In this document: positions 1 to 64,000 of the stretch, piece after piece
How the letters are laid out: each line of letters opens with the position of its first letter
Numbering within the stretch: the stretch's first letter is position 1
Source of the DNA: Alphaproteobacteria bacterium
Lineage (GTDB): Bacteria; Pseudomonadota; Alphaproteobacteria; Caulobacterales; Maricaulaceae
Reading direction: 5' to 3'
DNA: 64,000 nucleotides
Assembly (NCBI GenBank): GCA_018222865.1
Contig: JAAEZM010000004.1
Coordinates: 29,314 to 93,313 of the forward strand
Made by a program: the position numbers and the translations under genes
Notes under the pieces: generated by a model
Database searches by the model: none
Told to the model about the DNA's origin: nothing
Seen by the model: only the letters and a program-made list of their open reading frames with translations

Positions 1-339
1 GCCTCCGGTGTCGTCAAGAAAGACGGTCCCGATGCCGACTACAGCGCCCTCGCCGCTCCCAATTCGACGGGTGTCTTCTACATGGGTGTGGGCGCAGCGC
101 CGCAAATTCAATCGAAACTGCTCGGGACGGGCCGCCACGCCGCGACCCCTGTCGCCATTATCGAGAACGGCTCGACGGAGCATGAGCGAACGGTCACCGG
201 CACGCTCGGCGGTCTCGCCACACTGGTCGAAGCCGAGGCCATCAAGGGCCCGGCCGTCATTATCATTGGAGAAACGGCCGCTTTTGCCGCTCGGGCTGAA
301 GCCCGCGACATCGCCGACGCCGTGGAGCAAATCGCATGA
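1..339 (+). CDS. cobA: Uroporphyrinogen-III C-methyltransferase (siroheme synthase), C-terminal part; 5' end outside window
   Basis: Frame 1 open from base 1; translation ASGVVKKDGPDADYSALAAPNSTGVFYMGVGA...GPAVIIIGETAAFAAR resembles the SUMT C-terminus; directly upstream of DUF2849/cysI. Confidence 0.75.
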   Translation, partial: ASGVVKKDGPDADYSALAAPNSTGVFYMGVGAAPQIQSKLLGTGRHAATPVAIIENGSTEHERTVTGTLGGLATLVEAEAIKGPAVIIIGETAAFAARAEARDIADAVEQIA

Positions 340-623
340 AAGCCATTACCGCAAACCGGCTGACCGATGGTCGGGTCATCTATCGCACCGAACAGGGCCA
401 TTGGACGCCGCATCTTGCTGAGGCAGCACGCTATCCGGCAGACGATGCTGGCACTGCACTGGCTCTGGCAGAGGGCGAGTTTGGCGTCGCGGTTGGGCCC
501 TATCTCATTGATCTCGATGATGCGGGGCCTGCCGGGCAGAAATGGCGCCGTGAGAGCATCCGCCTTGCTGGCCCGACCACTGGCACCACACATGTGCTGG
601 CGGCCGATGCAGGAGCACGCTGA
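336..623 (+). CDS. DUF2849 domain-containing protein
   Basis: 95 aa ORF with 4-nt overlap to the upstream gene, between siroheme synthase and sulfite reductase, the usual DUF2849 context. Confidence 0.75.
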   Translation: MKAITANRLTDGRVIYRTEQGHWTPHLAEAARYPADDAGTALALAEGEFGVAVGPYLIDLDDAGPAGQKWRRESIRLAGPTTGTTHVLAADAGAR

Positions 624-2266
624 TGTACCGGTATGACGAGCATGATACGGCGCTTGTTCGCGAACGCATTGAGGAATTCCGCGATCAGGTAGCGCGCCGC
701 ATGGATGGGCGCCTGACCGAGGACGAGTTCAAGCCTCTGCGCCTGATGAATGGCGTCTACCTTCAGCTTCACGCCTATATGCTGCGCGTTGCCATTCCTT
801 ATGGCGCTCTGCGTTCAGAACAGATGCGCACCCTGGCGATGATCGCGCGCAAATATGATCGCGGCTACGGACATTTCACGACACGCCAGAACATTCAGTA
901 CAACTGGCCGGCGCTGACGGATATCCCGGAGATCCTCGAAAAGCTGGCCGATGTTGAGATGCACGCCATCCAGACATCGGGTAATTGCATTCGCAATGTC
1001 ACTGCCGACCCGTTTGCCGGTGCGGCTTCCGATGAGCTGGAAGACAGCCGCCCATGGGCCGAGATCATCCGACAATGGTCGACCTTCCACCCGGAATTCA
1101 CCTTCCTGCCCCGCAAGTTCAAGATCGCCGTCAATGGCGCCTCTGATGATCGTGCCGCGATCCGTTTCCACGATATCGGCTTGCAGATTGTCGAGGATGA
1201 AACCGGCCAGCGTGGGTTTGAAGTCTGGGTTGGTGGCGGCCAGGGCCGCACGCCGCGCATCGCTCGCAAAATCCGTGACTTCCTCGAGCCCCGGGACCTG
1301 CTGAGCTATCTCACCGCGATCCTGCGCGTTTATAACCAGCATGGTCGCCGCGATAATCTCTACAAGGCACGGATCAAAATCCTCGTCGACAGTCTTGGCA
1401 TCGATGCCTTCCGCGATGAAGTGGAAGAAGAATGGGGCTTTATCCGCGAGGGCGAGCTCAGCCTGCCCGAGGCTGAAATCAGCCGCATTCGCTCCTTCTT
1501 CTCCAGCCCCCGCATTGAGGGTCAAACACCTTTGCCGCAAACCGGCCCGGCCGCATTCCGCAGCTGGCTGGATGTGAACCGCCGCGATCACCAGACCTAT
1601 GGCCTCTCCAGCGTCGTTATTTCGCTCAAGCCGATCGGTGGTACGCCCGGAGATGCCACGGCGGACCAGATGGATATTATTGCCGAACTCACCGAGCGCT
1701 TCGGCTTCGATGAAGTCCGTGTCACGCCCGAGCAGAATCTGGTGCTGCCACACGTGCGCAACGAGGATTTGTTTGCTGTCTGGGAAGCGCTGAGCGCACA
1801 CGGCCTGGCCACTGCCAATGCCGGTTTGTCGACAGATATCGTAGCCTGCCCAGGTCTTGATTATTGCAATCTCGCCAATGCCCGCTCAATCCCGATTGCC
1901 CAGGCCATCAGCGAAACACTGGATGCGCAGGGGCTTTCAGAGACGGCCGGTGATGTGACCATCAAAATATCAGGCTGCATCAATGCATGCGGACACCATC
2001 ACATCGCCCATATCGGCGTGCTGGGTGTCGATAAGCGCGGTGAGGAATTCTACCAAATCACCCTTGGCGGGGCGATGGGAACGGATGCCGCTGTCGGCGA
2101 AATCGTCGGCAAGGGCTTGGCAGGTGATGACGTTCCTGGCGCGATCGCGCGCATTCTCCATCACTACAAAGCGCTTCGCGAGGACGGCGAAGACTTCATC
2201 GATACGCTGCGCCGCCTCGGAAGCGACGCTTTCAAGGAGGCTATCTATGCTGAACTTGCAGCTTGA
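623..2266 (+). CDS. cysI: Nitrite/sulfite reductase (siroheme hemoprotein)
   Basis: 547 aa; siroheme/4Fe-4S motifs CPGLDYCNLA and KISGCINACGHHH. Confidence 0.93.
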   Translation: MYRYDEHDTALVRERIEEFRDQVARRMDGRLTEDEFKPLRLMNGVYLQLHAYMLRVAIPYGALRSEQMRTLAMIARKYDRGYGHFTTRQNIQYNWPALTDIPEILEKLADVEMHAIQTSGNCIRNVTADPFAGAASDELEDSRPWAEIIRQWSTFHPEFTFLPRKFKIAVNGASDDRAAIRFHDIGLQIVEDETGQRGFEVWVGGGQGRTPRIARKIRDFLEPRDLLSYLTAILRVYNQHGRRDNLYKARIKILVDSLGIDAFRDEVEEEWGFIREGELSLPEAEISRIRSFFSSPRIEGQTPLPQTGPAAFRSWLDVNRRDHQTYGLSSVVISLKPIGGTPGDATADQMDIIAELTERFGFDEVRVTPEQNLVLPHVRNEDLFAVWEALSAHGLATANAGLSTDIVACPGLDYCNLANARSIPIAQAISETLDAQGLSETAGDVTIKISGCINACGHHHIAHIGVLGVDKRGEEFYQITLGGAMGTDAAVGEIVGKGLAGDDVPGAIARILHHYKALREDGEDFIDTLRRLGSDAFKEAIYAELAA

Positions 2267-3350
2267 TCATCAATCCCGCCCGGATGTGGATGCGCGCATC
2301 GCATCCGGCGGCGGCGAAATCCTGACCGTACCGGCCAGTGCCGATTGGCGTGAACTGAAAGATCGCGTGCCCCAGGCGGTACAAATCGATGTGCACTTTG
2401 AAAGCTTCAAGGATGGGCGGGGCTTCACCCTTGCCAGCCAGTTGCGTGGGCGGTTGGGCTTTGATGGTCGCTTGCGCGCGACCGGTCATGTCCTGCCAGA
2501 CCAGGCCCTGCACTTAAAACGGGTTGGCTTTGACGAAGTCTCTCCAGACCGCACGGATGTTGCGGATGACTGGTCACAGGCCCAAACCCGCTTCGCCACT
2601 GTCTATCAGCCCGCTCAGCGCGGCGGTGAAACCGTGGTCGCAAAGCGGACCCGCTCGAAGGCTGACCTCGCCGCCCTCAATGCGCGTTATCGCGGAATGG
2701 AGGCAGAAGAGATTTTCGAAGATGCGATCAAACGCATCTGGCCAGGCCGCATCGCAATGATGTCCTCATTTGGCGCCGAAGCAGCTGTCGGCTTGCATAT
2801 GATTGCCAAGGTCGCGCCTTCCACGCCCGTTCTCTTCCTCGACACGGGCCGTCTCTTTGCCCAGACCGAGCAGTATCAGCGTGAGCTGGTTGAAAAGCTG
2901 GACCTGACCAATCTGCGGATCATCCAGCCCTCGGCGCTTGAAGTGGCTGAAGAGGATGCGGACGGCAAGCTTTGGAGCCGTAACAATGATGCCTGCTGCA
3001 CCCTGCGCAAGGTCCGTCCACTTGATCGTATTTCCGAAGACTATGACGCCATGATCACAGGCCGCAAACGCTTCCATGGTGGGGATCGTATCGAACTGCC
3101 CGTCGTGGAGCGCCTCGATGGCCGTATTCGCGTCAACCCGCTGGCCAGCTGGTCACATGAGAGGATCGACGCCTATTTCAAACGCTACGATTTGCCGCGA
3201 CACCCGCTGACCGAAATGGGGTATGCCTCCATCGGCTGCTGGACCTGCACAGCCCCCGCGCAGGACGGGGATGTGCGATCTGGCCGCTGGGCTGGTCAGA
3301 GCAAGTCGGAATGCGGTATCCACCGCCCAGTTCCGGTTGCTGCTGAATAA
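2247..3350 (+). CDS. cysH: Fusion of DUF934 domain and phospho/adenylylsulfate reductase (CysH)
   Basis: In-frame ATG at 2247 gives 367 aa. N-terminal ~125 aa DUF934-like (DGRGFTLASQLRGRLGFDGRLRATGHVLPDQ); rest is CysH with CCTLRKV, GCWTCT and KSECGIH motifs. Confidence 0.88.
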   Translation: MLNLQLDHQSRPDVDARIASGGGEILTVPASADWRELKDRVPQAVQIDVHFESFKDGRGFTLASQLRGRLGFDGRLRATGHVLPDQALHLKRVGFDEVSPDRTDVADDWSQAQTRFATVYQPAQRGGETVVAKRTRSKADLAALNARYRGMEAEEIFEDAIKRIWPGRIAMMSSFGAEAAVGLHMIAKVAPSTPVLFLDTGRLFAQTEQYQRELVEKLDLTNLRIIQPSALEVAEEDADGKLWSRNNDACCTLRKVRPLDRISEDYDAMITGRKRFHGGDRIELPVVERLDGRIRVNPLASWSHERIDAYFKRYDLPRHPLTEMGYASIGCWTCTAPAQDGDVRSGRWAGQSKSECGIHRPVPVAAE

Positions 3351-3376
3351 GCTGGTTTGAAAAAGGGGCACCTAAA

Positions 3377-4399
3377 GTGTCAACACAACATGTGCTGGAC
3401 CTGATCGGCAACACACCGCTGATCAGGCTGGATGGGCCGTCCGAGGCGACGGGTTGCGAAATCCTCGGCAAGGCTGAATTCCTCAATCCCGGTGGCTCGG
3501 TGAAAGACCGTGCCGCACTTAATATCGTGCGCGAAGCCGAGGCGGACGGGTCCCTGCGACCGGGCGGCTCGATCGTTGAGGGCACAGCCGGCAATACCGG
3601 CATCGGTCTGGCTCTGGTCGGCGGCGCTCTGGGCTATGATGTCACAATCGTCATGCCGCGCACGCAATCCCAGGAAAAGAAGGACACTGTTCGCTCCTTC
3701 GGCGCCCGCCTGATCGAGGTCGATGCGGCGCCCTTTTCCAGTCCGAACCATTTTGTTCACTATTCCCGCCGCCTGGCCGAAGAACTCAATGAGAGCAATC
3801 CGGCGGGCGCGATCTGGGCCAACCAGTTCGACAATCTCGCCAATCGCCGTGCGCACGAAAAAACGACGGCGCCTGAGATCTGGCAGCAGACGGATGGCAA
3901 GATCGACGGCTTTATCTGTGCCGCCGGGACCGGTGGGACGATTTCGGGTGTAGCGTCAGGCCTTCGGGGCTTGAACCCCGACATCAAGATTGGTGTCGCG
4001 GACCCCGCCGGTGCAGCACTCTATAGCTATTACACGACTGGCGAGCTGAAGGGCGAAGGCTCTTCCATTACAGAAGGCATTGGTGTTGGGCGCATCACCG
4101 GCAATCTGGAAGGATTAGAGGTCGATCACATCTATCGCGTTGAAGACGTAGAGATGCTGCCAATCCTGTATGCGCTGATCAAAGCGGAAGGCCTGTCCCT
4201 GGGCGGATCCGCCGGCGTGAATATCGCAGGTGCGATGAAGCTTGCCCGCGATCTCGGCCCCGGCCACACCATCGTGACCATATTGTGTGATCTCGGCGCC
4301 CGTTACGCCGCCAAACTCTTCAACCCTGAATTCCTGAGTTCGCGGGGCTTGCCCGTCCCGCCCTGGACGATTACCGAAACGCCTCGCGAGGACGCGTAA
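3377..4399 (+). CDS. cysK: Cysteine synthase A
   Basis: PLP-dependent O-acetylserine sulfhydrylase pattern: IGNTPLIRL, NPGGSVKDRAA, GTAGNTGIGLA, GTGGTISG. Confidence 0.92.
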   Translation: MSTQHVLDLIGNTPLIRLDGPSEATGCEILGKAEFLNPGGSVKDRAALNIVREAEADGSLRPGGSIVEGTAGNTGIGLALVGGALGYDVTIVMPRTQSQEKKDTVRSFGARLIEVDAAPFSSPNHFVHYSRRLAEELNESNPAGAIWANQFDNLANRRAHEKTTAPEIWQQTDGKIDGFICAAGTGGTISGVASGLRGLNPDIKIGVADPAGAALYSYYTTGELKGEGSSITEGIGVGRITGNLEGLEVDHIYRVEDVEMLPILYALIKAEGLSLGGSAGVNIAGAMKLARDLGPGHTIVTILCDLGARYAAKLFNPEFLSSRGLPVPPWTITETPREDA

Positions 4400-4430
4400 G
4401 CCACACCTCGCTCTCGTGAAAGCCACAGAA

Positions 4431-5264
4431 ATGAACGTAATGACGCCTGAGACAGCCCGCGAAAAGAACAAGATCTCTGCCAAGCCCGGCCCGTATACGA
4501 TCGAGACCGTGCTGTCTGTAAAGCATTATACGGACCGCCTTTTCCACTTCCGCATTACACGCCCGTCGAGCTTCCGGTTTCGCTCCGGAGAGTTTGTGAT
4601 GATCGGTCTGCCGAAAGAAGACGGCAAACCGCTTCTGCGCGCTTATTCCCTCGCTTCGCCCTTCTGGGATGAAGCGCTGGACTTCTATTCCATCAAGGTT
4701 CAGGACGGCCCGCTGACCTCACGTCTGCAGCACATCCAGCCTGGCGATGAACTCCTGCTGGGCAAAAAGCCAACAGGAACGCTGGTGCTTGACGCGCTCA
4801 AACCGGGCAAGCGGCTTTATCTTGTCTCCACCGGCACTGGTATTGCGCCATTCGCCAGCCTGGTGCGCGACCCGGAGACCTATGAGAAGTTCGACGAAGT
4901 CATCCTGACCCATACCTGCCGGGAAACCGCAGAACTGAAATATGGTGAGGAATTGGTCGCAGCGACCAAGGAAGATGAGCTGATCGGCGAAATGGCGCGC
5001 GAGAAGCTGATCCACTTCACCTCCGTCACCCGTGATGACGGTCCGGTCAAAGGCCGTGTCACCGACATGATCAATTCCGGCGCCCTGTTTGAACATCTGG
5101 GCGTTCCGGCCCTTAATCCGGATGTCGACCGGGTCATGATTTGTGGCTCTGAAGGTCTGCTCAAAGACACCAAGCAGATCTGTCTTGATCACGGATTCAT
5201 CGAGGGCTCCAACGCCGCACCCGCCGATTTCGTCGTCGAGAAGGCGTTTGTCGCGACGGATTGA
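4431..5264 (+). CDS. fpr: Ferredoxin--NADP reductase
   Basis: RAYSLASP (FAD), GTGIAPFASLVRDP (NADP), C-terminal VVEKAFVATD typical of Fpr. Confidence 0.9.
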   Translation: MNVMTPETAREKNKISAKPGPYTIETVLSVKHYTDRLFHFRITRPSSFRFRSGEFVMIGLPKEDGKPLLRAYSLASPFWDEALDFYSIKVQDGPLTSRLQHIQPGDELLLGKKPTGTLVLDALKPGKRLYLVSTGTGIAPFASLVRDPETYEKFDEVILTHTCRETAELKYGEELVAATKEDELIGEMAREKLIHFTSVTRDDGPVKGRVTDMINSGALFEHLGVPALNPDVDRVMICGSEGLLKDTKQICLDHGFIEGSNAAPADFVVEKAFVATD

Positions 5265-5324
5265 TCGCGTCTTAAAGGATCACTCGACAGCCCGCTCGCG
5301 ACACAGAAATCGCTTGACTCACGC

Positions 5325-5340
5325 ATAAACATATCTTTAT
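5325..5340. promoter_or_regulatory. Palindromic operator ATAAAcATATcTTTAT in a putative promoter of the metX-metB operon; SahR-like candidate
   Basis: 16-bp inverted repeat with one mismatched pair (positions 6/11), between a TTGACT (5314-5319) and TTATAC (5337-5342) -35/-10-like pair. Confidence 0.5.
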
Positions 5341-5347
5341 ACGTGAA

Positions 5348-5404
5348 GTCGCGCCGATTTGATGTTCAGCTTGCGGGCGCGGAAGAAGTACGGCTAAAGC
5401 GGAA
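5348..5404 (+). ncRNA. SAM-II riboswitch-like leader
   Basis: gTCGCGCCGATTTGATGTTCAGCTTGCGGGCGCGGAAGAAGTACGGCTAAAGCGGAA: CGCGC/GCGCG stem, GATTT loop and downstream GGCTAAA as in the SAM-II (metA) consensus; upstream of metX-metB. Confidence 0.8.
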
Positions 5405-5509
5405 CGTGGCGAAGCTCTCGGTCTTGCCCTGGACCTGGCTCCATACGCCCCGGATCCGTCCCGCTTGTCTCGGCTTTTTTCGCGTCCGCGCCCCAGCGGG
5501 AAAAACGTG

Positions 5510-6457
5510 ATGACTGCGACCGCCACATGTCTAGACGATGCCGAATTCTGCGACTGTTTCGACCTAGAGGCGGGCTTCATTGCAGACAATGGCGAGGAGA
5601 TGTGTGCTGGCGGACGCATTACCGGCCTGGCAGACGCGCCGGTCTATGTTGTTCTCGGCGGGATTTCCGCCAATCGCGCTGTTGCGGACTTTGCGGGCGA
5701 GCCTGGATGGTGGGCCTGTCAGGTGGGCGAAGGCGCATCACTCGACACCAATAAGGTCCGCATCCTGTCTCTCGACTTTGTTGCTGATAGTGCGGGCGCT
5801 GCTCCCAGCACGAATGATCAGGCGCGCGCCATCCTCGCCCTTGCCGACAATGCAGGTGTGAACCGTTTCTCTGTCATTGGGTCATCCTATGGCGGGATGG
5901 TCGCGCTGGCGCTCGCCGCCGAGGCCCCGGAACGCGTGGAAAAGACGCTCGTGATCAGCGCCGCGGACCGCCCATCGGCAATGGCGCAAGCCTGGCGCTC
6001 CATCCAGCGCGAAACCGTAAAACTCGCTCTTGAATCCGGTGATGGCGCGCGGGGGCTTGATCTTGCCCGGCGGCTCGCCATGACCACCTATCGCACGACG
6101 CAGGAATTCGAGGATCGCTTTTTTGATCCCTCACCGGACTGCCGTGATGCCGATGGCGTTTCCTCCTATCTGTGTGCACGCGGCAAGGCGTTCACCCGCA
6201 CAATGACGCCCGAGCGTTTTCTGGCCTTGTCCGCTTCAATGGATGCACATTGTGTCGATGTTTCGCAGATCAAAAGCCCGGTAACCTATGTGGCAGTGGA
6301 AGAGGATGTGCTGGTTCCACCCAGCCAGATCAAAAACGCCGCCGCGCGCACGCCGAATGCTGACCTGGTCGAGATCTCCAGCTATTACGGCCATGATGCC
6401 TTCTTGAAGGAAGAGGCTCAGATCCGCACCATTCTCGCGACATTCGCTGGAGCCTGA
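5510..6457 (+). CDS. metX: MetX-family homoserine O-acyltransferase (alpha/beta hydrolase fold)
   Basis: GSSYGGMVALALA nucleophile elbow, C-terminal YGHDAFL; followed by cystathionine gamma-synthase; SAM-II-like leader. In-frame ATG at 5510 (ORF opens at 5465). Confidence 0.72.
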   Translation: MTATATCLDDAEFCDCFDLEAGFIADNGEEMCAGGRITGLADAPVYVVLGGISANRAVADFAGEPGWWACQVGEGASLDTNKVRILSLDFVADSAGAAPSTNDQARAILALADNAGVNRFSVIGSSYGGMVALALAAEAPERVEKTLVISAADRPSAMAQAWRSIQRETVKLALESGDGARGLDLARRLAMTTYRTTQEFEDRFFDPSPDCRDADGVSSYLCARGKAFTRTMTPERFLALSASMDAHCVDVSQIKSPVTYVAVEEDVLVPPSQIKNAAARTPNADLVEISSYYGHDAFLKEEAQIRTILATFAGA

Positions 6458-6461
6458 CCGA

Positions 6462-7607
6462 ATGAGTGAGAAAACGCCGCGAACCCGGGCGGTGCGTGCA
6501 GGTCTCAATACCGACCGCAATGCGAACGCTGTTATCCCGCCTGTTATGCTGTCTTCAGCCTTCAGGCGCGACGACCCTGCAGTTCAGCCCCAATTTGACT
6601 ATGCGCGAACCAATAATCCCGGACGTTGCCAACTGGCCGATGCCATTACCGCCCTGGAGGGGGCGGCAGCAGGCCTGGTGACCGCATCGGGCATGGCCGC
6701 CATTGACCTGCTTTTTCATGATCTGCCGCATGGGGCGCGTGTCGTCTGTTCTCATGATGCCTATGGCGGGACGCGGCGCTTGCTCGATGCCCGTGCCCGC
6801 GGCGGCCGGTTCGAAGCCGTCTATGCCGACTTGACCCAACTCGACACCGCCAGAGCGGCAATCACCCAAGGCACGGCTTTGGTCATGGCGGAAACACCGT
6901 CCAATCCACGCTTGCGGATCGCGGATATTGCAGCGCTTGCAGAGATGGCCCATATGGCCGGCGCGGAGCTCGCTGTCGATAACACAGTGCTGTCGCCGGC
7001 CCTCCAGCGCCCGATCGAGTTGGGCGCAGACTATTCCGTGCAATCGGTGACCAAGCTGATCAATGGCCATTCCGACATGGTCGGTGGCGCTGTCTGCATG
7101 GCTGACGAAGCCAAGCTTGAACGCCTGTATTGGTGGACCAATTGCGCTGGCGTTGGCGGCGGCGGTTTTGACAGCTATCTCGCACTTCGCGGACTGCGCA
7201 CCCTGCCCTTGCGGGCCAAGGCCCAGTCACAAAGCGCTCTGGAAATCGCCCAATGGCTGGCGGAGGATCGCCGCATCGCGCATGTCGACTATCCCGGTCT
7301 GACGACACATCCCGGCCACGATCTGGCGGCACGACAGCAAGACAGTTTCGGACAATTGATCAGTATTCAACTGGCCGGCGATCTCAATCCGCGCGAAGTG
7401 GTTCAGCGCCTGCAGATTTTCACGCTCGCACAATCCTTGGGCGGAGTGGAGAGCCTGTCGAACATCCCGGCCCTGATGACCCATGCCGCCATGACACCTC
7501 AAGCGCGCGCGCAGGCCGGCATTCCCGATACGCTTATCCGGCTTTCTGTAGGCCTGGAAAGCGCCTGCGATCTCATAGATGATCTGGACGCGGCCCTGCA
7601 GGCTTAA
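6462..7607 (+). CDS. metB: Cystathionine gamma-synthase / Cys-Met metabolism PLP enzyme
   Basis: YARTNNPGRCQLADAITALEG, VDNTVLSPALQRPIELGADYSVQSVTKLINGHSDMVGGAV (PLP Lys), C-terminal RLSVGLE. Confidence 0.85.
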   Translation: MSEKTPRTRAVRAGLNTDRNANAVIPPVMLSSAFRRDDPAVQPQFDYARTNNPGRCQLADAITALEGAAAGLVTASGMAAIDLLFHDLPHGARVVCSHDAYGGTRRLLDARARGGRFEAVYADLTQLDTARAAITQGTALVMAETPSNPRLRIADIAALAEMAHMAGAELAVDNTVLSPALQRPIELGADYSVQSVTKLINGHSDMVGGAVCMADEAKLERLYWWTNCAGVGGGGFDSYLALRGLRTLPLRAKAQSQSALEIAQWLAEDRRIAHVDYPGLTTHPGHDLAARQQDSFGQLISIQLAGDLNPREVVQRLQIFTLAQSLGGVESLSNIPALMTHAAMTPQARAQAGIPDTLIRLSVGLESACDLIDDLDAALQA

Positions 7608-7698
7608 GCGCTGACTTCAACGCATGCTTTCGCTTGGACGCTCAGCGGCTTATACCTGAGTGCAAAGCGGTCCGCCGACCGGGCTGCGAGGGGGCTCA

Positions 7699-9162
7699 AT
7701 GTCGCGAATTGGCGATTGGATTGACCGGCTGGCTGGCCAGACACTTGTCGTCTTCGGCGACATCATGCTTGACCGTTTCACCTATGGTGACTCCACGCGT
7801 ATCTCGCCGGAAGCCCCGGCGCCGGTATTCCGCGCGGACCGGGTGGAGGAAATGGTCGGCGGCGCAGGCAATGTCGCACGCAATATAGCCTCGCTTGGCG
7901 GCCAGGCGATCCTCGTGGGAGCGATTGGTCAAGACCGCCCCGGCGATGCCTTGCTCGCGGCCGCATCTGCCACTCCGGGCCTTCAGCCCCGACTGGTGCG
8001 AACCGACAAGACCCGCACATCGGTCAAGAACCGCTTCGTCGCCAAATCCCAGCAAATGCTGCGCGTGGACGAGGAAGATATCGCAGAGCCGGATGCAGAG
8101 GTGCTCGACGCCATCCTTGCCAGCCTCGATACAGCGCTAAGCGACGGAGCCCGCGCCCTGGTGCTCAGCGATTATGCCAAGGGCATCTTGTCAGAGCGTG
8201 CGATTGAGCGTGCCTGCGCCCTGGCGAAAACGCATAATGTTCCGGTCATCGTGGACCCCAAATCGCGCGATCTGGCGCGGTATCGCGGTGCAACGGTCAT
8301 CACGCCAAATGCCAAGGAAGCGGAGGAAGCCAGCGGCATATCTGCGATGAGTGATGAGGGTGCAACCCGCGCCGCCCAAAGGCTGGCAGAGCAATCTGGT
8401 GCGGACGTTATTGTTCTCACACGTGGTGCCCAGGGCATGACGGTGCGTGACCATGACGGCTCAGTGCGTCACTTCCCGACCACCGCCCAGGAAGTCTTCG
8501 ATGTCTCTGGAGCGGGCGATACGGTTGTAGCCGCCCTGGCGCTCGGACTGGCTGCACAAGCCCCCACCGAAATCGCCGCCGAGCTCGCCAATCGAGCTGC
8601 TGGCGTTGTAGTCGGCAAGGTGGGAACGGCGACGGTCAGCGCGGCTGAGCTGCACATCGCGTGTCACGGGGGCGGGCCGGAAGGCAAGATGATCGTTGAT
8701 TTCAACGGCGCCCACAAAGCCTGCAAGGCCTGGCAGGATCAGGGTCTGGATGTGGTCTTCACCAATGGCTGTTTCGATCTCATCCACCCTGGCCATATCA
8801 GCCTGCTGAGCTTCGCCAAATCACAGGGCGACAAGTTGATCGTGGCAATCAATTCCGATGCCTCGGTGAAACGCCTGAAGGGTCCGACGCGCCCCGTGCA
8901 GGATGAAACCGCCCGCGCCACCGTGATGGAAGCTCTGCGCGATGTTGATCTTGTGGTGATCTTTGACGAGGACACACCGCTTGAATGCATTACTGCCATC
9001 CAGCCGGATGTGGTGGTGAAGGGGGCAGACTATGCCGAGGAGGATGTCGTCGGCGGCGATATCGTCAAAGCCCGCGGCGGCCGGGTCGCCCTCGCCCCGC
9101 TTATCGCAGGTCAGTCCACAACCGCGGCAATCGCGCGGGCCAATGGCGAGAGCGATGGCTGA
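7699..9162 (+). CDS. hldE: Bifunctional D-glycero-beta-D-manno-heptose-7-phosphate kinase / heptose-1-phosphate adenylyltransferase
   Basis: PfkB kinase part (DVSGAGDTVVAALALG) plus cytidylyltransferase part (FTNGCFDLIHPGHISLL). Confidence 0.93.
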   Translation: MSRIGDWIDRLAGQTLVVFGDIMLDRFTYGDSTRISPEAPAPVFRADRVEEMVGGAGNVARNIASLGGQAILVGAIGQDRPGDALLAAASATPGLQPRLVRTDKTRTSVKNRFVAKSQQMLRVDEEDIAEPDAEVLDAILASLDTALSDGARALVLSDYAKGILSERAIERACALAKTHNVPVIVDPKSRDLARYRGATVITPNAKEAEEASGISAMSDEGATRAAQRLAEQSGADVIVLTRGAQGMTVRDHDGSVRHFPTTAQEVFDVSGAGDTVVAALALGLAAQAPTEIAAELANRAAGVVVGKVGTATVSAAELHIACHGGGPEGKMIVDFNGAHKACKAWQDQGLDVVFTNGCFDLIHPGHISLLSFAKSQGDKLIVAINSDASVKRLKGPTRPVQDETARATVMEALRDVDLVVIFDEDTPLECITAIQPDVVVKGADYAEEDVVGGDIVKARGGRVALAPLIAGQSTTAAIARANGESDG

Positions 9163-9697
9163 TCCTTTCCTGGTGCTTCTCGACCGCGATGGCACGATCA
9201 ATATCGACAAGCATTACCTGGCTGATCCGGACGGTCTGGAACTCTTGCCCGGTGCGATAGACGGGCTTCAACGCCTGAGTGCCGCAGGCGCGGTCCTGTG
9301 CATCGTCACCAATCAATCGGGTATTGGGCGCGGTTATTTCGATCGCGAAACGGCCGACGCGGTCAATGCACGTCTGGTCGATATGCTGGCGCGCCATGGC
9401 ATAGAGTTCGCGCATATCGCGCTTTGTCCGCATGCTCCTGACGAGGATTGTGACTGCCGCAAGCCCAAGCCCGGCATGGCGCACGAATGCGCGCAGCACA
9501 CGGGCTTGCCGCTCGACAAGGCTTTCGTCATTGGCGACAAGATGAGCGATGTCGGACTGGCCGATGCCGTCAACGCGTCCGGCATTCTCATCACCGCACA
9601 ACCGAATCATCATGGTGAGGCTGCAACCGCCCGCGATCTGGTAGAAGCCGCTGATCTCATTCTCGCCGCCCGCAAGGAGGCCGCATGTATATCGTAA
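9155..9697 (+). CDS. gmhB: D-glycero-beta-D-manno-heptose 1,7-bisphosphate 7-phosphatase (HAD)
   Basis: LLDRDGTINIDKHYL, CPHAPDEDCDCRKPKPGM, VIGDKMSDVGLA; overlaps the hldE end. Confidence 0.9.
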   Translation: MADPFLVLLDRDGTINIDKHYLADPDGLELLPGAIDGLQRLSAAGAVLCIVTNQSGIGRGYFDRETADAVNARLVDMLARHGIEFAHIALCPHAPDEDCDCRKPKPGMAHECAQHTGLPLDKAFVIGDKMSDVGLADAVNASGILITAQPNHHGEAATARDLVEAADLILAARKEAACIS

Positions 9698-10668
9698 CCG
9701 GAGGCGCCGGCTTTATCGGCTCCATCATTGCCGCCAAGCTCGAAGAGGCTGGTGAGGATGTCGCGATTGTCGATTGGCTCGGCACCGAGATGAAGTGGAA
9801 GAATATCGCCAAGCGACAGCTTGAAGACCTGATCGCACCGGAAAAGCTCTTCGAGGCGCTCGAGCACCATGGCAAGGACATTAAGGGCATCATTCATATG
9901 GGCGCGATTTCCGCGACTACGGAACGCGATGCAGATCTGATCGCTGAGTCGAATTTCCGCCTCTCTCGCGACCTGTGGGACTGGTGCAGCACGCATGATG
10001 TGCCCTTCGTCTATGCCTCCTCCGCGGCCACTTATGGCGATGGCGCGCTGGGTTTTGATGATGAAGACGATCTTGGATCCATGTCGAAACTACGCCCGCT
10101 CAACGCCTATGGCTGGTCGAAATGGCTGTTTGACGTCTGGGCCCGCAAACAGGTCAATCGCGGGCGCCCGAGCCCGCCCGTCTGGGCCGGTCTGAAATTC
10201 TTCAATGTCTACGGCCCCAATGAAATGCACAAAGGATCAATGCGCTCCGTCGCGATCCAGGTGTTCGAACAAGTCAGCGAAACGGGAAAGATGCGCCTCT
10301 TCGCCTCCGACCATCCCGACTATGAAGACGGCGGGCAATTGCGCGATTTCGTCTGGGTCGAGGATTGCGCTGATATCGCCATCTGGTGCGCAAACGGCCT
10401 GAAGACCTCCGGCATCTATAATGTCGGCTCAGGCAAAGCCCGCTCCTTCAAGGAATTGGCCGAGGCGGTCTTCGCGGCCATGGGTCGCGAACCGCATCTT
10501 GAGTTTTTCGAGATGCCGGAGAAGCTCAAAGGCCAGTATCAGTATTTCACCCAGGCAAGGATGAGCAAGCTGCGCGATGCCGGCTGCCCCATCCAATCCA
10601 CGCCGTTGGAAGAAGGCGTACGCCGCTATGTCCAGGACTATCTGGCCGCAGATGATCCTTATCGATAG
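9685..10668 (+). CDS. hldD: ADP-glyceromanno-heptose 6-epimerase
   Basis: SDR-type MYIVTGGAGFIGSIIAAKL, RPLNAYGWSKWLFD; adjacent to hldE/gmhB. Confidence 0.92.
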   Translation: MYIVTGGAGFIGSIIAAKLEEAGEDVAIVDWLGTEMKWKNIAKRQLEDLIAPEKLFEALEHHGKDIKGIIHMGAISATTERDADLIAESNFRLSRDLWDWCSTHDVPFVYASSAATYGDGALGFDDEDDLGSMSKLRPLNAYGWSKWLFDVWARKQVNRGRPSPPVWAGLKFFNVYGPNEMHKGSMRSVAIQVFEQVSETGKMRLFASDHPDYEDGGQLRDFVWVEDCADIAIWCANGLKTSGIYNVGSGKARSFKELAEAVFAAMGREPHLEFFEMPEKLKGQYQYFTQARMSKLRDAGCPIQSTPLEEGVRRYVQDYLAADDPYR

Positions 10669-10671
10669 AGC

Positions 10672-12162
10672 CTAACCCGACCGCACGCGCTCGACAGCGT
10701 CCGCCCAACCGCGACGGAGGGTTTCACGGCGCGCCGCATCCAAAGAAGGTGCGAAGCTTTGATCCGCGCGCCAGAGCTTGCGTCCATCCTCCAGCGTATT
10801 GAACAGGCCCATCCCCAGCCCTGCCAAGAAGGCCGCGCCCCAGGAGGTTGTCTCGGTATTGGCCGGACGAACCACATCAATACCCGCCAGATTGGACATG
10901 CGTTTCAAGAAAGTATTGTTGCGCGCCATGCCGCCATCGACTTTCAGACGCCGCGCCTCCACCCCGTCCGCCGCCATCGCGTCAAGGAGATCGCAGGTCT
11001 GGTGGACGGCACTATCGAGCGCGGCTTGGGCGATTTCAGCCCGACCGCTGCCGCGTGTGAGGCCAAGAATGGCGCCGCGCGCTTCCGGATCCCAATAGGG
11101 CGCGCCGAGCCCGGTGAAGGCGGGAACCAGAAAGACACCGTGATCGGTCATGGCAGAAGCCGCCAGATCCTCGATCTCCGAGGCCTTGCTGATCAAGCCG
11201 AGCCCATCACGCAACCATTGAATAGTCGAGCCCGCAGACAGGATCGATCCTTCAGCAGCAAAGACGGTTTCCCCATCAATACGATAGGCGATCGTGCCGA
11301 GCAGCTGGTTCTGCGATTGCACCAGCGTGCTACCAGTATTGAGCAAGAGAAAAGCGCCCGTTCCATAGGTGGATTTCATCTCGCCCGGTTCGAAACAGGC
11401 CTGACCGATCGTCGCCGCCTGCTGATCCCCCGCCACGCCACGGATCGGGATATCGCGACCTAAATGTGCGCTGTCGATCATGCCAAAATCTGCGGCGCAA
11501 TCGAGCACTTCCGGCAAGAGCGGCGCTGGAACACCGAAAATGTCCAGCAGATCCTCATCCCAGGTGTTTTTGGAAATATTGAAGAGCGAGGTGCGGCTCG
11601 CATTCGTCGCATCGGTGACATGGCGCTGGCCGCTGGTCAGACGCCAGATCAGCCAGCTATCAATCGTACCGAAGGCCAGCTCGCCTTTTCTGGCCCGCTC
11701 ACGCGCACCTTCCACATGATCCAGGATCCAGGCGATCTTGGTGGCGGAGAAATACGGGTCGAGCACCAGGCCGGTCTTCTCGCGGATTTGCGACTCAACG
11801 CCCTGAGCCCGCAACACCCCACACTTGTCGGACGTGCGGCGATCTTGCCAGACGATGGCGTTGTAAATCGGCGCACCCGTCTTGCGATCCCACACCACGG
11901 TCGTCTCGCGCTGATTGGTGATACCGGCGGCTTCAATCTTATAGCCAGCCTTTTCGGCCGCACGGATGGCCTCACGGCTTGTCGAGAGAACCGTCGCCCA
12001 GATCACTTCGGGATCATGCTCCACCCAACCGGGCTCGGGATAGTGCTGAGGAAATTCGCTCTGGGCCTGAGCGATCACTTCCCCCGTCAGCGAAAAGACG
12101 ATGGCGCGCGAACTGGTGGTACCCTGATCGATCGCCAGCAAGGCCTTGCGCTTTTTAAACAT
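10672..12162 (-). CDS. glpK: Glycerol kinase
   Basis: AIDQGTTSSRAIVF, NQRETTVVWDRKTGAPIYNAIVWQDRRT, KSTYGTGAFLLLNTG. Confidence 0.95.
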   Translation of the reverse strand: MFKKRKALLAIDQGTTSSRAIVFSLTGEVIAQAQSEFPQHYPEPGWVEHDPEVIWATVLSTSREAIRAAEKAGYKIEAAGITNQRETTVVWDRKTGAPIYNAIVWQDRRTSDKCGVLRAQGVESQIREKTGLVLDPYFSATKIAWILDHVEGARERARKGELAFGTIDSWLIWRLTSGQRHVTDATNASRTSLFNISKNTWDEDLLDIFGVPAPLLPEVLDCAADFGMIDSAHLGRDIPIRGVAGDQQAATIGQACFEPGEMKSTYGTGAFLLLNTGSTLVQSQNQLLGTIAYRIDGETVFAAEGSILSAGSTIQWLRDGLGLISKASEIEDLAASAMTDHGVFLVPAFTGLGAPYWDPEARGAILGLTRGSGRAEIAQAALDSAVHQTCDLLDAMAADGVEARRLKVDGGMARNNTFLKRMSNLAGIDVVRPANTETTSWGAAFLAGLGMGLFNTLEDGRKLWRADQSFAPSLDAARRETLRRGWADAVERVRSG

Positions 12163-12279
12163 CCCGTCTCTCCCCCGGACTGCATTCGTGTCGACTATAG
12201 CCCTGACGCGGGCAGAAAAAACACGCTAGTCTCAGTCGCTTTCAGGCCAAGCCGCACGAGACGGCTGACAGGGGGATTT

Positions 12280-13215
12280 ATGAGCGAGGCCCAATTCCAG
12301 CGCGACCGCCTGGTCACGCCCAGCGGCGCCGATCTGGCACTCTATATTTTTCCGGCGACCGGAGAGGCGCGCGGTATCGTTCATGTCAATCACGGCCTGG
12401 CCGAATATGCTGGCCGGTATGCGCCCTTTGCGGCCTACCTGTCTTCGCGCGGTTATCACGTCATCGCTCACGATCATCGTGGACATGGAGAGACAACAGC
12501 CGAAGACGGCGCGCCGCGTCGCTTTGCCGATGAAGATGGCTGGAGCAAGGTCTTAAGCGATGTGGAGGCGGTTCAGGCCCATGCCCGAGGGCTTTGGGGA
12601 GATTTGCCGCTGATCATTTTCGGCCATTCCATGGGCGCGGTGATCTCGATGAACTTCGTCATGGGTCATTCAAACGCGCTCGCCGGCGCGGCGATCTGGA
12701 ATGGCAATATGGCTTTGGGAGCCAATAAAGTGGTGATGCGGATCGTGCTGTTCTTCGAAGCGCTGGTCGGCGGGCGTTTCACACCGAGCCACACGATCGA
12801 CAATCTCACTTTCAGAGCCTGGAATAAGCGCTTTCCGGAACGGCGCTCTGACGCAGACTGGCTGTCACGGGACGCTATTGAGGTGAAGAAATACGTCGAT
12901 GACCCGATCTGCGGCTGGCCGTCCACCGTTTCGCTCTGGCGCGACTTCCTCTCCGGTGTCGCCTTTGCGGAGGATAATGAAAATCTCAAACCCATCCGCC
13001 GTGACTTCCCGTTCAATCTCGTCGGCGGCGCGAAAGACCCGGCCACGGATAACGGCAAGGCCGTCCGTCATCTCCAAAAGCGCCTGAAACGCGCAAAGTT
13101 CAGCCGTGTCGACTTCGAGATCTTCAAGGATTATCGCCACGAAACGCTGATGGAAATCGACCGGGACAAGCGGATGGAGGAGTTCGCAAACTGGCTCGAT
13201 GGGGTGACTGGCTGA
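12280..13215 (+). CDS. Alpha/beta hydrolase, monoacylglycerol lipase/lysophospholipase-like
   Basis: GIVHVNHGLAEYAGRYAPFA, HDHRGHGET, FGHSMGAVI. The ORF opens at 11464 antisense to glpK; the real start is taken as ATG 12280. Confidence 0.82.
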   Translation: MSEAQFQRDRLVTPSGADLALYIFPATGEARGIVHVNHGLAEYAGRYAPFAAYLSSRGYHVIAHDHRGHGETTAEDGAPRRFADEDGWSKVLSDVEAVQAHARGLWGDLPLIIFGHSMGAVISMNFVMGHSNALAGAAIWNGNMALGANKVVMRIVLFFEALVGGRFTPSHTIDNLTFRAWNKRFPERRSDADWLSRDAIEVKKYVDDPICGWPSTVSLWRDFLSGVAFAEDNENLKPIRRDFPFNLVGGAKDPATDNGKAVRHLQKRLKRAKFSRVDFEIFKDYRHETLMEIDRDKRMEEFANWLDGVTG

Positions 13216-13220
13216 TCCAG

Positions 13221-14402
13221 ATGCGAAAGGTCGATGTCGCCATCCTCGGCGCAGGCGCTGCCGGCATGTTTTGCGCGATCGAAGCGGCCAGGCGCGGCCG
13301 CTCGGTGCTGTTGATCGAGCACGCGAAAAAGCCAGGTGAGAAGATCCGGATCTCCGGAGGTGGGCGGTGCAATTTTACCAATCTTGATGCCCGACCGGAG
13401 ACCTATCTGTCCGGCAATCCGCACTTCGTGAAATCGGCCCTGAAGCGTTACACCCAACATGATTTCATCGCCTGGGTGGATCGCCATGGCATCGCCTGGC
13501 ACGAAAAAACCCTGGGCCAGCTGTTCTGCGATAATAGCGCCCGCGAGATCATCGACGCGCTCCGATCGGACATGCAGGAAGCGGGGGTCGATCTGCGCCT
13601 CACCGAAAGCCTTGCCGCTTATGACAAGACAGCGGACGGCTTTTCCCTGACGCTCGGGTCGGGAGAGATGGTCGAGGCGCGCTCTTTCGTCGTCGCGTCC
13701 GGCGGCAAGTCCATCCCGAAAATGGGGGCGACAGGGCTGGGTTATGAGATTGCCGAACGCTTCGGCTTGAAGGTCACAGAGACCCGCGCCGGCCTTGTGC
13801 CGCTGACATTCAGTGGCGAGCAGCAAGACCGTTTCAAGGATCTGGCGGGTGTCGCTGTAGATACGCGCACACGCTGCGGCAAGCAGAGCTTTGATGAAGC
13901 GATGCTGTTCACGCATAGAGGGTTGAGCGGACCGGCGATCCTGCAGATTTCCTCCTATTGGCGCGAAGGCGAGGAGATCCATGTGCGCCTGCGTCCTGAT
14001 CTCGACTGGACCAGCACGCTCAAGGACTATCGCCAAAGTCATGGCAAGCAGACACTCGGGACCGCATTGGCCAGCGCCCTTCCAAAACGCCTCGCCCAGG
14101 CGTTTCACGATATGCCCGGCTATGACCGCAAGCTGGCGGAGAGCGGTGAGCGCGCACTCAATCGGACAGCTCAGGATTTGACCGACTGGGTCCTCAAACC
14201 CACGGGCTCTGAAGGTTACCGTACAGCCGAGGTCACGCTCGGCGGTGTCGATACGCATGATCTGGACAGCAAGACCATGCAGGCGCGAAACGTGCCCGGT
14301 CTCTATTTCATTGGCGAAGTCGTCGATGTGACGGGATGGCTGGGAGGATACAACTTCCAGTGGGCCTGGTCCTCGGCCTGGTGCGCCGGCCAGTATGTAT
14401 AG
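13221..14402 (+). CDS. HI0933/YhiN-type NAD(P)/FAD-dependent oxidoreductase
   Basis: DVAILGAGAAGMFCAIEAARRGRSVLLIEHAKKPGEKIRISGGGRCNFTN; C-term GEVVDVTGWLGGYNFQWAWSS. Confidence 0.9.
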   Translation: MRKVDVAILGAGAAGMFCAIEAARRGRSVLLIEHAKKPGEKIRISGGGRCNFTNLDARPETYLSGNPHFVKSALKRYTQHDFIAWVDRHGIAWHEKTLGQLFCDNSAREIIDALRSDMQEAGVDLRLTESLAAYDKTADGFSLTLGSGEMVEARSFVVASGGKSIPKMGATGLGYEIAERFGLKVTETRAGLVPLTFSGEQQDRFKDLAGVAVDTRTRCGKQSFDEAMLFTHRGLSGPAILQISSYWREGEEIHVRLRPDLDWTSTLKDYRQSHGKQTLGTALASALPKRLAQAFHDMPGYDRKLAESGERALNRTAQDLTDWVLKPTGSEGYRTAEVTLGGVDTHDLDSKTMQARNVPGLYFIGEVVDVTGWLGGYNFQWAWSSAWCAGQYV

Positions 14403-14415
14403 AGCTGAGGCTCAA

Positions 14416-14456
14416 GGGCTTTGGCAAATGGTTTGGAATAATCGCTTCCAAAGCCC
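14416..14456 (+). terminator. Inverted repeat downstream of the YhiN-like gene (possible terminator)
   Basis: GGGCTTTGG (14416-14424) / CCAAAGCCC (14448-14456), 9 bp perfect, 23-nt loop; no T-run. Confidence 0.35.
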
Positions 14457-14538
14457 GCCAAGACACTCTATTTCTTGACGATAATTTTGATCCGCAAAGA
14501 CCTGCCTGTTCGCGGCTCGTCGCTTCCCGTGTGCACTC

Positions 14539-15603
14539 GTGAATAAATCCCACATCACTGCTCTTGCCATTTTCGCTGCTGTTGTCTTGCTCTTCACAAT
14601 CGGGACCCTGATGAAGGGGAGCGAGGCCACCACGCCGACGCCGGAAGAAAGCGCCCCGGATCGCTTCGAGGTTGTGGTGCGCAGGATCAATGCGGAACCG
14701 CGCCCGGCCATGCTCGCCCTGCGTGGCAATACGGAAGCTTTCCGGGAGGTTCTCGTCCGGGCGGAAACCGGCGGCCGTGTCGTCGAAGCCCCAGCGCGAG
14801 AAGGCCTCCCAATCACCCGCGGTGATATTATGTGCGAGCTGGATGTGGATGCCCGAGCCGCCGCACTCGACCAAGCCCAGGCCGATCTGCGCGCCCGGCA
14901 GCTCGAATATGATGCTGCGGTGGAATTGGCCAATCGCGGTCACCGTTCCGCCAACCAGGTGGCTGCCAATGAAGCCGCTCGCGATGCCGCCAGAGCTCAG
15001 CTGGAGGCCGCACGCCAGGAAATGGCGAATATCTATGTGCGCGCGCCCTTTGACGGGTATTTCGACGGCCGTATTGCCGAGATTGGGGATTATCTTGGAC
15101 CGGGTGATCCATGCGGTACGCTGGTTCAGCTCGACCCGATCCTGATCACAGCGGAAGTTGCAGAGCGCGATGTATCCGGTCTTGAGCCGGGCATGGCCGC
15201 TCGTGCGGAACTGGTGACTGGAGAGTTCATCGACGGCGAGGTCCGGTTTGTCGAACGCCGCGCAGATCCCGCTACACGAACTTTCCGCGTCGAGATCGAG
15301 GCCCCCAATCCGGACGGTCTGTATCGGTCCGGTGTTACCGCCGACATCACGATTCCACTGACGAATGAGCCCGCTCACCGCATTCCGACCTCCATCCTCG
15401 CCCTCAATGCCGAAGGGGATCTGGGGGTTCGCATCGTTGAAGGCGCTGACACGGTCCGCTTCCTGCCCATCCGCTTCTTGAGCGATGATGGCGAGCAGGT
15501 CTGGGTGGCAGGGCTTCCAGATCCGGCTGCCGTTATTGTTCTGGGCCAGGATTTCGTGGCCGATGGAACCCGGGTCCGGGTCCGTGAGGAGGGCAGTGAA
15601 TGA
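14539..15603 (+). CDS. RND efflux periplasmic adaptor (membrane fusion protein)
   Basis: Coiled-coil/lipoyl HlyD-like pattern (VRAPFDGYFDGRIAEIGDYLGPGDPCGTLVQLDPI); overlaps an RND permease. Confidence 0.88.
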   Translation: MNKSHITALAIFAAVVLLFTIGTLMKGSEATTPTPEESAPDRFEVVVRRINAEPRPAMLALRGNTEAFREVLVRAETGGRVVEAPAREGLPITRGDIMCELDVDARAAALDQAQADLRARQLEYDAAVELANRGHRSANQVAANEAARDAARAQLEAARQEMANIYVRAPFDGYFDGRIAEIGDYLGPGDPCGTLVQLDPILITAEVAERDVSGLEPGMAARAELVTGEFIDGEVRFVERRADPATRTFRVEIEAPNPDGLYRSGVTADITIPLTNEPAHRIPTSILALNAEGDLGVRIVEGADTVRFLPIRFLSDDGEQVWVAGLPDPAAVIVLGQDFVADGTRVRVREEGSE

Positions 15604-18600
15604 CCGGGATCGTCGATTTTGCGATCAATCGATCGCGGATGATCCTGGCGATCTTTGCCTGTGCGCTGATCGCGGGTCTTATCTCCTTTGCGACACTGCC
15701 GCGAGAAGCTGATCCGGACATCCCCTTTCCCTTCGTGATCATTACGGTCCCGCTGGCCGGAATCTCTCCTGAAGACGCAGAACGTTTGATCATTCGTCCC
15801 ACTGAGACCGAATTGCGGGCGATGGATGATCTGGAGGAACTCGATAGCGTCGGCACGCTCGGAGCTGGCGTATTGATCGCCGAATTCGGCGTGCCCTTCG
15901 ACGCCGACCAGGCGGTATTGGATGTGCGCGAAGCGGTCGATATGGCGCGGCGCGAATACCCCGATGATGCGCGTGAACCGGTTATTCAGGAGTTCAACTC
16001 CGCCCTCGCCCCGACCATTGCCGTTCAGGTCTATGGTGAAGCTCCCGAACGTACGATTTATCGCCTCGCCCGTGATCTGGAAGAGGAGCTGGAATCGCTT
16101 CCGGAGATCCTCCAGGTCGATATTCAGGGCATTCGCGATGAGCTGTTGGAGATCGTTGTCGACCCGGCCTTGCTGGAGACGTATGGCGTTACCTATGGGC
16201 AGCTCTTCAATGCGGTACAGTCGAATAACCAACTGATCGCTGCCGGCTCGCTGGATAGTGGTGAAGCCCGTTTCCAGGTAAAAGTCCCCGGCCTGTTCGA
16301 GAGCGCTGATGACGCGCTGAACCTGCCACTGACCAGTTCCGGCGACGCGGTTGTTACGCTCGATGATGTCGCCACTGTGCGCCGCACCTTCAAGGATGCC
16401 GACAGCTTCTCGCGCTATAATGGCCAGACGGCCTTCACCCTGCAGGTCGTGCGTCGGTCTGGCGAGAATATCATGGACACGTCTACCCGTGTTCGGGAGT
16501 TGACGGCCGAGATTGCTCAGACCTGGCCGGAGACTGTCCGCTATGATTTCAGCCTCGACCTTTCCACCTATGTTCGCGACAGCCTGAATTCTCTGACCGG
16601 TTCCATCATGCTGGCCATTATCCTGGTGCTGATCGTTGTGGTCGCGGCGCTGGGCCTGCGCTCGGCGCTCCTTGTGGGCCTGGCCATCCCCTCCAGCTTC
16701 CTCTTCTCCTTCCTCCTGCTCGATGTCTACGGGCTGACCATCAATATGATGGTGATGTTTGCCATGGTTCTGGCTGTGGGGCTGCTGGTGGATGGCGCGA
16801 TTGTGGTGGTGGAGTTTGCGGACCGGAAGCTCGCCGAGGGCGAAACCCGGATCTCGGCCTATACCCAGGCCGGCAAGCGCATGTTCTGGCCGATTGTTTC
16901 TTCGACCGCGACGACGCTGGCGGCCTTTCTGCCCTTCCTGTTCTGGGACTCGATCCCGGGCCAATACATGGCCTTCCTGCCGCTCACCTTGATATTCGTC
17001 CTCACCTCAGCCCTCATCATGGCCCTGATATTCCTGCCGACACTGGGCTCGGTCCTGGGACGCAAGGGCGGGGTCGCTGAAGACACTGCGCTGGCGCATC
17101 TCAATGCCAAGGAAGGCGGTCACCCCCGGCAATTGCCCGGCTTTACCGGACTTTATGCCCGCACGATTGAGATGCTGGTCCAGCGCCCCCTCGCGGTGAG
17201 CGGCGCCACGCTCGCGATCGTGATCATTGTCATCTCTGCCTTCATGGCTCAGGCGGGCGGCATGTTCGGCCTCACGCCCAAGCGCACGGAATTCTTCATC
17301 GATGCAGAGCCTGAGCAGATCTATGTATTTGTCCGGGCGCGCGGCAATCTCTCGCCATCCGAGCAATATGAACTGGCCTTGGAAGCGGAACGCCGGATTG
17401 CTGGAATTGAAGGGATTAAGGGCTATTACACGGTCGCGGGTCAGCCGCCGGGAGCCTCACCCTTCGATGGAACAGGGTCTGCACCTGCAGATTCCGTCGC
17501 CCGGATCTTTGTGGAGTTCTACCCCTTCGGACAACGCCCCAATGGCCGCCTGATCGAACGGAATATTCGTGATGCCCTGACGGGAATTCCGGGCGTCATC
17601 ATTGAGGTGCGCCCCTTCCAGCAAGGCCCGCCGGTTGGCAAGGACGTCCAGGTTCAGCTGCGCTCGGATGATGCCGCTGCGCTCGATGCCGCCACGCGAC
17701 TGGTTCGCGGATATCTCGATCAGCTCGACGGTCTGACAGATATTGAAGACACTTTGCCACTGCCCGGGGTGGAATGGCGCCTGCAAGTTGATCGCGAGGA
17801 AGCCGGTCGCTTCGGCGCGGATGTTGCGCAGGTCGGCGCCGCTGTTCAGCTTGTCACTTCGGGCTCTCTGGTCGGACGCTATCGCCCTGATGATGCCGAT
17901 GAAGAGGTGGATATCCGCGTGCGTTTCCCGGCCGGGGATCGCGATATCAGCCGTCTGGATGATCTGCGCGTAAACACGCTCAATGGCGCTGTTCCGCTGG
18001 CGAATTTCGTCACGCGTGAAGCGCGCCCGCGGATTGATAGTATTAATCGCCGAGATGGCCGCCGCTTCTTCGTCGTTCGCGCCAATGCTGATGAGGGATA
18101 TGCGGGCAATATTCTCTTGAATGAAGTCCAGTCCTGGGTCGAAGCCCGGATCGCCGACGGAACCATCCCGCCACAAGTCGAGGTCAGCTATCTCGGAGCC
18201 GACGAGGAAAACGCGGAGGCCGGCACTTTCTTTGCGGGCGCCATGGCGGCGTCACTCTTCATGATGAGTGTGATCCTCCTCTGGCAGTTCAATAATTTCT
18301 GGCACGTCTTCCTGACCCTCCAAGCGGTTGTCCTCTCCGTGGTCGGGGTTTTCCTCGGGGTGATCGTATCCTTCCCCTATATCTCCGTGCTTTTCCTCGG
18401 AACGGGCATCGTGACGCTGGCCGGCATTGTCGTGAACAACAATATCGTTCTGATTGATACCTTCCAGCGCCTGCGCAAATTGGGCATGAGCGTCGATGAA
18501 GCGGTTGTTCGTACGGCCTCACAACGCCTGCGCCCGGTAATGCTGACTACGATCACGACAATTTTCGGGCTTTTGCCCATGGTCTTCCAGGTCAATGCCG

Positions 18601-18818
18601 ACTTCGCCCATGCCGCCTTGACGATCGGCGGACCGGCCAGTGAGTGGTGGGTCCAGCTGTCATCAGCCGTTGTCTGGGGTCTGGGCTTCTCAACCCTTCT
18701 TACCCTCGTTCTCACGCCCGTCCTGCTGGGCGCGCCGAGCCGTATGGGCGATGCCCGTCGCCGGCTTTTCGCCGCGCTCGGCTTTGGGCCGCGGCCCGGC
18801 GCTGAACCCGCTGAATAG
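15600..18818 (+). CDS. RND-family efflux permease (AcrB/HAE1-like)
   Basis: 1072 aa; duplicated RND architecture, GLLVDGAIVVVE, GIVVNNNIVLIDTFQRLR. Confidence 0.93.
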   Translation: MTGIVDFAINRSRMILAIFACALIAGLISFATLPREADPDIPFPFVIITVPLAGISPEDAERLIIRPTETELRAMDDLEELDSVGTLGAGVLIAEFGVPFDADQAVLDVREAVDMARREYPDDAREPVIQEFNSALAPTIAVQVYGEAPERTIYRLARDLEEELESLPEILQVDIQGIRDELLEIVVDPALLETYGVTYGQLFNAVQSNNQLIAAGSLDSGEARFQVKVPGLFESADDALNLPLTSSGDAVVTLDDVATVRRTFKDADSFSRYNGQTAFTLQVVRRSGENIMDTSTRVRELTAEIAQTWPETVRYDFSLDLSTYVRDSLNSLTGSIMLAIILVLIVVVAALGLRSALLVGLAIPSSFLFSFLLLDVYGLTINMMVMFAMVLAVGLLVDGAIVVVEFADRKLAEGETRISAYTQAGKRMFWPIVSSTATTLAAFLPFLFWDSIPGQYMAFLPLTLIFVLTSALIMALIFLPTLGSVLGRKGGVAEDTALAHLNAKEGGHPRQLPGFTGLYARTIEMLVQRPLAVSGATLAIVIIVISAFMAQAGGMFGLTPKRTEFFIDAEPEQIYVFVRARGNLSPSEQYELALEAERRIAGIEGIKGYYTVAGQPPGASPFDGTGSAPADSVARIFVEFYPFGQRPNGRLIERNIRDALTGIPGVIIEVRPFQQGPPVGKDVQVQLRSDDAAALDAATRLVRGYLDQLDGLTDIEDTLPLPGVEWRLQVDREEAGRFGADVAQVGAAVQLVTSGSLVGRYRPDDADEEVDIRVRFPAGDRDISRLDDLRVNTLNGAVPLANFVTREARPRIDSINRRDGRRFFVVRANADEGYAGNILLNEVQSWVEARIADGTIPPQVEVSYLGADEENAEAGTFFAGAMAASLFMMSVILLWQFNNFWHVFLTLQAVVLSVVGVFLGVIVSFPYISVLFLGTGIVTLAGIVVNNNIVLIDTFQRLRKLGMSVDEAVVRTASQRLRPVMLTTITTIFGLLPMVFQVNADFAHAALTIGGPASEWWVQLSSAVVWGLGFSTLLTLVLTPVLLGAPSRMGDARRRLFAALGFGPRPGAEPAE

Positions 18819-18827
18819 GAGGCTTTC

Positions 18828-19244
18828 ATGAGCCATATCGACCCCACCCGCGAAGCTTTTCAGATTTTCAAGGACCTTGATCGCACCACACCGATCCAGA
18901 TGCTCAACCTCATCAAGCTCCGCGATCAGGCGGTCTATCCCGACGGGCGTGAAGCAACAGGGCTGGAAGCCTATGCCAATTACGGCAAATTCTCGGGTCC
19001 GATTTTCCAGCGAGTCGGCGGATCGATCCTCTGGCGCGGCAGACCGGAATGCACCCTCATTGGCCCGGCGGACGAGGCATGGGATATCGCCTTTATCGCG
19101 GCCTACCCGCATGCGGGGGCCTTCATGGAAATGGTGACGGATCCGGTTTATCAAAGCGAGGCCGTCCCACATCGCCAGGCGGGCGTTCTCAATAGCCGCC
19201 TAGTCCGCCATCAGCCCCTCGAAGGCGGGGATGTCTTCGGTTAA
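18828..19244 (+). CDS. DUF1330 domain-containing protein
   Basis: PIQMLNLIKLRD...GLEAYANYG...FIAAYPHAGAFMEMVTDPVY pattern. Confidence 0.75.
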   Translation: MSHIDPTREAFQIFKDLDRTTPIQMLNLIKLRDQAVYPDGREATGLEAYANYGKFSGPIFQRVGGSILWRGRPECTLIGPADEAWDIAFIAAYPHAGAFMEMVTDPVYQSEAVPHRQAGVLNSRLVRHQPLEGGDVFG

Positions 19245-20338
19245 GGCGTGATCCGCAAAAGCTGACCGTCCGGCCCGTCTGTCAGCACGAGAATAGCGCC
19301 GTCCGATGCTATGAATACATCGCGCAAACGCGCTTCCAGCTCGCCCAGCAGGATCTCCTGGCCGACAATTTCACCATTCTCCATATCGACGCGGCGCAGA
19401 TGGCCGGAGGCTGTGCCCGCATCGCCTGGCACGAGCGCCGTGACCAGGAGGTCGCCCTGCCAGTCGGCAAACATCTCGCCGGAGTAAAGCGCCATGGCTG
19501 ATGGAGCGATGGATGGCGTCCAGTGAAGCAGCGGATCGATCATTCCCGAATAGGTCTCAAACGGCGTCACCAGAGCGCCGGTGTAATCAATCCCGTAAGA
19601 CGTGATCGGCCAGCCATAATTTCCACCCGGCTCAAGCCGGTTGATTTCATCGCCGCCGCGCGGGCCATGCTCATGAGCATAGATGATCCCGGTTTCCTGA
19701 TCTACGACGACGGCCTGGGGGTTACGATGCCCGTAGGAATACAAGCCTGATGCACCGCCCTCGACCTCGGCCGGGAAAGGCGTACCATCGGCCTCAAGGC
19801 GCACAAATGACCCATAATGATTGGACGGGATTTGCGCCTGTTCGCGCAGATCAAAACCATCGCCAATTCCCAAAATCAAACTGCCATCCGGCAGGAAATC
19901 CAGCCGAGCGCCATAATGTACATCCGTGGTTCGCACGGGATCGGCGACGAAGATCTCTTCCATTTCCAGCAGGACTTCGAACTCAAATCGCGTTCGCGCC
20001 AGTTTGAACTGGTTATTGCGCGGCTCACCTTCAGACCAGGTCAGATAGATCCAGCCTGTTTCCTCATAATCCGGCGCGAGCATGATATCCATCAGCCCAC
20101 CCTGACCGCTGAACAGGGAATCGGGTGTACCGCTTACGGGTTCCGCCCGCAGCTGCCCATCATTGATCCAGCGCAGGGTGCCGCTACGCTCGGTGATCAG
20201 GAAGTCACCATCCGGCATTTCCGCGACCGCCCAGGGATAATCCAGCCCCTCCGCCAGAACCTCGACCTGATAGCCCGGTGCGTCCGCTGCTGTTTGAAGA
20301 CTGGTCAGTGCCAGCGCTGCGATAATGCCCGAAATCAT
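19241..20338 (-). CDS. PQQ-dependent sugar dehydrogenase-like beta-propeller, secreted
   Basis: LDYPWAVAEMPDGDFLITERSGTLRWI; HEHGPRGGDEINRLEPGGNYGWP; N-terminal signal peptide. Confidence 0.88.
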   Translation of the reverse strand: MISGIIAALALTSLQTAADAPGYQVEVLAEGLDYPWAVAEMPDGDFLITERSGTLRWINDGQLRAEPVSGTPDSLFSGQGGLMDIMLAPDYEETGWIYLTWSEGEPRNNQFKLARTRFEFEVLLEMEEIFVADPVRTTDVHYGARLDFLPDGSLILGIGDGFDLREQAQIPSNHYGSFVRLEADGTPFPAEVEGGASGLYSYGHRNPQAVVVDQETGIIYAHEHGPRGGDEINRLEPGGNYGWPITSYGIDYTGALVTPFETYSGMIDPLLHWTPSIAPSAMALYSGEMFADWQGDLLVTALVPGDAGTASGHLRRVDMENGEIVGQEILLGELEARLRDVFIASDGAILVLTDGPDGQLLRITP

Positions 20339-20391
20339 ATGTCAGCCTCCCCGCTCCACCTTCATATTAGTAGAGCGAAGGCGCTGAGTGT

Positions 20392-22170
20392 CTATCCCGT
20401 TTGGCGAAATCGGGGCCGGGTTCCACCGTTGCTGAAGATCGCAGACAGGGTTTCGCACATCGCGCCGCGCTCAACGGGTTTCGCGATGAGGCCGTCCATG
20501 GACAGAGCCTGAAGCTTGGCAGGGTCGAGTGCGACGACATCCGCCGTCATCGCAAGCACGGGCAGGTCGGGGTGCTCAATCCGGATCTGGCGCGTGGCCT
20601 CAGCGCCATCCATGACTGGCATATGCAGATCCATGAGAATGGCGTCGAAATGCCCGCCATTCTCGATCTTTTCCAGGGCATCGCGGCCATTCACCGCCTC
20701 CACCACTTCAATGCCCTCAAGGCCGAGCAGGTGGCGTGCGACCAAGCGGTTTGTAGCGACATCATCCACCAAGAGAAGACGTTTGCCGGCCAGATCTGTT
20801 GATGAGGCTTCGCTAGCCGATGTTTCAGTATCAGCCACGGCATCCATGGTGTCGGCCAGCTGGGTCACGAAGCTCAAGGTGAAATGCGAGCCCTGCCCTG
20901 GCACGCTTTCGACCACAATATCCCCGCCCATCGCCATTGCGAGGGAGCGGCTGATCGTCAGCCCCAGCCCGGTGCCGCCATAGCGGCGGGTGAGGTATTT
21001 CTCACCTTGTTCAAACGGTTGAAACAGGCGTGCCTGGACCTCATCCGACATGCCAATGCCGGTATCTGTAACTTCAATGAAGATCTGGCGTTCATCTGTA
21101 TCAAGCCCTTCCGAGCGCACCGCCAGCGTAATCCGACCGCGATCGGTGAACTTGACCGCATTGGATAGAAGATTGGTGACGCATTGGCGGACACGAACAG
21201 GGTCAAAGACCAGGCGGCGTGGCAGGTCGGGCGCAATTTCAATGCGCAACTGCAGGCCTTTTTCCTCGATACTGGGCTTCCACAATTGCGCCATTCGCTG
21301 CAGCGTTTCGCGCAGATCCGCCTCCGTCGGAGCAATCGTCAGCTTGCCCGCTTCAATCTTCGACAGGTCAAGGACATCATTGAGCACCGTGTTCAGCGTC
21401 TCTCCGCTATCCACGATCGTGTCGACCATATCCAAAGTCTTGTCATCGATCGGCCGGGTCTTGATCGCCTGGGCCATGCCCAAAATGCCGTTGAGCGGCG
21501 TGCGGATCTCATGGCTCATATGTGCCAGAAATTCGCTTTTATGGGTGTTTGAGCGCTCTAACTGCATGAGGAGCCGCCCCTGCTCGATCAGATTGCGCGA
21601 CAAGACCCAGTGCACAGCAAGGAAGGCCAGCCCGAACTGGAAAATCCGCCCGTAGACCTGGCCAGCCCCGACGGCGAGCTCTGTAGCAGACGGAAAGTAT
21701 ACCAGCTTCAACACGAGCGCGACGGTGAATACCGTCAAAAGCCCGGTCGCCAAGCGCAATCCACGCATTCCCAGATAAATACCCGCTGCCATCTGGATCA
21801 TGATCAGCACTGGCAGGCCGGAATTCATCACGCCCACGCCAGCGAGCGAGGAATAGATAAAAAGGACAAAGGCGAGTGCGATCGTCAGCGCTGCATGCGC
21901 ATTAGCCAGTTTCGCGTTCCGAGCGGCGAACGGGCTTAGCGATAAGGTGACCAGAAGCAGGATGTTGAGGATGAGATCAACGCGGGCCAGATAGCCGATA
22001 TAGCTCATATAGCCGACAACACACGCCGCAAGGCCGGCCACGATCGGGCCTGCGATTGCGCGTGAGCGATGCGCCGCAGATGCGCGCAGATCGTCGCTAT
22101 AATCCAGATCGTCGTTCAAACGTCTGCCTCTCCCCGGCAAGTCTCTCCCAAGCCGGTTACAATCTACCAC
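20392..22170 (-). CDS. Hybrid sensor histidine kinase/response regulator with multi-TM N-terminus
   Basis: FLAHMSHEIRTPLNGILGMAQ (H-box), GTGLGLTISRSLAMAMGG, receiver LLLVDDVATNRLVA...AILMDLHMPVMDG. Start codon uncertain. Confidence 0.9.
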   Translation of the reverse strand: MVDCNRLGRDLPGRGRRLNDDLDYSDDLRASAAHRSRAIAGPIVAGLAACVVGYMSYIGYLARVDLILNILLLVTLSLSPFAARNAKLANAHAALTIALAFVLFIYSSLAGVGVMNSGLPVLIMIQMAAGIYLGMRGLRLATGLLTVFTVALVLKLVYFPSATELAVGAGQVYGRIFQFGLAFLAVHWVLSRNLIEQGRLLMQLERSNTHKSEFLAHMSHEIRTPLNGILGMAQAIKTRPIDDKTLDMVDTIVDSGETLNTVLNDVLDLSKIEAGKLTIAPTEADLRETLQRMAQLWKPSIEEKGLQLRIEIAPDLPRRLVFDPVRVRQCVTNLLSNAVKFTDRGRITLAVRSEGLDTDERQIFIEVTDTGIGMSDEVQARLFQPFEQGEKYLTRRYGGTGLGLTISRSLAMAMGGDIVVESVPGQGSHFTLSFVTQLADTMDAVADTETSASEASSTDLAGKRLLLVDDVATNRLVARHLLGLEGIEVVEAVNGRDALEKIENGGHFDAILMDLHMPVMDGAEATRQIRIEHPDLPVLAMTADVVALDPAKLQALSMDGLIAKPVERGAMCETLSAIFSNGGTRPRFRQTG

Positions 22171-22278
22171 AATAGACTTAATACGACCTTATAGCGGGGC
22201 AAATCGCCAATCCTGTTGACGCGAGCGCGCCCTTCTGGCTCGTTAGTGCATGATAAACGGGCGATGCCGGGGGGAGAT

Positions 22279-22737
22279 ATGGGCCGGACCATTCTAGCAT
22301 TCTTGATTGCGTGGATCGCCGGGTCCTTGCTGGTCTCCATCGCCAACACCCATGTCGGGCTCACCAGTCTGACAGGGATCGGGGCTGACATTCCTACCGG
22401 GGTGCGATTTGAGGCGATCATGACCGACCTGGTCAATTTCGGCCCTGTACTCGCCACCCTGATCTTGATCGCCTTCGTGATCGCTTTTCCGGTTGCCGGC
22501 TTCACAGCCAGGCTGCTGGGCTCGGGCTGGCGGCGAATAGGTTATACCTTGGCAGGCGCTGTTGCGGTTTTTGCGATCATCAATGGCATCACAGTTTACT
22601 ATAACCAGATGCTGGACTCGACCATTACGCCGGTGGCCTCTGGGCGCGACTGGTCTGGTTTATTGACACTTTCTCTCGGCGGCGCGGCGGCCGGCCTGAT
22701 TTTCTCGCTCCTCAAACGCGCCAGCTATGAGGATTAG
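22279..22737 (+). CDS. Hypothetical small membrane protein (about 4 TM)
   Basis: Hydrophobic segments ILAFLIAWIAGSLLVSI, VLATLILIAFVIAFPVAG, YTLAGAVAVFAIING; GGGGAG ahead of ATG 22279. Confidence 0.65.
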   Translation: MGRTILAFLIAWIAGSLLVSIANTHVGLTSLTGIGADIPTGVRFEAIMTDLVNFGPVLATLILIAFVIAFPVAGFTARLLGSGWRRIGYTLAGAVAVFAIINGITVYYNQMLDSTITPVASGRDWSGLLTLSLGGAAAGLIFSLLKRASYED

Positions 22738-22837
22738 CGTCAACGTCTTGGATCAAATCTGAGTCAAATCCGGCGCGAGTAAGAACAATCTCCTTAAACT
22801 GCATATGCCAGCCTCTACATCCCAAGGAGGCGACAGA

Positions 22838-24040
22838 ATGCAGCTCAGACAGGTTATTCGTTCCGATTTACGCTTTCTGACCAAGGGAGGCGCCACGACA
22901 CGTGTCCTCGACCTGCACTCCATTGCGCTCAAACACGGCCACACGGATGCCTATGCCGATCAGCCTTTTTTCAATCATCCGCGCCTGAACAAGTGCTTTG
23001 TGATCAAACACACGGTTAGAGCTCATGAACGTCCATATGTGATGTCGAGCCAGCCAGTTGTAACGAAAATACTCATCCCGCTGGCCTCCCAGGACCTGGC
23101 CTTGGGCGGTCATGCAGTCTTCGTGGAAGAAGTGGCGTTTGCCGACAAGATCCGGGCGCAATTCACTCACGCAGATGAGCCTCACCTCACCGATCTGGAT
23201 CTGATCCGTCTTCGCGAACTCGCCGCTTTGCCCTCCTTTGACCCTTTCCTTCTGAAAGAGCGCTTCCGCACCAATGCCCGGCCCATAGCAGATTGCTATT
23301 TTGAGATTTCCCAGGATGAAGTCGACCAGATGATCGACAGCGTCGCCGAACAGATCATTGCTGTGGTTTCTCTCGCCTTCCAAGCCAAGCGCAATCGCCG
23401 CAATGATGAACGCGCCCTCGACTTTGCCCGGCAATTGCTCTCCAGCGAAGACGCTGGCCGGCTGGATGCCTTGCGTCTGTCTTTGGAAATGACCTCGGTT
23501 GAGTTCGAGCGCGGCATATTCGGCTGGAAGGGTATTTTATACTATCGCTGGTGTATGGGAGAGCTCTTCCGTGGGCTTAAAAACTTCCTCGCCGGGATCC
23601 GGGAGATCTCTGTCATCGGGACAACACAAACCGAACGGGCGGAGCTGGAACGCATGCGGCGGATGATTATCGCCGAGACCCGCCAGCGCTGGGTCTCGCT
23701 CAGCAAGATCATGGAAGAATATGAGACCGTCTTTTCACGCTTCTGCAAAGGCGAAGATGCGCGCGGGTTCCAGAATTTCCTGCTCAAGGCGCCGGGGCTT
23801 TTCTATGATATCGGCTCGGACATCTCGATTGTGAACCATGTGCCCGGCTATTGGCGTTTCTGGATGAAAACCAACACCAAAGGCTATTTGCACGCCCGTG
23901 AAGCACTACCGCTCTTCACCAGCTTTGTGACCAGTGTCACCCGCAGCCGCGCTCCAGACGGGATGGAAGACGAGCTCTACCGCCGCCGTTCAGACACGAT
24001 TATCCCCCAGCCGGAAGTCTTCATTCCTCCCGCAGCCTAG
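22838..24040 (+). CDS. Uncharacterised protein, paralogue A of a tandem pair
   Basis: Strong SD AAGGAGG (22824-22830) before ATG 22838; about 400 aa; clear full-length similarity to the next ORF. Confidence 0.8.
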   Translation: MQLRQVIRSDLRFLTKGGATTRVLDLHSIALKHGHTDAYADQPFFNHPRLNKCFVIKHTVRAHERPYVMSSQPVVTKILIPLASQDLALGGHAVFVEEVAFADKIRAQFTHADEPHLTDLDLIRLRELAALPSFDPFLLKERFRTNARPIADCYFEISQDEVDQMIDSVAEQIIAVVSLAFQAKRNRRNDERALDFARQLLSSEDAGRLDALRLSLEMTSVEFERGIFGWKGILYYRWCMGELFRGLKNFLAGIREISVIGTTQTERAELERMRRMIIAETRQRWVSLSKIMEEYETVFSRFCKGEDARGFQNFLLKAPGLFYDIGSDISIVNHVPGYWRFWMKTNTKGYLHAREALPLFTSFVTSVTRSRAPDGMEDELYRRRSDTIIPQPEVFIPPAA

Positions 24041-24107
24041 CAGAACCCAAAGGATTAGAACTTCGGAAACCATGCAGCTGGAAAGCGCGTGAAACCAATT
24101 CACGGAT

Positions 24108-25280
24108 TTGCCAATAAGGCCGTTCGGGCAAGCGCGTTGGGGCAATCAGAACTTGGCGAATTCGAATCTCAGACGGATTGTGCAGGGTGGGGGAAACCCG
24201 CGCATCCTCGACCTGTTTTCAATTCGCCGTAAGCACGGGCGCCGCAGCGCGCACGCCGAACAACCCCTTTTCCTCAATAAACGGCTCAATACCGGCTTTA
24301 TCATCAAGCACGCTGTGCGCAGTCATGAGCGTGGCTATATGATGGGCGACCGTCCGATTGTGACCAAAATCATCCTACCGCTGACGGCCTCTGATCTCTC
24401 ACGTGGGGGTCATAGTTTCTGCATGCAGGAACGCGGATTCGAGATGCGGTTCCGCGAATTCCTCGATCCCAATGAGGAAGACGATAATTATTCGCTTGAT
24501 ATGCAGCGCTTGAGGGACCTGGCCAAACTCCCCTCCTTCGACCCTTTTTTGCTGGCAGCCTGGTTCAAGGACGACCAACGCCCGGTTTCCAACCTCTATT
24601 TCGACCTTCAAGATGCGGAGATCGAAAAAATGGAGTGCTATTTCGCCGCGGAAATCTCCAATGTCGTCGGGCGGGCTTTTGGTCTTGAACTTGGCGATCA
24701 GGATGATGAGCGCTCGCGGAAATTTGCCCGCGCCATTCTCTCCGGCGAGGAAGACGAGCGACTCGACCTTTTCCGACGAGCCATGTCGCTGGATCCGGAC
24801 GAGTTTCGCGACGGCCTTTTCGGCTGGAAAGGCCTGCTCTACTACACCTGGCAGATCGACCGAATCCTGGGCGATCTCAAATACTTCATCATGTCGCTCA
24901 ACGACCTCATTGTTGATGGCGCCAGTGTCTCTGAGCGTGAGCTGATCAATGAGCTGCGACGCTGGATCCTGGATGAAACCGGTCGACGCTGGAAACGTCT
25001 GCGAGAAACGACCGGTATTTATCGCACCGCATTGGAGAGCTTTGCCTCTGGCCAGTCTCCAAGCCAGCTCAGCGACTTCCTGCTAGCGGCGCCTGGACAC
25101 TTCCTCGCCCTGGGTGAGGATCTGGCGGCCATCCATCACGTCACGTCCTACTGGAAGTTCTGGCGCTCGCGGTATGAAGAGCGGGTCGCGGCCCGCGACG
25201 CCCTCGATATCTTTGACGGCTTTGTAAAAAGCCTGCAGACGATGAATATCGACAATGAAGTGGATATGATGGCCGCCTGA
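24108..25280 (+). CDS. Uncharacterised protein, paralogue B of a tandem pair (start uncertain)
   Basis: Shares RxLDLxSIxxKHG...AxQPxFxxxRLNxxFxIKHxVRxHERxYxM...PxVTKIxxPL...GGH and LPSFDPFLL, FGWKGxLYY with the preceding gene; no good SD at 24108, TTG 24153 is an alternative. Confidence 0.78.
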   Translation: MPIRPFGQARWGNQNLANSNLRRIVQGGGNPRILDLFSIRRKHGRRSAHAEQPLFLNKRLNTGFIIKHAVRSHERGYMMGDRPIVTKIILPLTASDLSRGGHSFCMQERGFEMRFREFLDPNEEDDNYSLDMQRLRDLAKLPSFDPFLLAAWFKDDQRPVSNLYFDLQDAEIEKMECYFAAEISNVVGRAFGLELGDQDDERSRKFARAILSGEEDERLDLFRRAMSLDPDEFRDGLFGWKGLLYYTWQIDRILGDLKYFIMSLNDLIVDGASVSERELINELRRWILDETGRRWKRLRETTGIYRTALESFASGQSPSQLSDFLLAAPGHFLALGEDLAAIHHVTSYWKFWRSRYEERVAARDALDIFDGFVKSLQTMNIDNEVDMMAA

Positions 25281-25324
25281 TCTGATCAGGTGACGGCGCG
25301 GCGGGGACGCGGTAATTCCAATGC

Positions 25325-27133
25325 ATGGCGCCACCACTTCTTACCTTACAAGGCATTCAACTCACCTATGGTGTGACCCCGCTTCTCGATGGGGCAGACC
25401 TCACGATTGAGGAAGGGGCACGCCTGTGCCTTGTCGGACGCAACGGGTCTGGCAAATCCACCTTGATGAAAGTCGCGGCCGGGCTTGTTGAACCCGATGA
25501 TGGAGATGTTTTCGTCCATCCAGGCGCAACCATCCGTTATCTTGAACAAGACCCGGATTTGAGCAGTTTCAACTCGGTTATGGACTATGTCCTCGCCGGC
25601 CTCGCCCCGGGCGATGAGGATTATCGCGCCGCCTACCTGCTCGAGCATCTGGGCCTGACCGGAGAGGAAAATCCGGCCCGCCTTTCAGGCGGTGAGGCGC
25701 GCCGCGCCGCCCTGGCCCGTGCGCTCGCGCCGGATCCGGATATTTTGCTGCTGGATGAGCCGACCAACCATCTCGACCTGCCGGCGATTGAATGGTTGGA
25801 AGAAGAGCTCAAATCCATCCGCTCCGCCCTGGTCCTGATCAGTCACGACCGCCGCTTCCTTACCGACCTCTCCCGCGCTACCCTATGGCTTGATCGAGGC
25901 CAGACGCGCTTGCTCAACAAGGGTTTTGGCGATTTTGAAGCCTGGCGCGATGAAACACTTGAAGCTGAAGAGCTGGAAATGCACAAGCTCGATCGCAAGA
26001 TCGTGCGCGAAGAGCATTGGCTGCGCTATGGGGTGACGGCGCGACGCAAGCGCAATGTCCGCCGCCTCGGCGAGTTACAGGAATTGCGCAAGACACGCGC
26101 AGAGCATCGCGGCCCTCAAGGCCAGGTCAAGCTCGAGGCCAGCACGGCCCAGGAAAGCGGCAAGCTGGTTTGTGAAGCGCGCGATATCCAGAAGCGTTTT
26201 GGAGACCGGGTTATTATCCGCGACTTCTCGACCAAAATTGCTCGCGGCGCCCGCATTGGTCTGATTGGTCCAAATGGCGCCGGTAAAACCACCTTGCTCA
26301 ACATCCTCACGGGTGAGCTGGATCCCGATGGTGGCGATGTGCGCCTGGGCACCAAGCTGGAAACCGCAACGCTGGATCAAAAACGTGCGGTCTTGAAGCC
26401 GGACTGGACAGTGTCGGAAGCGCTGACCCAGGGCGGTGGCCACTTTGTCGAAGTGAACGGTTCGAAGAAGCATGTTATTGCTTATATGAAGGATTTCCTC
26501 TTCGCGCCCGAACAGTCCAATACGCCGGTCGAGGTTCTGTCCGGCGGCGAGAAGGCTCGCCTCATGCTTGCCCGAGCTCTCGCACTCCCGTCAAACCTGC
26601 TCATCCTTGACGAGCCGACCAATGATCTCGATCTTGAAACGCTCGACCTCCTCCAGGACCTGATCTCAGGGTATGACGGCACGGTCTTCCTCGTCTCTCA
26701 CGATCGCGACTTCCTTGACCGGACATGTAGCTCTGTCCTCATTGCTGAGGGCGATGGCCGCTGGACCGAATATGCGGGTGGCTATTCTGACATGGTCGCG
26801 CTGCGTGGCTATGGTGTTGCCAAACCGGAAGCGCTTGAAACCCAGCGCAAACCGCAAAGCGAAACCGCGACAAAACCCGCCGAGCCCAAACCTGAACGCA
26901 AGCGCATGGCGAATAAGGATCGCTACGCGCTTAAACTCCTGCCCGGTGAGATCGACGCGCTTAGCGACAAGATCACGGCCCTGGAAACCCAGCTCGCAGA
27001 CCCTGCACTCTTCAATGACAGTGCAAAATTCGCACGCGTATCCCAGGAACTGGCCGACGCTATGGAAGCACGTTCCGAAAAAGAAGACCGCTGGCTGGAA
27101 CTGGAAGCCCTGCGCGAGGAAATCGAGGGCTAG
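25325..27133 (+). CDS. ABC-F family ATP-binding protein (Uup-like)
   Basis: Two ABC cassettes (GRNGSGKSTLMK, GPNGAGKTTLLN; LSGGEARRAALARAL, LSGGEKARLMLARAL), no TM domain, C-terminal coiled coil. Confidence 0.92.
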   Translation: MAPPLLTLQGIQLTYGVTPLLDGADLTIEEGARLCLVGRNGSGKSTLMKVAAGLVEPDDGDVFVHPGATIRYLEQDPDLSSFNSVMDYVLAGLAPGDEDYRAAYLLEHLGLTGEENPARLSGGEARRAALARALAPDPDILLLDEPTNHLDLPAIEWLEEELKSIRSALVLISHDRRFLTDLSRATLWLDRGQTRLLNKGFGDFEAWRDETLEAEELEMHKLDRKIVREEHWLRYGVTARRKRNVRRLGELQELRKTRAEHRGPQGQVKLEASTAQESGKLVCEARDIQKRFGDRVIIRDFSTKIARGARIGLIGPNGAGKTTLLNILTGELDPDGGDVRLGTKLETATLDQKRAVLKPDWTVSEALTQGGGHFVEVNGSKKHVIAYMKDFLFAPEQSNTPVEVLSGGEKARLMLARALALPSNLLILDEPTNDLDLETLDLLQDLISGYDGTVFLVSHDRDFLDRTCSSVLIAEGDGRWTEYAGGYSDMVALRGYGVAKPEALETQRKPQSETATKPAEPKPERKRMANKDRYALKLLPGEIDALSDKITALETQLADPALFNDSAKFARVSQELADAMEARSEKEDRWLELEALREEIEG

Positions 27134-27164
27134 CGGATCCGGTTTGAGGCCATCAATCGCGCCC

Positions 27165-27677
27165 TTAAAGCTGAACCACCTCATCCGTTTTGTGCCGCCA
27201 AGCGGCGCGAGTATAAACCGAGATGGATAAGTCTACATCGAGACTTACGACGCGCGTGATCGCGGTCAACGCGGCGCTGATCCGATCGGACTCTGAGTAG
27301 GACGCTGCGACCAGCGAGATCAGTTCACACTGAAAGAAATTATAGCCGGCAATATAAAGATAAGGCGCAACGCCGCGATTAAAGTGCGCCTCGCCAATTG
27401 CGAGCGCCCGGGCGGCATAAGTTTCATCCAGATCGCCACTCAGGAGCGATTGCCAATGGCTCATCTGCCTGGTTTTCAGAGGACCTAGGGACGGCATTCG
27501 GCTGAACACGCGCTCCGCTTCAGAGAAACGCTGCATGTGCGTATAGAAGTCTTCCGTTATCTGCGGCAGCGCAACGGTAAGTTTCGGCTCTACGCTCTCT
27601 AGGGCCGCTTTGGTATCGGCATTTATGCCCAGCATGGCCTTTTTTCGCTTGAGAAGCTTCGACAGTTTTTCCGACAC
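27165..27677 (-). CDS. Stand-alone protoglobin/globin-sensor domain protein
   Basis: MLGINADTKAALESVEPKLTVALPQITEDFYTHM...HWQSLLSGDLDETYAARALAIGEAHFNRGVAPYLYIAGYNFFQCELI matches the GCS/protoglobin pattern with a candidate proximal His. Confidence 0.72.
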   Translation of the reverse strand: MSEKLSKLLKRKKAMLGINADTKAALESVEPKLTVALPQITEDFYTHMQRFSEAERVFSRMPSLGPLKTRQMSHWQSLLSGDLDETYAARALAIGEAHFNRGVAPYLYIAGYNFFQCELISLVAASYSESDRISAALTAITRVVSLDVDLSISVYTRAAWRHKTDEVVQL

Positions 27678-27777
27678 GCTCGTTCGCTTTCAAAATCTAA
27701 GAGGGAGGTTTGCCGGCACGAAAACGATTGGATCGTCCGGCGTCATGAGGTGAGCGCGCCCCGCTAAGTCCGGGCAC

Positions 27778-28155
27778 TCATTGAAATCTCGAACCGGTCT
27801 TGAAAGCGCACTGCCTGTCTGAGCAAGACTTTGAAATCGATTGACCATTATCGCCATCGACAGAGCTTGTTTGCAGCATCGGACACCAGTTGAAAACCTG
27901 CTGTGTTTTTGCCGAAACACCACTTAGGCAAAGCTCGATCCCGCGCCGGCGCGCCGCATCACTCAGGATGAGCAACATGCCAATTCCTGCGGGATCCGTG
28001 ATGTCCATATCCGACAAGTTCAAATGGACGCGGCGCCCGTCATATCGCTCCAATTCGTCGACAGCAGTCTTGAACGTTGCATAATCCTCAAAGCGCAACG
28101 ATCCGCTCATCTCAATATTCAGATCTTCTTCTTTTAAAATATAAGTAGTAAGCAT
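27778..28155 (-). CDS. STAS domain protein (anti-sigma-factor-antagonist-like) with non-phosphorylatable loop
   Basis: LNIEMSGSLRFEDYATFKTAVDELERYDGRRVHLNLSDMDITDPAGIGMLLILSDAARRRGIELCLSG; canonical DSSG replaced by DPAG. Confidence 0.72.
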   Translation of the reverse strand: MLTTYILKEEDLNIEMSGSLRFEDYATFKTAVDELERYDGRRVHLNLSDMDITDPAGIGMLLILSDAARRRGIELCLSGVSAKTQQVFNWCPMLQTSSVDGDNGQSISKSCSDRQCAFKTGSRFQ

Positions 28156-28293
28156 TTCTATTCTCACCCGCTTATTTTAATTAGGTGGAATAAATCGTCT
28201 ACAATTCAATAACCATCTTTACTTTTATTATAAAAGAAGCATTCCTGTACTACTAAGCAACAGACCCCAGCCACCCGGCCTCGAGCGCGCACA

Positions 28294-28327
28294 CAAAAGG
28301 CGGAGACCAGCTGGTCTCCGCCTTTTG
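28294..28327 (-). terminator. Perfect 34-bp palindrome, probable terminator downstream of the M14 peptidase gene
   Basis: CAAAAGGCGGAGACCAG|CTGGTCTCCGCCTTTTG, 17+17 bp perfect. Confidence 0.7.
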
Positions 28328-28406
28328 CTGCCCTCTTGGACAGGCGTCTCAACTCAACGCTGGGCGCTCACGCGCCAACGCCGGTGGTGATGCGTCGAGC
28401 TCTTTG

Positions 28407-31070
28407 CTAGCGCAGAACGCTGGAATGGGCCGGCCCAAGCAGGACGGCATTGAGCAACATCAGATCCAGACCTTCGATATACGCCCGGGTGGTGGGAGAC
28501 TGGGTGAAGCCAATCACATGACCACGGCCCATACGACGTTGAACCACGAAAGGCTTCTGGGCCAGCTGATCGGTGAACTCATCCCATGCAAAACCACCCG
28601 CCAGGACCTCGTCGGCCTCAGCAAAGCGCACCGCCGTCACCGCCGCATCCACCGGAACGGGAGCGAAAATGTTCGAGCCTGTGACGAGCGCCGCGGCTCC
28701 ATTTTCATAGCCAGAGCTCATCCAGGCATCCGGATTGGCTTCAACATAGAATAAGGCACCGGGCGACCGTTCCGGCATGGTGCCCGCTTCCGCCTCACGC
28801 GCTTCGCGCTCGTCATCATTGGCCAGAATGACACCATCGACCGTATCCGCGTCACCATCCTGTGCATCACGCGGCGTATCCGCAGCACGTTCGCGCTGGA
28901 GCGGCAGGAAAGAGCTATCGCCTTCGGACATCCAGCGAACAGCATCGCCCAGGCCGACCAACGTACCGCCATCACGGACAAAACGGGTCAATGCCTCACG
29001 GCCAGCTGAGCCGAGCGTACTGGAATAGCTCGGGAAACCTTGTTCCGGCAGAAGGATGACGTCATAGCGGCTCAGATCCGCTCGGGACATGGAGCGGGCC
29101 CGAATAATCGTCACCGGCTGGCCGTAACGCTGCTCCAGCACATAACGGGTCGCGCCGGCAGACAGGGCCGATGTGCCCTCATCCCAGGCCATAGCCACAC
29201 GCGGCGCAATCATCTGATGGAAGAGGTTGGATCCCGGATTAGGGCCTTCATCCACCCAGCTCGAGGCCATCGGCACAAGAGCAGCACCATGCTCCCGCGC
29301 CAGACGGTTGATGGTGAAATCGAGCTCTGGCGGTGCACCATGACGGATCACCACAGCCGAACCGGCCGGGAAGACGTCATCGCCGATGCGGAATTCAGCC
29401 TCAGAGGTCCGCACAGCAATGCCCTCGCGCAGGAGGTCAAGAATGAGAGCAGCCTGCCCGGCATCCGTCCACGCAATGGCATAGCCATAAGACGCATCAC
29501 CGGATGCAATCTGGCTGGGCACAGCATCATCCGCGCCCACACGCGAACCGGTCACCCCGGGTGCGCGGCGACAAAGCGTGTGATCAATATTATGCATCAG
29601 CGGCAAGGACCAGGCGGTCACATCATACAGCTCAAGCCCCAGCCCGCGCTCACGGCGCTCCTCCTGGACCTCCATGAAGTCCGCTGGCAATTCAGTTGTC
29701 GGCTCGAGAAGCGTGCGCGCCAGACGACCCGCGGCCTGATCGAACCGCACCAGGAAGGCACCATCTTCAAAGCGCGCGCCGCAGAGCGCTTGGCCGCCCT
29801 CGAGACGCTGGACCTCAATACCCTGACGCGCCAGGGATCGTGCCAGACGCTCCGAATTCCACGGATTGGACGCCCGGTCGAGCACGATGGCTTCATCCCC
29901 GCCATCCACGAAACTGCCGCGGCGGAAATCGACGAAATTGCGCAGGAAGAACTCACGATTCTGGGCCACAGCCTCGGCGGTGGAGACAGACGCGACGAAA
30001 TTTCGATCCACCCCATCGGCATAAGTCAGCAGTGAGCCGTCCTGACGGCGCCAGACCAGGCCGCGCGGCGATCCTTGTTCATAGGTCATCGCGACCGCGC
30101 CCTGCATGGTCGGCCACATATCGCCATAGCCAGGATAGAAGGCGTCAAAAATCTCGCGCGTGAAGAAGTCATAGCCGAGCTGATCGAAATAGCGCCCGTT
30201 ATTGCGGCCGATGATTTCCTGCGCGGCGCGTTGCGCTTCAGAGATATGCGGGTTGAAGGGATCAGCAGACGGCGCGAAGAAATACGAGCTGTCACCGCCC
30301 ATTTCATGCGAGTCGACAACAGCCTGCGGAAACCAGCGCAGCATTTCGCGCACCCGACCTTGGGTCTCTGGCTGGCTCATCGTGAACCAGTCTCGATTGA
30401 GGTCGAAGAGATAATGGTTCATCCGCCCGCGCGGCCAGGGCTGTTCATGCTCAACAGCCGCCCGGTCCGCTTGAGGCTCCAGCCCCAGTGCATTTTGAAA
30501 ACCATGGACGAAGCGCGCCCGGCCATCAGGGTTCTGGTCCGGATCAATGATCACAAGTGTATTGTCCAGGATGGCCTCAACAGTGGGATCATTCTGGGCT
30601 GCCAGAAGATGATAGGCTGTGCGGATGCCGGCATCACCCGGTGTGATCTCGTCGCCGTGTACGCCATAGCCCAGCCAGACGATGGCCGGCTGCTCACTGA
30701 TAATCGCGTCGAGCTGCGCCGCGCTTTGTGTTTGCGGGAAAGCCAAGCTCTGCATATTGGCCTGGATCTCATCCATCCGCGCCAGCATTTCCGCACTTCC
30801 GATCACAGCATAGGACAGCGTACGTCCTTGCCAGCTGGTCGCATATTCAAAGACCCGGATCCTCTCCGGCGCCGCGGTTTCAAGCACCCGTAAATAGGCC
30901 TGCAGGTCTTCAGGCGGGGTGATGACTTCACCAAAATCATAGCCCGCAAAGCTCTCCATATCCGGAATAGACGGATCATAACTGACCTCAAGCGGCGTTG
31001 ATTGCGCCTGAGCCGAGGCACTCAACAGTACCAGAGCGCCAGAAACGGCTGAAATGAGCGTGCGGATCAT
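28407..31070 (-). CDS. Secreted M14-family zinc carboxypeptidase-like protein
   Basis: Signal peptide; GYGVHGDEITPGDAGIRTAYHLLAA (HxxE-type zinc site), DPDQNPDGRARF, DLNRDWF, VVDSHEMG. Confidence 0.88.
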   Translation of the reverse strand: MIRTLISAVSGALVLLSASAQAQSTPLEVSYDPSIPDMESFAGYDFGEVITPPEDLQAYLRVLETAAPERIRVFEYATSWQGRTLSYAVIGSAEMLARMDEIQANMQSLAFPQTQSAAQLDAIISEQPAIVWLGYGVHGDEITPGDAGIRTAYHLLAAQNDPTVEAILDNTLVIIDPDQNPDGRARFVHGFQNALGLEPQADRAAVEHEQPWPRGRMNHYLFDLNRDWFTMSQPETQGRVREMLRWFPQAVVDSHEMGGDSSYFFAPSADPFNPHISEAQRAAQEIIGRNNGRYFDQLGYDFFTREIFDAFYPGYGDMWPTMQGAVAMTYEQGSPRGLVWRRQDGSLLTYADGVDRNFVASVSTAEAVAQNREFFLRNFVDFRRGSFVDGGDEAIVLDRASNPWNSERLARSLARQGIEVQRLEGGQALCGARFEDGAFLVRFDQAAGRLARTLLEPTTELPADFMEVQEERRERGLGLELYDVTAWSLPLMHNIDHTLCRRAPGVTGSRVGADDAVPSQIASGDASYGYAIAWTDAGQAALILDLLREGIAVRTSEAEFRIGDDVFPAGSAVVIRHGAPPELDFTINRLAREHGAALVPMASSWVDEGPNPGSNLFHQMIAPRVAMAWDEGTSALSAGATRYVLEQRYGQPVTIIRARSMSRADLSRYDVILLPEQGFPSYSSTLGSAGREALTRFVRDGGTLVGLGDAVRWMSEGDSSFLPLQRERAADTPRDAQDGDADTVDGVILANDDEREAREAEAGTMPERSPGALFYVEANPDAWMSSGYENGAAALVTGSNIFAPVPVDAAVTAVRFAEADEVLAGGFAWDEFTDQLAQKPFVVQRRMGRGHVIGFTQSPTTRAYIEGLDLMLLNAVLLGPAHSSVLR

Positions 31071-31143
31071 AAAACTCCCCCAAGAAGAAACGGCGCCGCA
31101 AGGTAAACCGGACTCGGGCCTTGAAGCAAAGGTGATCGGTGAA

Positions 31144-33162
31144 TTAGGGCGTCACAATCGCAAAGCCCGGATCTGGCTGCTCCAAAAGGGCGAAAAAGCC
31201 CAGGAGCGCACCGCGATCACCCTCAACAGCGAAGTCGGATGATGAAATCATGTCGAACAACCCCGCCTCCTGCTGAATAAGCCGCAGCCAGAAGGCGCGC
31301 GTGACCGATACTCGCGCATCGACATCCAGCGGGGTATCCTCGGCATATGAACGCATGACCCCGTTGGAGATCTCAATGGTGAAGGTTTCACCCGTATCGG
31401 TGAAGTCGAACACAAAACGGCGCTCCAGATCTGCTGCAGCAAGGCCATCCAGACGGGTCGCCATGGCCTGGAAGAACATCTCCAGCGGAATAGCGTTGAG
31501 AATATCATCGCTGGCATCGGTCACATCGCGCGTGGAAATCCCGTGTCTGAGTTCATACGCCCCCGCGAGATAGACGTTCCGCCAGGGCCCCGACTCCGCT
31601 AGATAACCCATCTGCTCATAGGCGCGCGCCAATACTTCACGTGCCGTGTCGCTGTTCGGCTCTGCAAAAACTGCATGCTGGGCCAGCTCCGCTGACCAGC
31701 GATAATCTCCCGCATCGAACGCCGTCCGGGCTGCATCCAGCGTGGCCTCAAGTCCGCCAAAGGCCTCGACATAACGCACAGCTGCTTCGGTGCGCGGCAC
31801 CGGGTTCAGATTGGCCGGGACACCGTCGAACCAGCCGAAATAGCGTTGATAGACAGCGCGGGAGTTATGCCGAAGGGTGCCGTAATAACCGCGGATGGAG
31901 AAGGTGTTTTCCAAAGATGTTGGCAGGGCGATTGTTTCGGCGATCTCGTCCGGCCGGAGCCCCTGAGCCGCCAGCCGCAGCGTCTGATCATGGATGTATT
32001 TGTAGATGTCGCGCTGCGCTTCGAGATAATCGATCACCTCTTCACGCCCCCAAACGGGCCAGTGGTGCGAGTTGAAGATCACATCCGTCCGGTCCGCGAA
32101 GAGGCGGCGCGCATCATCGATCGCGCTGGACCATGCAATCGCGTCACGGACCTGAGCCCCGCGCAAAGTGTAGAGATTATGCATATTGCGTGAGACGATT
32201 TCGGCGCCGCACCAGGCGTTGAAATCAGGGAAGAACACGGTGAGTTCCGCCGGCGCTTCCGTATGAGGCGCGAACTGAAACTCCATTCGCACACCACCGA
32301 ATTCGAGCGTCTGCCCGGTCTCATCGATAATATGCGACGGCGTGCCGATCGTATGCGTGCCAATCGCCGGATGCTTACCCAGGCCCGAGCCAACCTGTCC
32401 GCGCGGAGAGAAAGGCAAATCCAGCCCATACATATAGCCAGCTCTGCGTCCCATCACGATGCCCGCGACGACATTCTCGCTCACCGCTTCGTGCAGAAAA
32501 CCGGCCGGTGCGATCAAAGCGACCTCGCCGGACGCAATGGCGTCTGCATCGACCACTCCGGCCAGACCGCCAAAATGATCGATATGACTATGGGTGAGAA
32601 TAACCGCGCTGATCGGGCGCTCGCCCAGCTCCTGATTGACCAGATCCATCGCCACGCGCGCGGTCTCGACAGAGGTCAATGGGTCGATAATGATCCGCCC
32701 CTCCGGCCCCTCGATGATCGACATGTTGGACAGGTCATACCCCCGAACCTGGTAAATCCCGGGCGTCACCTCGAAGAGACCATGAATACTGTTCAAACTG
32801 GCCTGGCGCCAGAAACTGGGATTGACGCTGCCCAGGCGCTCGCCTTCAAGAAAGGAATAATCCTCTGGACGCCAGATGCGCTCACCGCTTTCGGAACGGA
32901 TATCCAGATCCGGCAAAGTGGCGATAAAGCCCCGGCGAGCGAGCTCGTAATCCGCCTCATCCGCGAAAATCGGATGCGCCGCGACTTCACCCTGACGGGC
33001 CAGCGTTGCCTCTGTTGGCGCTCGAAAGCCCGCGGCATCCACTTCGGCTCCGGGATCGAACACCAAGCTATCCTGTGGCGCGGGCGCTTCACCGCATGCA
33101 GACAGAGCAAATAATAATCCCGCAGAAACAATTAGATGCTGTGTGGCGGACTGTTTTTTCAT
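31144..33162 (-). CDS. Alkyl/aryl-sulfatase of metallo-beta-lactamase fold (SdsA1-like), lipoprotein signal
   Basis: MBL motif THSHIDHFGG; lipobox ALSAC; NPSFWRQASLNSIHGLFEV...GIYQVRGYDLSNMSIIEG typical of SdsA1-like enzymes. Confidence 0.88.
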   Translation of the reverse strand: MKKQSATQHLIVSAGLLFALSACGEAPAPQDSLVFDPGAEVDAAGFRAPTEATLARQGEVAAHPIFADEADYELARRGFIATLPDLDIRSESGERIWRPEDYSFLEGERLGSVNPSFWRQASLNSIHGLFEVTPGIYQVRGYDLSNMSIIEGPEGRIIIDPLTSVETARVAMDLVNQELGERPISAVILTHSHIDHFGGLAGVVDADAIASGEVALIAPAGFLHEAVSENVVAGIVMGRRAGYMYGLDLPFSPRGQVGSGLGKHPAIGTHTIGTPSHIIDETGQTLEFGGVRMEFQFAPHTEAPAELTVFFPDFNAWCGAEIVSRNMHNLYTLRGAQVRDAIAWSSAIDDARRLFADRTDVIFNSHHWPVWGREEVIDYLEAQRDIYKYIHDQTLRLAAQGLRPDEIAETIALPTSLENTFSIRGYYGTLRHNSRAVYQRYFGWFDGVPANLNPVPRTEAAVRYVEAFGGLEATLDAARTAFDAGDYRWSAELAQHAVFAEPNSDTAREVLARAYEQMGYLAESGPWRNVYLAGAYELRHGISTRDVTDASDDILNAIPLEMFFQAMATRLDGLAAADLERRFVFDFTDTGETFTIEISNGVMRSYAEDTPLDVDARVSVTRAFWLRLIQQEAGLFDMISSSDFAVEGDRGALLGFFALLEQPDPGFAIVTP

Positions 33163-33233
33163 CGTCCGTCCTCCCCCTTTTATCGGCAACCACCCGACAT
33201 GCTGGGCAGAGACGGGAGCAAGCGCAAGTCCCT

Positions 33234-33250
33234 ATTTCGCCAAACGAAAT
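33234..33250. promoter_or_regulatory. Inverted repeat ATTTCG-N5-CGAAAT in the divergent sulfatase/Crp-like promoter region
   Basis: Perfect 6-bp half sites with 5-bp spacer; flanked by a wider CTGGGCA (33202-33208)/TGCCCAG (33250-33256) repeat. Confidence 0.4.
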
Positions 33251-33301
33251 GCCCAGTATAATCACAAGCTGACCATCCCGAGATTGCCAGGAGCCTGTCG
33301 C

Positions 33302-33979
33302 GTGGACGCACAATATCTGTGGAACCGGACCTTCACGACGCTGGGCCTGGATGATGCCCAAGCTCGCGCCGCGATGATCGAGCGCGGCGAATTGCGGCGC
33401 ATCGACGCCGATAAGACATTGATCGCACAATCTGATGATGATGATCAGGTCTACTTCCTGCTGGAAGGCCGGGCTCGCGTGGTCCTCTTTTCCGCGCGCG
33501 GACATGAGGTCTGGGTCGACAATCTGGAAACCGGTGCCGTGATTGGAGAGATCGCAGCCTTGACCGGTCATAAGAGAACCAGCGGAATTGTCGCGGAGAC
33601 GCTATGCGTTGTGGCGAGTTTTTCCAGCAATTCCTTCAAAACGCTCTTGCTCGAATTCGGCAGTATCGGCTTGGCGTTGTCGACATCACTCGCCAATCGG
33701 GTCCACACGACGACACGCCGCATGTTCGAACTTTCCGCCATGACGGCCAAAGGGCGGGTTTATGGCGAACTCCTGCGCATTGCCGAGCCGATGGAAGAAT
33801 CTGGCGTCTTGATCATCAAGCCGCTGCCCAATCTCGCCGGGCTGGCCAAGCGTGTGAGCACCACGCGCGAGACGGTTTCGCGCGCTATCACGGAGCTGGA
33901 GGAGAAAAAGCTCCTGCAGCGTGCCGATGACAGTTTCCTGCTTATCGACCCAGACCAGCTCGGACGTTTACAGAAATGA
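33302..33979 (+). CDS. Crp/Fnr family transcriptional regulator
   Basis: cNMP-binding-type beta roll (IAQSDDDDQVYFLLEGRARVVLFSARGHEVWVDNLETGAVIGEIAALTG) and HTH LAKRVSTTRETVSRAITELEEKKLL; GTG start at 33302 likely. Confidence 0.87.
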   Translation: MDAQYLWNRTFTTLGLDDAQARAAMIERGELRRIDADKTLIAQSDDDDQVYFLLEGRARVVLFSARGHEVWVDNLETGAVIGEIAALTGHKRTSGIVAETLCVVASFSSNSFKTLLLEFGSIGLALSTSLANRVHTTTRRMFELSAMTAKGRVYGELLRIAEPMEESGVLIIKPLPNLAGLAKRVSTTRETVSRAITELEEKKLLQRADDSFLLIDPDQLGRLQK

Positions 33980-35803
33980 AGCCCTAGCTCCGCTCGATAA
34001 AGCGTCAAGGCTGTCAGCCGCGATCGCACGCAAGGCGTATAGCGGCATTTCAGGGAGATTGCGGTCAATGGTTCGTCGGCCGATATACTCACACTTGAAC
34101 CGCGCCATCTCTTCCATGGTCAAAACGGCAGCGAATGCTTCAGTTGTAAAGATGGCGCCGGGCAAGGCAGCCCGCTCCACACGCGACGCGATCGCCACCT
34201 GAGCTCCAAAGGGAGCGAGCCGTTTCTGCAGGGGATCCTCGCCCAGATGCACGGGTCCGAAATGTGCCCCAATACGCAATTCCAGGCTCTCAGGCAGGCC
34301 CAGGGCGTTTTGGTCAATTCCAGCAAAGACTTGCTGCAAACGCGTCGCCGCCGCCGCTGCCTCACCGGCGTGTTCGAAAGCGAGGAAGAGACCATCCCCC
34401 CAACTGTCACGATAGCTGGGCGAGCGCTCCAATTTCTCCAGGCTTTCCACCAATGCCCCAAGCACCTGGCTCACGAATACGCTGACCCGGTCATCAGGAA
34501 CGACGGTCGAATTCGCTACATCAACAAAAAGCATGGCCCGCATCGCCGGTACAAACCCCTCAGCATTGACCGATGCGTGCTCGACACTGTCCGTAAGCTT
34601 TGATGGGGCCGCCAGGGGTTTGCGCTTGAACTCGATACGGCATTGTTCGAGCCCCGCCTCTTGCCATGTGGCCGCGTCCCGATGGGTGCCGAAAGCCATG
34701 GCGGCAGCTTCAGGCGGGGCCGGATCACAGAGCAGCAGCTGAAGGGGGCGCGTTGCCAAGAGGTCCGCGCGCATACGCGCTAAACCCATGGCGACATTAG
34801 AGGCAAAATTGAGATTAGTGGGTGAGAGAATGCGCCGGTCAGAGCTGAGCTCCAGGACTTCTGAGGCCTGATCGAGCACATCATGCGCGCGTCTTAGCCA
34901 GGCTTCGCCATAGGGCGATACGGACGCCTGCAAAAAGACATCCACCGGCACGGGCAGGACCAGGTGCAAAGGCCGGTCACACCGCAAAACTGCTTCAGCG
35001 ACCAAAATATCGGCCCCGGCGGCAAGCGCGCCAAATGCCGGCCCGGTCGGATATTGATCGAAGAAGGCGTTAAGGGCTTGCGTTAGCTTGATCTGGCCTT
35101 CGCTTCCGAGCGCGTCCTGTTCAAAAAGATGCCCTGCATAATGAAGCGGACGCGGTAGCGCCGGCCAGGAAATGGCATCATCTGCCAGCCCCAATTGAGC
35201 GCTCACCCAGCGCAACTGCCCACGTGTTGTGGCTTGTGCGAGCAGATTACCGGGATCCTTGCTGATTGCCTCAACAAGAGAGAGCCGGGCAGCATTCACA
35301 TCACCGAGGAGAAGATAGGCTTCGGCCTCCGAAGCTCCACGATAATAGGCCGCCTCTCCACAATCCTCCGTTTGAGGATAGCGGCGCATATCCAGCACTC
35401 GCCGCGCCCAGGACCGCGCCCGATCCGGCTCTCCGGCTGCCAGATAGAGCGAAGCGGCATTGATCGCCGGGTAGTGCCCGCAGGTCTGGCTGAAGACATT
35501 CGCATAGCGGTCAGCTGCCTCGCGGGCGAGCGCCGGCATCCCCTCACCGCTGACTTCGAACGCCCGTGCCTTATGCAGGCGTGCGGCAATACTCAAACAG
35601 TCCTCATCCTGTGTAGCCCGGTTCAGTCCAAACTCGTTGAAGAGGGTCCAGGCCCGCTCCAGCGCTCCGGACTTGATCAGACAAAGGACCGCGCGGTGCT
35701 GCGTCCAGACATCCTCAGGCTCAACAGCCAAAGAAGTACGGCACAGCTCATAGGCGCGGGCGAGATCGCCTTCGCGATAGAAGTCTTCAATCGAATCTCT
35801 CAC
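33968..35803 (-). CDS. TPR/TRAFs-binding-like N-terminus fused to a C-terminal class III nucleotidyl cyclase domain
   Basis: N-term AYELCRTSLAVEPEDVWTQHRAVLCLIKSGALERA (TPR/DUF4071-like); C-term MRAMLFVDVANST...YRDSWGDGLFLAFE...RIGAHFGPVHLG...FGAQVAIASRVE (class III cyclase). Confidence 0.82.
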   Translation of the reverse strand: MRDSIEDFYREGDLARAYELCRTSLAVEPEDVWTQHRAVLCLIKSGALERAWTLFNEFGLNRATQDEDCLSIAARLHKARAFEVSGEGMPALAREAADRYANVFSQTCGHYPAINAASLYLAAGEPDRARSWARRVLDMRRYPQTEDCGEAAYYRGASEAEAYLLLGDVNAARLSLVEAISKDPGNLLAQATTRGQLRWVSAQLGLADDAISWPALPRPLHYAGHLFEQDALGSEGQIKLTQALNAFFDQYPTGPAFGALAAGADILVAEAVLRCDRPLHLVLPVPVDVFLQASVSPYGEAWLRRAHDVLDQASEVLELSSDRRILSPTNLNFASNVAMGLARMRADLLATRPLQLLLCDPAPPEAAAMAFGTHRDAATWQEAGLEQCRIEFKRKPLAAPSKLTDSVEHASVNAEGFVPAMRAMLFVDVANSTVVPDDRVSVFVSQVLGALVESLEKLERSPSYRDSWGDGLFLAFEHAGEAAAAATRLQQVFAGIDQNALGLPESLELRIGAHFGPVHLGEDPLQKRLAPFGAQVAIASRVERAALPGAIFTTEAFAAVLTMEEMARFKCEYIGRRTIDRNLPEMPLYALRAIAADSLDALSSGARASFL

Positions 35804-35830
35804 CCGTGCCCTTTGAGCGCCGTGCTGCGA

Positions 35831-36460
35831 CTATACCGGTGGTATTTCGACCAGGATCTTCGGATCAATGATCAAACGTGTCGCCTGATGACCGGCATCC
35901 TGCGACGCTTTCACATAGAGCGCAAATTCATAGGCATCTGCACTCACCGCATCGGTGTTCACATCAATCTTGAAGCTGTAGGGCGCGCTGGAGACACCGT
36001 TCAAGGTCAGCCATTCCAAGCCGGTAAACCCACCCGCAGGCACGTCCGACTTAAACTTGATCCGGGCTGGCTCAAATCCCCAGCCTTGTGAATAGACATG
36101 GAAGATGAGACGGGTCTGTGCTGGTACGGTCTCGTCAAACGGGCTCTCGCCTACATAGCTGCTTGGCACCCATTTTCCCGCCAGTGCCGCGCCTACGGCC
36201 ATGCGGATAGTCGCGGCGTCCGCTCCGGCATGCTGGTCGACCGAATGCGCGAACGTGGTGAAGATATCGGTGATTTCCGTGTCGCTGAACTGCGACCCCA
36301 AGCCGATATCCGAGCCGGACACCACGACAAAGCCATCCTTCGCCTCGGCGATCAGGCTGATGAAGGTCGCACGATCTTCAGCTGTGCTTTTCTCCTCCAG
36401 CACGCTCTGCGTCACATTTCCGTCAAAGAAGGTCGCAGGATCAAGTCCAGGCATAGGCAT
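35831..36460 (-). CDS. Uncharacterised protein, middle gene of the TIR-cyclase operon
   Basis: 209 aa ORF, same strand, 27 bp from the cyclase start and 58 bp from the TIR gene end; no family recognised. Confidence 0.72.
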   Translation of the reverse strand: MPMPGLDPATFFDGNVTQSVLEEKSTAEDRATFISLIAEAKDGFVVVSGSDIGLGSQFSDTEITDIFTTFAHSVDQHAGADAATIRMAVGAALAGKWVPSSYVGESPFDETVPAQTRLIFHVYSQGWGFEPARIKFKSDVPAGGFTGLEWLTLNGVSSAPYSFKIDVNTDAVSADAYEFALYVKASQDAGHQATRLIIDPKILVEIPPV

Positions 36461-36518
36461 TCCCCCAAAAAATTAAGTTCAGAGGACTAGAACAAGCCCT
36501 CTCCCCTGATTGCGCGAT

Positions 36519-38564
36519 CTATTCCGCGCTCAGAAGCTCAGCTTCAAGCCGGGCCTGTGCCCGCTCAAATTCAAAACGCGCATTCGCTCTCAATTCACTT
36601 TCAACGTCGGTGAGATGAGAGACCATGATCTCACGCATCTCACGCGCTTCCAGCGCGCGCCCCTGCACATCTCTGATGTCCGCCAGCAAGTTGGTCGCAG
36701 CCGCATAGAAATACGGCCCACCATCTATACGTCCGGCCCAGCTCTCGGTAAGCGCGAGTTCGTTGATCAATGCTGTCAGAGCCATTTCGGCGCTTTGCAT
36801 ATCCCCCCCGGCGTAAAACAGGCTGGCTTCCATCAAGGTTGCGCTCAAACGAATAGTATCGGCGGCGACATCTTCCGCGGCCTGCCAGGATGGGTGTGCC
36901 ATATAAGCCATCGCATCCAGATAAGCCGTCCGGGCCTCATCCAAACGACCAAGCACGAGATAGATCCGGGACAGCGTCAGGCGCTGCGCGATGACAACAC
37001 GGCGCCAATTCCGGTTGTCCGGCTCATGATTGACCAGGGCATCCGCCTCCAGAGAAATCGTCTCTGCAATGGCGAGCGCTTCCTCAAGATCCGCCGGAGC
37101 ACCCGTCTGACCGCGCACCATGAGCAGGCGCGCCAGCCCGCTTTCCGCGACCAGCGCATTGCGCCGGATCCGCCAGTCCGTATCCGAGGTCTCCATCTGG
37201 CTCATCACATCGAGCTGCGCGCGCGTCGCAGAGATAGCGGCATCCGCCCCTTCGGTGATTTCCAGAATACTCGCCATCCAGCCCCAGGCATCCGCCAGCT
37301 CATTGCGGGCGACATCGGACTCGGGTTGAGCATCGCTCAGCCATTCAAACTCCAACAGGGCGGATTGAAAGGCGGTTTGTGCGTCTGTGAAACGGCGCTG
37401 CCCCAGATAGAGCGAACCGAGATTCGACTGTGCATAGGCGGCCTCTGTGCGCCATTCCGCATTCTCGGCATCGGCCGCTACAAGCTGGGCTGCGAGATCG
37501 CGATATTCGACAAAGCGGCGCTCGGCGACATCAAGATCATTACGGCGATAGGCAAAATACCCCACCCAGAAAGCCGATTGCGAATGCTCATAAATTCGCG
37601 CCGGCTCATTCGGGTCGACGGCGAGAATCTGCTGTGTGGTGATGTAGGCATTGCGGAAATGATTGATCGCACTGTCGAGATTGCCCTGCGCCGCATCAAT
37701 CTCGCCAAGCAGGTGGAAGGCCCGCGAACGGCGCCCCAGAGAATCCGCCGTCATTCGGGCAACAGAACGGTCCTCATAATACTCGATAACCTTCGCACCG
37801 ACGGCGTCTAGCACATCGAGGCGTCCCACAGGCTCAAGTCGGTCTCGCAAATCATTCAGCATGAACTCGATCAAATCCTCTGCCTCGGCCTTGCGCTGCT
37901 CTGCCTCCGAACGCGCGGACATGGCAAAGAGCGTTAATCCTCCCAAGACTATCGCTGAAAGAACTGACATGACCGTGACGGCCATCACGCGTCGGTTCCG
38001 ACGTTGCAGATCGCGCTGAATGATTTGATCGAGCGGCAGGCCAAGCAGACCGGCGATGAGTTTGAGACGGCCCATGGAGGGACCATCCCCTTCGGCTCGG
38101 AAATCGGCTCCGAGCGGCTCGACAGACCTGGCCCCGCCGGGGAAAAGCGCAGCGGGATAGCAATCGCGTGCCGGATCCTGTGCCCCCGGCTCTCCATCCA
38201 GGATCGCGACCAGGATATCCCGATCCGGATGCAATTCCCGAAATAGCGCGATCTCCGCATTCACCCATTTCGACGTCGCCGCCTGCGGCGAGCACAGAAC
38301 GATCAGGGCCGCACTATTGTGTAGAGCCTCCTGGACCGCTTGGGAGAGGTCACTCCCAGCAGATAATTCTTCGCGATCACGGAAAATCCGCCCCAACCTC
38401 TTGGGGACTTCACCTTTCTGTGTGGTTTTCCCAACCAGGCGGCCTGGAATGGAATAGGTCTCGAGGGCCCGGTGCAGGCGGGCTGCAGCGCGCTCATCAG
38501 CGTGGCTGTAACTGATAAAGGCCGCATAGGTCGGATTTGCGCTCATCATGTCCCCCAAACACAA
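36519..38564 (-). CDS. TIR domain-TM-TPR protein
   Basis: YAAFISYSHADERAAARLHRALETY...RIFRDREELSAGSDL...SKWVNAEIALF (TIR with candidate catalytic Glu); TM VMAVTVMSVLSAIVLGGLTLFAM; DLRDRLEPVGRLDVLDAVG then TPR repeats. Start may be internal (MMSANPTYA). Confidence 0.87.
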   Translation of the reverse strand: MCLGDMMSANPTYAAFISYSHADERAAARLHRALETYSIPGRLVGKTTQKGEVPKRLGRIFRDREELSAGSDLSQAVQEALHNSAALIVLCSPQAATSKWVNAEIALFRELHPDRDILVAILDGEPGAQDPARDCYPAALFPGGARSVEPLGADFRAEGDGPSMGRLKLIAGLLGLPLDQIIQRDLQRRNRRVMAVTVMSVLSAIVLGGLTLFAMSARSEAEQRKAEAEDLIEFMLNDLRDRLEPVGRLDVLDAVGAKVIEYYEDRSVARMTADSLGRRSRAFHLLGEIDAAQGNLDSAINHFRNAYITTQQILAVDPNEPARIYEHSQSAFWVGYFAYRRNDLDVAERRFVEYRDLAAQLVAADAENAEWRTEAAYAQSNLGSLYLGQRRFTDAQTAFQSALLEFEWLSDAQPESDVARNELADAWGWMASILEITEGADAAISATRAQLDVMSQMETSDTDWRIRRNALVAESGLARLLMVRGQTGAPADLEEALAIAETISLEADALVNHEPDNRNWRRVVIAQRLTLSRIYLVLGRLDEARTAYLDAMAYMAHPSWQAAEDVAADTIRLSATLMEASLFYAGGDMQSAEMALTALINELALTESWAGRIDGGPYFYAAATNLLADIRDVQGRALEAREMREIMVSHLTDVESELRANARFEFERAQARLEAELLSAE

Positions 38565-38683
38565 TCTGGGGTATTCTCAATGAGCCGCGCGCACGATGCA
38601 ATACGACCTCCCAAAGTCGAAGGGGATATCGGCAGTTAATTCGGTCAAGCCGTATCGATTTGCCACTATTTGCGCGAAGAGCA

Positions 38684-38742
38684 AGTCGGCGAGGCACTCA
38701 CGAAGTTGCGGCTTCGTGTTGGGCAAGCGCACCTCGCCGACT
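38684..38742. promoter_or_regulatory. Nested hairpin upstream of the TIR operon
   Basis: Outer 11-bp stem AGTCGGCGAGG (38684-38694)/CCTCGCCGACT (38732-38742) enclosing CACGAAG (38699-38705)/CTTCGTG (38712-38718). Confidence 0.5.
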
Positions 38743-38819
38743 ATCACATTCCAAAAGGAGTTTTGGGGCCACCCGGAATGCGCAAGTGTATAAGTAATTC
38801 GCAAAACCTGAGGGCGCAC

Positions 38820-38833
38820 GTGACGTAGATCAC
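38820..38833. promoter_or_regulatory. CRP-type binding site GTGA-CGTAGA-TCAC
   Basis: Perfect symmetric GTGA-N6-TCAC core in the intergenic region upstream of the TIR operon. Confidence 0.5.
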
Positions 38834-38849
38834 GCCAAACGGCAGGTGA

Positions 38850-39680
38850 TCAGGAATTGATCGTGATTTCGACCGCTTCAATCGTCACCCCGCCCAGACC
38901 GGCACGTGTGTGAAGTCGCACGGGTAGATAATACGCACCGTCCTGCACTGGTGCGAGCCAGATTGTGAGCGGATGCTCCAACTCGTCCTCGGAGGGATAA
39001 TCCTCCGGATCATAACCGGAAATAGGCTCGTACCAGGCTTGGCAGACAAGGGCGTCTCCACGCCAGGCGCGGGTGCGCACCGGCTCGAATCCACCGCTCT
39101 GAAGGTTAAGATTATAGCGAGCCTTGCCATCAAACACCGGCAAAGAGCCCGCACAACCGCGGTCTGGGTCGAGGGCAATCGCGTTCGACAATCCCAGAAA
39201 TGCTGTCATCGGATCGATCGTACCCCGGCGATCCTCTTCCGAGGCAGGCGGTACGCCCCATGAACCAAAAGGCGGGGTGACATCTGACTGCGCGACGCCG
39301 GTATCGAAACTCACCTCGACCTCGCGCACCTTGTCGCCTGTCCGCTCGATATGGGCATAGCGATCCGGCGCGATAAACCCACCCTCATCCAACCGGCCTT
39401 CCACCTCCGAACGGATCTCAAAATCGGTGAAAAGCGCAACGAGCCCTGAGGCTTCAATCATGGACTGGGCTTCATACCGATCAGGTTCGACCCGGGTTCG
39501 CAGGGAAATCTCGCCGACCTCGAAGATCAGGACGGAGCCGGAATAGACAGCGCTCAGATCAAACCCACCCGTAACCGGCGCATTATCCAGGCTGGAGGTG
39601 TGAGCCGGTAGGCTTCCAGGCACCAATACCGTCAGTGAAAGCGCCACTATCGATGAAGCCAAACGTGTGCGGAAAGCCAT
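38850..39680 (-). CDS. DUF3108 domain-containing secreted protein
   Basis: Signal peptide MAFRTRLASSIVALSLTVLVPGSLPAHT; DUF3108-like beta-rich protein (LPVFDGKARYNLNLQ...CQAWYEPISGY). Confidence 0.7.
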   Translation of the reverse strand: MAFRTRLASSIVALSLTVLVPGSLPAHTSSLDNAPVTGGFDLSAVYSGSVLIFEVGEISLRTRVEPDRYEAQSMIEASGLVALFTDFEIRSEVEGRLDEGGFIAPDRYAHIERTGDKVREVEVSFDTGVAQSDVTPPFGSWGVPPASEEDRRGTIDPMTAFLGLSNAIALDPDRGCAGSLPVFDGKARYNLNLQSGGFEPVRTRAWRGDALVCQAWYEPISGYDPEDYPSEDELEHPLTIWLAPVQDGAYYLPVRLHTRAGLGGVTIEAVEITINS

Positions 39681-39805
39681 ACAGCATGTCCCTTCTACAA
39701 GCGAGCACCACCCAGCCCCGCCTTGCACATCATGCTATGAAATGTAGTTTGGCTCAAACCTGAACGCGCCACGCGGCGCCTTATTGCTGAACGGGGAGCA
39801 ATCTG

Positions 39806-40915
39806 ATGAAAACGCGCGCTGCCGTCGCCTTTGAGGCCGGTAAACCACTGGAAATTGTCGAAGTTGATCTGGAAGGCCCAAAAGCCGGCGAGGCCCTGGT
39901 TGAGATCAAGGCCACCGGGGTCTGCCACACGGATGAATTCACCCTCTCCGGCGCTGATCCGGAAGGCGCCTTCCCCGCTATCCTGGGACATGAAGGTGCG
40001 GGTGTGGTGGTTGAATGCGGCCCCGGGGTGACCGGTCTGGAGCCCGGCGATCATGTCATCCCGCTCTACACGCCGGAATGCCGCGAATGCGATTATTGCC
40101 TGCACCCCAAGACCAATCTGTGTCAGTCCATCCGGTCGACGCAAGGCCAAGGCGTGATGCCGGACGGCACATCCCGCTTCTCCTATAAGGGCGAGAAGAT
40201 CCTGCACTATATGGGCACTTCCACCTTCTCCAACTACACAGTCCTGCCCGAGATCGCGCTCGCCAAAGTGCGCAAGGACGCGCCCTTCGACAAGATTTGC
40301 TATATCGGCTGCGGCGTCACCACCGGCATCGGCGCGGTGATGTTTACCGCCAAGGTGGAGCCGAATTCGACCGCAGTGGTCTTCGGTCTCGGGGGCATCG
40401 GCCTGAATGTGATCCAGGGGCTGAGACTGGTTGGGGCGCGTCAGATTGTCGGCGTCGACACCAACCCGTCAAAAGCCGAGATGGCACGCCAATTCGGTAT
40501 GACCGATTTCGTCAACCCCAATGAGATCAAGGGCGATCTGGTGGGACACCTGGTCGAGCTGACCGGTGGTGGCGCAGATTATTCCTTCGAATGCATTGGT
40601 AATGTCGAGGTCATGCGCGCTGCCCTGGAGTGCTGCCACAAGGGCTGGGGTGAAAGCGTGATCATCGGCGTCGCCCCGGCGGGCGCGGAAATCCAGACCC
40701 GCCCCTTCCAACTGGTCACCGGCCGCGTCTGGAAAGGCTCCGCCTTCGGCGGCGCAAGAGGCCGTACGGATGTTCCGAAGATCGTCGACATGTATATGGA
40801 AGGGCGGATCAATATCGATGACCTCATCACCCACACCATGCCGCTGGAAGAGATCAACACGGCCTTTGATCTGATGCATGCAGGCAAGAGTATCCGCAGT
40901 GTGGTGGAGTTTTGA
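39806..40915 (+). CDS. frmA: S-(hydroxymethyl)glutathione dehydrogenase / class III alcohol dehydrogenase
   Basis: [54 protein letters not shown]; Zn-binding [15 protein letters not shown]. Confidence 0.94.
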
Positions 40916-41361
40916 TCCTCTATGTCGACGCCGACGCCTGCCCCGTGAAAGACGAAGTCATCCGGGTCGGCGAACGCCACCGCTCGAAAATCCTCCTGGT
41001 CTGCGATGGCGGGCTGATGCGGCCGCGCTCGCAATGGGCAGAGCTGGTTATCGTTGGGCAAGGGCTGGACGCTGCCGATGACTGGATTGCCGAAAAAATC
41101 GGACCAGGCGATATTTGTGTGACCTCGGATATCCCGCTGGCAGATCGCTGCCTCAAGGCCGGCGCGCGCGCCATCGATCCACGTGGCAAAGCCTTTACGC
41201 CAGACACGATCGGTTCGGCTGTAGCGACGCGTAATCTGATGACAGATCTGCGCGAGAGCGGAATGATCACCTCTGGCGCCAGACCGTTTTCGCAACAAGA
41301 TCGATCGGCTTTCCTCAATGCATTGGAAGCGCTGATCCAGAAGGTCAAACGCGGCTTATAG
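40912..41361 (+). CDS. YaiI/YqxD (DUF188) family protein
   Basis: [51 protein letters not shown] start overlapping frmA by 4 nt. Confidence 0.87.
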
Positions 41362-41369
41362 GAGCAAGA

Positions 41370-42200
41370 ATGACCCCGGTATCATCCTGGAAGTCCTTTG
41401 GCGGCGAACTCGCCGTTTTTGATCACGATAGTGCTGTGTGCGGCGGCTCGATGCGTTTTGCCGTCTACACCCCGCCTCAGGCGAAGAACGGCCCTGTTCC
41501 CGTGCTCTGGTATCTCTCCGGCCTGACCTGCAACTGGTCCAATGTGATGGAAAAATCCGGCCTGCAACGGGCCGCCAGCGCGCACGGTGTCATGATCATC
41601 GCACCTGACACGAGCCCGCGCGGCACGGATGTCCCCGATGATGAGGCCTATGACCTTGGACAGGGTGCGGGATTTTATCTCACGGCGACACTACCTCCCT
41701 GGTCACAGCATTTCAGGATGGATGAATACATCACCAGTGAATTGCCGGCGCTGATTTCAAAACGCTTTCCCGCGGATATGGAGCGCCAGGGTATCTTCGG
41801 GCATTCCATGGGCGGGCATGGCGCCCTGACCCTGCATTTGAAGCATCCCGAGCTTTATCATTCGGTCTCGGCCTTCTCACCGATTGTCGCGCCAAGCCAG
41901 GTGCCCTGGGGGCAAAAGGCTTTCACTGCCTATCTCGGCGAGGACCGCAATGCCTGGGCGCAATATGACGCCTGCGCCCTCGTTCGCGCCTGCCCCAGCA
42001 AGGCGCATATCCTGATCGATCAGGGCGAGGCTGATCAATTCCTCGCACAGGAACTCAAACCGGAACTCTTCGAGCAAGCCTGCGCCAATGCCGGTCAGAC
42101 ACTGACCTTGCGGCGCCAGCCAGGTTATGATCACTCCTATTACTTCATCTCCAGCTTCATGGATGATCATATCGCGCATCATGCCGATCAGCTGGGCTAG
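41370..42200 (+). CDS. fghA: S-formylglutathione hydrolase
   Basis: WYLSGLTCNWSNVMEKSGLQRAA, IFGHSMGGHGALTLHLKHP, YDHSYYFISSF. Confidence 0.94.
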   Translation: MTPVSSWKSFGGELAVFDHDSAVCGGSMRFAVYTPPQAKNGPVPVLWYLSGLTCNWSNVMEKSGLQRAASAHGVMIIAPDTSPRGTDVPDDEAYDLGQGAGFYLTATLPPWSQHFRMDEYITSELPALISKRFPADMERQGIFGHSMGGHGALTLHLKHPELYHSVSAFSPIVAPSQVPWGQKAFTAYLGEDRNAWAQYDACALVRACPSKAHILIDQGEADQFLAQELKPELFEQACANAGQTLTLRRQPGYDHSYYFISSFMDDHIAHHADQLG

Positions 42201-42374
42201 CGACGGGATAGGAAGCGGCTTATCCGCCCCCCACGCATTCGCCCCTATAATCGAGCCATCCACTCAGGGAGGCGTCGGCCGCGCCGTCGGGGTGGATCGC
42301 GGAGCAGCTCTGAGCGGCAAAGACCGATGGCGGGTATGACCAGAAGTCCACCGCAGCCGCTTATCTCCCGCGTG

Positions 42375-42434
42375 GCGGAATGTCCTTGTCATTCTCCACA
42401 CTGCAAATACGAATACCGGCAACGGGCATTCCGC
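42375..42434. promoter_or_regulatory. Inverted repeat upstream of the DUF1538 operon
   Basis: GCGGAATGTCC (42375-42385) / GGGCATTCCGC (42424-42434), 11 bp with one G-U pair. Confidence 0.35.
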
Positions 42435-42582
42435 TGACCTCCCACCATCCCTCCGGGTCCTGCACCGCGGAGCGAACATGCGCGATTTGACGCGCCCCCG
42501 CGAACTTTTATTCACTTTATTTTTGTGGTCTTTTGCGGTGAGTCTTCATCACCATTCACCCCTTGATTTTACAAGCAGGTTC

Positions 42583-43311
42583 ATGCCGCCCGCCCTTATT
42601 GCTTACGGACGATTGATTCTCGACAGCCTGCGCGATCTGGCCCCGATTATTCTGGTGGTCGGCTTTTTTCAGATTATCGTCCTGCAACAACCCTTTCCGG
42701 ACCTGCCGCGCATTCTGTTTGGCCTGCTCGCTGTCATTCTGGGACTGGCACTTTTTATTCGCGGTCTTGAAATCGGGCTCTTCCCCATTGGCGAAAGCAT
42801 GGCCGGCGCCTTCGCCCGCAAAGGCAGCGTCTGGTGGCTGATGGGATTTGCCTTCGCGCTGGGATTTGGCACCACGGTGGCCGAGCCTGCCCTGATTGCA
42901 GTCGCTGCCGAGGCGGCCAGCGTCAAGGCGGCAGAAGGCGCCCTCGCGGAAAGCGCCCAGGAGTCCTATGCGCTGGGCCTTCGCTACACGGTGGCGGTCT
43001 CCGTTGGAGCGGCGCTTGTGCTCGGGGTGTTGCGGATACTGAAAGGCTGGCCGATCCAGTTCATGATCATTGGCGGCTATATCCTCATCGTTATCCTGAC
43101 CCAGTTCGCACCGCGCGAGATCATCGGCATCGCCTATGATAGTGGCGGGGTCACCACCTCCACCATCACCGTACCACTAGTAACCGCCCTGGGGATTGGC
43201 CTTTCGACGGTCATCAAGGGACGCAATCCGCTGATTGATGGCTTCGGCCTAATCGCCTTTGCCAGCCTGACACCCATCCTCTTCGTCTTGCTCTACGGCA
43301 TGGTGGTGTAG
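42583..43311 (+). CDS. DUF1538 family membrane protein, copy 1
   Basis: [18 protein letters not shown] and [24 protein letters not shown] motifs shared with the next gene; ATG 42583 preferred over 42478. Confidence 0.82.
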
Positions 43312-43313
43312 CG

Positions 43314-44120
43314 ATGGATCTGCTGTTCCAACTCGTCCAGGCTTTCATCGGGACGCTGCGCGATATCGCTCCGATCATCATAATCCTGGCCTTCTTCCAG
43401 CTCGGGGTGCTGCGCAAACCCATCCCGCAGCTCAAACAGGTTCTGATCGGCTTTGTTTATGTGATTATCGGCCTCGCCCTCTTCCTGGTCGGACTTCAAG
43501 AGGCGCTCTTCCCGCTCGGAGAGACGATGGCCCGGCAATTGACCGAAGCCCAGTTTATTTACGGCACGCCAGAACAGCCCGAGACCGTCGATTGGACCAA
43601 ATATTATTGGGTTTACATCTTCGCTGCGGCGATTGGTTTCTCGACCACCATCGCCGAACCCTCACTCATCGCCGTCTCGTTGAAGGCGGATGAGGCATCG
43701 GGCGGTGCGATCCAGTCCTGGCCACTCCGCATTGCCGTGGCCATTGGTGTCGCCTTATCAATCGCGCTGGGTGCCTTCCGCATCATTACCGGCACGCCTT
43801 TGCACATCTACATGATGGTCGGATATCTGATTGTGGTGATCCAGACCTTCTTCGCGCCCAAGGAAATCATTCCACTGGCCTATGATAGCGGCGGTGTGAC
43901 CACCTCCACCGTGACCGTACCACTCGTCACGGCGCTGGGTCTGGGCCTTGCCTCAACCGTTCCGGGCCGAAGCCCCTTGCTCGACGGGTTCGGCCTTATC
44001 GCGCTGGCCAGCCTCTTTCCAATGATAACCGTGATGGGTTACGCGCAAGGCTCCAAGCTGTGGGCCGAGTGGCGTTCCCGTCGCAAGACATCAAACAGCT
44101 CCGGAGATAACCGATCATGA
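43314..44120 (+). CDS. DUF1538 family membrane protein, copy 2
   Basis: [43 protein letters not shown]; adjacent to copy 1. Confidence 0.84.
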   Translation: MDLLFQLVQAFIGTLRDIAPIIIILAFFQLGVLRKPIPQLKQVLIGFVYVIIGLALFLVGLQEALFPLGETMARQLTEAQFIYGTPEQPETVDWTKYYWVYIFAAAIGFSTTIAEPSLIAVSLKADEASGGAIQSWPLRIAVAIGVALSIALGAFRIITGTPLHIYMMVGYLIVVIQTFFAPKEIIPLAYDSGGVTTSTVTVPLVTALGLGLASTVPGRSPLLDGFGLIALASLFPMITVMGYAQGSKLWAEWRSRRKTSNSSGDNRS

Positions 44121-44467
44121 AGCTGAAACTCATCCTCGCCCTGGTGACGGACGAGAAAACCGAAATCGTCACCCAAACCGGCCGCGATGCAGGGGCCACG
44201 GGCTGCACGGTTATCACCGCAGCTCGCGGCGAAGGGTTGAACCCGCCCAAAACCTTTTTTGGTCTGACACTGGAGGGACAACGCGATGTCGTGCTCTTCA
44301 TTGTCGAAGAGCATATGAGCCGAGCCATCCTGGAGGCGATCAGTACCGCGGCCGGATTTGACGAAGTGACCGGCGCCGGCGTTGCTGTTCAGATCGATAT
44401 TGAAGATGCCATTGGCCTTTCCTCACAGCTTGAGGAAATTCAACGCGAAATCGAGGACAAGATATGA
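44117..44467 (+). CDS. P-II-like signalling protein
   Basis: MKLKLILALVTDEKTEIVTQTGRDAGATGCTVITAARGEG...GAGVAVQIDIEDAIGL; P-II fold pattern without the canonical T-loop Tyr motif; 4-nt overlaps on both sides. Confidence 0.8.
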   Translation: MKLKLILALVTDEKTEIVTQTGRDAGATGCTVITAARGEGLNPPKTFFGLTLEGQRDVVLFIVEEHMSRAILEAISTAAGFDEVTGAGVAVQIDIEDAIGLSSQLEEIQREIEDKI

Positions 44468-44859
44468 GCGAGCCAAGCTATGTTTCCGTCAAGGATGTGA
44501 TGACCACATCCCCCTTGGTGATTGACGGTCTGGCCACTGTCAGCCAGGCGATCAACCTGATGAAGGAACACAGTGTTTCTTCCCTAGTGGTCGATAAGCG
44601 CGATGCCAGTGACGAGTATGGGATTTTAGCCGTCCACGATATCGCGGAACAGATTGTGGCAACCGACCGGGCGGCGGACCGGGTTAATGTCTATGAAATC
44701 ATGTCCAAACCGGTGCTCAGCGTCGATGTCGGCATGAATATCAAATATGCCGTACGCCTTCTCAGCCGTTTCAAGCTGACCCGGGCGCTCGTTCTGGATC
44801 AGGGCAAGGTGGCCGGCATTGTGACGCTGCGCGATCTGGTGGTGCGCTCGCTGAGCTGA
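44464..44859 (+). CDS. CBS-domain pair protein
   Basis: VKDVMTTSPLVIDGLATVSQAINLMKEHSVSSLVV...GILAVHDIAEQIV...VYEIMSKPVLSVDVGMNIKYAVRLL...LRDLVVR. Confidence 0.9.
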   Translation: MSEPSYVSVKDVMTTSPLVIDGLATVSQAINLMKEHSVSSLVVDKRDASDEYGILAVHDIAEQIVATDRAADRVNVYEIMSKPVLSVDVGMNIKYAVRLLSRFKLTRALVLDQGKVAGIVTLRDLVVRSLS

Positions 44860-45273
44860 TCAGCTGGCGTTCAGCGGGCGGATGACCAGGCGCCATTGGA
44901 ACAGACACCAGGCGCCCAGCACGCCCACACCGATCGCCCCCAGTCCCAGAACATTGTCGTAACGCGCTAGAACACTGAACAGGACCCAGTTTACCGCATC
45001 CCAGATCAGGCAGATCGAAAACAGGGTTGGAGCAATCACGGCGCGGCGCAATGCTGCAATCAGGCTGAGGAAAATCAGCGCATTGAGCAGATAGAAGGAC
45101 TGCATGAAGCTCACGGGCGTGGAGGCCACAAACTCACGCAGATTAATCGGCCCAACCTGGCCATTAAAGATTTCGAACACGGTCAAGGCGATCGCGACAG
45201 TCCAGAAGCTGAACCAAATCGCGTAGACACTCAAAATAAAAAGTCCCGCCGAAAACCAGATCTTCCCGCTCAT
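44860..45273 (-). CDS. Hypothetical membrane protein (about 4 TM)
   Basis: Hydrophobic segments throughout; convergent with the CBS gene. Confidence 0.6.
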   Translation of the reverse strand: MSGKIWFSAGLFILSVYAIWFSFWTVAIALTVFEIFNGQVGPINLREFVASTPVSFMQSFYLLNALIFLSLIAALRRAVIAPTLFSICLIWDAVNWVLFSVLARYDNVLGLGAIGVGVLGAWCLFQWRLVIRPLNAS

Positions 45274-45427
45274 TCCGCACAGCCCGTATTCCCAAGAAAC
45301 AAGAATTCGTTTCTGCGGCGGAGATCAGGGTTAAGCGAGTCTTACTATAATATTCATGGATAACGGCAGGCCTGCCTCATTTTCGCCCGACAGGCGAGTC
45401 TATGAGGCGGGAGATTCCTCTCAGGCT

Positions 45428-46228
45428 TTATCCGAACCGGCCCATCACATAATCCTGGGTCCGCTGATCCTGCGGGTTGGTGAATATGTTCTCGGTCGGG
45501 CCATATTCGACCAGCTCTCCGAGGTGGAAGAAGGCCGTCTGCTGCGATACGCGCGCGGCTTGCTGCATTGAGTGGGTCACGATGATGATGGTGTAATTCT
45601 CACGCAGCTCATCAATCAGTTCCTCAATCCGCGCTGTCGCGATCGGGTCGAGCGCCGAGCACGGCTCATCCATCAAGATGACTTCCGGATTGACGGCAAT
45701 GGCACGGGCAATGACCAGGCGCTGCTGCTGACCGCCGGACAGGCTTGTACCCGGGTCTTGCAGGCGATCGGCAACCTCATCCCACAAACCCGCCTTGCGC
45801 AGGCTCTGCTCAACAATGGCTTCAAGCTCTTCTGCCGACTGGGCCAGGCCATGAATGCGCGGTCCATAGGCCACATTGTCGAAGATGGATTTGGGAAACG
45901 GGTTGGGCTTTTGAAACACCATGCCGACCCGGGCGCGAAGGACAACGGGATCAAGATGCGGGTCATTGATCTCCTCGCCTTCCATGATCAAGGAGCCGTC
46001 AACCCGCGCACCTTCAATCGTATCATTCATCCGGTTCAGGCAACGCAGGAAGGTCGATTTCCCACAGCCGGACGGACCGATAAACGCCGTCACAGAACGA
46101 TCGGGAATGTCCAGGGACACATTCACCAGGGCGTGGTTGTCGTCATAATAGACGTTTACATTCCGAGCCTTGATCTTGGTGTCTGTGTCAGCGGTGATTG
46201 CGTCCTGGTCCAAGGGGACCCCCTTCAT
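45428..46228 (-). CDS. pstB: Phosphate ABC transporter ATP-binding protein
   Basis: [62 protein letters not shown]. Confidence 0.96.
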
Positions 46229-46243
46229 CGGGCAGGCAAGCGC

Positions 46244-47989
46244 CTACCATTTGCGGTCAAACTTACGGCGGAGGAAAATCGCCAGAGCATTGAAACCGAT
46301 CATCATCACCAAAAGGATCATGATCGCAGCGGCGGTACGAGATTCAAACGCGCGTTCAGCGGCGTCATACCAGAGATAGATCTGCACCGACATTGTCGTT
46401 GCCGGTTCCGTCAGACCTTCCGGCGACAGGCTGGGGGCGTCGGCGATAAAAGCCACCATCCCGATCATCAGAAGCGGCGCTGTCTCACCCAGAGCCCGGG
46501 CCAGACCAATGATCGATCCGGTTAAAATCCCCGGCGCCGCGAGCGGCAGGACATGATGGAAAACAGTCTGCGTCTTGGAGGCGCCAATCCCGAGCGCCGC
46601 ATCGCGGATAGACGGCGGCACAGCTTTCAGTGCTGCCCGCGTCGCGATAATCATTGTCGGTAAGGTCATCAAGGAAAGCACCACGCCTGCCAGAAGCGGC
46701 GATGAGCGCGGCATGCCAAACACGTTGATGAAGACCGCCAGCCCCAACAGGCCGTAAATGATGGATGGCACCGCGGCGAGGTTGTTGATGTTCACCTCGA
46801 TCAGGTCGGTGAAGGTATTCTTGCGCGCGAACTCCTCCAGATAGATCGCTGTTGCGACACCTATGGGAACGGAGAGCAGCATGGTGATCAACATGGTCAG
46901 GACAGAGCCGAGGAACGCCCCTCTGACCCCGGCCAGCTCCGGCTCGCGGCTATCGGCATTGGAGAAGAGATAGCCGTTAAAACCTTGCGTGACAGCTCCG
47001 CGTGCTTCCAGAGCGCGTGTCCAAGCGATCTGCTGGTCACTCGCGCGACGCCGGTCCGCCGGTGTTTCCAGCACCTGGATCGCCCAATTCTCAATTCTGT
47101 CCGATGTCTCAAGGGACACGATTATATCTGCGGTCGCCGAGCGGCCATCAGCAGACAGCGTCGTAACGCGCATCGCACCGCCGCCCGCCTCAACGATCAG
47201 GCTGGGCAGTGTATCATCCAGTACAACCAGCCCATCAGGCGCTGCGGCCCGTGTTCTATAGGCTTCGCTTCGCGCAAGCAGCACATCTGCACGCTGCCGA
47301 TTCGCATCAGCGTCCTGCCCGCCCTCGCGATCAGCCTGCAATTGCAGCCCCTGAGCCCGGGCTGCCAGCCCATCTGCTTCCGACTGGAGCACAGCACGGA
47401 TATCCGCAAGGACCCCGTCAAAGGCCGGTTCGCTCGCACGCAATTCAGCGACATCACCGGACAGGGTGATGTCGAGCGCCCCGATAACAGAGACACGGGA
47501 CTCATCGATCAACATGCCCTTGAGATAGAGGTCCATCTCATCAGAAATCGGCATGCGGAACCGATAGCGCTGACCAATCAATCCGCGGTCCTCAATCACT
47601 TCATTCATGAGCCGTGGCGCATTGAGAGGTGTGTAGAGCTGGAACAAGGATCTCAGCTCACGCCGGTCGCGGACTTCGGGAAACTGCTCTCGCATGGCGT
47701 TCTGCAGCACCCGGCTGAAACTGCCCTGACGCAGCGAGTTTTCGCTTTCATCACCCAGCGGATCAATCAATTCCCGATCAAGTTCCACTTCCAGGGTCAG
47801 CTCATGCGCGGTGAAAGCCGGCATGCCCTGGGCAATGATAGAGCCAAGCAGGGTCAACAAGATCAGGAAAGAGATCAGGACCGCGCCTATGCCATAGCTG
47901 CGAAAGCGTGTTTCTGCACGATATCGGCTTTCCAGCCGCGCTTGGACGACAGCATGAATGTCGCGCGTATTTGCGGTGTGATCAGTCAT
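46244..47989 (-). CDS. pstA: Phosphate ABC transporter permease with long N-terminal extension (DUF3333-type)
   Basis: GVRGAFLGSVLTMLITMLLSVPIGVATAIYLEEFA...LGASKTQTVFHHVLPLAAPGILTGSIIGLARALGETAPLL. Confidence 0.94.
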   Translation of the reverse strand: MTDHTANTRDIHAVVQARLESRYRAETRFRSYGIGAVLISFLILLTLLGSIIAQGMPAFTAHELTLEVELDRELIDPLGDESENSLRQGSFSRVLQNAMREQFPEVRDRRELRSLFQLYTPLNAPRLMNEVIEDRGLIGQRYRFRMPISDEMDLYLKGMLIDESRVSVIGALDITLSGDVAELRASEPAFDGVLADIRAVLQSEADGLAARAQGLQLQADREGGQDADANRQRADVLLARSEAYRTRAAAPDGLVVLDDTLPSLIVEAGGGAMRVTTLSADGRSATADIIVSLETSDRIENWAIQVLETPADRRRASDQQIAWTRALEARGAVTQGFNGYLFSNADSREPELAGVRGAFLGSVLTMLITMLLSVPIGVATAIYLEEFARKNTFTDLIEVNINNLAAVPSIIYGLLGLAVFINVFGMPRSSPLLAGVVLSLMTLPTMIIATRAALKAVPPSIRDAALGIGASKTQTVFHHVLPLAAPGILTGSIIGLARALGETAPLLMIGMVAFIADAPSLSPEGLTEPATTMSVQIYLWYDAAERAFESRTAAAIMILLVMMIGFNALAIFLRRKFDRKW

Positions 47990-49682
47990 ACTTTTCCCGG
48001 TATTTTTGAACCACGCGCAGAGCGATCATATTCATGATCAAGGTCAGGACGAAGAGGACCAGACCCAGCGCAAAAGCCGAGAGAGTCTTCACACTGTTAA
48101 ACTCCTGGTCTCCGGTCAGAAGCATCACGATTTGAACGGTAATCGTGGTCACGGCCTCAAGCGGGTTGGCCGTCAAATTAGCGCCCTGCCCGGCCGCCAT
48201 CACCACAATCATCGTCTCGCCCACAGCCCGGCTTACCGCCAGCAGTATTGCGCCAACAATGCCCGGCAGAGCGGCCGGCAAGACGACTTGGCGGATAGTC
48301 TCGGAGCGCGTCGCTCCCATGGCGTAAGACCCGTCACGCAGGGCCTGCGGCACCGCATTGATCACATCATCAGACAGAGACGAGATGAAGGGAATAATCA
48401 TCACCCCCATCACCAGACCCGCCGAGAACGCGCTCTGCGTGACAACATCTTCAAAACCCAATGCGGCCAGGGCGGTTCGAATTGCGGGCCCGACCGTCAA
48501 CAGAGCGAAAAATCCATAAACCACCGTGGGAATGCCCGCGAGAATCTCGAGCACCGGCTTGGCGGTCTGGCGAAATTTCGAGCCGGCGTATTCAGACAGG
48601 TAGATGGCAGAAAACAGCCCGATCGGGATGGCGACAATCATCGCAATCAAGGTGATCAGGGCCGTACCCGCAAAAAGCGGTACAGCGCCGAAAGCGCCGG
48701 TCTGACCGACCTGGTCCGCTCTGATCGCGATCTGCGGGCTCCAATGCAGACCGAACAGAAACTCCCAGATCGAGACTTGGGAGAAGAAGCGCATACTCTC
48801 GAACAGCAAGGAGGCAACAATGCCGATCGTGGTCAAAATCGCGATCACTGATGACAAAAAGAGAAAGGCAATGATCAGTGCTTCAACACCATTGCGCGCG
48901 CGGAAGCTCTGCCCAACCCGTCCACGCGAGTAGAAGAAGCCTGTGAGCGCGAGACCGTACACCAGGATGATCATGGCGTTACGGATCCAGACATCCGTCT
49001 CGACTACCATCTGCGCGGCGACGTTCAGCTCATCGGCATGTCGACTGGCCGGCACGCCCTGCGCGATATTGCGCGCATCACCAAGAAAGAGCCGACGTGC
49101 ATCCCCATCACCGATCCAGAAGACGAAGCCAGCGCGCGCATCCTCCGGAAGTGCGCCTGTCTCCGGCGCAGCCCGAACATCATTGGCGATCAGGTCGGAG
49201 CGGTCTTCAAGTGCGGCCTGCGTGGTCGTGATCAAGTTGAGCACTTCCACATGCTCCTCTTGAAGTGCTTGCAAGGCATCTGGGTCCCGTGCCGAGCCTC
49301 TCAGGGAGCGAAGCCTCTGAATATCATCGCTCAACCGTTCTGATCGCGCACGCAGCTGGGCAAAGAGCCCGGATAAGTCGGCATGCTCCTGATCGCGCGC
49401 CATCGCCGTTTCATAGGCCGATTGCAGCGGTGCTGAGAGTTCGACCAAACGGGATGAGACGATACGGTCACTTGCATCCTGAGACAGGAGCGCGAAGGCC
49501 AACATGGTCAAGAAAGCCGGCAGGCCGGTCCACAAGGCGACGTAATATCCGTGATAATTCGGCAGGGAGTGAAGGCTCGACAAAGCCACTCCGGCGCTTC
49601 GAAGCGCCCGCGCTCGCCCGACATAGAACCCGCCGGCAAGCAGCACGAGAAGGCTCAAAGCGATGATCGAGTAGATCGACAT
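47982..49682 (-). CDS. pstC: Phosphate ABC transporter permease with N-terminal extension
   Basis: IPIGLFSAIYLSEYAGSKFRQTAKPVLEILAGIPTVVYGFFA...GATRSETIRQVVLPAALPGIVGAILLAVSRAVGETMIVVMAAG. Confidence 0.94.
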   Translation of the reverse strand: MSIYSIIALSLLVLLAGGFYVGRARALRSAGVALSSLHSLPNYHGYYVALWTGLPAFLTMLAFALLSQDASDRIVSSRLVELSAPLQSAYETAMARDQEHADLSGLFAQLRARSERLSDDIQRLRSLRGSARDPDALQALQEEHVEVLNLITTTQAALEDRSDLIANDVRAAPETGALPEDARAGFVFWIGDGDARRLFLGDARNIAQGVPASRHADELNVAAQMVVETDVWIRNAMIILVYGLALTGFFYSRGRVGQSFRARNGVEALIIAFLFLSSVIAILTTIGIVASLLFESMRFFSQVSIWEFLFGLHWSPQIAIRADQVGQTGAFGAVPLFAGTALITLIAMIVAIPIGLFSAIYLSEYAGSKFRQTAKPVLEILAGIPTVVYGFFALLTVGPAIRTALAALGFEDVVTQSAFSAGLVMGVMIIPFISSLSDDVINAVPQALRDGSYAMGATRSETIRQVVLPAALPGIVGAILLAVSRAVGETMIVVMAAGQGANLTANPLEAVTTITVQIVMLLTGDQEFNSVKTLSAFALGLVLFVLTLIMNMIALRVVQKYREKYD

Positions 49683-49832
49683 GAAGAACTCAATTCTCGT
49701 GCCCGGACGGACAGGTCAGACGGAACATGCGGCTGCATAAGGGTTTCTGCGCGAGCCCGTCAACCATACTTGCCGCCCAGATCAGCATAACCATCAGCGG
49801 GACCGGCGGTCTCCTGGCGCACCGCCTTACAC

Positions 49833-50888
49833 TTATTCGGGAACTTCTGACATGGCGATTAAAGACCGTGCATGCTGGGCCATGGCATTGCGCCGATCAT
49901 CGGTAAGCGGAACCAGGCCCCGATCAGACAGATAGCCAAACTCGCCCCAGGCATCCTCGGAGGTAAACTCGGCGACATACGCCACCAGTCCGGGGACGAA
50001 ATCTGTGTGCTGGTTCTTCACGTAGAAAAACAGGGAGCGAGACACTGGATAGGTCCCGTCTGCAATGGCGTTGAATTCCGGCTCGGCCCCGTCAACGACC
50101 GCCCCGACAAGGCGGTCGGCATTCTGATCGAGGAAAGAAAATCCAAAGACACCGAAAGCCGTCGGTGTATTGGTGAGGGTTTGCACAATCGCATTGTCGT
50201 TCTCACCGCTATCAATCCACATCCCGTCTTCGCGGATCCGGCCGGCAATGCGCCCAAACTCGTCCGGATCCGACTGGGCAAGCGCCCCCATACACGGCAT
50301 TTGCTCAGCGCCATGATGGAGAACCAGCTCAACGAACGCATCACGCGTGCCCGAGGTCGGTGGCGGACCGAAGACCTCAATCCGATAATCAGGAAGCGAG
50401 GAATCGATCTCGGACCAACGCTCTATCGGATTATCGATGAAGGCACTGCACTGGTCATCAAGCGGAACTTCGGCCGCCAAGGCCCGCCATAATTGCTCAC
50501 GCGTGATGCTGATCGGATCACTGCCTGAGTCGGCGGCGCCAATGACAATGCCGTCAAATCCGATCTGGACTTCGGTGATCTCTCTGACGCCATTATTCTG
50601 GCAGTCTGCAAACTCTGAAGCCTGCATCCGGCGCGATGAATTGGCGATATCGGGGTGGGCTGGACCGACGCCCGCGCAGAATAATCGCAGACCACCGCCT
50701 GAACCCGTCGCTTCGACGACAGGCGTGGAATACTGCGTTTTCGCGCCAAAGGACTCAGCAGCAGCTGTGGAGAAAGGAAATACGGTAGACGACCCCACAA
50801 TGTGGATGTGATCGCGCGATTGCGCCCAGGCGTTGCTAGACGCCAGGCCCAATACGAGAAAGCCCGCTGCAAACGCATGTCTGATCAT
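49833..50888 (-). CDS. pstS: Phosphate ABC transporter substrate-binding protein
   Basis: Signal peptide MIRHAFAAGFLVLGLASSNAWAQ; HIVGSSTVFPFSTAAAESFG...VEATGSGGGLRLFCAGVG; upstream of pstC on the same strand. Confidence 0.92.
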   Translation of the reverse strand: MIRHAFAAGFLVLGLASSNAWAQSRDHIHIVGSSTVFPFSTAAAESFGAKTQYSTPVVEATGSGGGLRLFCAGVGPAHPDIANSSRRMQASEFADCQNNGVREITEVQIGFDGIVIGAADSGSDPISITREQLWRALAAEVPLDDQCSAFIDNPIERWSEIDSSLPDYRIEVFGPPPTSGTRDAFVELVLHHGAEQMPCMGALAQSDPDEFGRIAGRIREDGMWIDSGENDNAIVQTLTNTPTAFGVFGFSFLDQNADRLVGAVVDGAEPEFNAIADGTYPVSRSLFFYVKNQHTDFVPGLVAYVAEFTSEDAWGEFGYLSDRGLVPLTDDRRNAMAQHARSLIAMSEVPE

Positions 50889-50977
50889 TTTATTTCCCGG
50901 CATCACCGCCCCTGCTTCCCCTGTCATCGTCAAACCACATGCTATGCCGCATCGGCTCGCAGCGAGCCACCTCAACA

Positions 50978-51934
50978 CTATGAAGATTGCGCGACAAGAG
51001 GATCGACTTCCCCCAAACGCTTGCTTGGAATACTCAAAATCGCATCCGCAGCACTCCTCAAAACAGAAGCTAGCGCCCGAAAGCTCTCTTCCAAGGGGGA
51101 GTTCTCACGCCATACGAGAGCGATTTCGCGATTCGCCCCGTCATCATCGATCGGGCGGAAATGGAGGTTGGCGTCTCGCATGGCTTCGCATCGCACATAG
51201 AGGTCCGGCAATATCGCGACCCCAGCGCCCAAGGCTGCCATGTGTCGAACCGCATCCAGGCTGGTACCTTCATAATCCGTGCTGACATAGGCTTCAGCGC
51301 GCTGAGCCAACCCCTGGACGAGCAATGTAAGGCGATGGCCCAGGCCCAGTGTCAGGAAAGGGCGCCCCTCCAATTCCTGATGTGTGACCGGCCCCGCTCG
51401 CTCCGACAAGACATCTTCCGGAGGCACCGCGACCCAGAGACGCTCCGTAAAGAGGGATTCATAGCTGCATCCCGGATGGTCTTCGCGCGTTGAAATCACC
51501 GTGTCGAGCTGCCCGTCAGCCAGGTGTTTGGCCAGGTTCACGGTCGACTCGTCACGGATTCCAAGACGCAAATCAGGAAAGCGCTCATGAAGGTCGTGTG
51601 TACAGCGCGGCAGGAGGTAAGGCCCGATCGTTGGCAAAACGCCCAGCTTGATCCGGCCATAGAGCCCATCGCGCCCGTGTTGAACGGCCGCCTTCATGTC
51701 TTCGACCTGTCGGAGAATATACCGGGCGCGCCGCACCACTTCATCACCTGCCGGTGTTACGAGAACGCCGGCCCGGCTGCGTTCGAAAACAGGAGCACCC
51801 AGATGAGCTTCAGCTTCTGCGACCTGCGCAGACAGGCTGGGCTGGCTGACGTGAAGCTTTTGTGCGGCATCGGAGAAGCGGCCAGAATCGGCAACGGCAA
51901 CGATGTATTGGAGCTGGCGCAAAGTAGGTCGCAT
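50978..51934 (-). CDS. LysR-family regulator of the OxyR subfamily lacking the redox cysteines
   Basis: MRPTLRQLQYIVAVADSGRFSDAAQKLHVSQPSLSAQV; OxyR-like C-term with LGHRLTLLVQGLAQR in place of DGHCLRDQ..GFC. Confidence 0.85.
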   Translation of the reverse strand: MRPTLRQLQYIVAVADSGRFSDAAQKLHVSQPSLSAQVAEAEAHLGAPVFERSRAGVLVTPAGDEVVRRARYILRQVEDMKAAVQHGRDGLYGRIKLGVLPTIGPYLLPRCTHDLHERFPDLRLGIRDESTVNLAKHLADGQLDTVISTREDHPGCSYESLFTERLWVAVPPEDVLSERAGPVTHQELEGRPFLTLGLGHRLTLLVQGLAQRAEAYVSTDYEGTSLDAVRHMAALGAGVAILPDLYVRCEAMRDANLHFRPIDDDGANREIALVWRENSPLEESFRALASVLRSAADAILSIPSKRLGEVDPLVAQSS

Positions 51935-52149
51935 AGGAAAAAACTATCCGATCGATTTGAATGTTATATTTTAACTAACCCCAAACTTAGGCTATGTGTC
52001 AATCGTCAAGACGATAAAACGTCGCACCCCGACCAATATCGTTTTTGTGAGTAACACACAGCGTGGATATCCCGCGCGGAACAGGATTGCTTGACCTCCC
52101 TCACAAGCACCCAGCCCGTTCCGTGAAGGATGTTTGCGCACATACCCCC

Positions 52150-52310
52150 CGGGACACCGATGCAAGTCGGTATCACCAAGGATCGCGATGGCCACCCTGT
52201 CAGCCGTCGCTGCGCACTCCTGCCTTACCCGCCCAGTGGCGGTCGGACATCGCGATCTTTAAAGCCCGGTCATCCCTCGTTGTCCCCGTGCGCGATGACC
52301 GGGCACTTTT
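52150..52310 (+). ncRNA. Structured 5' leader upstream of nhaA; candidate Li+ riboswitch (nhaA-I/nhaA-II-type)
   Basis: ACCGA-TGCAAG-TCGGT hairpin (52156-52171); GATCGCGATG (52181-52190)/CATCGCGATC (52248-52257); GCCCGGTCATC (52264-52274)/GATGACCGGGC (52294-52304); nhaA starts at 52334. Confidence 0.6.
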
Positions 52311-52333
52311 GCTCTAACGGGACACATGGAGCC

Positions 52334-53542
52334 ATGGCTAAAGTAATTGCAAAAATCCAAGAATTCCTCCGCCTAGAAAGCGCAGCGGGTCTAATCCTCA
52401 TGATGACTGCGGCGCTCGCCCTCGTCGTGATGAACTCGCCACTCAGCGGCTTTTACGGTGATTTCTTCGCCCTGCCTGTCGCCATCCAGCTGGGCGGCTT
52501 CTCGATCGACAAGCCGTTGCTGCTCTGGATCAATGATGGCCTGATGGCAGTCTTCTTCTTGCTCGTTGGTCTTGAGATCAAACGCGAGCTGCTCGAAGGC
52601 GAGCTCTCAAGCATGTCCAAAGCCAGCCTGCCACTGGTTGCTGCCATTGGCGGCATGGCCGGCCCGGTTCTGATCTTCCTGTACTTCAACACCGGCAATG
52701 CCGATACGATTGATGGCTGGGCGATACCGGCTGCTACCGATATTGCATTCGCGCTGGGTGTTCTGCTGCTCCTGGGCAATCGCGTTCCGGCAACGTTGAA
52801 AACCCTCCTGCTCGCCGTTGCGATTATTGATGACCTCGGCGCTATCAGCATCATCGCCATCTTCTACACGGACAATCTCGCTCTGGTCCCGCTGGGCCTG
52901 GCCGGTGTCACGCTGGCTGCAATGCTCGCCTTGAACCTGGCCGGGGTTCGAAAACTATGGCCTTACCTGCTTCTGGGCGCACTGCTCTGGGTCTTCGTTC
53001 TGAAGTCCAGTGTCCACGCCACCCTCGCAGGTGTCGCCACCGCCGCAATGATCCCGCTGCGTCGTGACGAATCCGGTCACTCCCCGCTGCATGACCTCGA
53101 GCACTCCATTCACCCCTTCGTGGCCTTCTTCGTACTGCCTTTCTTCGCCTTCGCGAATTCCGGCATCAACCTGGCTGGCCTGACCTGGGAAGTCCTGATG
53201 GGCCCGCTCACAGTGGGTATCGCGGCCGGCCTCTTCTTCGGCAAGCAGATCGGCGTCTTCGGCATGACCTATCTGGCCGCCAAGGTGGGCCTGGTGAAGA
53301 AGCCGGACAGCGCGACATGGATGCAGGTCTATGGCATCGCGTGTCTGACGGGTATCGGCTTCACGATGAGCTTGTTCATCGGCAGCCTCGCCTTCGACAG
53401 CCCCGCTGTCATGGACCAGGTTCGCGCAGGTGTTCTCGGTGGCTCTATTGCCTCTGCACTGGCTGGCGTCGCCGTCCTGATCTTGGCTTCGCCCAAAGCG
53501 TCCCAGCCTCGCTTTGACACGATGGAAGAAGGGAAGGCCTGA
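52334..53542 (+). CDS. nhaA: Na+/H+ antiporter
   Basis: MNSPLSGFYGDFF, INDGLMAVFFLLVGLEIKRELLEGELSS, PAATDIAFALGVL; ATG 52334 preceded by GGAG. Confidence 0.95.
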   Translation: MAKVIAKIQEFLRLESAAGLILMMTAALALVVMNSPLSGFYGDFFALPVAIQLGGFSIDKPLLLWINDGLMAVFFLLVGLEIKRELLEGELSSMSKASLPLVAAIGGMAGPVLIFLYFNTGNADTIDGWAIPAATDIAFALGVLLLLGNRVPATLKTLLLAVAIIDDLGAISIIAIFYTDNLALVPLGLAGVTLAAMLALNLAGVRKLWPYLLLGALLWVFVLKSSVHATLAGVATAAMIPLRRDESGHSPLHDLEHSIHPFVAFFVLPFFAFANSGINLAGLTWEVLMGPLTVGIAAGLFFGKQIGVFGMTYLAAKVGLVKKPDSATWMQVYGIACLTGIGFTMSLFIGSLAFDSPAVMDQVRAGVLGGSIASALAGVAVLILASPKASQPRFDTMEEGKA

Positions 53543-53544
53543 AG

Positions 53545-54291
53545 ATGATCGACATGAACGGCATTCTCGGTGCTCTTCAGTCCAATACCGGCCGTAACAC
53601 AGCCATGGTCGGCGGGGGCGCAGCCCTCGCCGGCCTGGCAGCCGGCATGCTGACGGGTAAATCCGGTCGCAAAATGATGGGCAAGGCCGCCAAATATGGT
53701 GCCGTCGCAGCTCTGGGTGGCTTGGCCTATCACGCGATCAGTCGTCGTAATGGACAGCCTGGACAACAGCCCGCAGGCCAGACGGCCCAGGGCCAAATCC
53801 AGCAACAACACCAGCTCGGCCATAGCCCGGCGGCTGCGGCGCCGATGATCCAGGACGCGGACTATACCATCCCACCGGCTGGCTCCGCCTATTTGCCACC
53901 GGCTGATGATGACGCGGCCCAGACCCGTCATGCGAAGTCGCTTATCCGTGCCATGATTGCCGCAGCCAAGGCCGATGGCCGCATCAGCGACGTTGAATAC
54001 GGTCGCATTATGCGCCGGACCACGGAAGCGGGCCTCGATCCGGAGAGCCGTGCCTATCTGGAAGCCGAGCTGTCGCGCCCGATGAATATGGATGAAGTCG
54101 TCCAGGACGTGATGAGCCCGGAGCATGCTGCAGAAATTTATGCAGCTTCACTGGTGGCGATCGAAGCGGATGGAGCGGTCGAGAAAGCCTATCTGCAAAT
54201 GCTCGCAGCCCGACTGGGCCTCGATGCGGATTTGGTGGCAGAAATTCATCGCGCTGCAAGCGAAGCTGAAGCAAGCGCCATGGCAGTGTAA
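53545..54291 (+). CDS. TerB-like/DUF533 family protein
   Basis: Gly/Ala-rich N-term plus SLIRAMIAAAKADGRISDVEYGRI...AASLVAIEADGAVEKAYLQMLAARLGLD. Confidence 0.85.
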   Translation: MIDMNGILGALQSNTGRNTAMVGGGAALAGLAAGMLTGKSGRKMMGKAAKYGAVAALGGLAYHAISRRNGQPGQQPAGQTAQGQIQQQHQLGHSPAAAAPMIQDADYTIPPAGSAYLPPADDDAAQTRHAKSLIRAMIAAAKADGRISDVEYGRIMRRTTEAGLDPESRAYLEAELSRPMNMDEVVQDVMSPEHAAEIYAASLVAIEADGAVEKAYLQMLAARLGLDADLVAEIHRAASEAEASAMAV

Positions 54292-54324
54292 GGTCGCGGC
54301 AACGCACCTGACCTGGAGTATCGC

Positions 54325-55335
54325 GTGGATTTCTTCGCCCTCGCTTCACAAAACCTGCTCTCCCCGCCGGTCCTGTTTTTCGTTCTCGGCCTGGTGGCGG
54401 CGTTTGCACGCTCGGATCTGGCCTTGCCAGAGGCCATTTCCAAAGCGCTCTCGCTCTACCTGGTCATGGCCATCGGGTTTAAGGGCGGCGTACAACTCTC
54501 AGAGGGCGGCGATGGTCCCATCGTCGGCCTTTTGCTGTCTGGCATTATTCTGTCCGCACTCCTGCCGATGATCAGCTTCGCACTGCTGAGGCTGACAACA
54601 CGGGTGGGCGGTCTCGATTCGGCGGCGATCGCAGCGCATTACGGCTCGATCTCGATCGTGACTTTCATCGCCGCTCAGGACGCGGCGCGCGCCATGTCGA
54701 TGGAGCCCGGGGGCGCCCTGGTCGCTGTCGCAGCGGCCATGGAAGCGCCGGCGATCCTGACCGGCCTGATTCTCGCCAATCGCTATGCTCAGCCGACGTC
54801 CGGCGGGGCATCTTCTGTTGCGGCAAGCGAGACACCGCGCTCCACGCCCTATGGCAAGATCTTCATGGACAGTTTGAGCAATGGCTCCATCGTCCTGCTG
54901 GTCGGGGCGTTTTTTATTGGTCTGATTACCGGACCGCGCGGAATGGAGCAGGTTGAACCCTTTGTGGTCGACATTTTCCGCGGCGTGCTCTGCCTCTTCC
55001 TCCTGGATATGGGCTTAACGGCTGGCCGGGGCCTGATCACGCAGTATCGCGGTCTGACGCCGAGCCTTATCGCGCACGGGGCTTACATGCCGATCATCGG
55101 CGCAAGCACCGGCCTGATCGCGTCCTTGCTGATCGGCCTTAGACCGGTGGATGGTGCGATTTTGATGACACTTTGCGCGTCAGCCTCATACATCGCGGTG
55201 CCGGCAGCTTTGCGCTTGGCCCTGCCTGAAGCGCGCGCTTCATTATCGCTCTCGCTATCGCTCGGGATAACCTTCCCGTTCAATCTGATTATCGGCATCC
55301 CGATCTATCTTGGTGTAGCCCAGGCCGTCCTCTAG
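54325..55335 (+). CDS. SbtA-type sodium-dependent bicarbonate transporter family permease
   Basis: LSPPVLFFVLGLVAAFARSDLALPEAISKALSLYLVMAIGFKGGVQL, HYGSISIVTFIAAQ, PSLIAHGAYMPIIGA; GTG start. Confidence 0.88.
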   Translation: MDFFALASQNLLSPPVLFFVLGLVAAFARSDLALPEAISKALSLYLVMAIGFKGGVQLSEGGDGPIVGLLLSGIILSALLPMISFALLRLTTRVGGLDSAAIAAHYGSISIVTFIAAQDAARAMSMEPGGALVAVAAAMEAPAILTGLILANRYAQPTSGGASSVAASETPRSTPYGKIFMDSLSNGSIVLLVGAFFIGLITGPRGMEQVEPFVVDIFRGVLCLFLLDMGLTAGRGLITQYRGLTPSLIAHGAYMPIIGASTGLIASLLIGLRPVDGAILMTLCASASYIAVPAALRLALPEARASLSLSLSLGITFPFNLIIGIPIYLGVAQAVL

Positions 55336-55354
55336 AGACGGCCGGGCACTCGGG

Positions 55355-56227
55355 CTAGTCTTCGGTTGCAGGCTTGAGCAGACCGCCTACCGCATCATTC
55401 AACAGTAAGAGCTGGTCGACATCAGCATCCAGCGTTTCCGGTGAGGTCGCCTGCGGATACGCCGCATGCAAGGCCGCCAGCGCGACCTCCAGCGTGTCTG
55501 CCAGAGGCGCATCTTCAGCGCGGATCGCTGCCATATGGCGCGCAGCAATGCTCGCAGCAGAGCGCTCAAAGCCATAGCCGTCCAGATAGGCTTCACTTGC
55601 GCTCGGCTCCGCCACGGCGAACTGATACTGCAAAGCGGCCCGGTCAATCATGCCGGCCATGACAAAGGCCTGCACGCGAGCGCTCGACAATTCGCCGGCT
55701 GGAGCGAACTCAGCCGCCGCATCAATCGCCGCCAGCACGGCATCGACCGATGCACGGACCGCTTCGTCTGAACGCCCATCATAGGGGGCCACGGACGCAT
55801 CATTCATTTCGTCGAGAAAATTCTCTGCGCCCAGAGCAAAAACCACCTCTTCCAGATCCACATAGATCTCAGAAATCGGGTGTGCGAACATTTCTGCGCC
55901 AGCTGCGCGTTCACCAGCGAGAAGTGCGTCGATACCAGCAAGATAATGCGCTCGGATAACTTCGAGTGCGCTGAGATAGACCGCGGGGTCTTCCATGGCG
56001 ACAGCCGGATCAATGCCGAACTCGCCGCCACCGCCGGACTCGCCTTCACCACCGCCTTCTCCGGCGCCTTCACCGGCCGGGGCCGGGGCCGATATGTCGG
56101 GCTGTTGCACCTCGGCCATCTCGAGCGTCTCGGTCTCCTGCGCCGGCTGACCGCAAGCGGCAAGCCCCGTCAGCAAGGCGGCAGCGCCGACCTGTCCCCA
56201 TAGTTTTGGCGAGTATTTAATGCTCAT
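55355..56227 (-). CDS. Hypothetical lipoprotein with Gly/Glu-rich linker
   Basis: MSIKYSPKLWGQVGAAALLTGLAACGQ (lipobox), then PAGEGAGEGGGEGESGGGGEFG. Confidence 0.7.
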   Translation of the reverse strand: MSIKYSPKLWGQVGAAALLTGLAACGQPAQETETLEMAEVQQPDISAPAPAGEGAGEGGGEGESGGGGEFGIDPAVAMEDPAVYLSALEVIRAHYLAGIDALLAGERAAGAEMFAHPISEIYVDLEEVVFALGAENFLDEMNDASVAPYDGRSDEAVRASVDAVLAAIDAAAEFAPAGELSSARVQAFVMAGMIDRAALQYQFAVAEPSASEAYLDGYGFERSAASIAARHMAAIRAEDAPLADTLEVALAALHAAYPQATSPETLDADVDQLLLLNDAVGGLLKPATED

Positions 56228-56320
56228 GCCCAACCCTTCCACTTGTCCTGCCAATTGCGTAGGTCTGATTACTGTCCTATCCGGGACGGACACAATTGCC
56301 AATCATTCGCAGGAAGAAAC

Positions 56321-56983
56321 ATGCTGCTGCGCCTTCAAGATGTGTGCACAGACGAGGAAGTTAATGCCTTGCGCGATATCATCGCTCGCACGGGCTCTTT
56401 CACGGACGGCAAATCCACCGCCGGTCTCGCAGCGCGCGAGGTCAAGGCGAACGAGCAACTCGAGCAGGGCGCCCAGAGTGATGTCGTGCGCAAAACGGTT
56501 CGCGCAGCCCTGGAGCGCCATCCGCTCTTTTCCGCGTTCGCCCAGCCAAAAGCGATCACCCGGATCCTGGTATCGCGCTATGGTCCGGGCATGTCCTATG
56601 GCACCCATGTCGACGAGCCGGTCATGGGCGGTCGACGGACTGACCTTTCCTTCACATTATTCTTGTCTGCCCCGGACAGTTATGAGGGCGGCGAGCTGGT
56701 GATGGAAGACTTGAGCGGCGCGACCGCGATCAAACTGGATCCGGGCGATGCGGTTATCTATCCCACTGGGGCCTTGCACCGTGTCGAAGAAGTGACACGC
56801 GGAGAACGCCTGGCGGTCGTCGGCTGGATTCGAAGCCTCATCCGCCGGAGTGATCAGCGAGAGATCTTGTTCGATCTGGAAATCGCCAGCCGAGCTGTCT
56901 TCGAACGTGAAGGCAAATCCGCGCTTTACGATACGCTGGCGAAGAGCCGGAGCAACCTGATGCGCATGTGGGCCGAGGATTAA
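56321..56983 (+). CDS. Fe(II)/2-oxoglutarate PKHD-type hydroxylase (PiuC/YbiX family)
   Basis: YGPGMSYGTHVDEPVMG (HxD), SYEGGELVMED, GDAVIYPTGALHRVEEVTRGERLAVVGWIRS. Confidence 0.92.
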   Translation: MLLRLQDVCTDEEVNALRDIIARTGSFTDGKSTAGLAAREVKANEQLEQGAQSDVVRKTVRAALERHPLFSAFAQPKAITRILVSRYGPGMSYGTHVDEPVMGGRRTDLSFTLFLSAPDSYEGGELVMEDLSGATAIKLDPGDAVIYPTGALHRVEEVTRGERLAVVGWIRSLIRRSDQREILFDLEIASRAVFEREGKSALYDTLAKSRSNLMRMWAED

Positions 56984-57101
56984 GCCCGCGCCTTCGATGG
57001 ACCCAAGCGCCATGTTAGACCAAAGTCTCTCTCCTTATTAACAGGGAGGGCTGTCATGCTTGCCGCACGCTGGACAACCAGCATTTTGCGGGAGGCAAGA
57101 C

Positions 57102-57416
57102 ATGACTGACATTATGGATACATCTACCCCGCCGCGGACTGAGGATCACGACGTTCCCGAGAACATCACGAAAGCTTATTGGCGCGAAAACCTCTCGCTG
57201 ATGGGCATTCTCCTCACGATCTGGTTCGCGGTGTCTTTCGGCGCGGGCATTCTCGCCCGTGACTGGCTCGATCAATTCTCTATTGGCGGTGCTCCGCTCG
57301 GCTTCTGGTTCGCACAGCAAGGGGCGATCTTCGTCTTTGTTGCGCTGATCTTCGTGTACTCTTTCCGGATGCACCAGATCGAGAAGAAGTACGGCATGAG
57401 CGACGATAACGACTAG
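57102..57416 (+). CDS. DUF4212 protein, small subunit of a sodium:substrate symporter
   Basis: YWRENLSLMGILLTIWFAVSFGAGILARDWLDQFSIGGAPLGFWFAQQGAIFVFVALIFVYSFRMH; precedes an SSS symporter. Confidence 0.9.
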   Translation: MTDIMDTSTPPRTEDHDVPENITKAYWRENLSLMGILLTIWFAVSFGAGILARDWLDQFSIGGAPLGFWFAQQGAIFVFVALIFVYSFRMHQIEKKYGMSDDND

Positions 57417-57425
57417 GAGGCGACA

Positions 57426-59345
57426 ATGGATCCGACACTTCTCTGGACCGCCTTTTTCGTCATCGCGACGTTCGGGCTTTACATCGGCATCGCTGTTTGG
57501 GCGCGCGCCGGTTCGACAGATGAATTCTACGTGGCAGGCCATGATGTGCCCCCACTCTTCAATGGTATGGCAACGGCCGCAGACTGGATGAGCGCCGCCT
57601 CATTCCTGTCCATGGCAGGCATTATCGCCTTCTCCGGATATGATGGCTCTGTCTATCTGATGGGCTGGACGGGCGGCTATGTCCTCCTGGCTCTGCTGCT
57701 TGCGCCTTACTTGCGCAAGTTCGGCAAGTTTACCGTGCCGGACTTTGTTGGGGATCGCTATTACAGCCAGGCCGCGCGCATCGTCGCGGTGATCTGCGCC
57801 CTCTTCATCTCCTTCACCTATATTGCAGGTCAGATGCGCGGCGTGGGCATTGCCTTCTCCAACTTCCTGCACGTCCCGATCGAGATTGGCGTTATCGTGG
57901 GTGCGATCATCGTGCTTTTTTACGCCGTGCTTGGAGGCATGAAGGGCATCACCTATACGCAGGTCGCGCAGTATTGCGTTTTGATCTTCGCCTTCATGGT
58001 TCCGGCGATCTTCCTGTCTCTGCAGATCACTGGCACGCCCATCCCGCAGCTCGGCTTTATCGGCAATGCGGAGAACGGCACGCCACTTCTGCTCAATCTC
58101 GACCGGACGCTCGTAGATCTGGGCTTCCAGCCCTATACCGAGGGTCTGAAATCCAAGATAGACGTGTTTGCGATCGCACTGGCGCTGATGGTCGGTACGG
58201 CTGGCCTGCCGCACGTGATCATTCGCTTCTTCACGGTCCCCAAAGCGTCAGACGCTCGCAAATCGGCCGGCTGGGCTCTGGTCTTCATCGCGATTCTTTA
58301 CACGACCGCACCGGCGGTTGCCGTTTTCGCCCGGTCCAACTTCATCGATACGGTCAATGAGAGCACGTATTCTCAAGAGGCCGCACGCGGTGACATCCCA
58401 GCGCATGACCTGCCGGAAGGCTCTACGCCAGGCTGGTTCTATAACTGGGAAAATACAGGCCTTCTGGGCTTCACCGACCTGAATGGTGATGGCCGTATCC
58501 AGTACCGTGCAGACCCGGCGACCAATGAAGTCACCACGCTCGACCGCGATATTTTCGTGCTCGCCAATCCGGAAATCGGTGGCCTGCCGGCCTGGGTGAT
58601 CGGACTGGTCGTTGCCGGTGGTCTTGCAGCAGCACTCTCAACAGCTGCAGGCTTGTTGATGGTGATTTCCTCGGCCGTCTCACACGATTTGTGCAAGAAA
58701 GTGCTCCTGCCCAATATGAGTGAGACCCAGGAATTGCTGATTGCGCGCTCTGCCGCGGTGGGCGCTGTCCTGATCGCCATTCTTGCGGGCATTTATCCGC
58801 CTGGATTTGTGGCTGCCGTTGTTGCCTTCGCCTTTGGCCTGGCCGCTGCGAGCTTCTTCCCGGTCATCTTCCTGGGGATTTTCTGGAAGCGGATGAATAA
58901 GGAAGGCGCGATTACCGGCATGGCCACAGGCCTCCTGATGACGGGAGCGTATATCGTCCACTTCAAGATCGGATTCTCCTCGATCGTGATGGGTGTGCTC
59001 GCGGTCATCCTGGCCATATCCGCCTTCATCCTCTTCATGGGCACACGGAGTGAAGGCAAGTCCACACCGGCGCTTCTGTATGCGGCGGGCGGCTTTGCCC
59101 TGCTCGGCCTGCTCGGACTGATCGGCGTCCTGCCGAGCATTCCGATGGGAACGAGCGACCAGTGGTTCCTGGGCATCTCGCCGGAAGGCTTCGGCACGGT
59201 TGGCATGTTCTGCAGCTTCGCTGTGGCCACCATCGTCGCCCTGGCTACGAAAGCACCGCCGCAGGAGGTGCAGGACCTGGTGGAGGAGATCCGTATTCCC
59301 TCTGTCCATGCCCATCCGGTTCACACCGACGCACCGGCGGAATAA
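57426..59345 (+). CDS. Sodium:solute symporter (acetate/ActP-like, VC2705-type)
   Basis: FYVAGHDVPPLFNGMATAADWMSAASFLSMAGIIAFSGYDG; 639 aa SSS family with DUF4212 partner. Confidence 0.92.
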   Translation: MDPTLLWTAFFVIATFGLYIGIAVWARAGSTDEFYVAGHDVPPLFNGMATAADWMSAASFLSMAGIIAFSGYDGSVYLMGWTGGYVLLALLLAPYLRKFGKFTVPDFVGDRYYSQAARIVAVICALFISFTYIAGQMRGVGIAFSNFLHVPIEIGVIVGAIIVLFYAVLGGMKGITYTQVAQYCVLIFAFMVPAIFLSLQITGTPIPQLGFIGNAENGTPLLLNLDRTLVDLGFQPYTEGLKSKIDVFAIALALMVGTAGLPHVIIRFFTVPKASDARKSAGWALVFIAILYTTAPAVAVFARSNFIDTVNESTYSQEAARGDIPAHDLPEGSTPGWFYNWENTGLLGFTDLNGDGRIQYRADPATNEVTTLDRDIFVLANPEIGGLPAWVIGLVVAGGLAAALSTAAGLLMVISSAVSHDLCKKVLLPNMSETQELLIARSAAVGAVLIAILAGIYPPGFVAAVVAFAFGLAAASFFPVIFLGIFWKRMNKEGAITGMATGLLMTGAYIVHFKIGFSSIVMGVLAVILAISAFILFMGTRSEGKSTPALLYAAGGFALLGLLGLIGVLPSIPMGTSDQWFLGISPEGFGTVGMFCSFAVATIVALATKAPPQEVQDLVEEIRIPSVHAHPVHTDAPAE

Positions 59346-59367
59346 GCCCAGTTCCGCCCGTGCGAGG

Positions 59368-59398
59368 AAGCCCCCGACCTACCAGGTCGGGGGCTTTT
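59368..59398 (+). terminator. Rho-independent terminator after the symporter gene
   Basis: AAGCCCCCGACCT-ACC-AGGTCGGGGGCTTTT, 13-bp stem plus T run. Confidence 0.9.
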
Positions 59399-59478
59399 CC
59401 TGGATCTGACTTGCCACACCCGCTCGAGCACGAAATGATCTAAACCATTGGGGTCACGACGGCGAAAGGGACGAGGAC

Positions 59479-62400
59479 TTGCTGTCGATCAACTCGGCCG
59501 CCATCGCGTTGGCCATCTATATTGGCGGACTTTTTCTGCTTGCGGCCTGGGGGGATCGCCGGGCCACTCGGTTCGATCAACGCCCCGCCTTGCGCGCCGT
59601 GTTATTGAGCCTTTCACTAGCGGTTTACTGCACCAGCTGGACGTTTTACGGCGCGGTCGGTGAGGCTTCGCGAAAAGGCTGGGACTATCTGCCCATCTAT
59701 CTCGGACCTGCCCTGCTCTTCCTGATTGGCTTCCCTCTCATCCGGAGGCTGGTCACTTTGGGACGGAAGCATGCGACCGGCTCGATCGCTGACTTCCTGT
59801 CCGCGCGATTTGGCAAATCTGCCAGCGTTGCCGCGCTGGCGGCAGCCATTCTCGCAATCTCCTCCGTCCCCTATGTCGCGCTGCAGCTGAAATCGACCGA
59901 GACCAGCCTGCTTCTCCTGACCGGTGATCAATCCAGCCGGGTTGATTGGGCAGTATTATCCGCTGTCGCTTTCTCCGCTTTCGCCATCCTTTTTGGTGCC
60001 CGCCGCGCAGACACCTCAGCAGGCAATCGCGGACTGGTGCTCGCGATCGCGTTTGAGTCCATTCTCAAACTCGTGGCAATGCTGGCTGTCGGAGGGTTTG
60101 CCTATCTGGTCTGGAGCGGCCTCCCCGAGGCGCGGACCGCAGAGGTTTTCGCCGCTTCAGCACTGTCCAGCTTCGAGCTGGATGTTCGCTTTTTGGTGTT
60201 GACGCTTCTGGCGGCCTTCGCTGCCCTCTGCCTGCCGCGCCAATTCCATGTCCTGGTGGTAGAAGCACGCAATCCCAAGGATGCTGAAGCCTCACGCTGG
60301 GCCTTCCCGGCCTATCTCGCCCTGGTCGCGATGGTGGCCCCACCCGTCGCGCTGGCCGGAAGCGCGATCGCCGAGGGTCTCGACCCGGATGCACTGGTTC
60401 TCGCCCTGCCGATGTCCCAGGGCCAGGACCTGCTCGCGCTCTTCACTTTCCTGGGCGGTTTCTCAGCCTCCGCCGGGATGATCACGATCGCAGCGCTGGC
60501 CCTGTCGACCATGCTGGTTGACGCGATTGTTGCGCCCTTTCTGCTACGGCGCGGCTTTCGCAACCGGCCGACCAATATCGCGCAAACCCTGCTGACCTAC
60601 CGGCGTGTGGCGATCGTTCTGCTTGTCCTCGCGGCCTATATTTTCCACCGGTCCTTGAACGCCCAACTCGCCTTGGCTGATATCGGCCTGGTCTCCTTTG
60701 CAGGGGCGGCGCAGCTGGCCCCGGCGCTGTTTTTCGGCCTGTTCTGGAAGCGCGCCAATCGGGCCGGCGCACTGGCTGGCATGAGCGCTGGCAGTCTTGT
60801 CTGGCTCACATGCGTCTTCTTTCCCGCCTATAATGGCATAGCGATCCCGCTACCGTTCGGCGCTGACCCTTTCGCCTGGATGACACTGCTCAGCCTCGCG
60901 GTGAACATTCTCGCTTTCATTATCGCCGTCGCCTTCGCACCCTCACGCCTGGCGGACCGCGTCCAAGCTGACCGCTTCGCTGGACCGCGTCTGGATGAAG
61001 GGCGCATCGACCCGGATCGTCAAATCCGGCTGGCAGATCTTCGCACCTTGATGGAGCACGCGCTCGGCATGGAGGAAGCCGCGGCAGCGCTTGACGAGCT
61101 GCGCAGCCTCGACCCAAAGGCTTTCTCACCACGCCGGACAATGACGGCAGACACTATAGGCTGGTGCGAGGCGCGACTGGCCCGCGCCGTGGGTGCTGCA
61201 GCTGCGCGTATCCTGATTGCCCAGGTTCTGCCCGGCGGAGGCGTCAGCGCCACTGACGTCGTAACCTTGCTGGATGAAACATCGGAGAAGATCCGGTCTT
61301 CAGAAACCGCGCGCGAAGAGAGCGAGCGCTCGACGCAATTCTATATGGACCACCTTCCAGCGCTCATCACCTTTGCGGACACAGAGCAGCGCGTGCGCTT
61401 CGCCAACCAGGCCTATCTCGATTATTTCGAGCTCGACGACACAATTCTGGGCAGCTGTATCGCCGATTACCTGTCCGCCAATGAATATGCGGTGCGGGCG
61501 CCTTATATCGCTGGCGCCTTACAGGGAGAGCGCCAAGTCTTTGATATCGCAAGGGAAGGCGCCGATGGTCGTGGCCAGACCTGGCAAGTCCTCTACCAAC
61601 CCCGCCTTGAGGATGGAGACGTTGTCGGCTTTTTCGGTGTCTATCAGGACATCACCGCCCGCCGCGTCGCCGAAGAGGCTCTGCTGGAAGCCTATGAAAC
61701 ACTGGAGGACAAGGTCCGCGACCGGACAGCAGAACTACAGGCCGAGTCCGAGAAACGCGAAGCACTCGTTGATGATCTTGAAGCGGCGCGGGCGCAAGCC
61801 GAAGCCGCGACACAATCCAAGACACGGTTTCTCGCTGCCGCCAGCCACGACCTGCTCCAACCGCTCTCAGCCGCGCGCCTGTTGACCTCGGCTTTGGCGA
61901 GCGAGCTGGAGGACTTGCCCGCAGAACGTCGCGCCCTGCTCGACCGGATTGATCAATCCATCGAGAATGCCGACCAGCTTCTGCGCGCCCTGCTTGATAT
62001 TTCCAGGCTGGATGCGGGCGGGGTCACCCCGGACATCTCCAGCTTCCCGCTCGATGCGCTGATGCAGGAAGTCGCAACCACCATGCATGACAAGGCGCAA
62101 AGCCGCGGCCTGACCCTCTCCGCCATCCCCAGCGGTGTGTGGGTGAGCTCTGATCGCGGCCAGATGATGAGCGTGTTGCAAAACCTGGTCGCCAATGCAG
62201 TCCGCTATACACAAAGCGGCGGTGTCCTCATCGGTGCGCGCAGGCGCGGAGATCATATCGCCCTGCAGGTCGTCGATACCGGCCCAGGGATCCCGGTGGA
62301 GCTCAGACGGGAGATCTTCAAGGAGTTCGAGCGCGGCCCCAAACACCGCGAGAGTGATCGCGGCCTCGGGCTGGGTCTGGCCATTGTTGATCGCATTCTG

Positions 62401-62919
62401 ACCCGGCTTGAACACACGATCCGCGTTCGTACAGGCCCGAAAGGGGGATCAATCTTCGAAATCGACCTGCCGCGCACAGAGCCGCAGACCCAAGCCAAGC
62501 CGAAACGATCGCGCCGGAAGGCCGCGCAATCATTGGCCGGCAAGCGCATTATGTGTTTGGACAATGATCCTGCCGTCTTGGACGCCATGGTCGAGCTTTT
62601 GGCGCGGTGGGATTGCCAAGCGATCGGCGTTCGGGATGAAAGCGAGGCCATGGCTGCATTCCCGGACCAGGCTCCAGATCTCGCCATCATCGACTTCATG
62701 CTGGATGATGGCGCGCGCGGACCGGATGTCTTCGCGCAGCTATGTGAGCAGTGGGACCAGCGGCCGCCGGCAGTCCTCGCAACGGCGGAACGCGGCAAGG
62801 ATATCGAACGCATCGCGCTGGCCCATGATATGGAAATTCTGTCCAAACCGGTCCCGCCAGCGGCCCTTCGCGCCACACTCAGCGCACTCCTCGCGCGCGC
62901 CCGTCAGCTGGGGTCGTGA
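59479..62919 (+). CDS. Hybrid histidine kinase with N-terminal sodium:solute symporter domain, PAS, HisKA/HATPase and receiver (CrbS-like)
   Basis: SSS-like TM domain (ATGSIADFLSARFGKS...); FLAAASHDLLQPLSAARLL; receiver RIMCLDNDPAVLDAM...LAIIDFMLDDG; TTG start. Confidence 0.9.
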   Translation: MLSINSAAIALAIYIGGLFLLAAWGDRRATRFDQRPALRAVLLSLSLAVYCTSWTFYGAVGEASRKGWDYLPIYLGPALLFLIGFPLIRRLVTLGRKHATGSIADFLSARFGKSASVAALAAAILAISSVPYVALQLKSTETSLLLLTGDQSSRVDWAVLSAVAFSAFAILFGARRADTSAGNRGLVLAIAFESILKLVAMLAVGGFAYLVWSGLPEARTAEVFAASALSSFELDVRFLVLTLLAAFAALCLPRQFHVLVVEARNPKDAEASRWAFPAYLALVAMVAPPVALAGSAIAEGLDPDALVLALPMSQGQDLLALFTFLGGFSASAGMITIAALALSTMLVDAIVAPFLLRRGFRNRPTNIAQTLLTYRRVAIVLLVLAAYIFHRSLNAQLALADIGLVSFAGAAQLAPALFFGLFWKRANRAGALAGMSAGSLVWLTCVFFPAYNGIAIPLPFGADPFAWMTLLSLAVNILAFIIAVAFAPSRLADRVQADRFAGPRLDEGRIDPDRQIRLADLRTLMEHALGMEEAAAALDELRSLDPKAFSPRRTMTADTIGWCEARLARAVGAAAARILIAQVLPGGGVSATDVVTLLDETSEKIRSSETAREESERSTQFYMDHLPALITFADTEQRVRFANQAYLDYFELDDTILGSCIADYLSANEYAVRAPYIAGALQGERQVFDIAREGADGRGQTWQVLYQPRLEDGDVVGFFGVYQDITARRVAEEALLEAYETLEDKVRDRTAELQAESEKREALVDDLEAARAQAEAATQSKTRFLAAASHDLLQPLSAARLLTSALASELEDLPAERRALLDRIDQSIENADQLLRALLDISRLDAGGVTPDISSFPLDALMQEVATTMHDKAQSRGLTLSAIPSGVWVSSDRGQMMSVLQNLVANAVRYTQSGGVLIGARRRGDHIALQVVDTGPGIPVELRREIFKEFERGPKHRESDRGLGLGLAIVDRILTRLEHTIRVRTGPKGGSIFEIDLPRTEPQTQAKPKRSRRKAAQSLAGKRIMCLDNDPAVLDAMVELLARWDCQAIGVRDESEAMAAFPDQAPDLAIIDFMLDDGARGPDVFAQLCEQWDQRPPAVLATAERGKDIERIALAHDMEILSKPVPPAALRATLSALLARARQLGS

Positions 62920-62921
62920 CC

Positions 62922-63569
62922 TTAAACCTTGGCGGGTTCGACAAAGAGAGATTGCGCAATCAAGACGGCCTGCGTGCGGTTGATGACACCGAGCTTGCGA
63001 AATATCGCCGTGACATGGGCTTTGACCGTCGCGATCGAGATGTCCATCTCATAAGCGATTTGCTTGTTCAGCCGCCCTGAAGCGAGGCCTTCAAGCACGC
63101 GCAATTGGGCCGGCGTTAAAGTCGCCAGCAGCGCTGCGTGATCAACGCTGTCATCATCGCCCTCATCCAGATCTTCCGGCAGCCAGATCTCGCCATCGCG
63201 GACGGCCGCAAGGGCTTCGCAAATCGTATCGAGATCGGCTGTCTTGGGAATGAAGCCGGACGCCCCAAACTCGACCGCGCGCTGGGCCACTCCCGGCGCA
63301 TCGCTGGCGGAGACCACCACCACGGGCGTTGCCGGGAATTCGCGACGCAATTCGGTCAGCCCGAGAAAGCCGGAACTATCGCTCATATGGAGGTCGAGAC
63401 AAACCAGGCTCGCCGGCGCCTCGCGCAGTGCCGTCTGTGTCGCGCCAAGACTATCAACTTCAGCAGTGTCTATATCGCCGGGCAAACGTTGCACAGCGGC
63501 CAGAAGCGCTGCTCGAAAGAGCGGGTGATCATCTGCAAGAAGAATGCGTTCTTGTGTCGATAGGCCCAT
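62922..63569 (-). CDS. LuxR/NarL-family response regulator (CrbR-like)
   Basis: ILLADDHPLFRAALLAAV, LVCLDLHMSDSSGF, LTPAQLRVLEGLASGRLNKQIAYEMDISIATVKAHVTAIFRKL. Confidence 0.92.
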   Translation of the reverse strand: MGLSTQERILLADDHPLFRAALLAAVQRLPGDIDTAEVDSLGATQTALREAPASLVCLDLHMSDSSGFLGLTELRREFPATPVVVVSASDAPGVAQRAVEFGASGFIPKTADLDTICEALAAVRDGEIWLPEDLDEGDDDSVDHAALLATLTPAQLRVLEGLASGRLNKQIAYEMDISIATVKAHVTAIFRKLGVINRTQAVLIAQSLFVEPAKV

Positions 63570-63770
63570 TTAACTGCCTGTTGTCTCTTTGATTAATCAC
63601 CTTATCGCGACGCGGCCTGCGCGTCTTGCTAGCCAAAAGTCTAACGCGAAATCGCGGCGTATTCGACCTTTGGCGAATACCCCTGCACCAAGAGCTTCCC
63701 GATACTGGCCCAATGAACACGGACCGCACTGGCATGAAGACCGGGCGGAAATCCGGGGGAGGATTTGAAC

Positions 63771-64000
63771 ATGGTATCGAAGATCACGCGTAAATCTCGT
63801 TTCTATCTGGGAGCAGCAACAGCAGCGCTCATGGCTCTGAGCTCGCCCGCAGCCCTCGCATCCGACACACAGGATCTGGAAGATCGTATCGCCGCCCTTG
63901 AAGCGATGATCTCCGATCTACGTGCAGAAGTGGCGGCCTCTCGCGAAGCGGAAGCCGCGACCCATGACCGGGTAGAGCGTATCGAGGCCCGCGTCGAAAC
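63771..64000 (+). CDS. Probable outer-membrane porin, 5' part, truncated by window end
   Basis: MVSKITRKSRFYLGAATAALMALSSPAALASDTQDLEDRIAALEAMISDLRAEVAASREAEAATHDRVERIEARVE: signal peptide plus coiled coil typical of phosphate-selective/carbohydrate porins. Confidence 0.6.
   Translation, partial: MVSKITRKSRFYLGAATAALMALSSPAALASDTQDLEDRIAALEAMISDLRAEVAASREAEAATHDRVERIEARVE

What the first reader, a model, noticed from the sequence alone, without database searches (positions are those of the whole stretch)
33302..38850. TIR-TPR / unknown / TPR-class III cyclase operon with adjacent CRP-like regulator: candidate nucleotide-signalling or defence module
Seen: three tightly spaced minus-strand genes (gaps 58 and 27 bp) encode a TIR-TM-TPR protein, a 209 aa protein of no recognised family, and a TPR/TRAFs-like protein ending in a class III cyclase domain. 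The cyclase gene converges tail-to-tail (12 bp overlap) with a Crp/Fnr regulator. The TIR keeps an SxWVxxE motif with the candidate NADase glutamate. Known: Pycsar pairs a cyclase with a TIR or TM effector; CRP-fold proteins bind cyclic nucleotides. Inference: the cyclase, TIR and CRP-like protein may form one sensing/response circuit. It is not a canonical Pycsar, because the TIR protein has no visible cNMP-binding domain and the cyclase is large.
Basis: partly seen in the sequence, partly recalled or inferred. Interest (0 to 1): 0.8.

Follow-up and report, generated by a model that had tools for sequence, protein, structure and literature searches.

The report
TIR–cyclase–CRP signalling relay in Maricaulis
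Four neighbouring bacterial genes appear to form one alarm circuit in which a NAD-cutting TIR protein, a self-cutting-type partner, a sensor-fused cyclic-nucleotide enzyme and a cyclic-nucleotide-reading gene switch are inherited together; when the enzyme decays the switch loses its nucleotide pocket, which makes the wiring of this little-studied class of immune-like systems directly testable.

Summary
The window is from Maricaulis. TIR–MID–CYC, with CRP converging on CYC, is syntenic in all 15 Maricaulis loci examined. The cassette recurs in Kordiimonas, Woodsholea, Hellea, Robiginitomaculum, Caulobacter and others, with CRP in either of two positions or fused to CYC. Three findings tie it together. 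(1) In 81 of 81 distinct loci, CYC's catalytic aspartates and CRP's cNMP-binding Glu/Arg are both present (45) or both lost (36); independent losses number only 1–3. (2) Every Maricaulis TIR promoter has a CRP palindrome, mostly 21 bp upstream of a -10 box (class II geometry); this CRP is the only CRP-type regulator found in the genome. (3) The 209-aa protein models as a beta-sandwich resembling the self-cleaving Asp-Pro endopeptidase SO1698, has an invariant C-terminal Asp-Pro, and accompanies TIR throughout. Best reading: TIR/MID signal to the TPR-S/Rossmann sensor, the cyclase makes a cNMP, and CRP activates the operon (positive feedback). It is not Pycsar. Defence is unproven; near-universal vertical presence in Maricaulis suggests a core stress or immune-like circuit. 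New variant of a predicted class.

The parts
33302..33979 (+). CRP-type regulator (225 aa): cNMP-binding domain with intact phosphate-binding cassette (IGE...RT) plus Crp-type HTH with R-E-x-x-x-R recognition helix
   Evidence: Pfam; alignment to E. coli CRP; the only protein found with both cNMP-binding and Crp-HTH domains in the genome
33968..35803 (-). CYC (611 aa): TPR-S sensor + Rossmann-like domain + class III nucleotide cyclase; metal Asp428 and Asp470 and transition-state Arg541 present
   Evidence: Pfam; AlphaFold model pLDDT 90; fold match to CyaB, Cya2, Rv1900c, Ma1120; residues
35195..35803 (-). CYC helical TPR region, residues 1-203 (TPR-S Pfam match 16-119)
34631..35191 (-). CYC Rossmann-like middle domain, residues 205-391, conserved GALAAGADI..AEA...; no Pfam or PDB-sequence match; SLOG-like only by inference
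34025..34552 (-). CYC class III cyclase homology domain, residues 418-593
35831..36460 (-). MID (209 aa): alpha/beta N-terminal domain (about 30-92) + C-terminal beta-sandwich (110-204) resembling SO1698 (DP-EP)
   Evidence: AlphaFold model pLDDT 89; Foldseek; relatives
35861..35866 (-). Invariant Asp199-Pro200 of MID, candidate self-cleavage bond
   Evidence: invariant in 24-row and 20-row alignments; D-P in last 60 aa of 63/63 middle proteins
36519..38549 (-). TIR - TM - TPR protein (676 aa) with catalytic Glu
   Evidence: Pfam; TM and start; Glu 100/100
38819..38834 (.). CRP-type operator CGTGATCTACGTCACG (TIR strand) in the TIR promoter
   Evidence: same type of site in 15/15 Maricaulis TIR promoters; core in 2/197 other upstream regions; 10 sites genome-wide
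38792..38797 (-). Putative -10 element TTACTT, 21 bp after the operator (class II spacing)
   Evidence: TAnnnT at this exact spacing in most (12-13 of 15) Maricaulis loci, weak in the window itself

Best explanation
The four genes form one signalling relay. Inferred input: the membrane-anchored TIR-TPR protein, together with its constant small partner MID (possibly activated or assembled by Asp-Pro self-processing), senses an insult and acts on NAD. Inferred coupling: the NAD-derived product, or a direct contact, is read by the TPR-S + Rossmann-like sensor of CYC, which switches on its class III cyclase domain. Best supported step: the resulting cyclic mononucleotide binds the adjacent CRP. 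CRP then activates the TIR-MID-CYC promoter from a class II site (positive feedback) and a handful of other promoters. In one clade the second-messenger step has been abandoned: cyclase and CRP pocket are both degenerate and in some genera the two are fused, implying direct protein coupling. Direct from sequence: gene linkage, active-site and pocket residues and their paired loss, operator and spacing. Inferred: all enzymatic activities, the nature of the trigger and the order of events.
For: Synteny in all Maricaulis loci examined and recurrence elsewhere. CYC and CRP states agree in 81/81 distinct loci, 45 intact/intact and 36 lost/lost. In three Caulobacter genomes with two modules each, each CRP matches its own cyclase. 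CRP is fused to TPR-S/CYC in another family (L089). Standalone cNMP-binding proteins with intact pockets sit beside CYC in L126, L147, L171. The operator is present in 15/15 Maricaulis promoters, usually 21 bp before TAnnnT. This CRP is the only CRP-type regulator found in the genome. TIR catalytic Glu 100/100. MID-like proteins follow TIR even in loci without CYC, e.g. L088, L092, L096. Confident models for MID and CYC.
Against: The paired losses may reflect a single ancestral event: the trees need 2-3 changes, and one clade is not rejected (p-AU 0.39). CYC's substrate positions (Asp466, Ala530) and missing transition-state Asn (Ala537) are non-canonical, so its product, or even its activity, is uncertain. 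Phenylobacterium and most Sphingomonadaceae have TIR+CYC without CRP nearby. Nothing computed shows that TIR's product acts on CYC. Other cyclases in the genome were not counted.
Confidence: 0.62

Rival explanations
1. Anti-phage abortive module: TIR NADase is the killing effector, MID/CYC are sensor and amplifier, and CRP only sets expression. The cNMP is a threshold signal, as in predicted conflict systems.
For: Domain vocabulary (TIR, TPR-S, cyclase, pNTSase1-type partner, trypsin partners in Hellea-type loci) is that of predicted conflict systems; patchy in Caulobacter, 38/61 genomes.
Against: 18/19 Maricaulis genomes carry it and the flanking genes are conserved, so it behaves as core there; no PADLOC system match; no relatives in viral contigs.
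Confidence: 0.4
2. Ordinary physiological cNMP-CRP regulator: in Maricaulis this is simply the genome's CRP with its cyclase; TIR-MID reports a stress or nutritional state, not infection.
For: Only CRP-type regulator found in the genome; about ten operator-like sites genome-wide, several with class II spacing; vertical inheritance in Maricaulis.
Against: Only about ten sites in 3 Mb; elsewhere the same cassette is patchy and acquires trypsin partners; an active-site TIR is unusual for a housekeeping regulator.
Confidence: 0.35
3. CRP answers to its own or another ligand and the cyclase works on something else; their linkage is only transcriptional.
For: CRP-type operators persist in loci whose CRP pocket is lost (L086, L170, L178, L179, L223); some modules lack CRP.
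Against: Pocket and cyclase states agree in 81/81 loci and within genomes holding both types.
Confidence: 0.15
4. Divergent Pycsar system.
For: Class III cyclase, TIR and cNMP-binding domain together; weak PycC profile matches.
Against: The TIR has no cNMP-binding domain; the cNMP-binding domain is on a DNA-binding regulator; the cyclase carries TPR-S and Rossmann-like domains; PycC matches are marginal (E 0.015 in the window).
Confidence: 0.04

Closest known systems
Predicted TPR-S conflict systems (Pfam TPR-S PF20308, pNTSase1 PF20301; Burroughs and Aravind 2020, cited from memory, paper not in the library)
   Same: TPR-S protein next to TIR and, in related loci, a pNTSase1-type partner; cNMP theme and threshold activation proposed there
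   Different: Here a defined four-gene relay with CRP operator, paired decay of cyclase and CRP pocket, CRP fusions, and a partner that models as a DP-EP-like beta-sandwich. I could not check whether that paper already drew this cluster.
Pycsar (cyclase + PycTIR/PycTM; structures in PMC11224242)
   Same: Class III cyclase signalling and a TIR protein in one locus; CRP-fold cNMP reader
Thoeris (TIR makes cADPR isomer read by a SLOG domain; PMC10022894, PMC11204291)
   Same: TIR with catalytic Glu next to a protein with a Rossmann-type putative ligand-binding domain
   Different: Output is a cyclase and a regulator, not SIR2 or TM killing; Rossmann domain not shown to be SLOG
E. coli cAMP-CRP
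   Same: Phosphate-binding cassette, recognition helix, TGTGA-type palindrome, class II position
   Different: Local, low site number, positive feedback on its own candidate cyclase operon; base-contact residues T-T rather than T-S
SO1698 / DP-EP (PF08985), self-cleaving Asp-Pro endopeptidase of Shewanella (PDB 3njh, 3njl)
   Same: Predicted beta-sandwich (Foldseek prob 1.00, only hits below 1e-3), Asp-Pro about ten residues from the C-terminus, D-P-x-[IV]-x-N motif in most relatives
   Different: No significant sequence-profile match (hhalign prob 5-11%); extra N-terminal domain; self-cleavage untested

Membership tests
Pycsar | Effector is a TIR or TM protein carrying a cNMP-binding domain | tested here: not met
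   TIR protein has TIR, TM, TPR only
Pycsar | PycC-type pyrimidine cyclase | tested here: inconclusive
   Weak PycC profile match E 0.015; product cannot be predicted from residues
TPR-S conflict system (predicted class) | TPR-S domain fused to a signalling or effector domain | tested here: met
   PF20308 E 8e-10, above its cut-off, fused to cyclase
TPR-S conflict system (predicted class) | Linked NAD-acting enzyme (TIR) | tested here: met
   Adjacent TIR with catalytic Glu
TPR-S conflict system (predicted class) | Anti-invader function | not testable with these tools
   needs phage challenge
Thoeris | ThsA effector with SLOG or Macro sensor | tested here: not met
   No SIR2, SLOG or Macro match in CYC or MID
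Class III nucleotide cyclase | Fold and two metal-binding Asp | tested here: met
Class III nucleotide cyclase | Canonical base-specifying Lys/Asp (or Glu/Cys) and transition-state Asn | tested here: not met
   window has Asp466, Ala530, Ala537; Arg541 kept
CRP (cNMP-responsive) | Phosphate-binding cassette Glu and Arg, Crp HTH | tested here: met
DP-EP / SO1698 | PF08985 profile match | tested here: not met
   no PF08985 match in any Maricaulis member; none in own genome
DP-EP / SO1698 | Beta-sandwich fold with C-terminal Asp-Pro | tested here: met
   predicted model and motif
DP-EP / SO1698 | Self-cleavage and Lys-Asp crosslink | not testable with these tools
   needs mass spectrometry; SO1698 chemistry recalled from memory
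pNTSase1 (PF20301) | Profile match above cut-off | tested here: not met
   window no hit, best Maricaulis relative E 0.13; relatives of MID in other genera do match, L095 E 5e-9; profile link MID-A2 prob 91%

The most novel reading that the evidence does not exclude
A previously uncharacterised TIR-triggered alarm that is wired to transcription through a mononucleotide messenger. TIR plus a self-cleaving beta-sandwich partner fire a TPR-S/Rossmann cyclase, whose cNMP makes CRP induce the same operon (a self-amplifying switch). The messenger step has been evolutionarily bypassed in a sister clade by cyclase and CRP-pocket decay and CRP-sensor fusion.
Probability: 0.35. Interest if true: 0.85.

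Novelty: new variant of a known kind. Interest (0 to 1): 0.7.

Why it matters
TPR-S, pNTSase1 and TIR-cyclase clusters have been predicted to be immune-like for years without a wiring diagram. This module supplies one that can be tested in safe, cultivable aquatic bacteria. It also suggests a concrete chemistry (Asp-Pro self-processing) for a partner protein whose family label says 'nucleotide synthetase'. The paired decay of enzyme and reader shows how a second-messenger step can be lost from a signalling circuit.

Tried and rejected
Searching with the 209-aa protein alone found nothing outside its own genome in a class sample or in viral contigs; profiles and neighbourhoods were needed. My first reading that the 500-540 aa TPR-S proteins lack a cyclase was wrong: they keep a degenerate cyclase domain. 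L172's CRP lies several genes away and was excluded as not module-linked. L103 seemed to lack CRP, but tblastn found it (gene-caller artefact). An early tree suggested three separate losses; denser sampling gives two and does not reject one, so I do not claim independent replication. A terminator hairpin as explanation of the palindrome was rejected: no T-run follows, and it has fixed spacing to a -10-like box. A sequence-level proof that MID is homologous to DP-EP failed. A SLOG assignment of the Rossmann-like domain could not be supported. Pycsar membership was rejected. The source paper of TPR-S/pNTSase1 is not in the library.
Full report
What is there. The window (G000, 3.0 Mb, 100% complete) belongs to the genus that also holds Maricaulis alexandrii and M. 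parjimensis. Pfam names the parts: TIR_2 with TPRs; TPR-S plus Guanylate_cyc; cNMP_binding plus HTH_Crp_2; nothing for the 209-aa protein, here called MID. A model of the 611-aa cyclase protein, CYC (pLDDT 90), shows three parts: a TPR solenoid (1-203), a Rossmann-like domain (218-391) and a cyclase domain (418-593). The cyclase part matches solved class III cyclases such as CyaB, Cya2, Rv1900c and Ma1120. Both metal aspartates (428, 470) and Arg541 are present. The base-specifying positions (Asp466, Ala530) and the transition-state Asn position (Ala537) are not canonical, so the product cannot be named.

Linkage. In all Maricaulis loci examined the order is TIR-MID-CYC with CRP converging on CYC and overlapping its tail, in conserved surroundings. 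18 of 19 Maricaulis genomes have CYC. The same set recurs in Kordiimonas, Woodsholea, Hellea, Robiginitomaculum, Caulobacter, a Sphingomonas and others. CRP sits in two different places, convergent with CYC or divergent from TIR, so linkage is not frozen synteny. In another family CRP and the TPR-S/CYC protein are one polypeptide (L087, L089, L091, L265, L266, L270). Three loci have a bare cNMP-binding domain without HTH next to CYC (L126, L147, L171). Phenylobacterium and most Sphingomonadaceae have TIR and CYC only. In Caulobacter 38 of 61 genomes carry a CYC relative.

Cyclase and CRP share a fate. Aligning all CYC proteins showed that one group has a degenerate cyclase domain lacking the metal aspartates. 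Aligning the neighbouring CRPs to E. coli CRP showed that exactly these loci have lost the Glu and Arg of the phosphate-binding cassette. In 81 distinct loci with both genes, 45 are intact/intact and 36 lost/lost, with no mixed case. Three Caulobacter genomes carry one module of each type, and each CRP matches its own cyclase. The caution: on a tree of the non-cyclase part this is two or three changes, and a single loss is not rejected (p-AU 0.39). The pattern is therefore consistent but not statistically replicated. Base-contact positions also track each other by clade (cyclase K with CRP T-S; E with L-S/L-T; D or N with T-T), again confounded with ancestry.

CRP to operon. Every Maricaulis TIR promoter (15/15) contains YGTGA-N6-TCACR. 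In most of them a TAnnnT lies exactly 21 bp further, which puts the palindrome at about -41.5, the class II position (position rule from general knowledge of CRP). The window's own -10-like box is TTACTT, a weaker fit, and one locus (L067) is off by one. Among other genes of the same loci, 2 of 197 have the core within 350 bp upstream. The window genome has ten sites matching the stricter pattern YGTGAYNNNNRTCACR (control 2). The recognition-helix residues match CRP. The genome has two cNMP-binding proteins: this CRP and a patatin-like protein. No other protein found combines that domain with a Crp HTH. So this CRP is the only obvious reader of those sites. Similar sites lie before TIR or CRP in Kordiimonas, Woodsholea and others, including loci with degenerate cyclases.

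The middle gene. MID relatives are very divergent but carry a C-terminal domain with W-x-F and a terminal Asp-Pro: 63 of 63 counted have D-P within the last 60 residues, after setting aside a few doubtful gene calls. Profile comparison joins the Maricaulis, Caulobacter and Hellea-type versions (prob 95% and 91%), and some of the latter match Pfam pNTSase1. The MID model (pLDDT 89) has a C-terminal beta-sandwich whose only PDB hits below E 1e-3 are SO1698 mutants (prob 1.00, TM 0.6 by target). SO1698 belongs to Pfam DP-EP, a self-cleaving Asp-Pro endopeptidase (chemistry from memory of the 2012 paper). DP-EP proteins end in S-x-D-P-x-V-x-N, similar to D-P-x-I-x-N in most MID relatives. Sequence-profile comparison with DP-EP is not significant. 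I therefore rate 'works like DP-EP' as plausible and 'is a DP-EP' as unproven. MID-like D-P proteins follow TIR genes even where no CYC is present, so TIR-MID looks like the core pair.

TIR. The catalytic Glu is present in 100 of 100 aligned TIR proteins, Ser and Trp in 99, so NADase-type activity is likely (inference from TIR family knowledge, e.g. PMC10022894). Nothing computed here shows how TIR speaks to CYC. The Rossmann-like domain plus TPR-S is the natural receiver, by analogy with TIR-to-SLOG signalling in Thoeris (PMC11204291), but Pfam and PDB sequence searches do not identify that domain.

Interpretation. Most likely mechanism: insult, then TIR/MID, then CYC sensor, then cNMP, then CRP, then more TIR/MID/CYC plus a few other promoters. 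The last links are well supported by comparative sequence evidence; the first are inference. Whether the insult is phage is open. Patchiness in Caulobacter and trypsin partners in Hellea-type loci point to conflict biology; near-universality in Maricaulis points to a core role; no viral contig holds a relative.

Novelty. The domains belong to a class of conflict systems predicted computationally (TPR-S and pNTSase1, Burroughs and Aravind 2020, not readable here; Kaur et al., PMC7159879, describe cNMP cyclases, including inactive ones, in other conflict systems, and occasional CRP-like genes linked to them). I therefore call this a new variant of a known, mostly untested kind. New here, as far as I could check, are the paired cyclase/CRP decay, the CRP operator architecture, the CRP fusions and the DP-EP-like nature of the partner.

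Noticed in passing
L087, L089, L091, L265, L266, L270: Single polypeptides joining a CRP (pocketless cNMP domain + HTH) to TPR-S and a degenerate cyclase domain; a natural fusion of the relay's two ends.
   Followed up: partly
L126 5463-5840, L147, L171: Standalone 125-130 aa cNMP-binding domains with intact pocket and no HTH beside an intact CYC, in Rhodospirillaceae-type MAGs.
   Followed up: no
L076 9148-11301, L079 9947-11890, L080, L082, L167, L169: Trypsin-like peptidase genes paired with the MID gene, inserted between TIR and CYC in Hellea/Robiginitomaculum-type modules.
   Followed up: partly
L095 7968-8645; MID family: Pfam pNTSase1 ('predicted novel nucleotide synthetase') members match the MID domain, whose model is a DP-EP-like beta-sandwich; the Pfam label may be wrong.
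   Followed up: partly
L271 3389-3932 (G000:C2): Operator with class II spacing upstream of a 124-aa Gly/Ala-rich hydrophobic protein; possible CRP target or membrane-active peptide. Similar sites precede small genes in L273 and L274.
   Followed up: no
L117 10001-18077: Kordiimonas locus with a complete TIR-MID-CYC-CRP module followed by a second TIR-MID pair.
   Followed up: no
L165 10001-11683 and L251: CYC with one metal Asp kept and the other lost, full-length domain, CRP pocket already gone: an intermediate stage of decay.
   Followed up: partly
L077, L155 and other Phenylobacterium loci: CYC converges tail to tail with TIR; a PEP-CTERM protein gene neighbours TIR in L077; no MID or CRP nearby.
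   Followed up: no
G000:C23:3886-4254: A second TIR-domain protein in the Maricaulis genome, outside the module.
   Followed up: no
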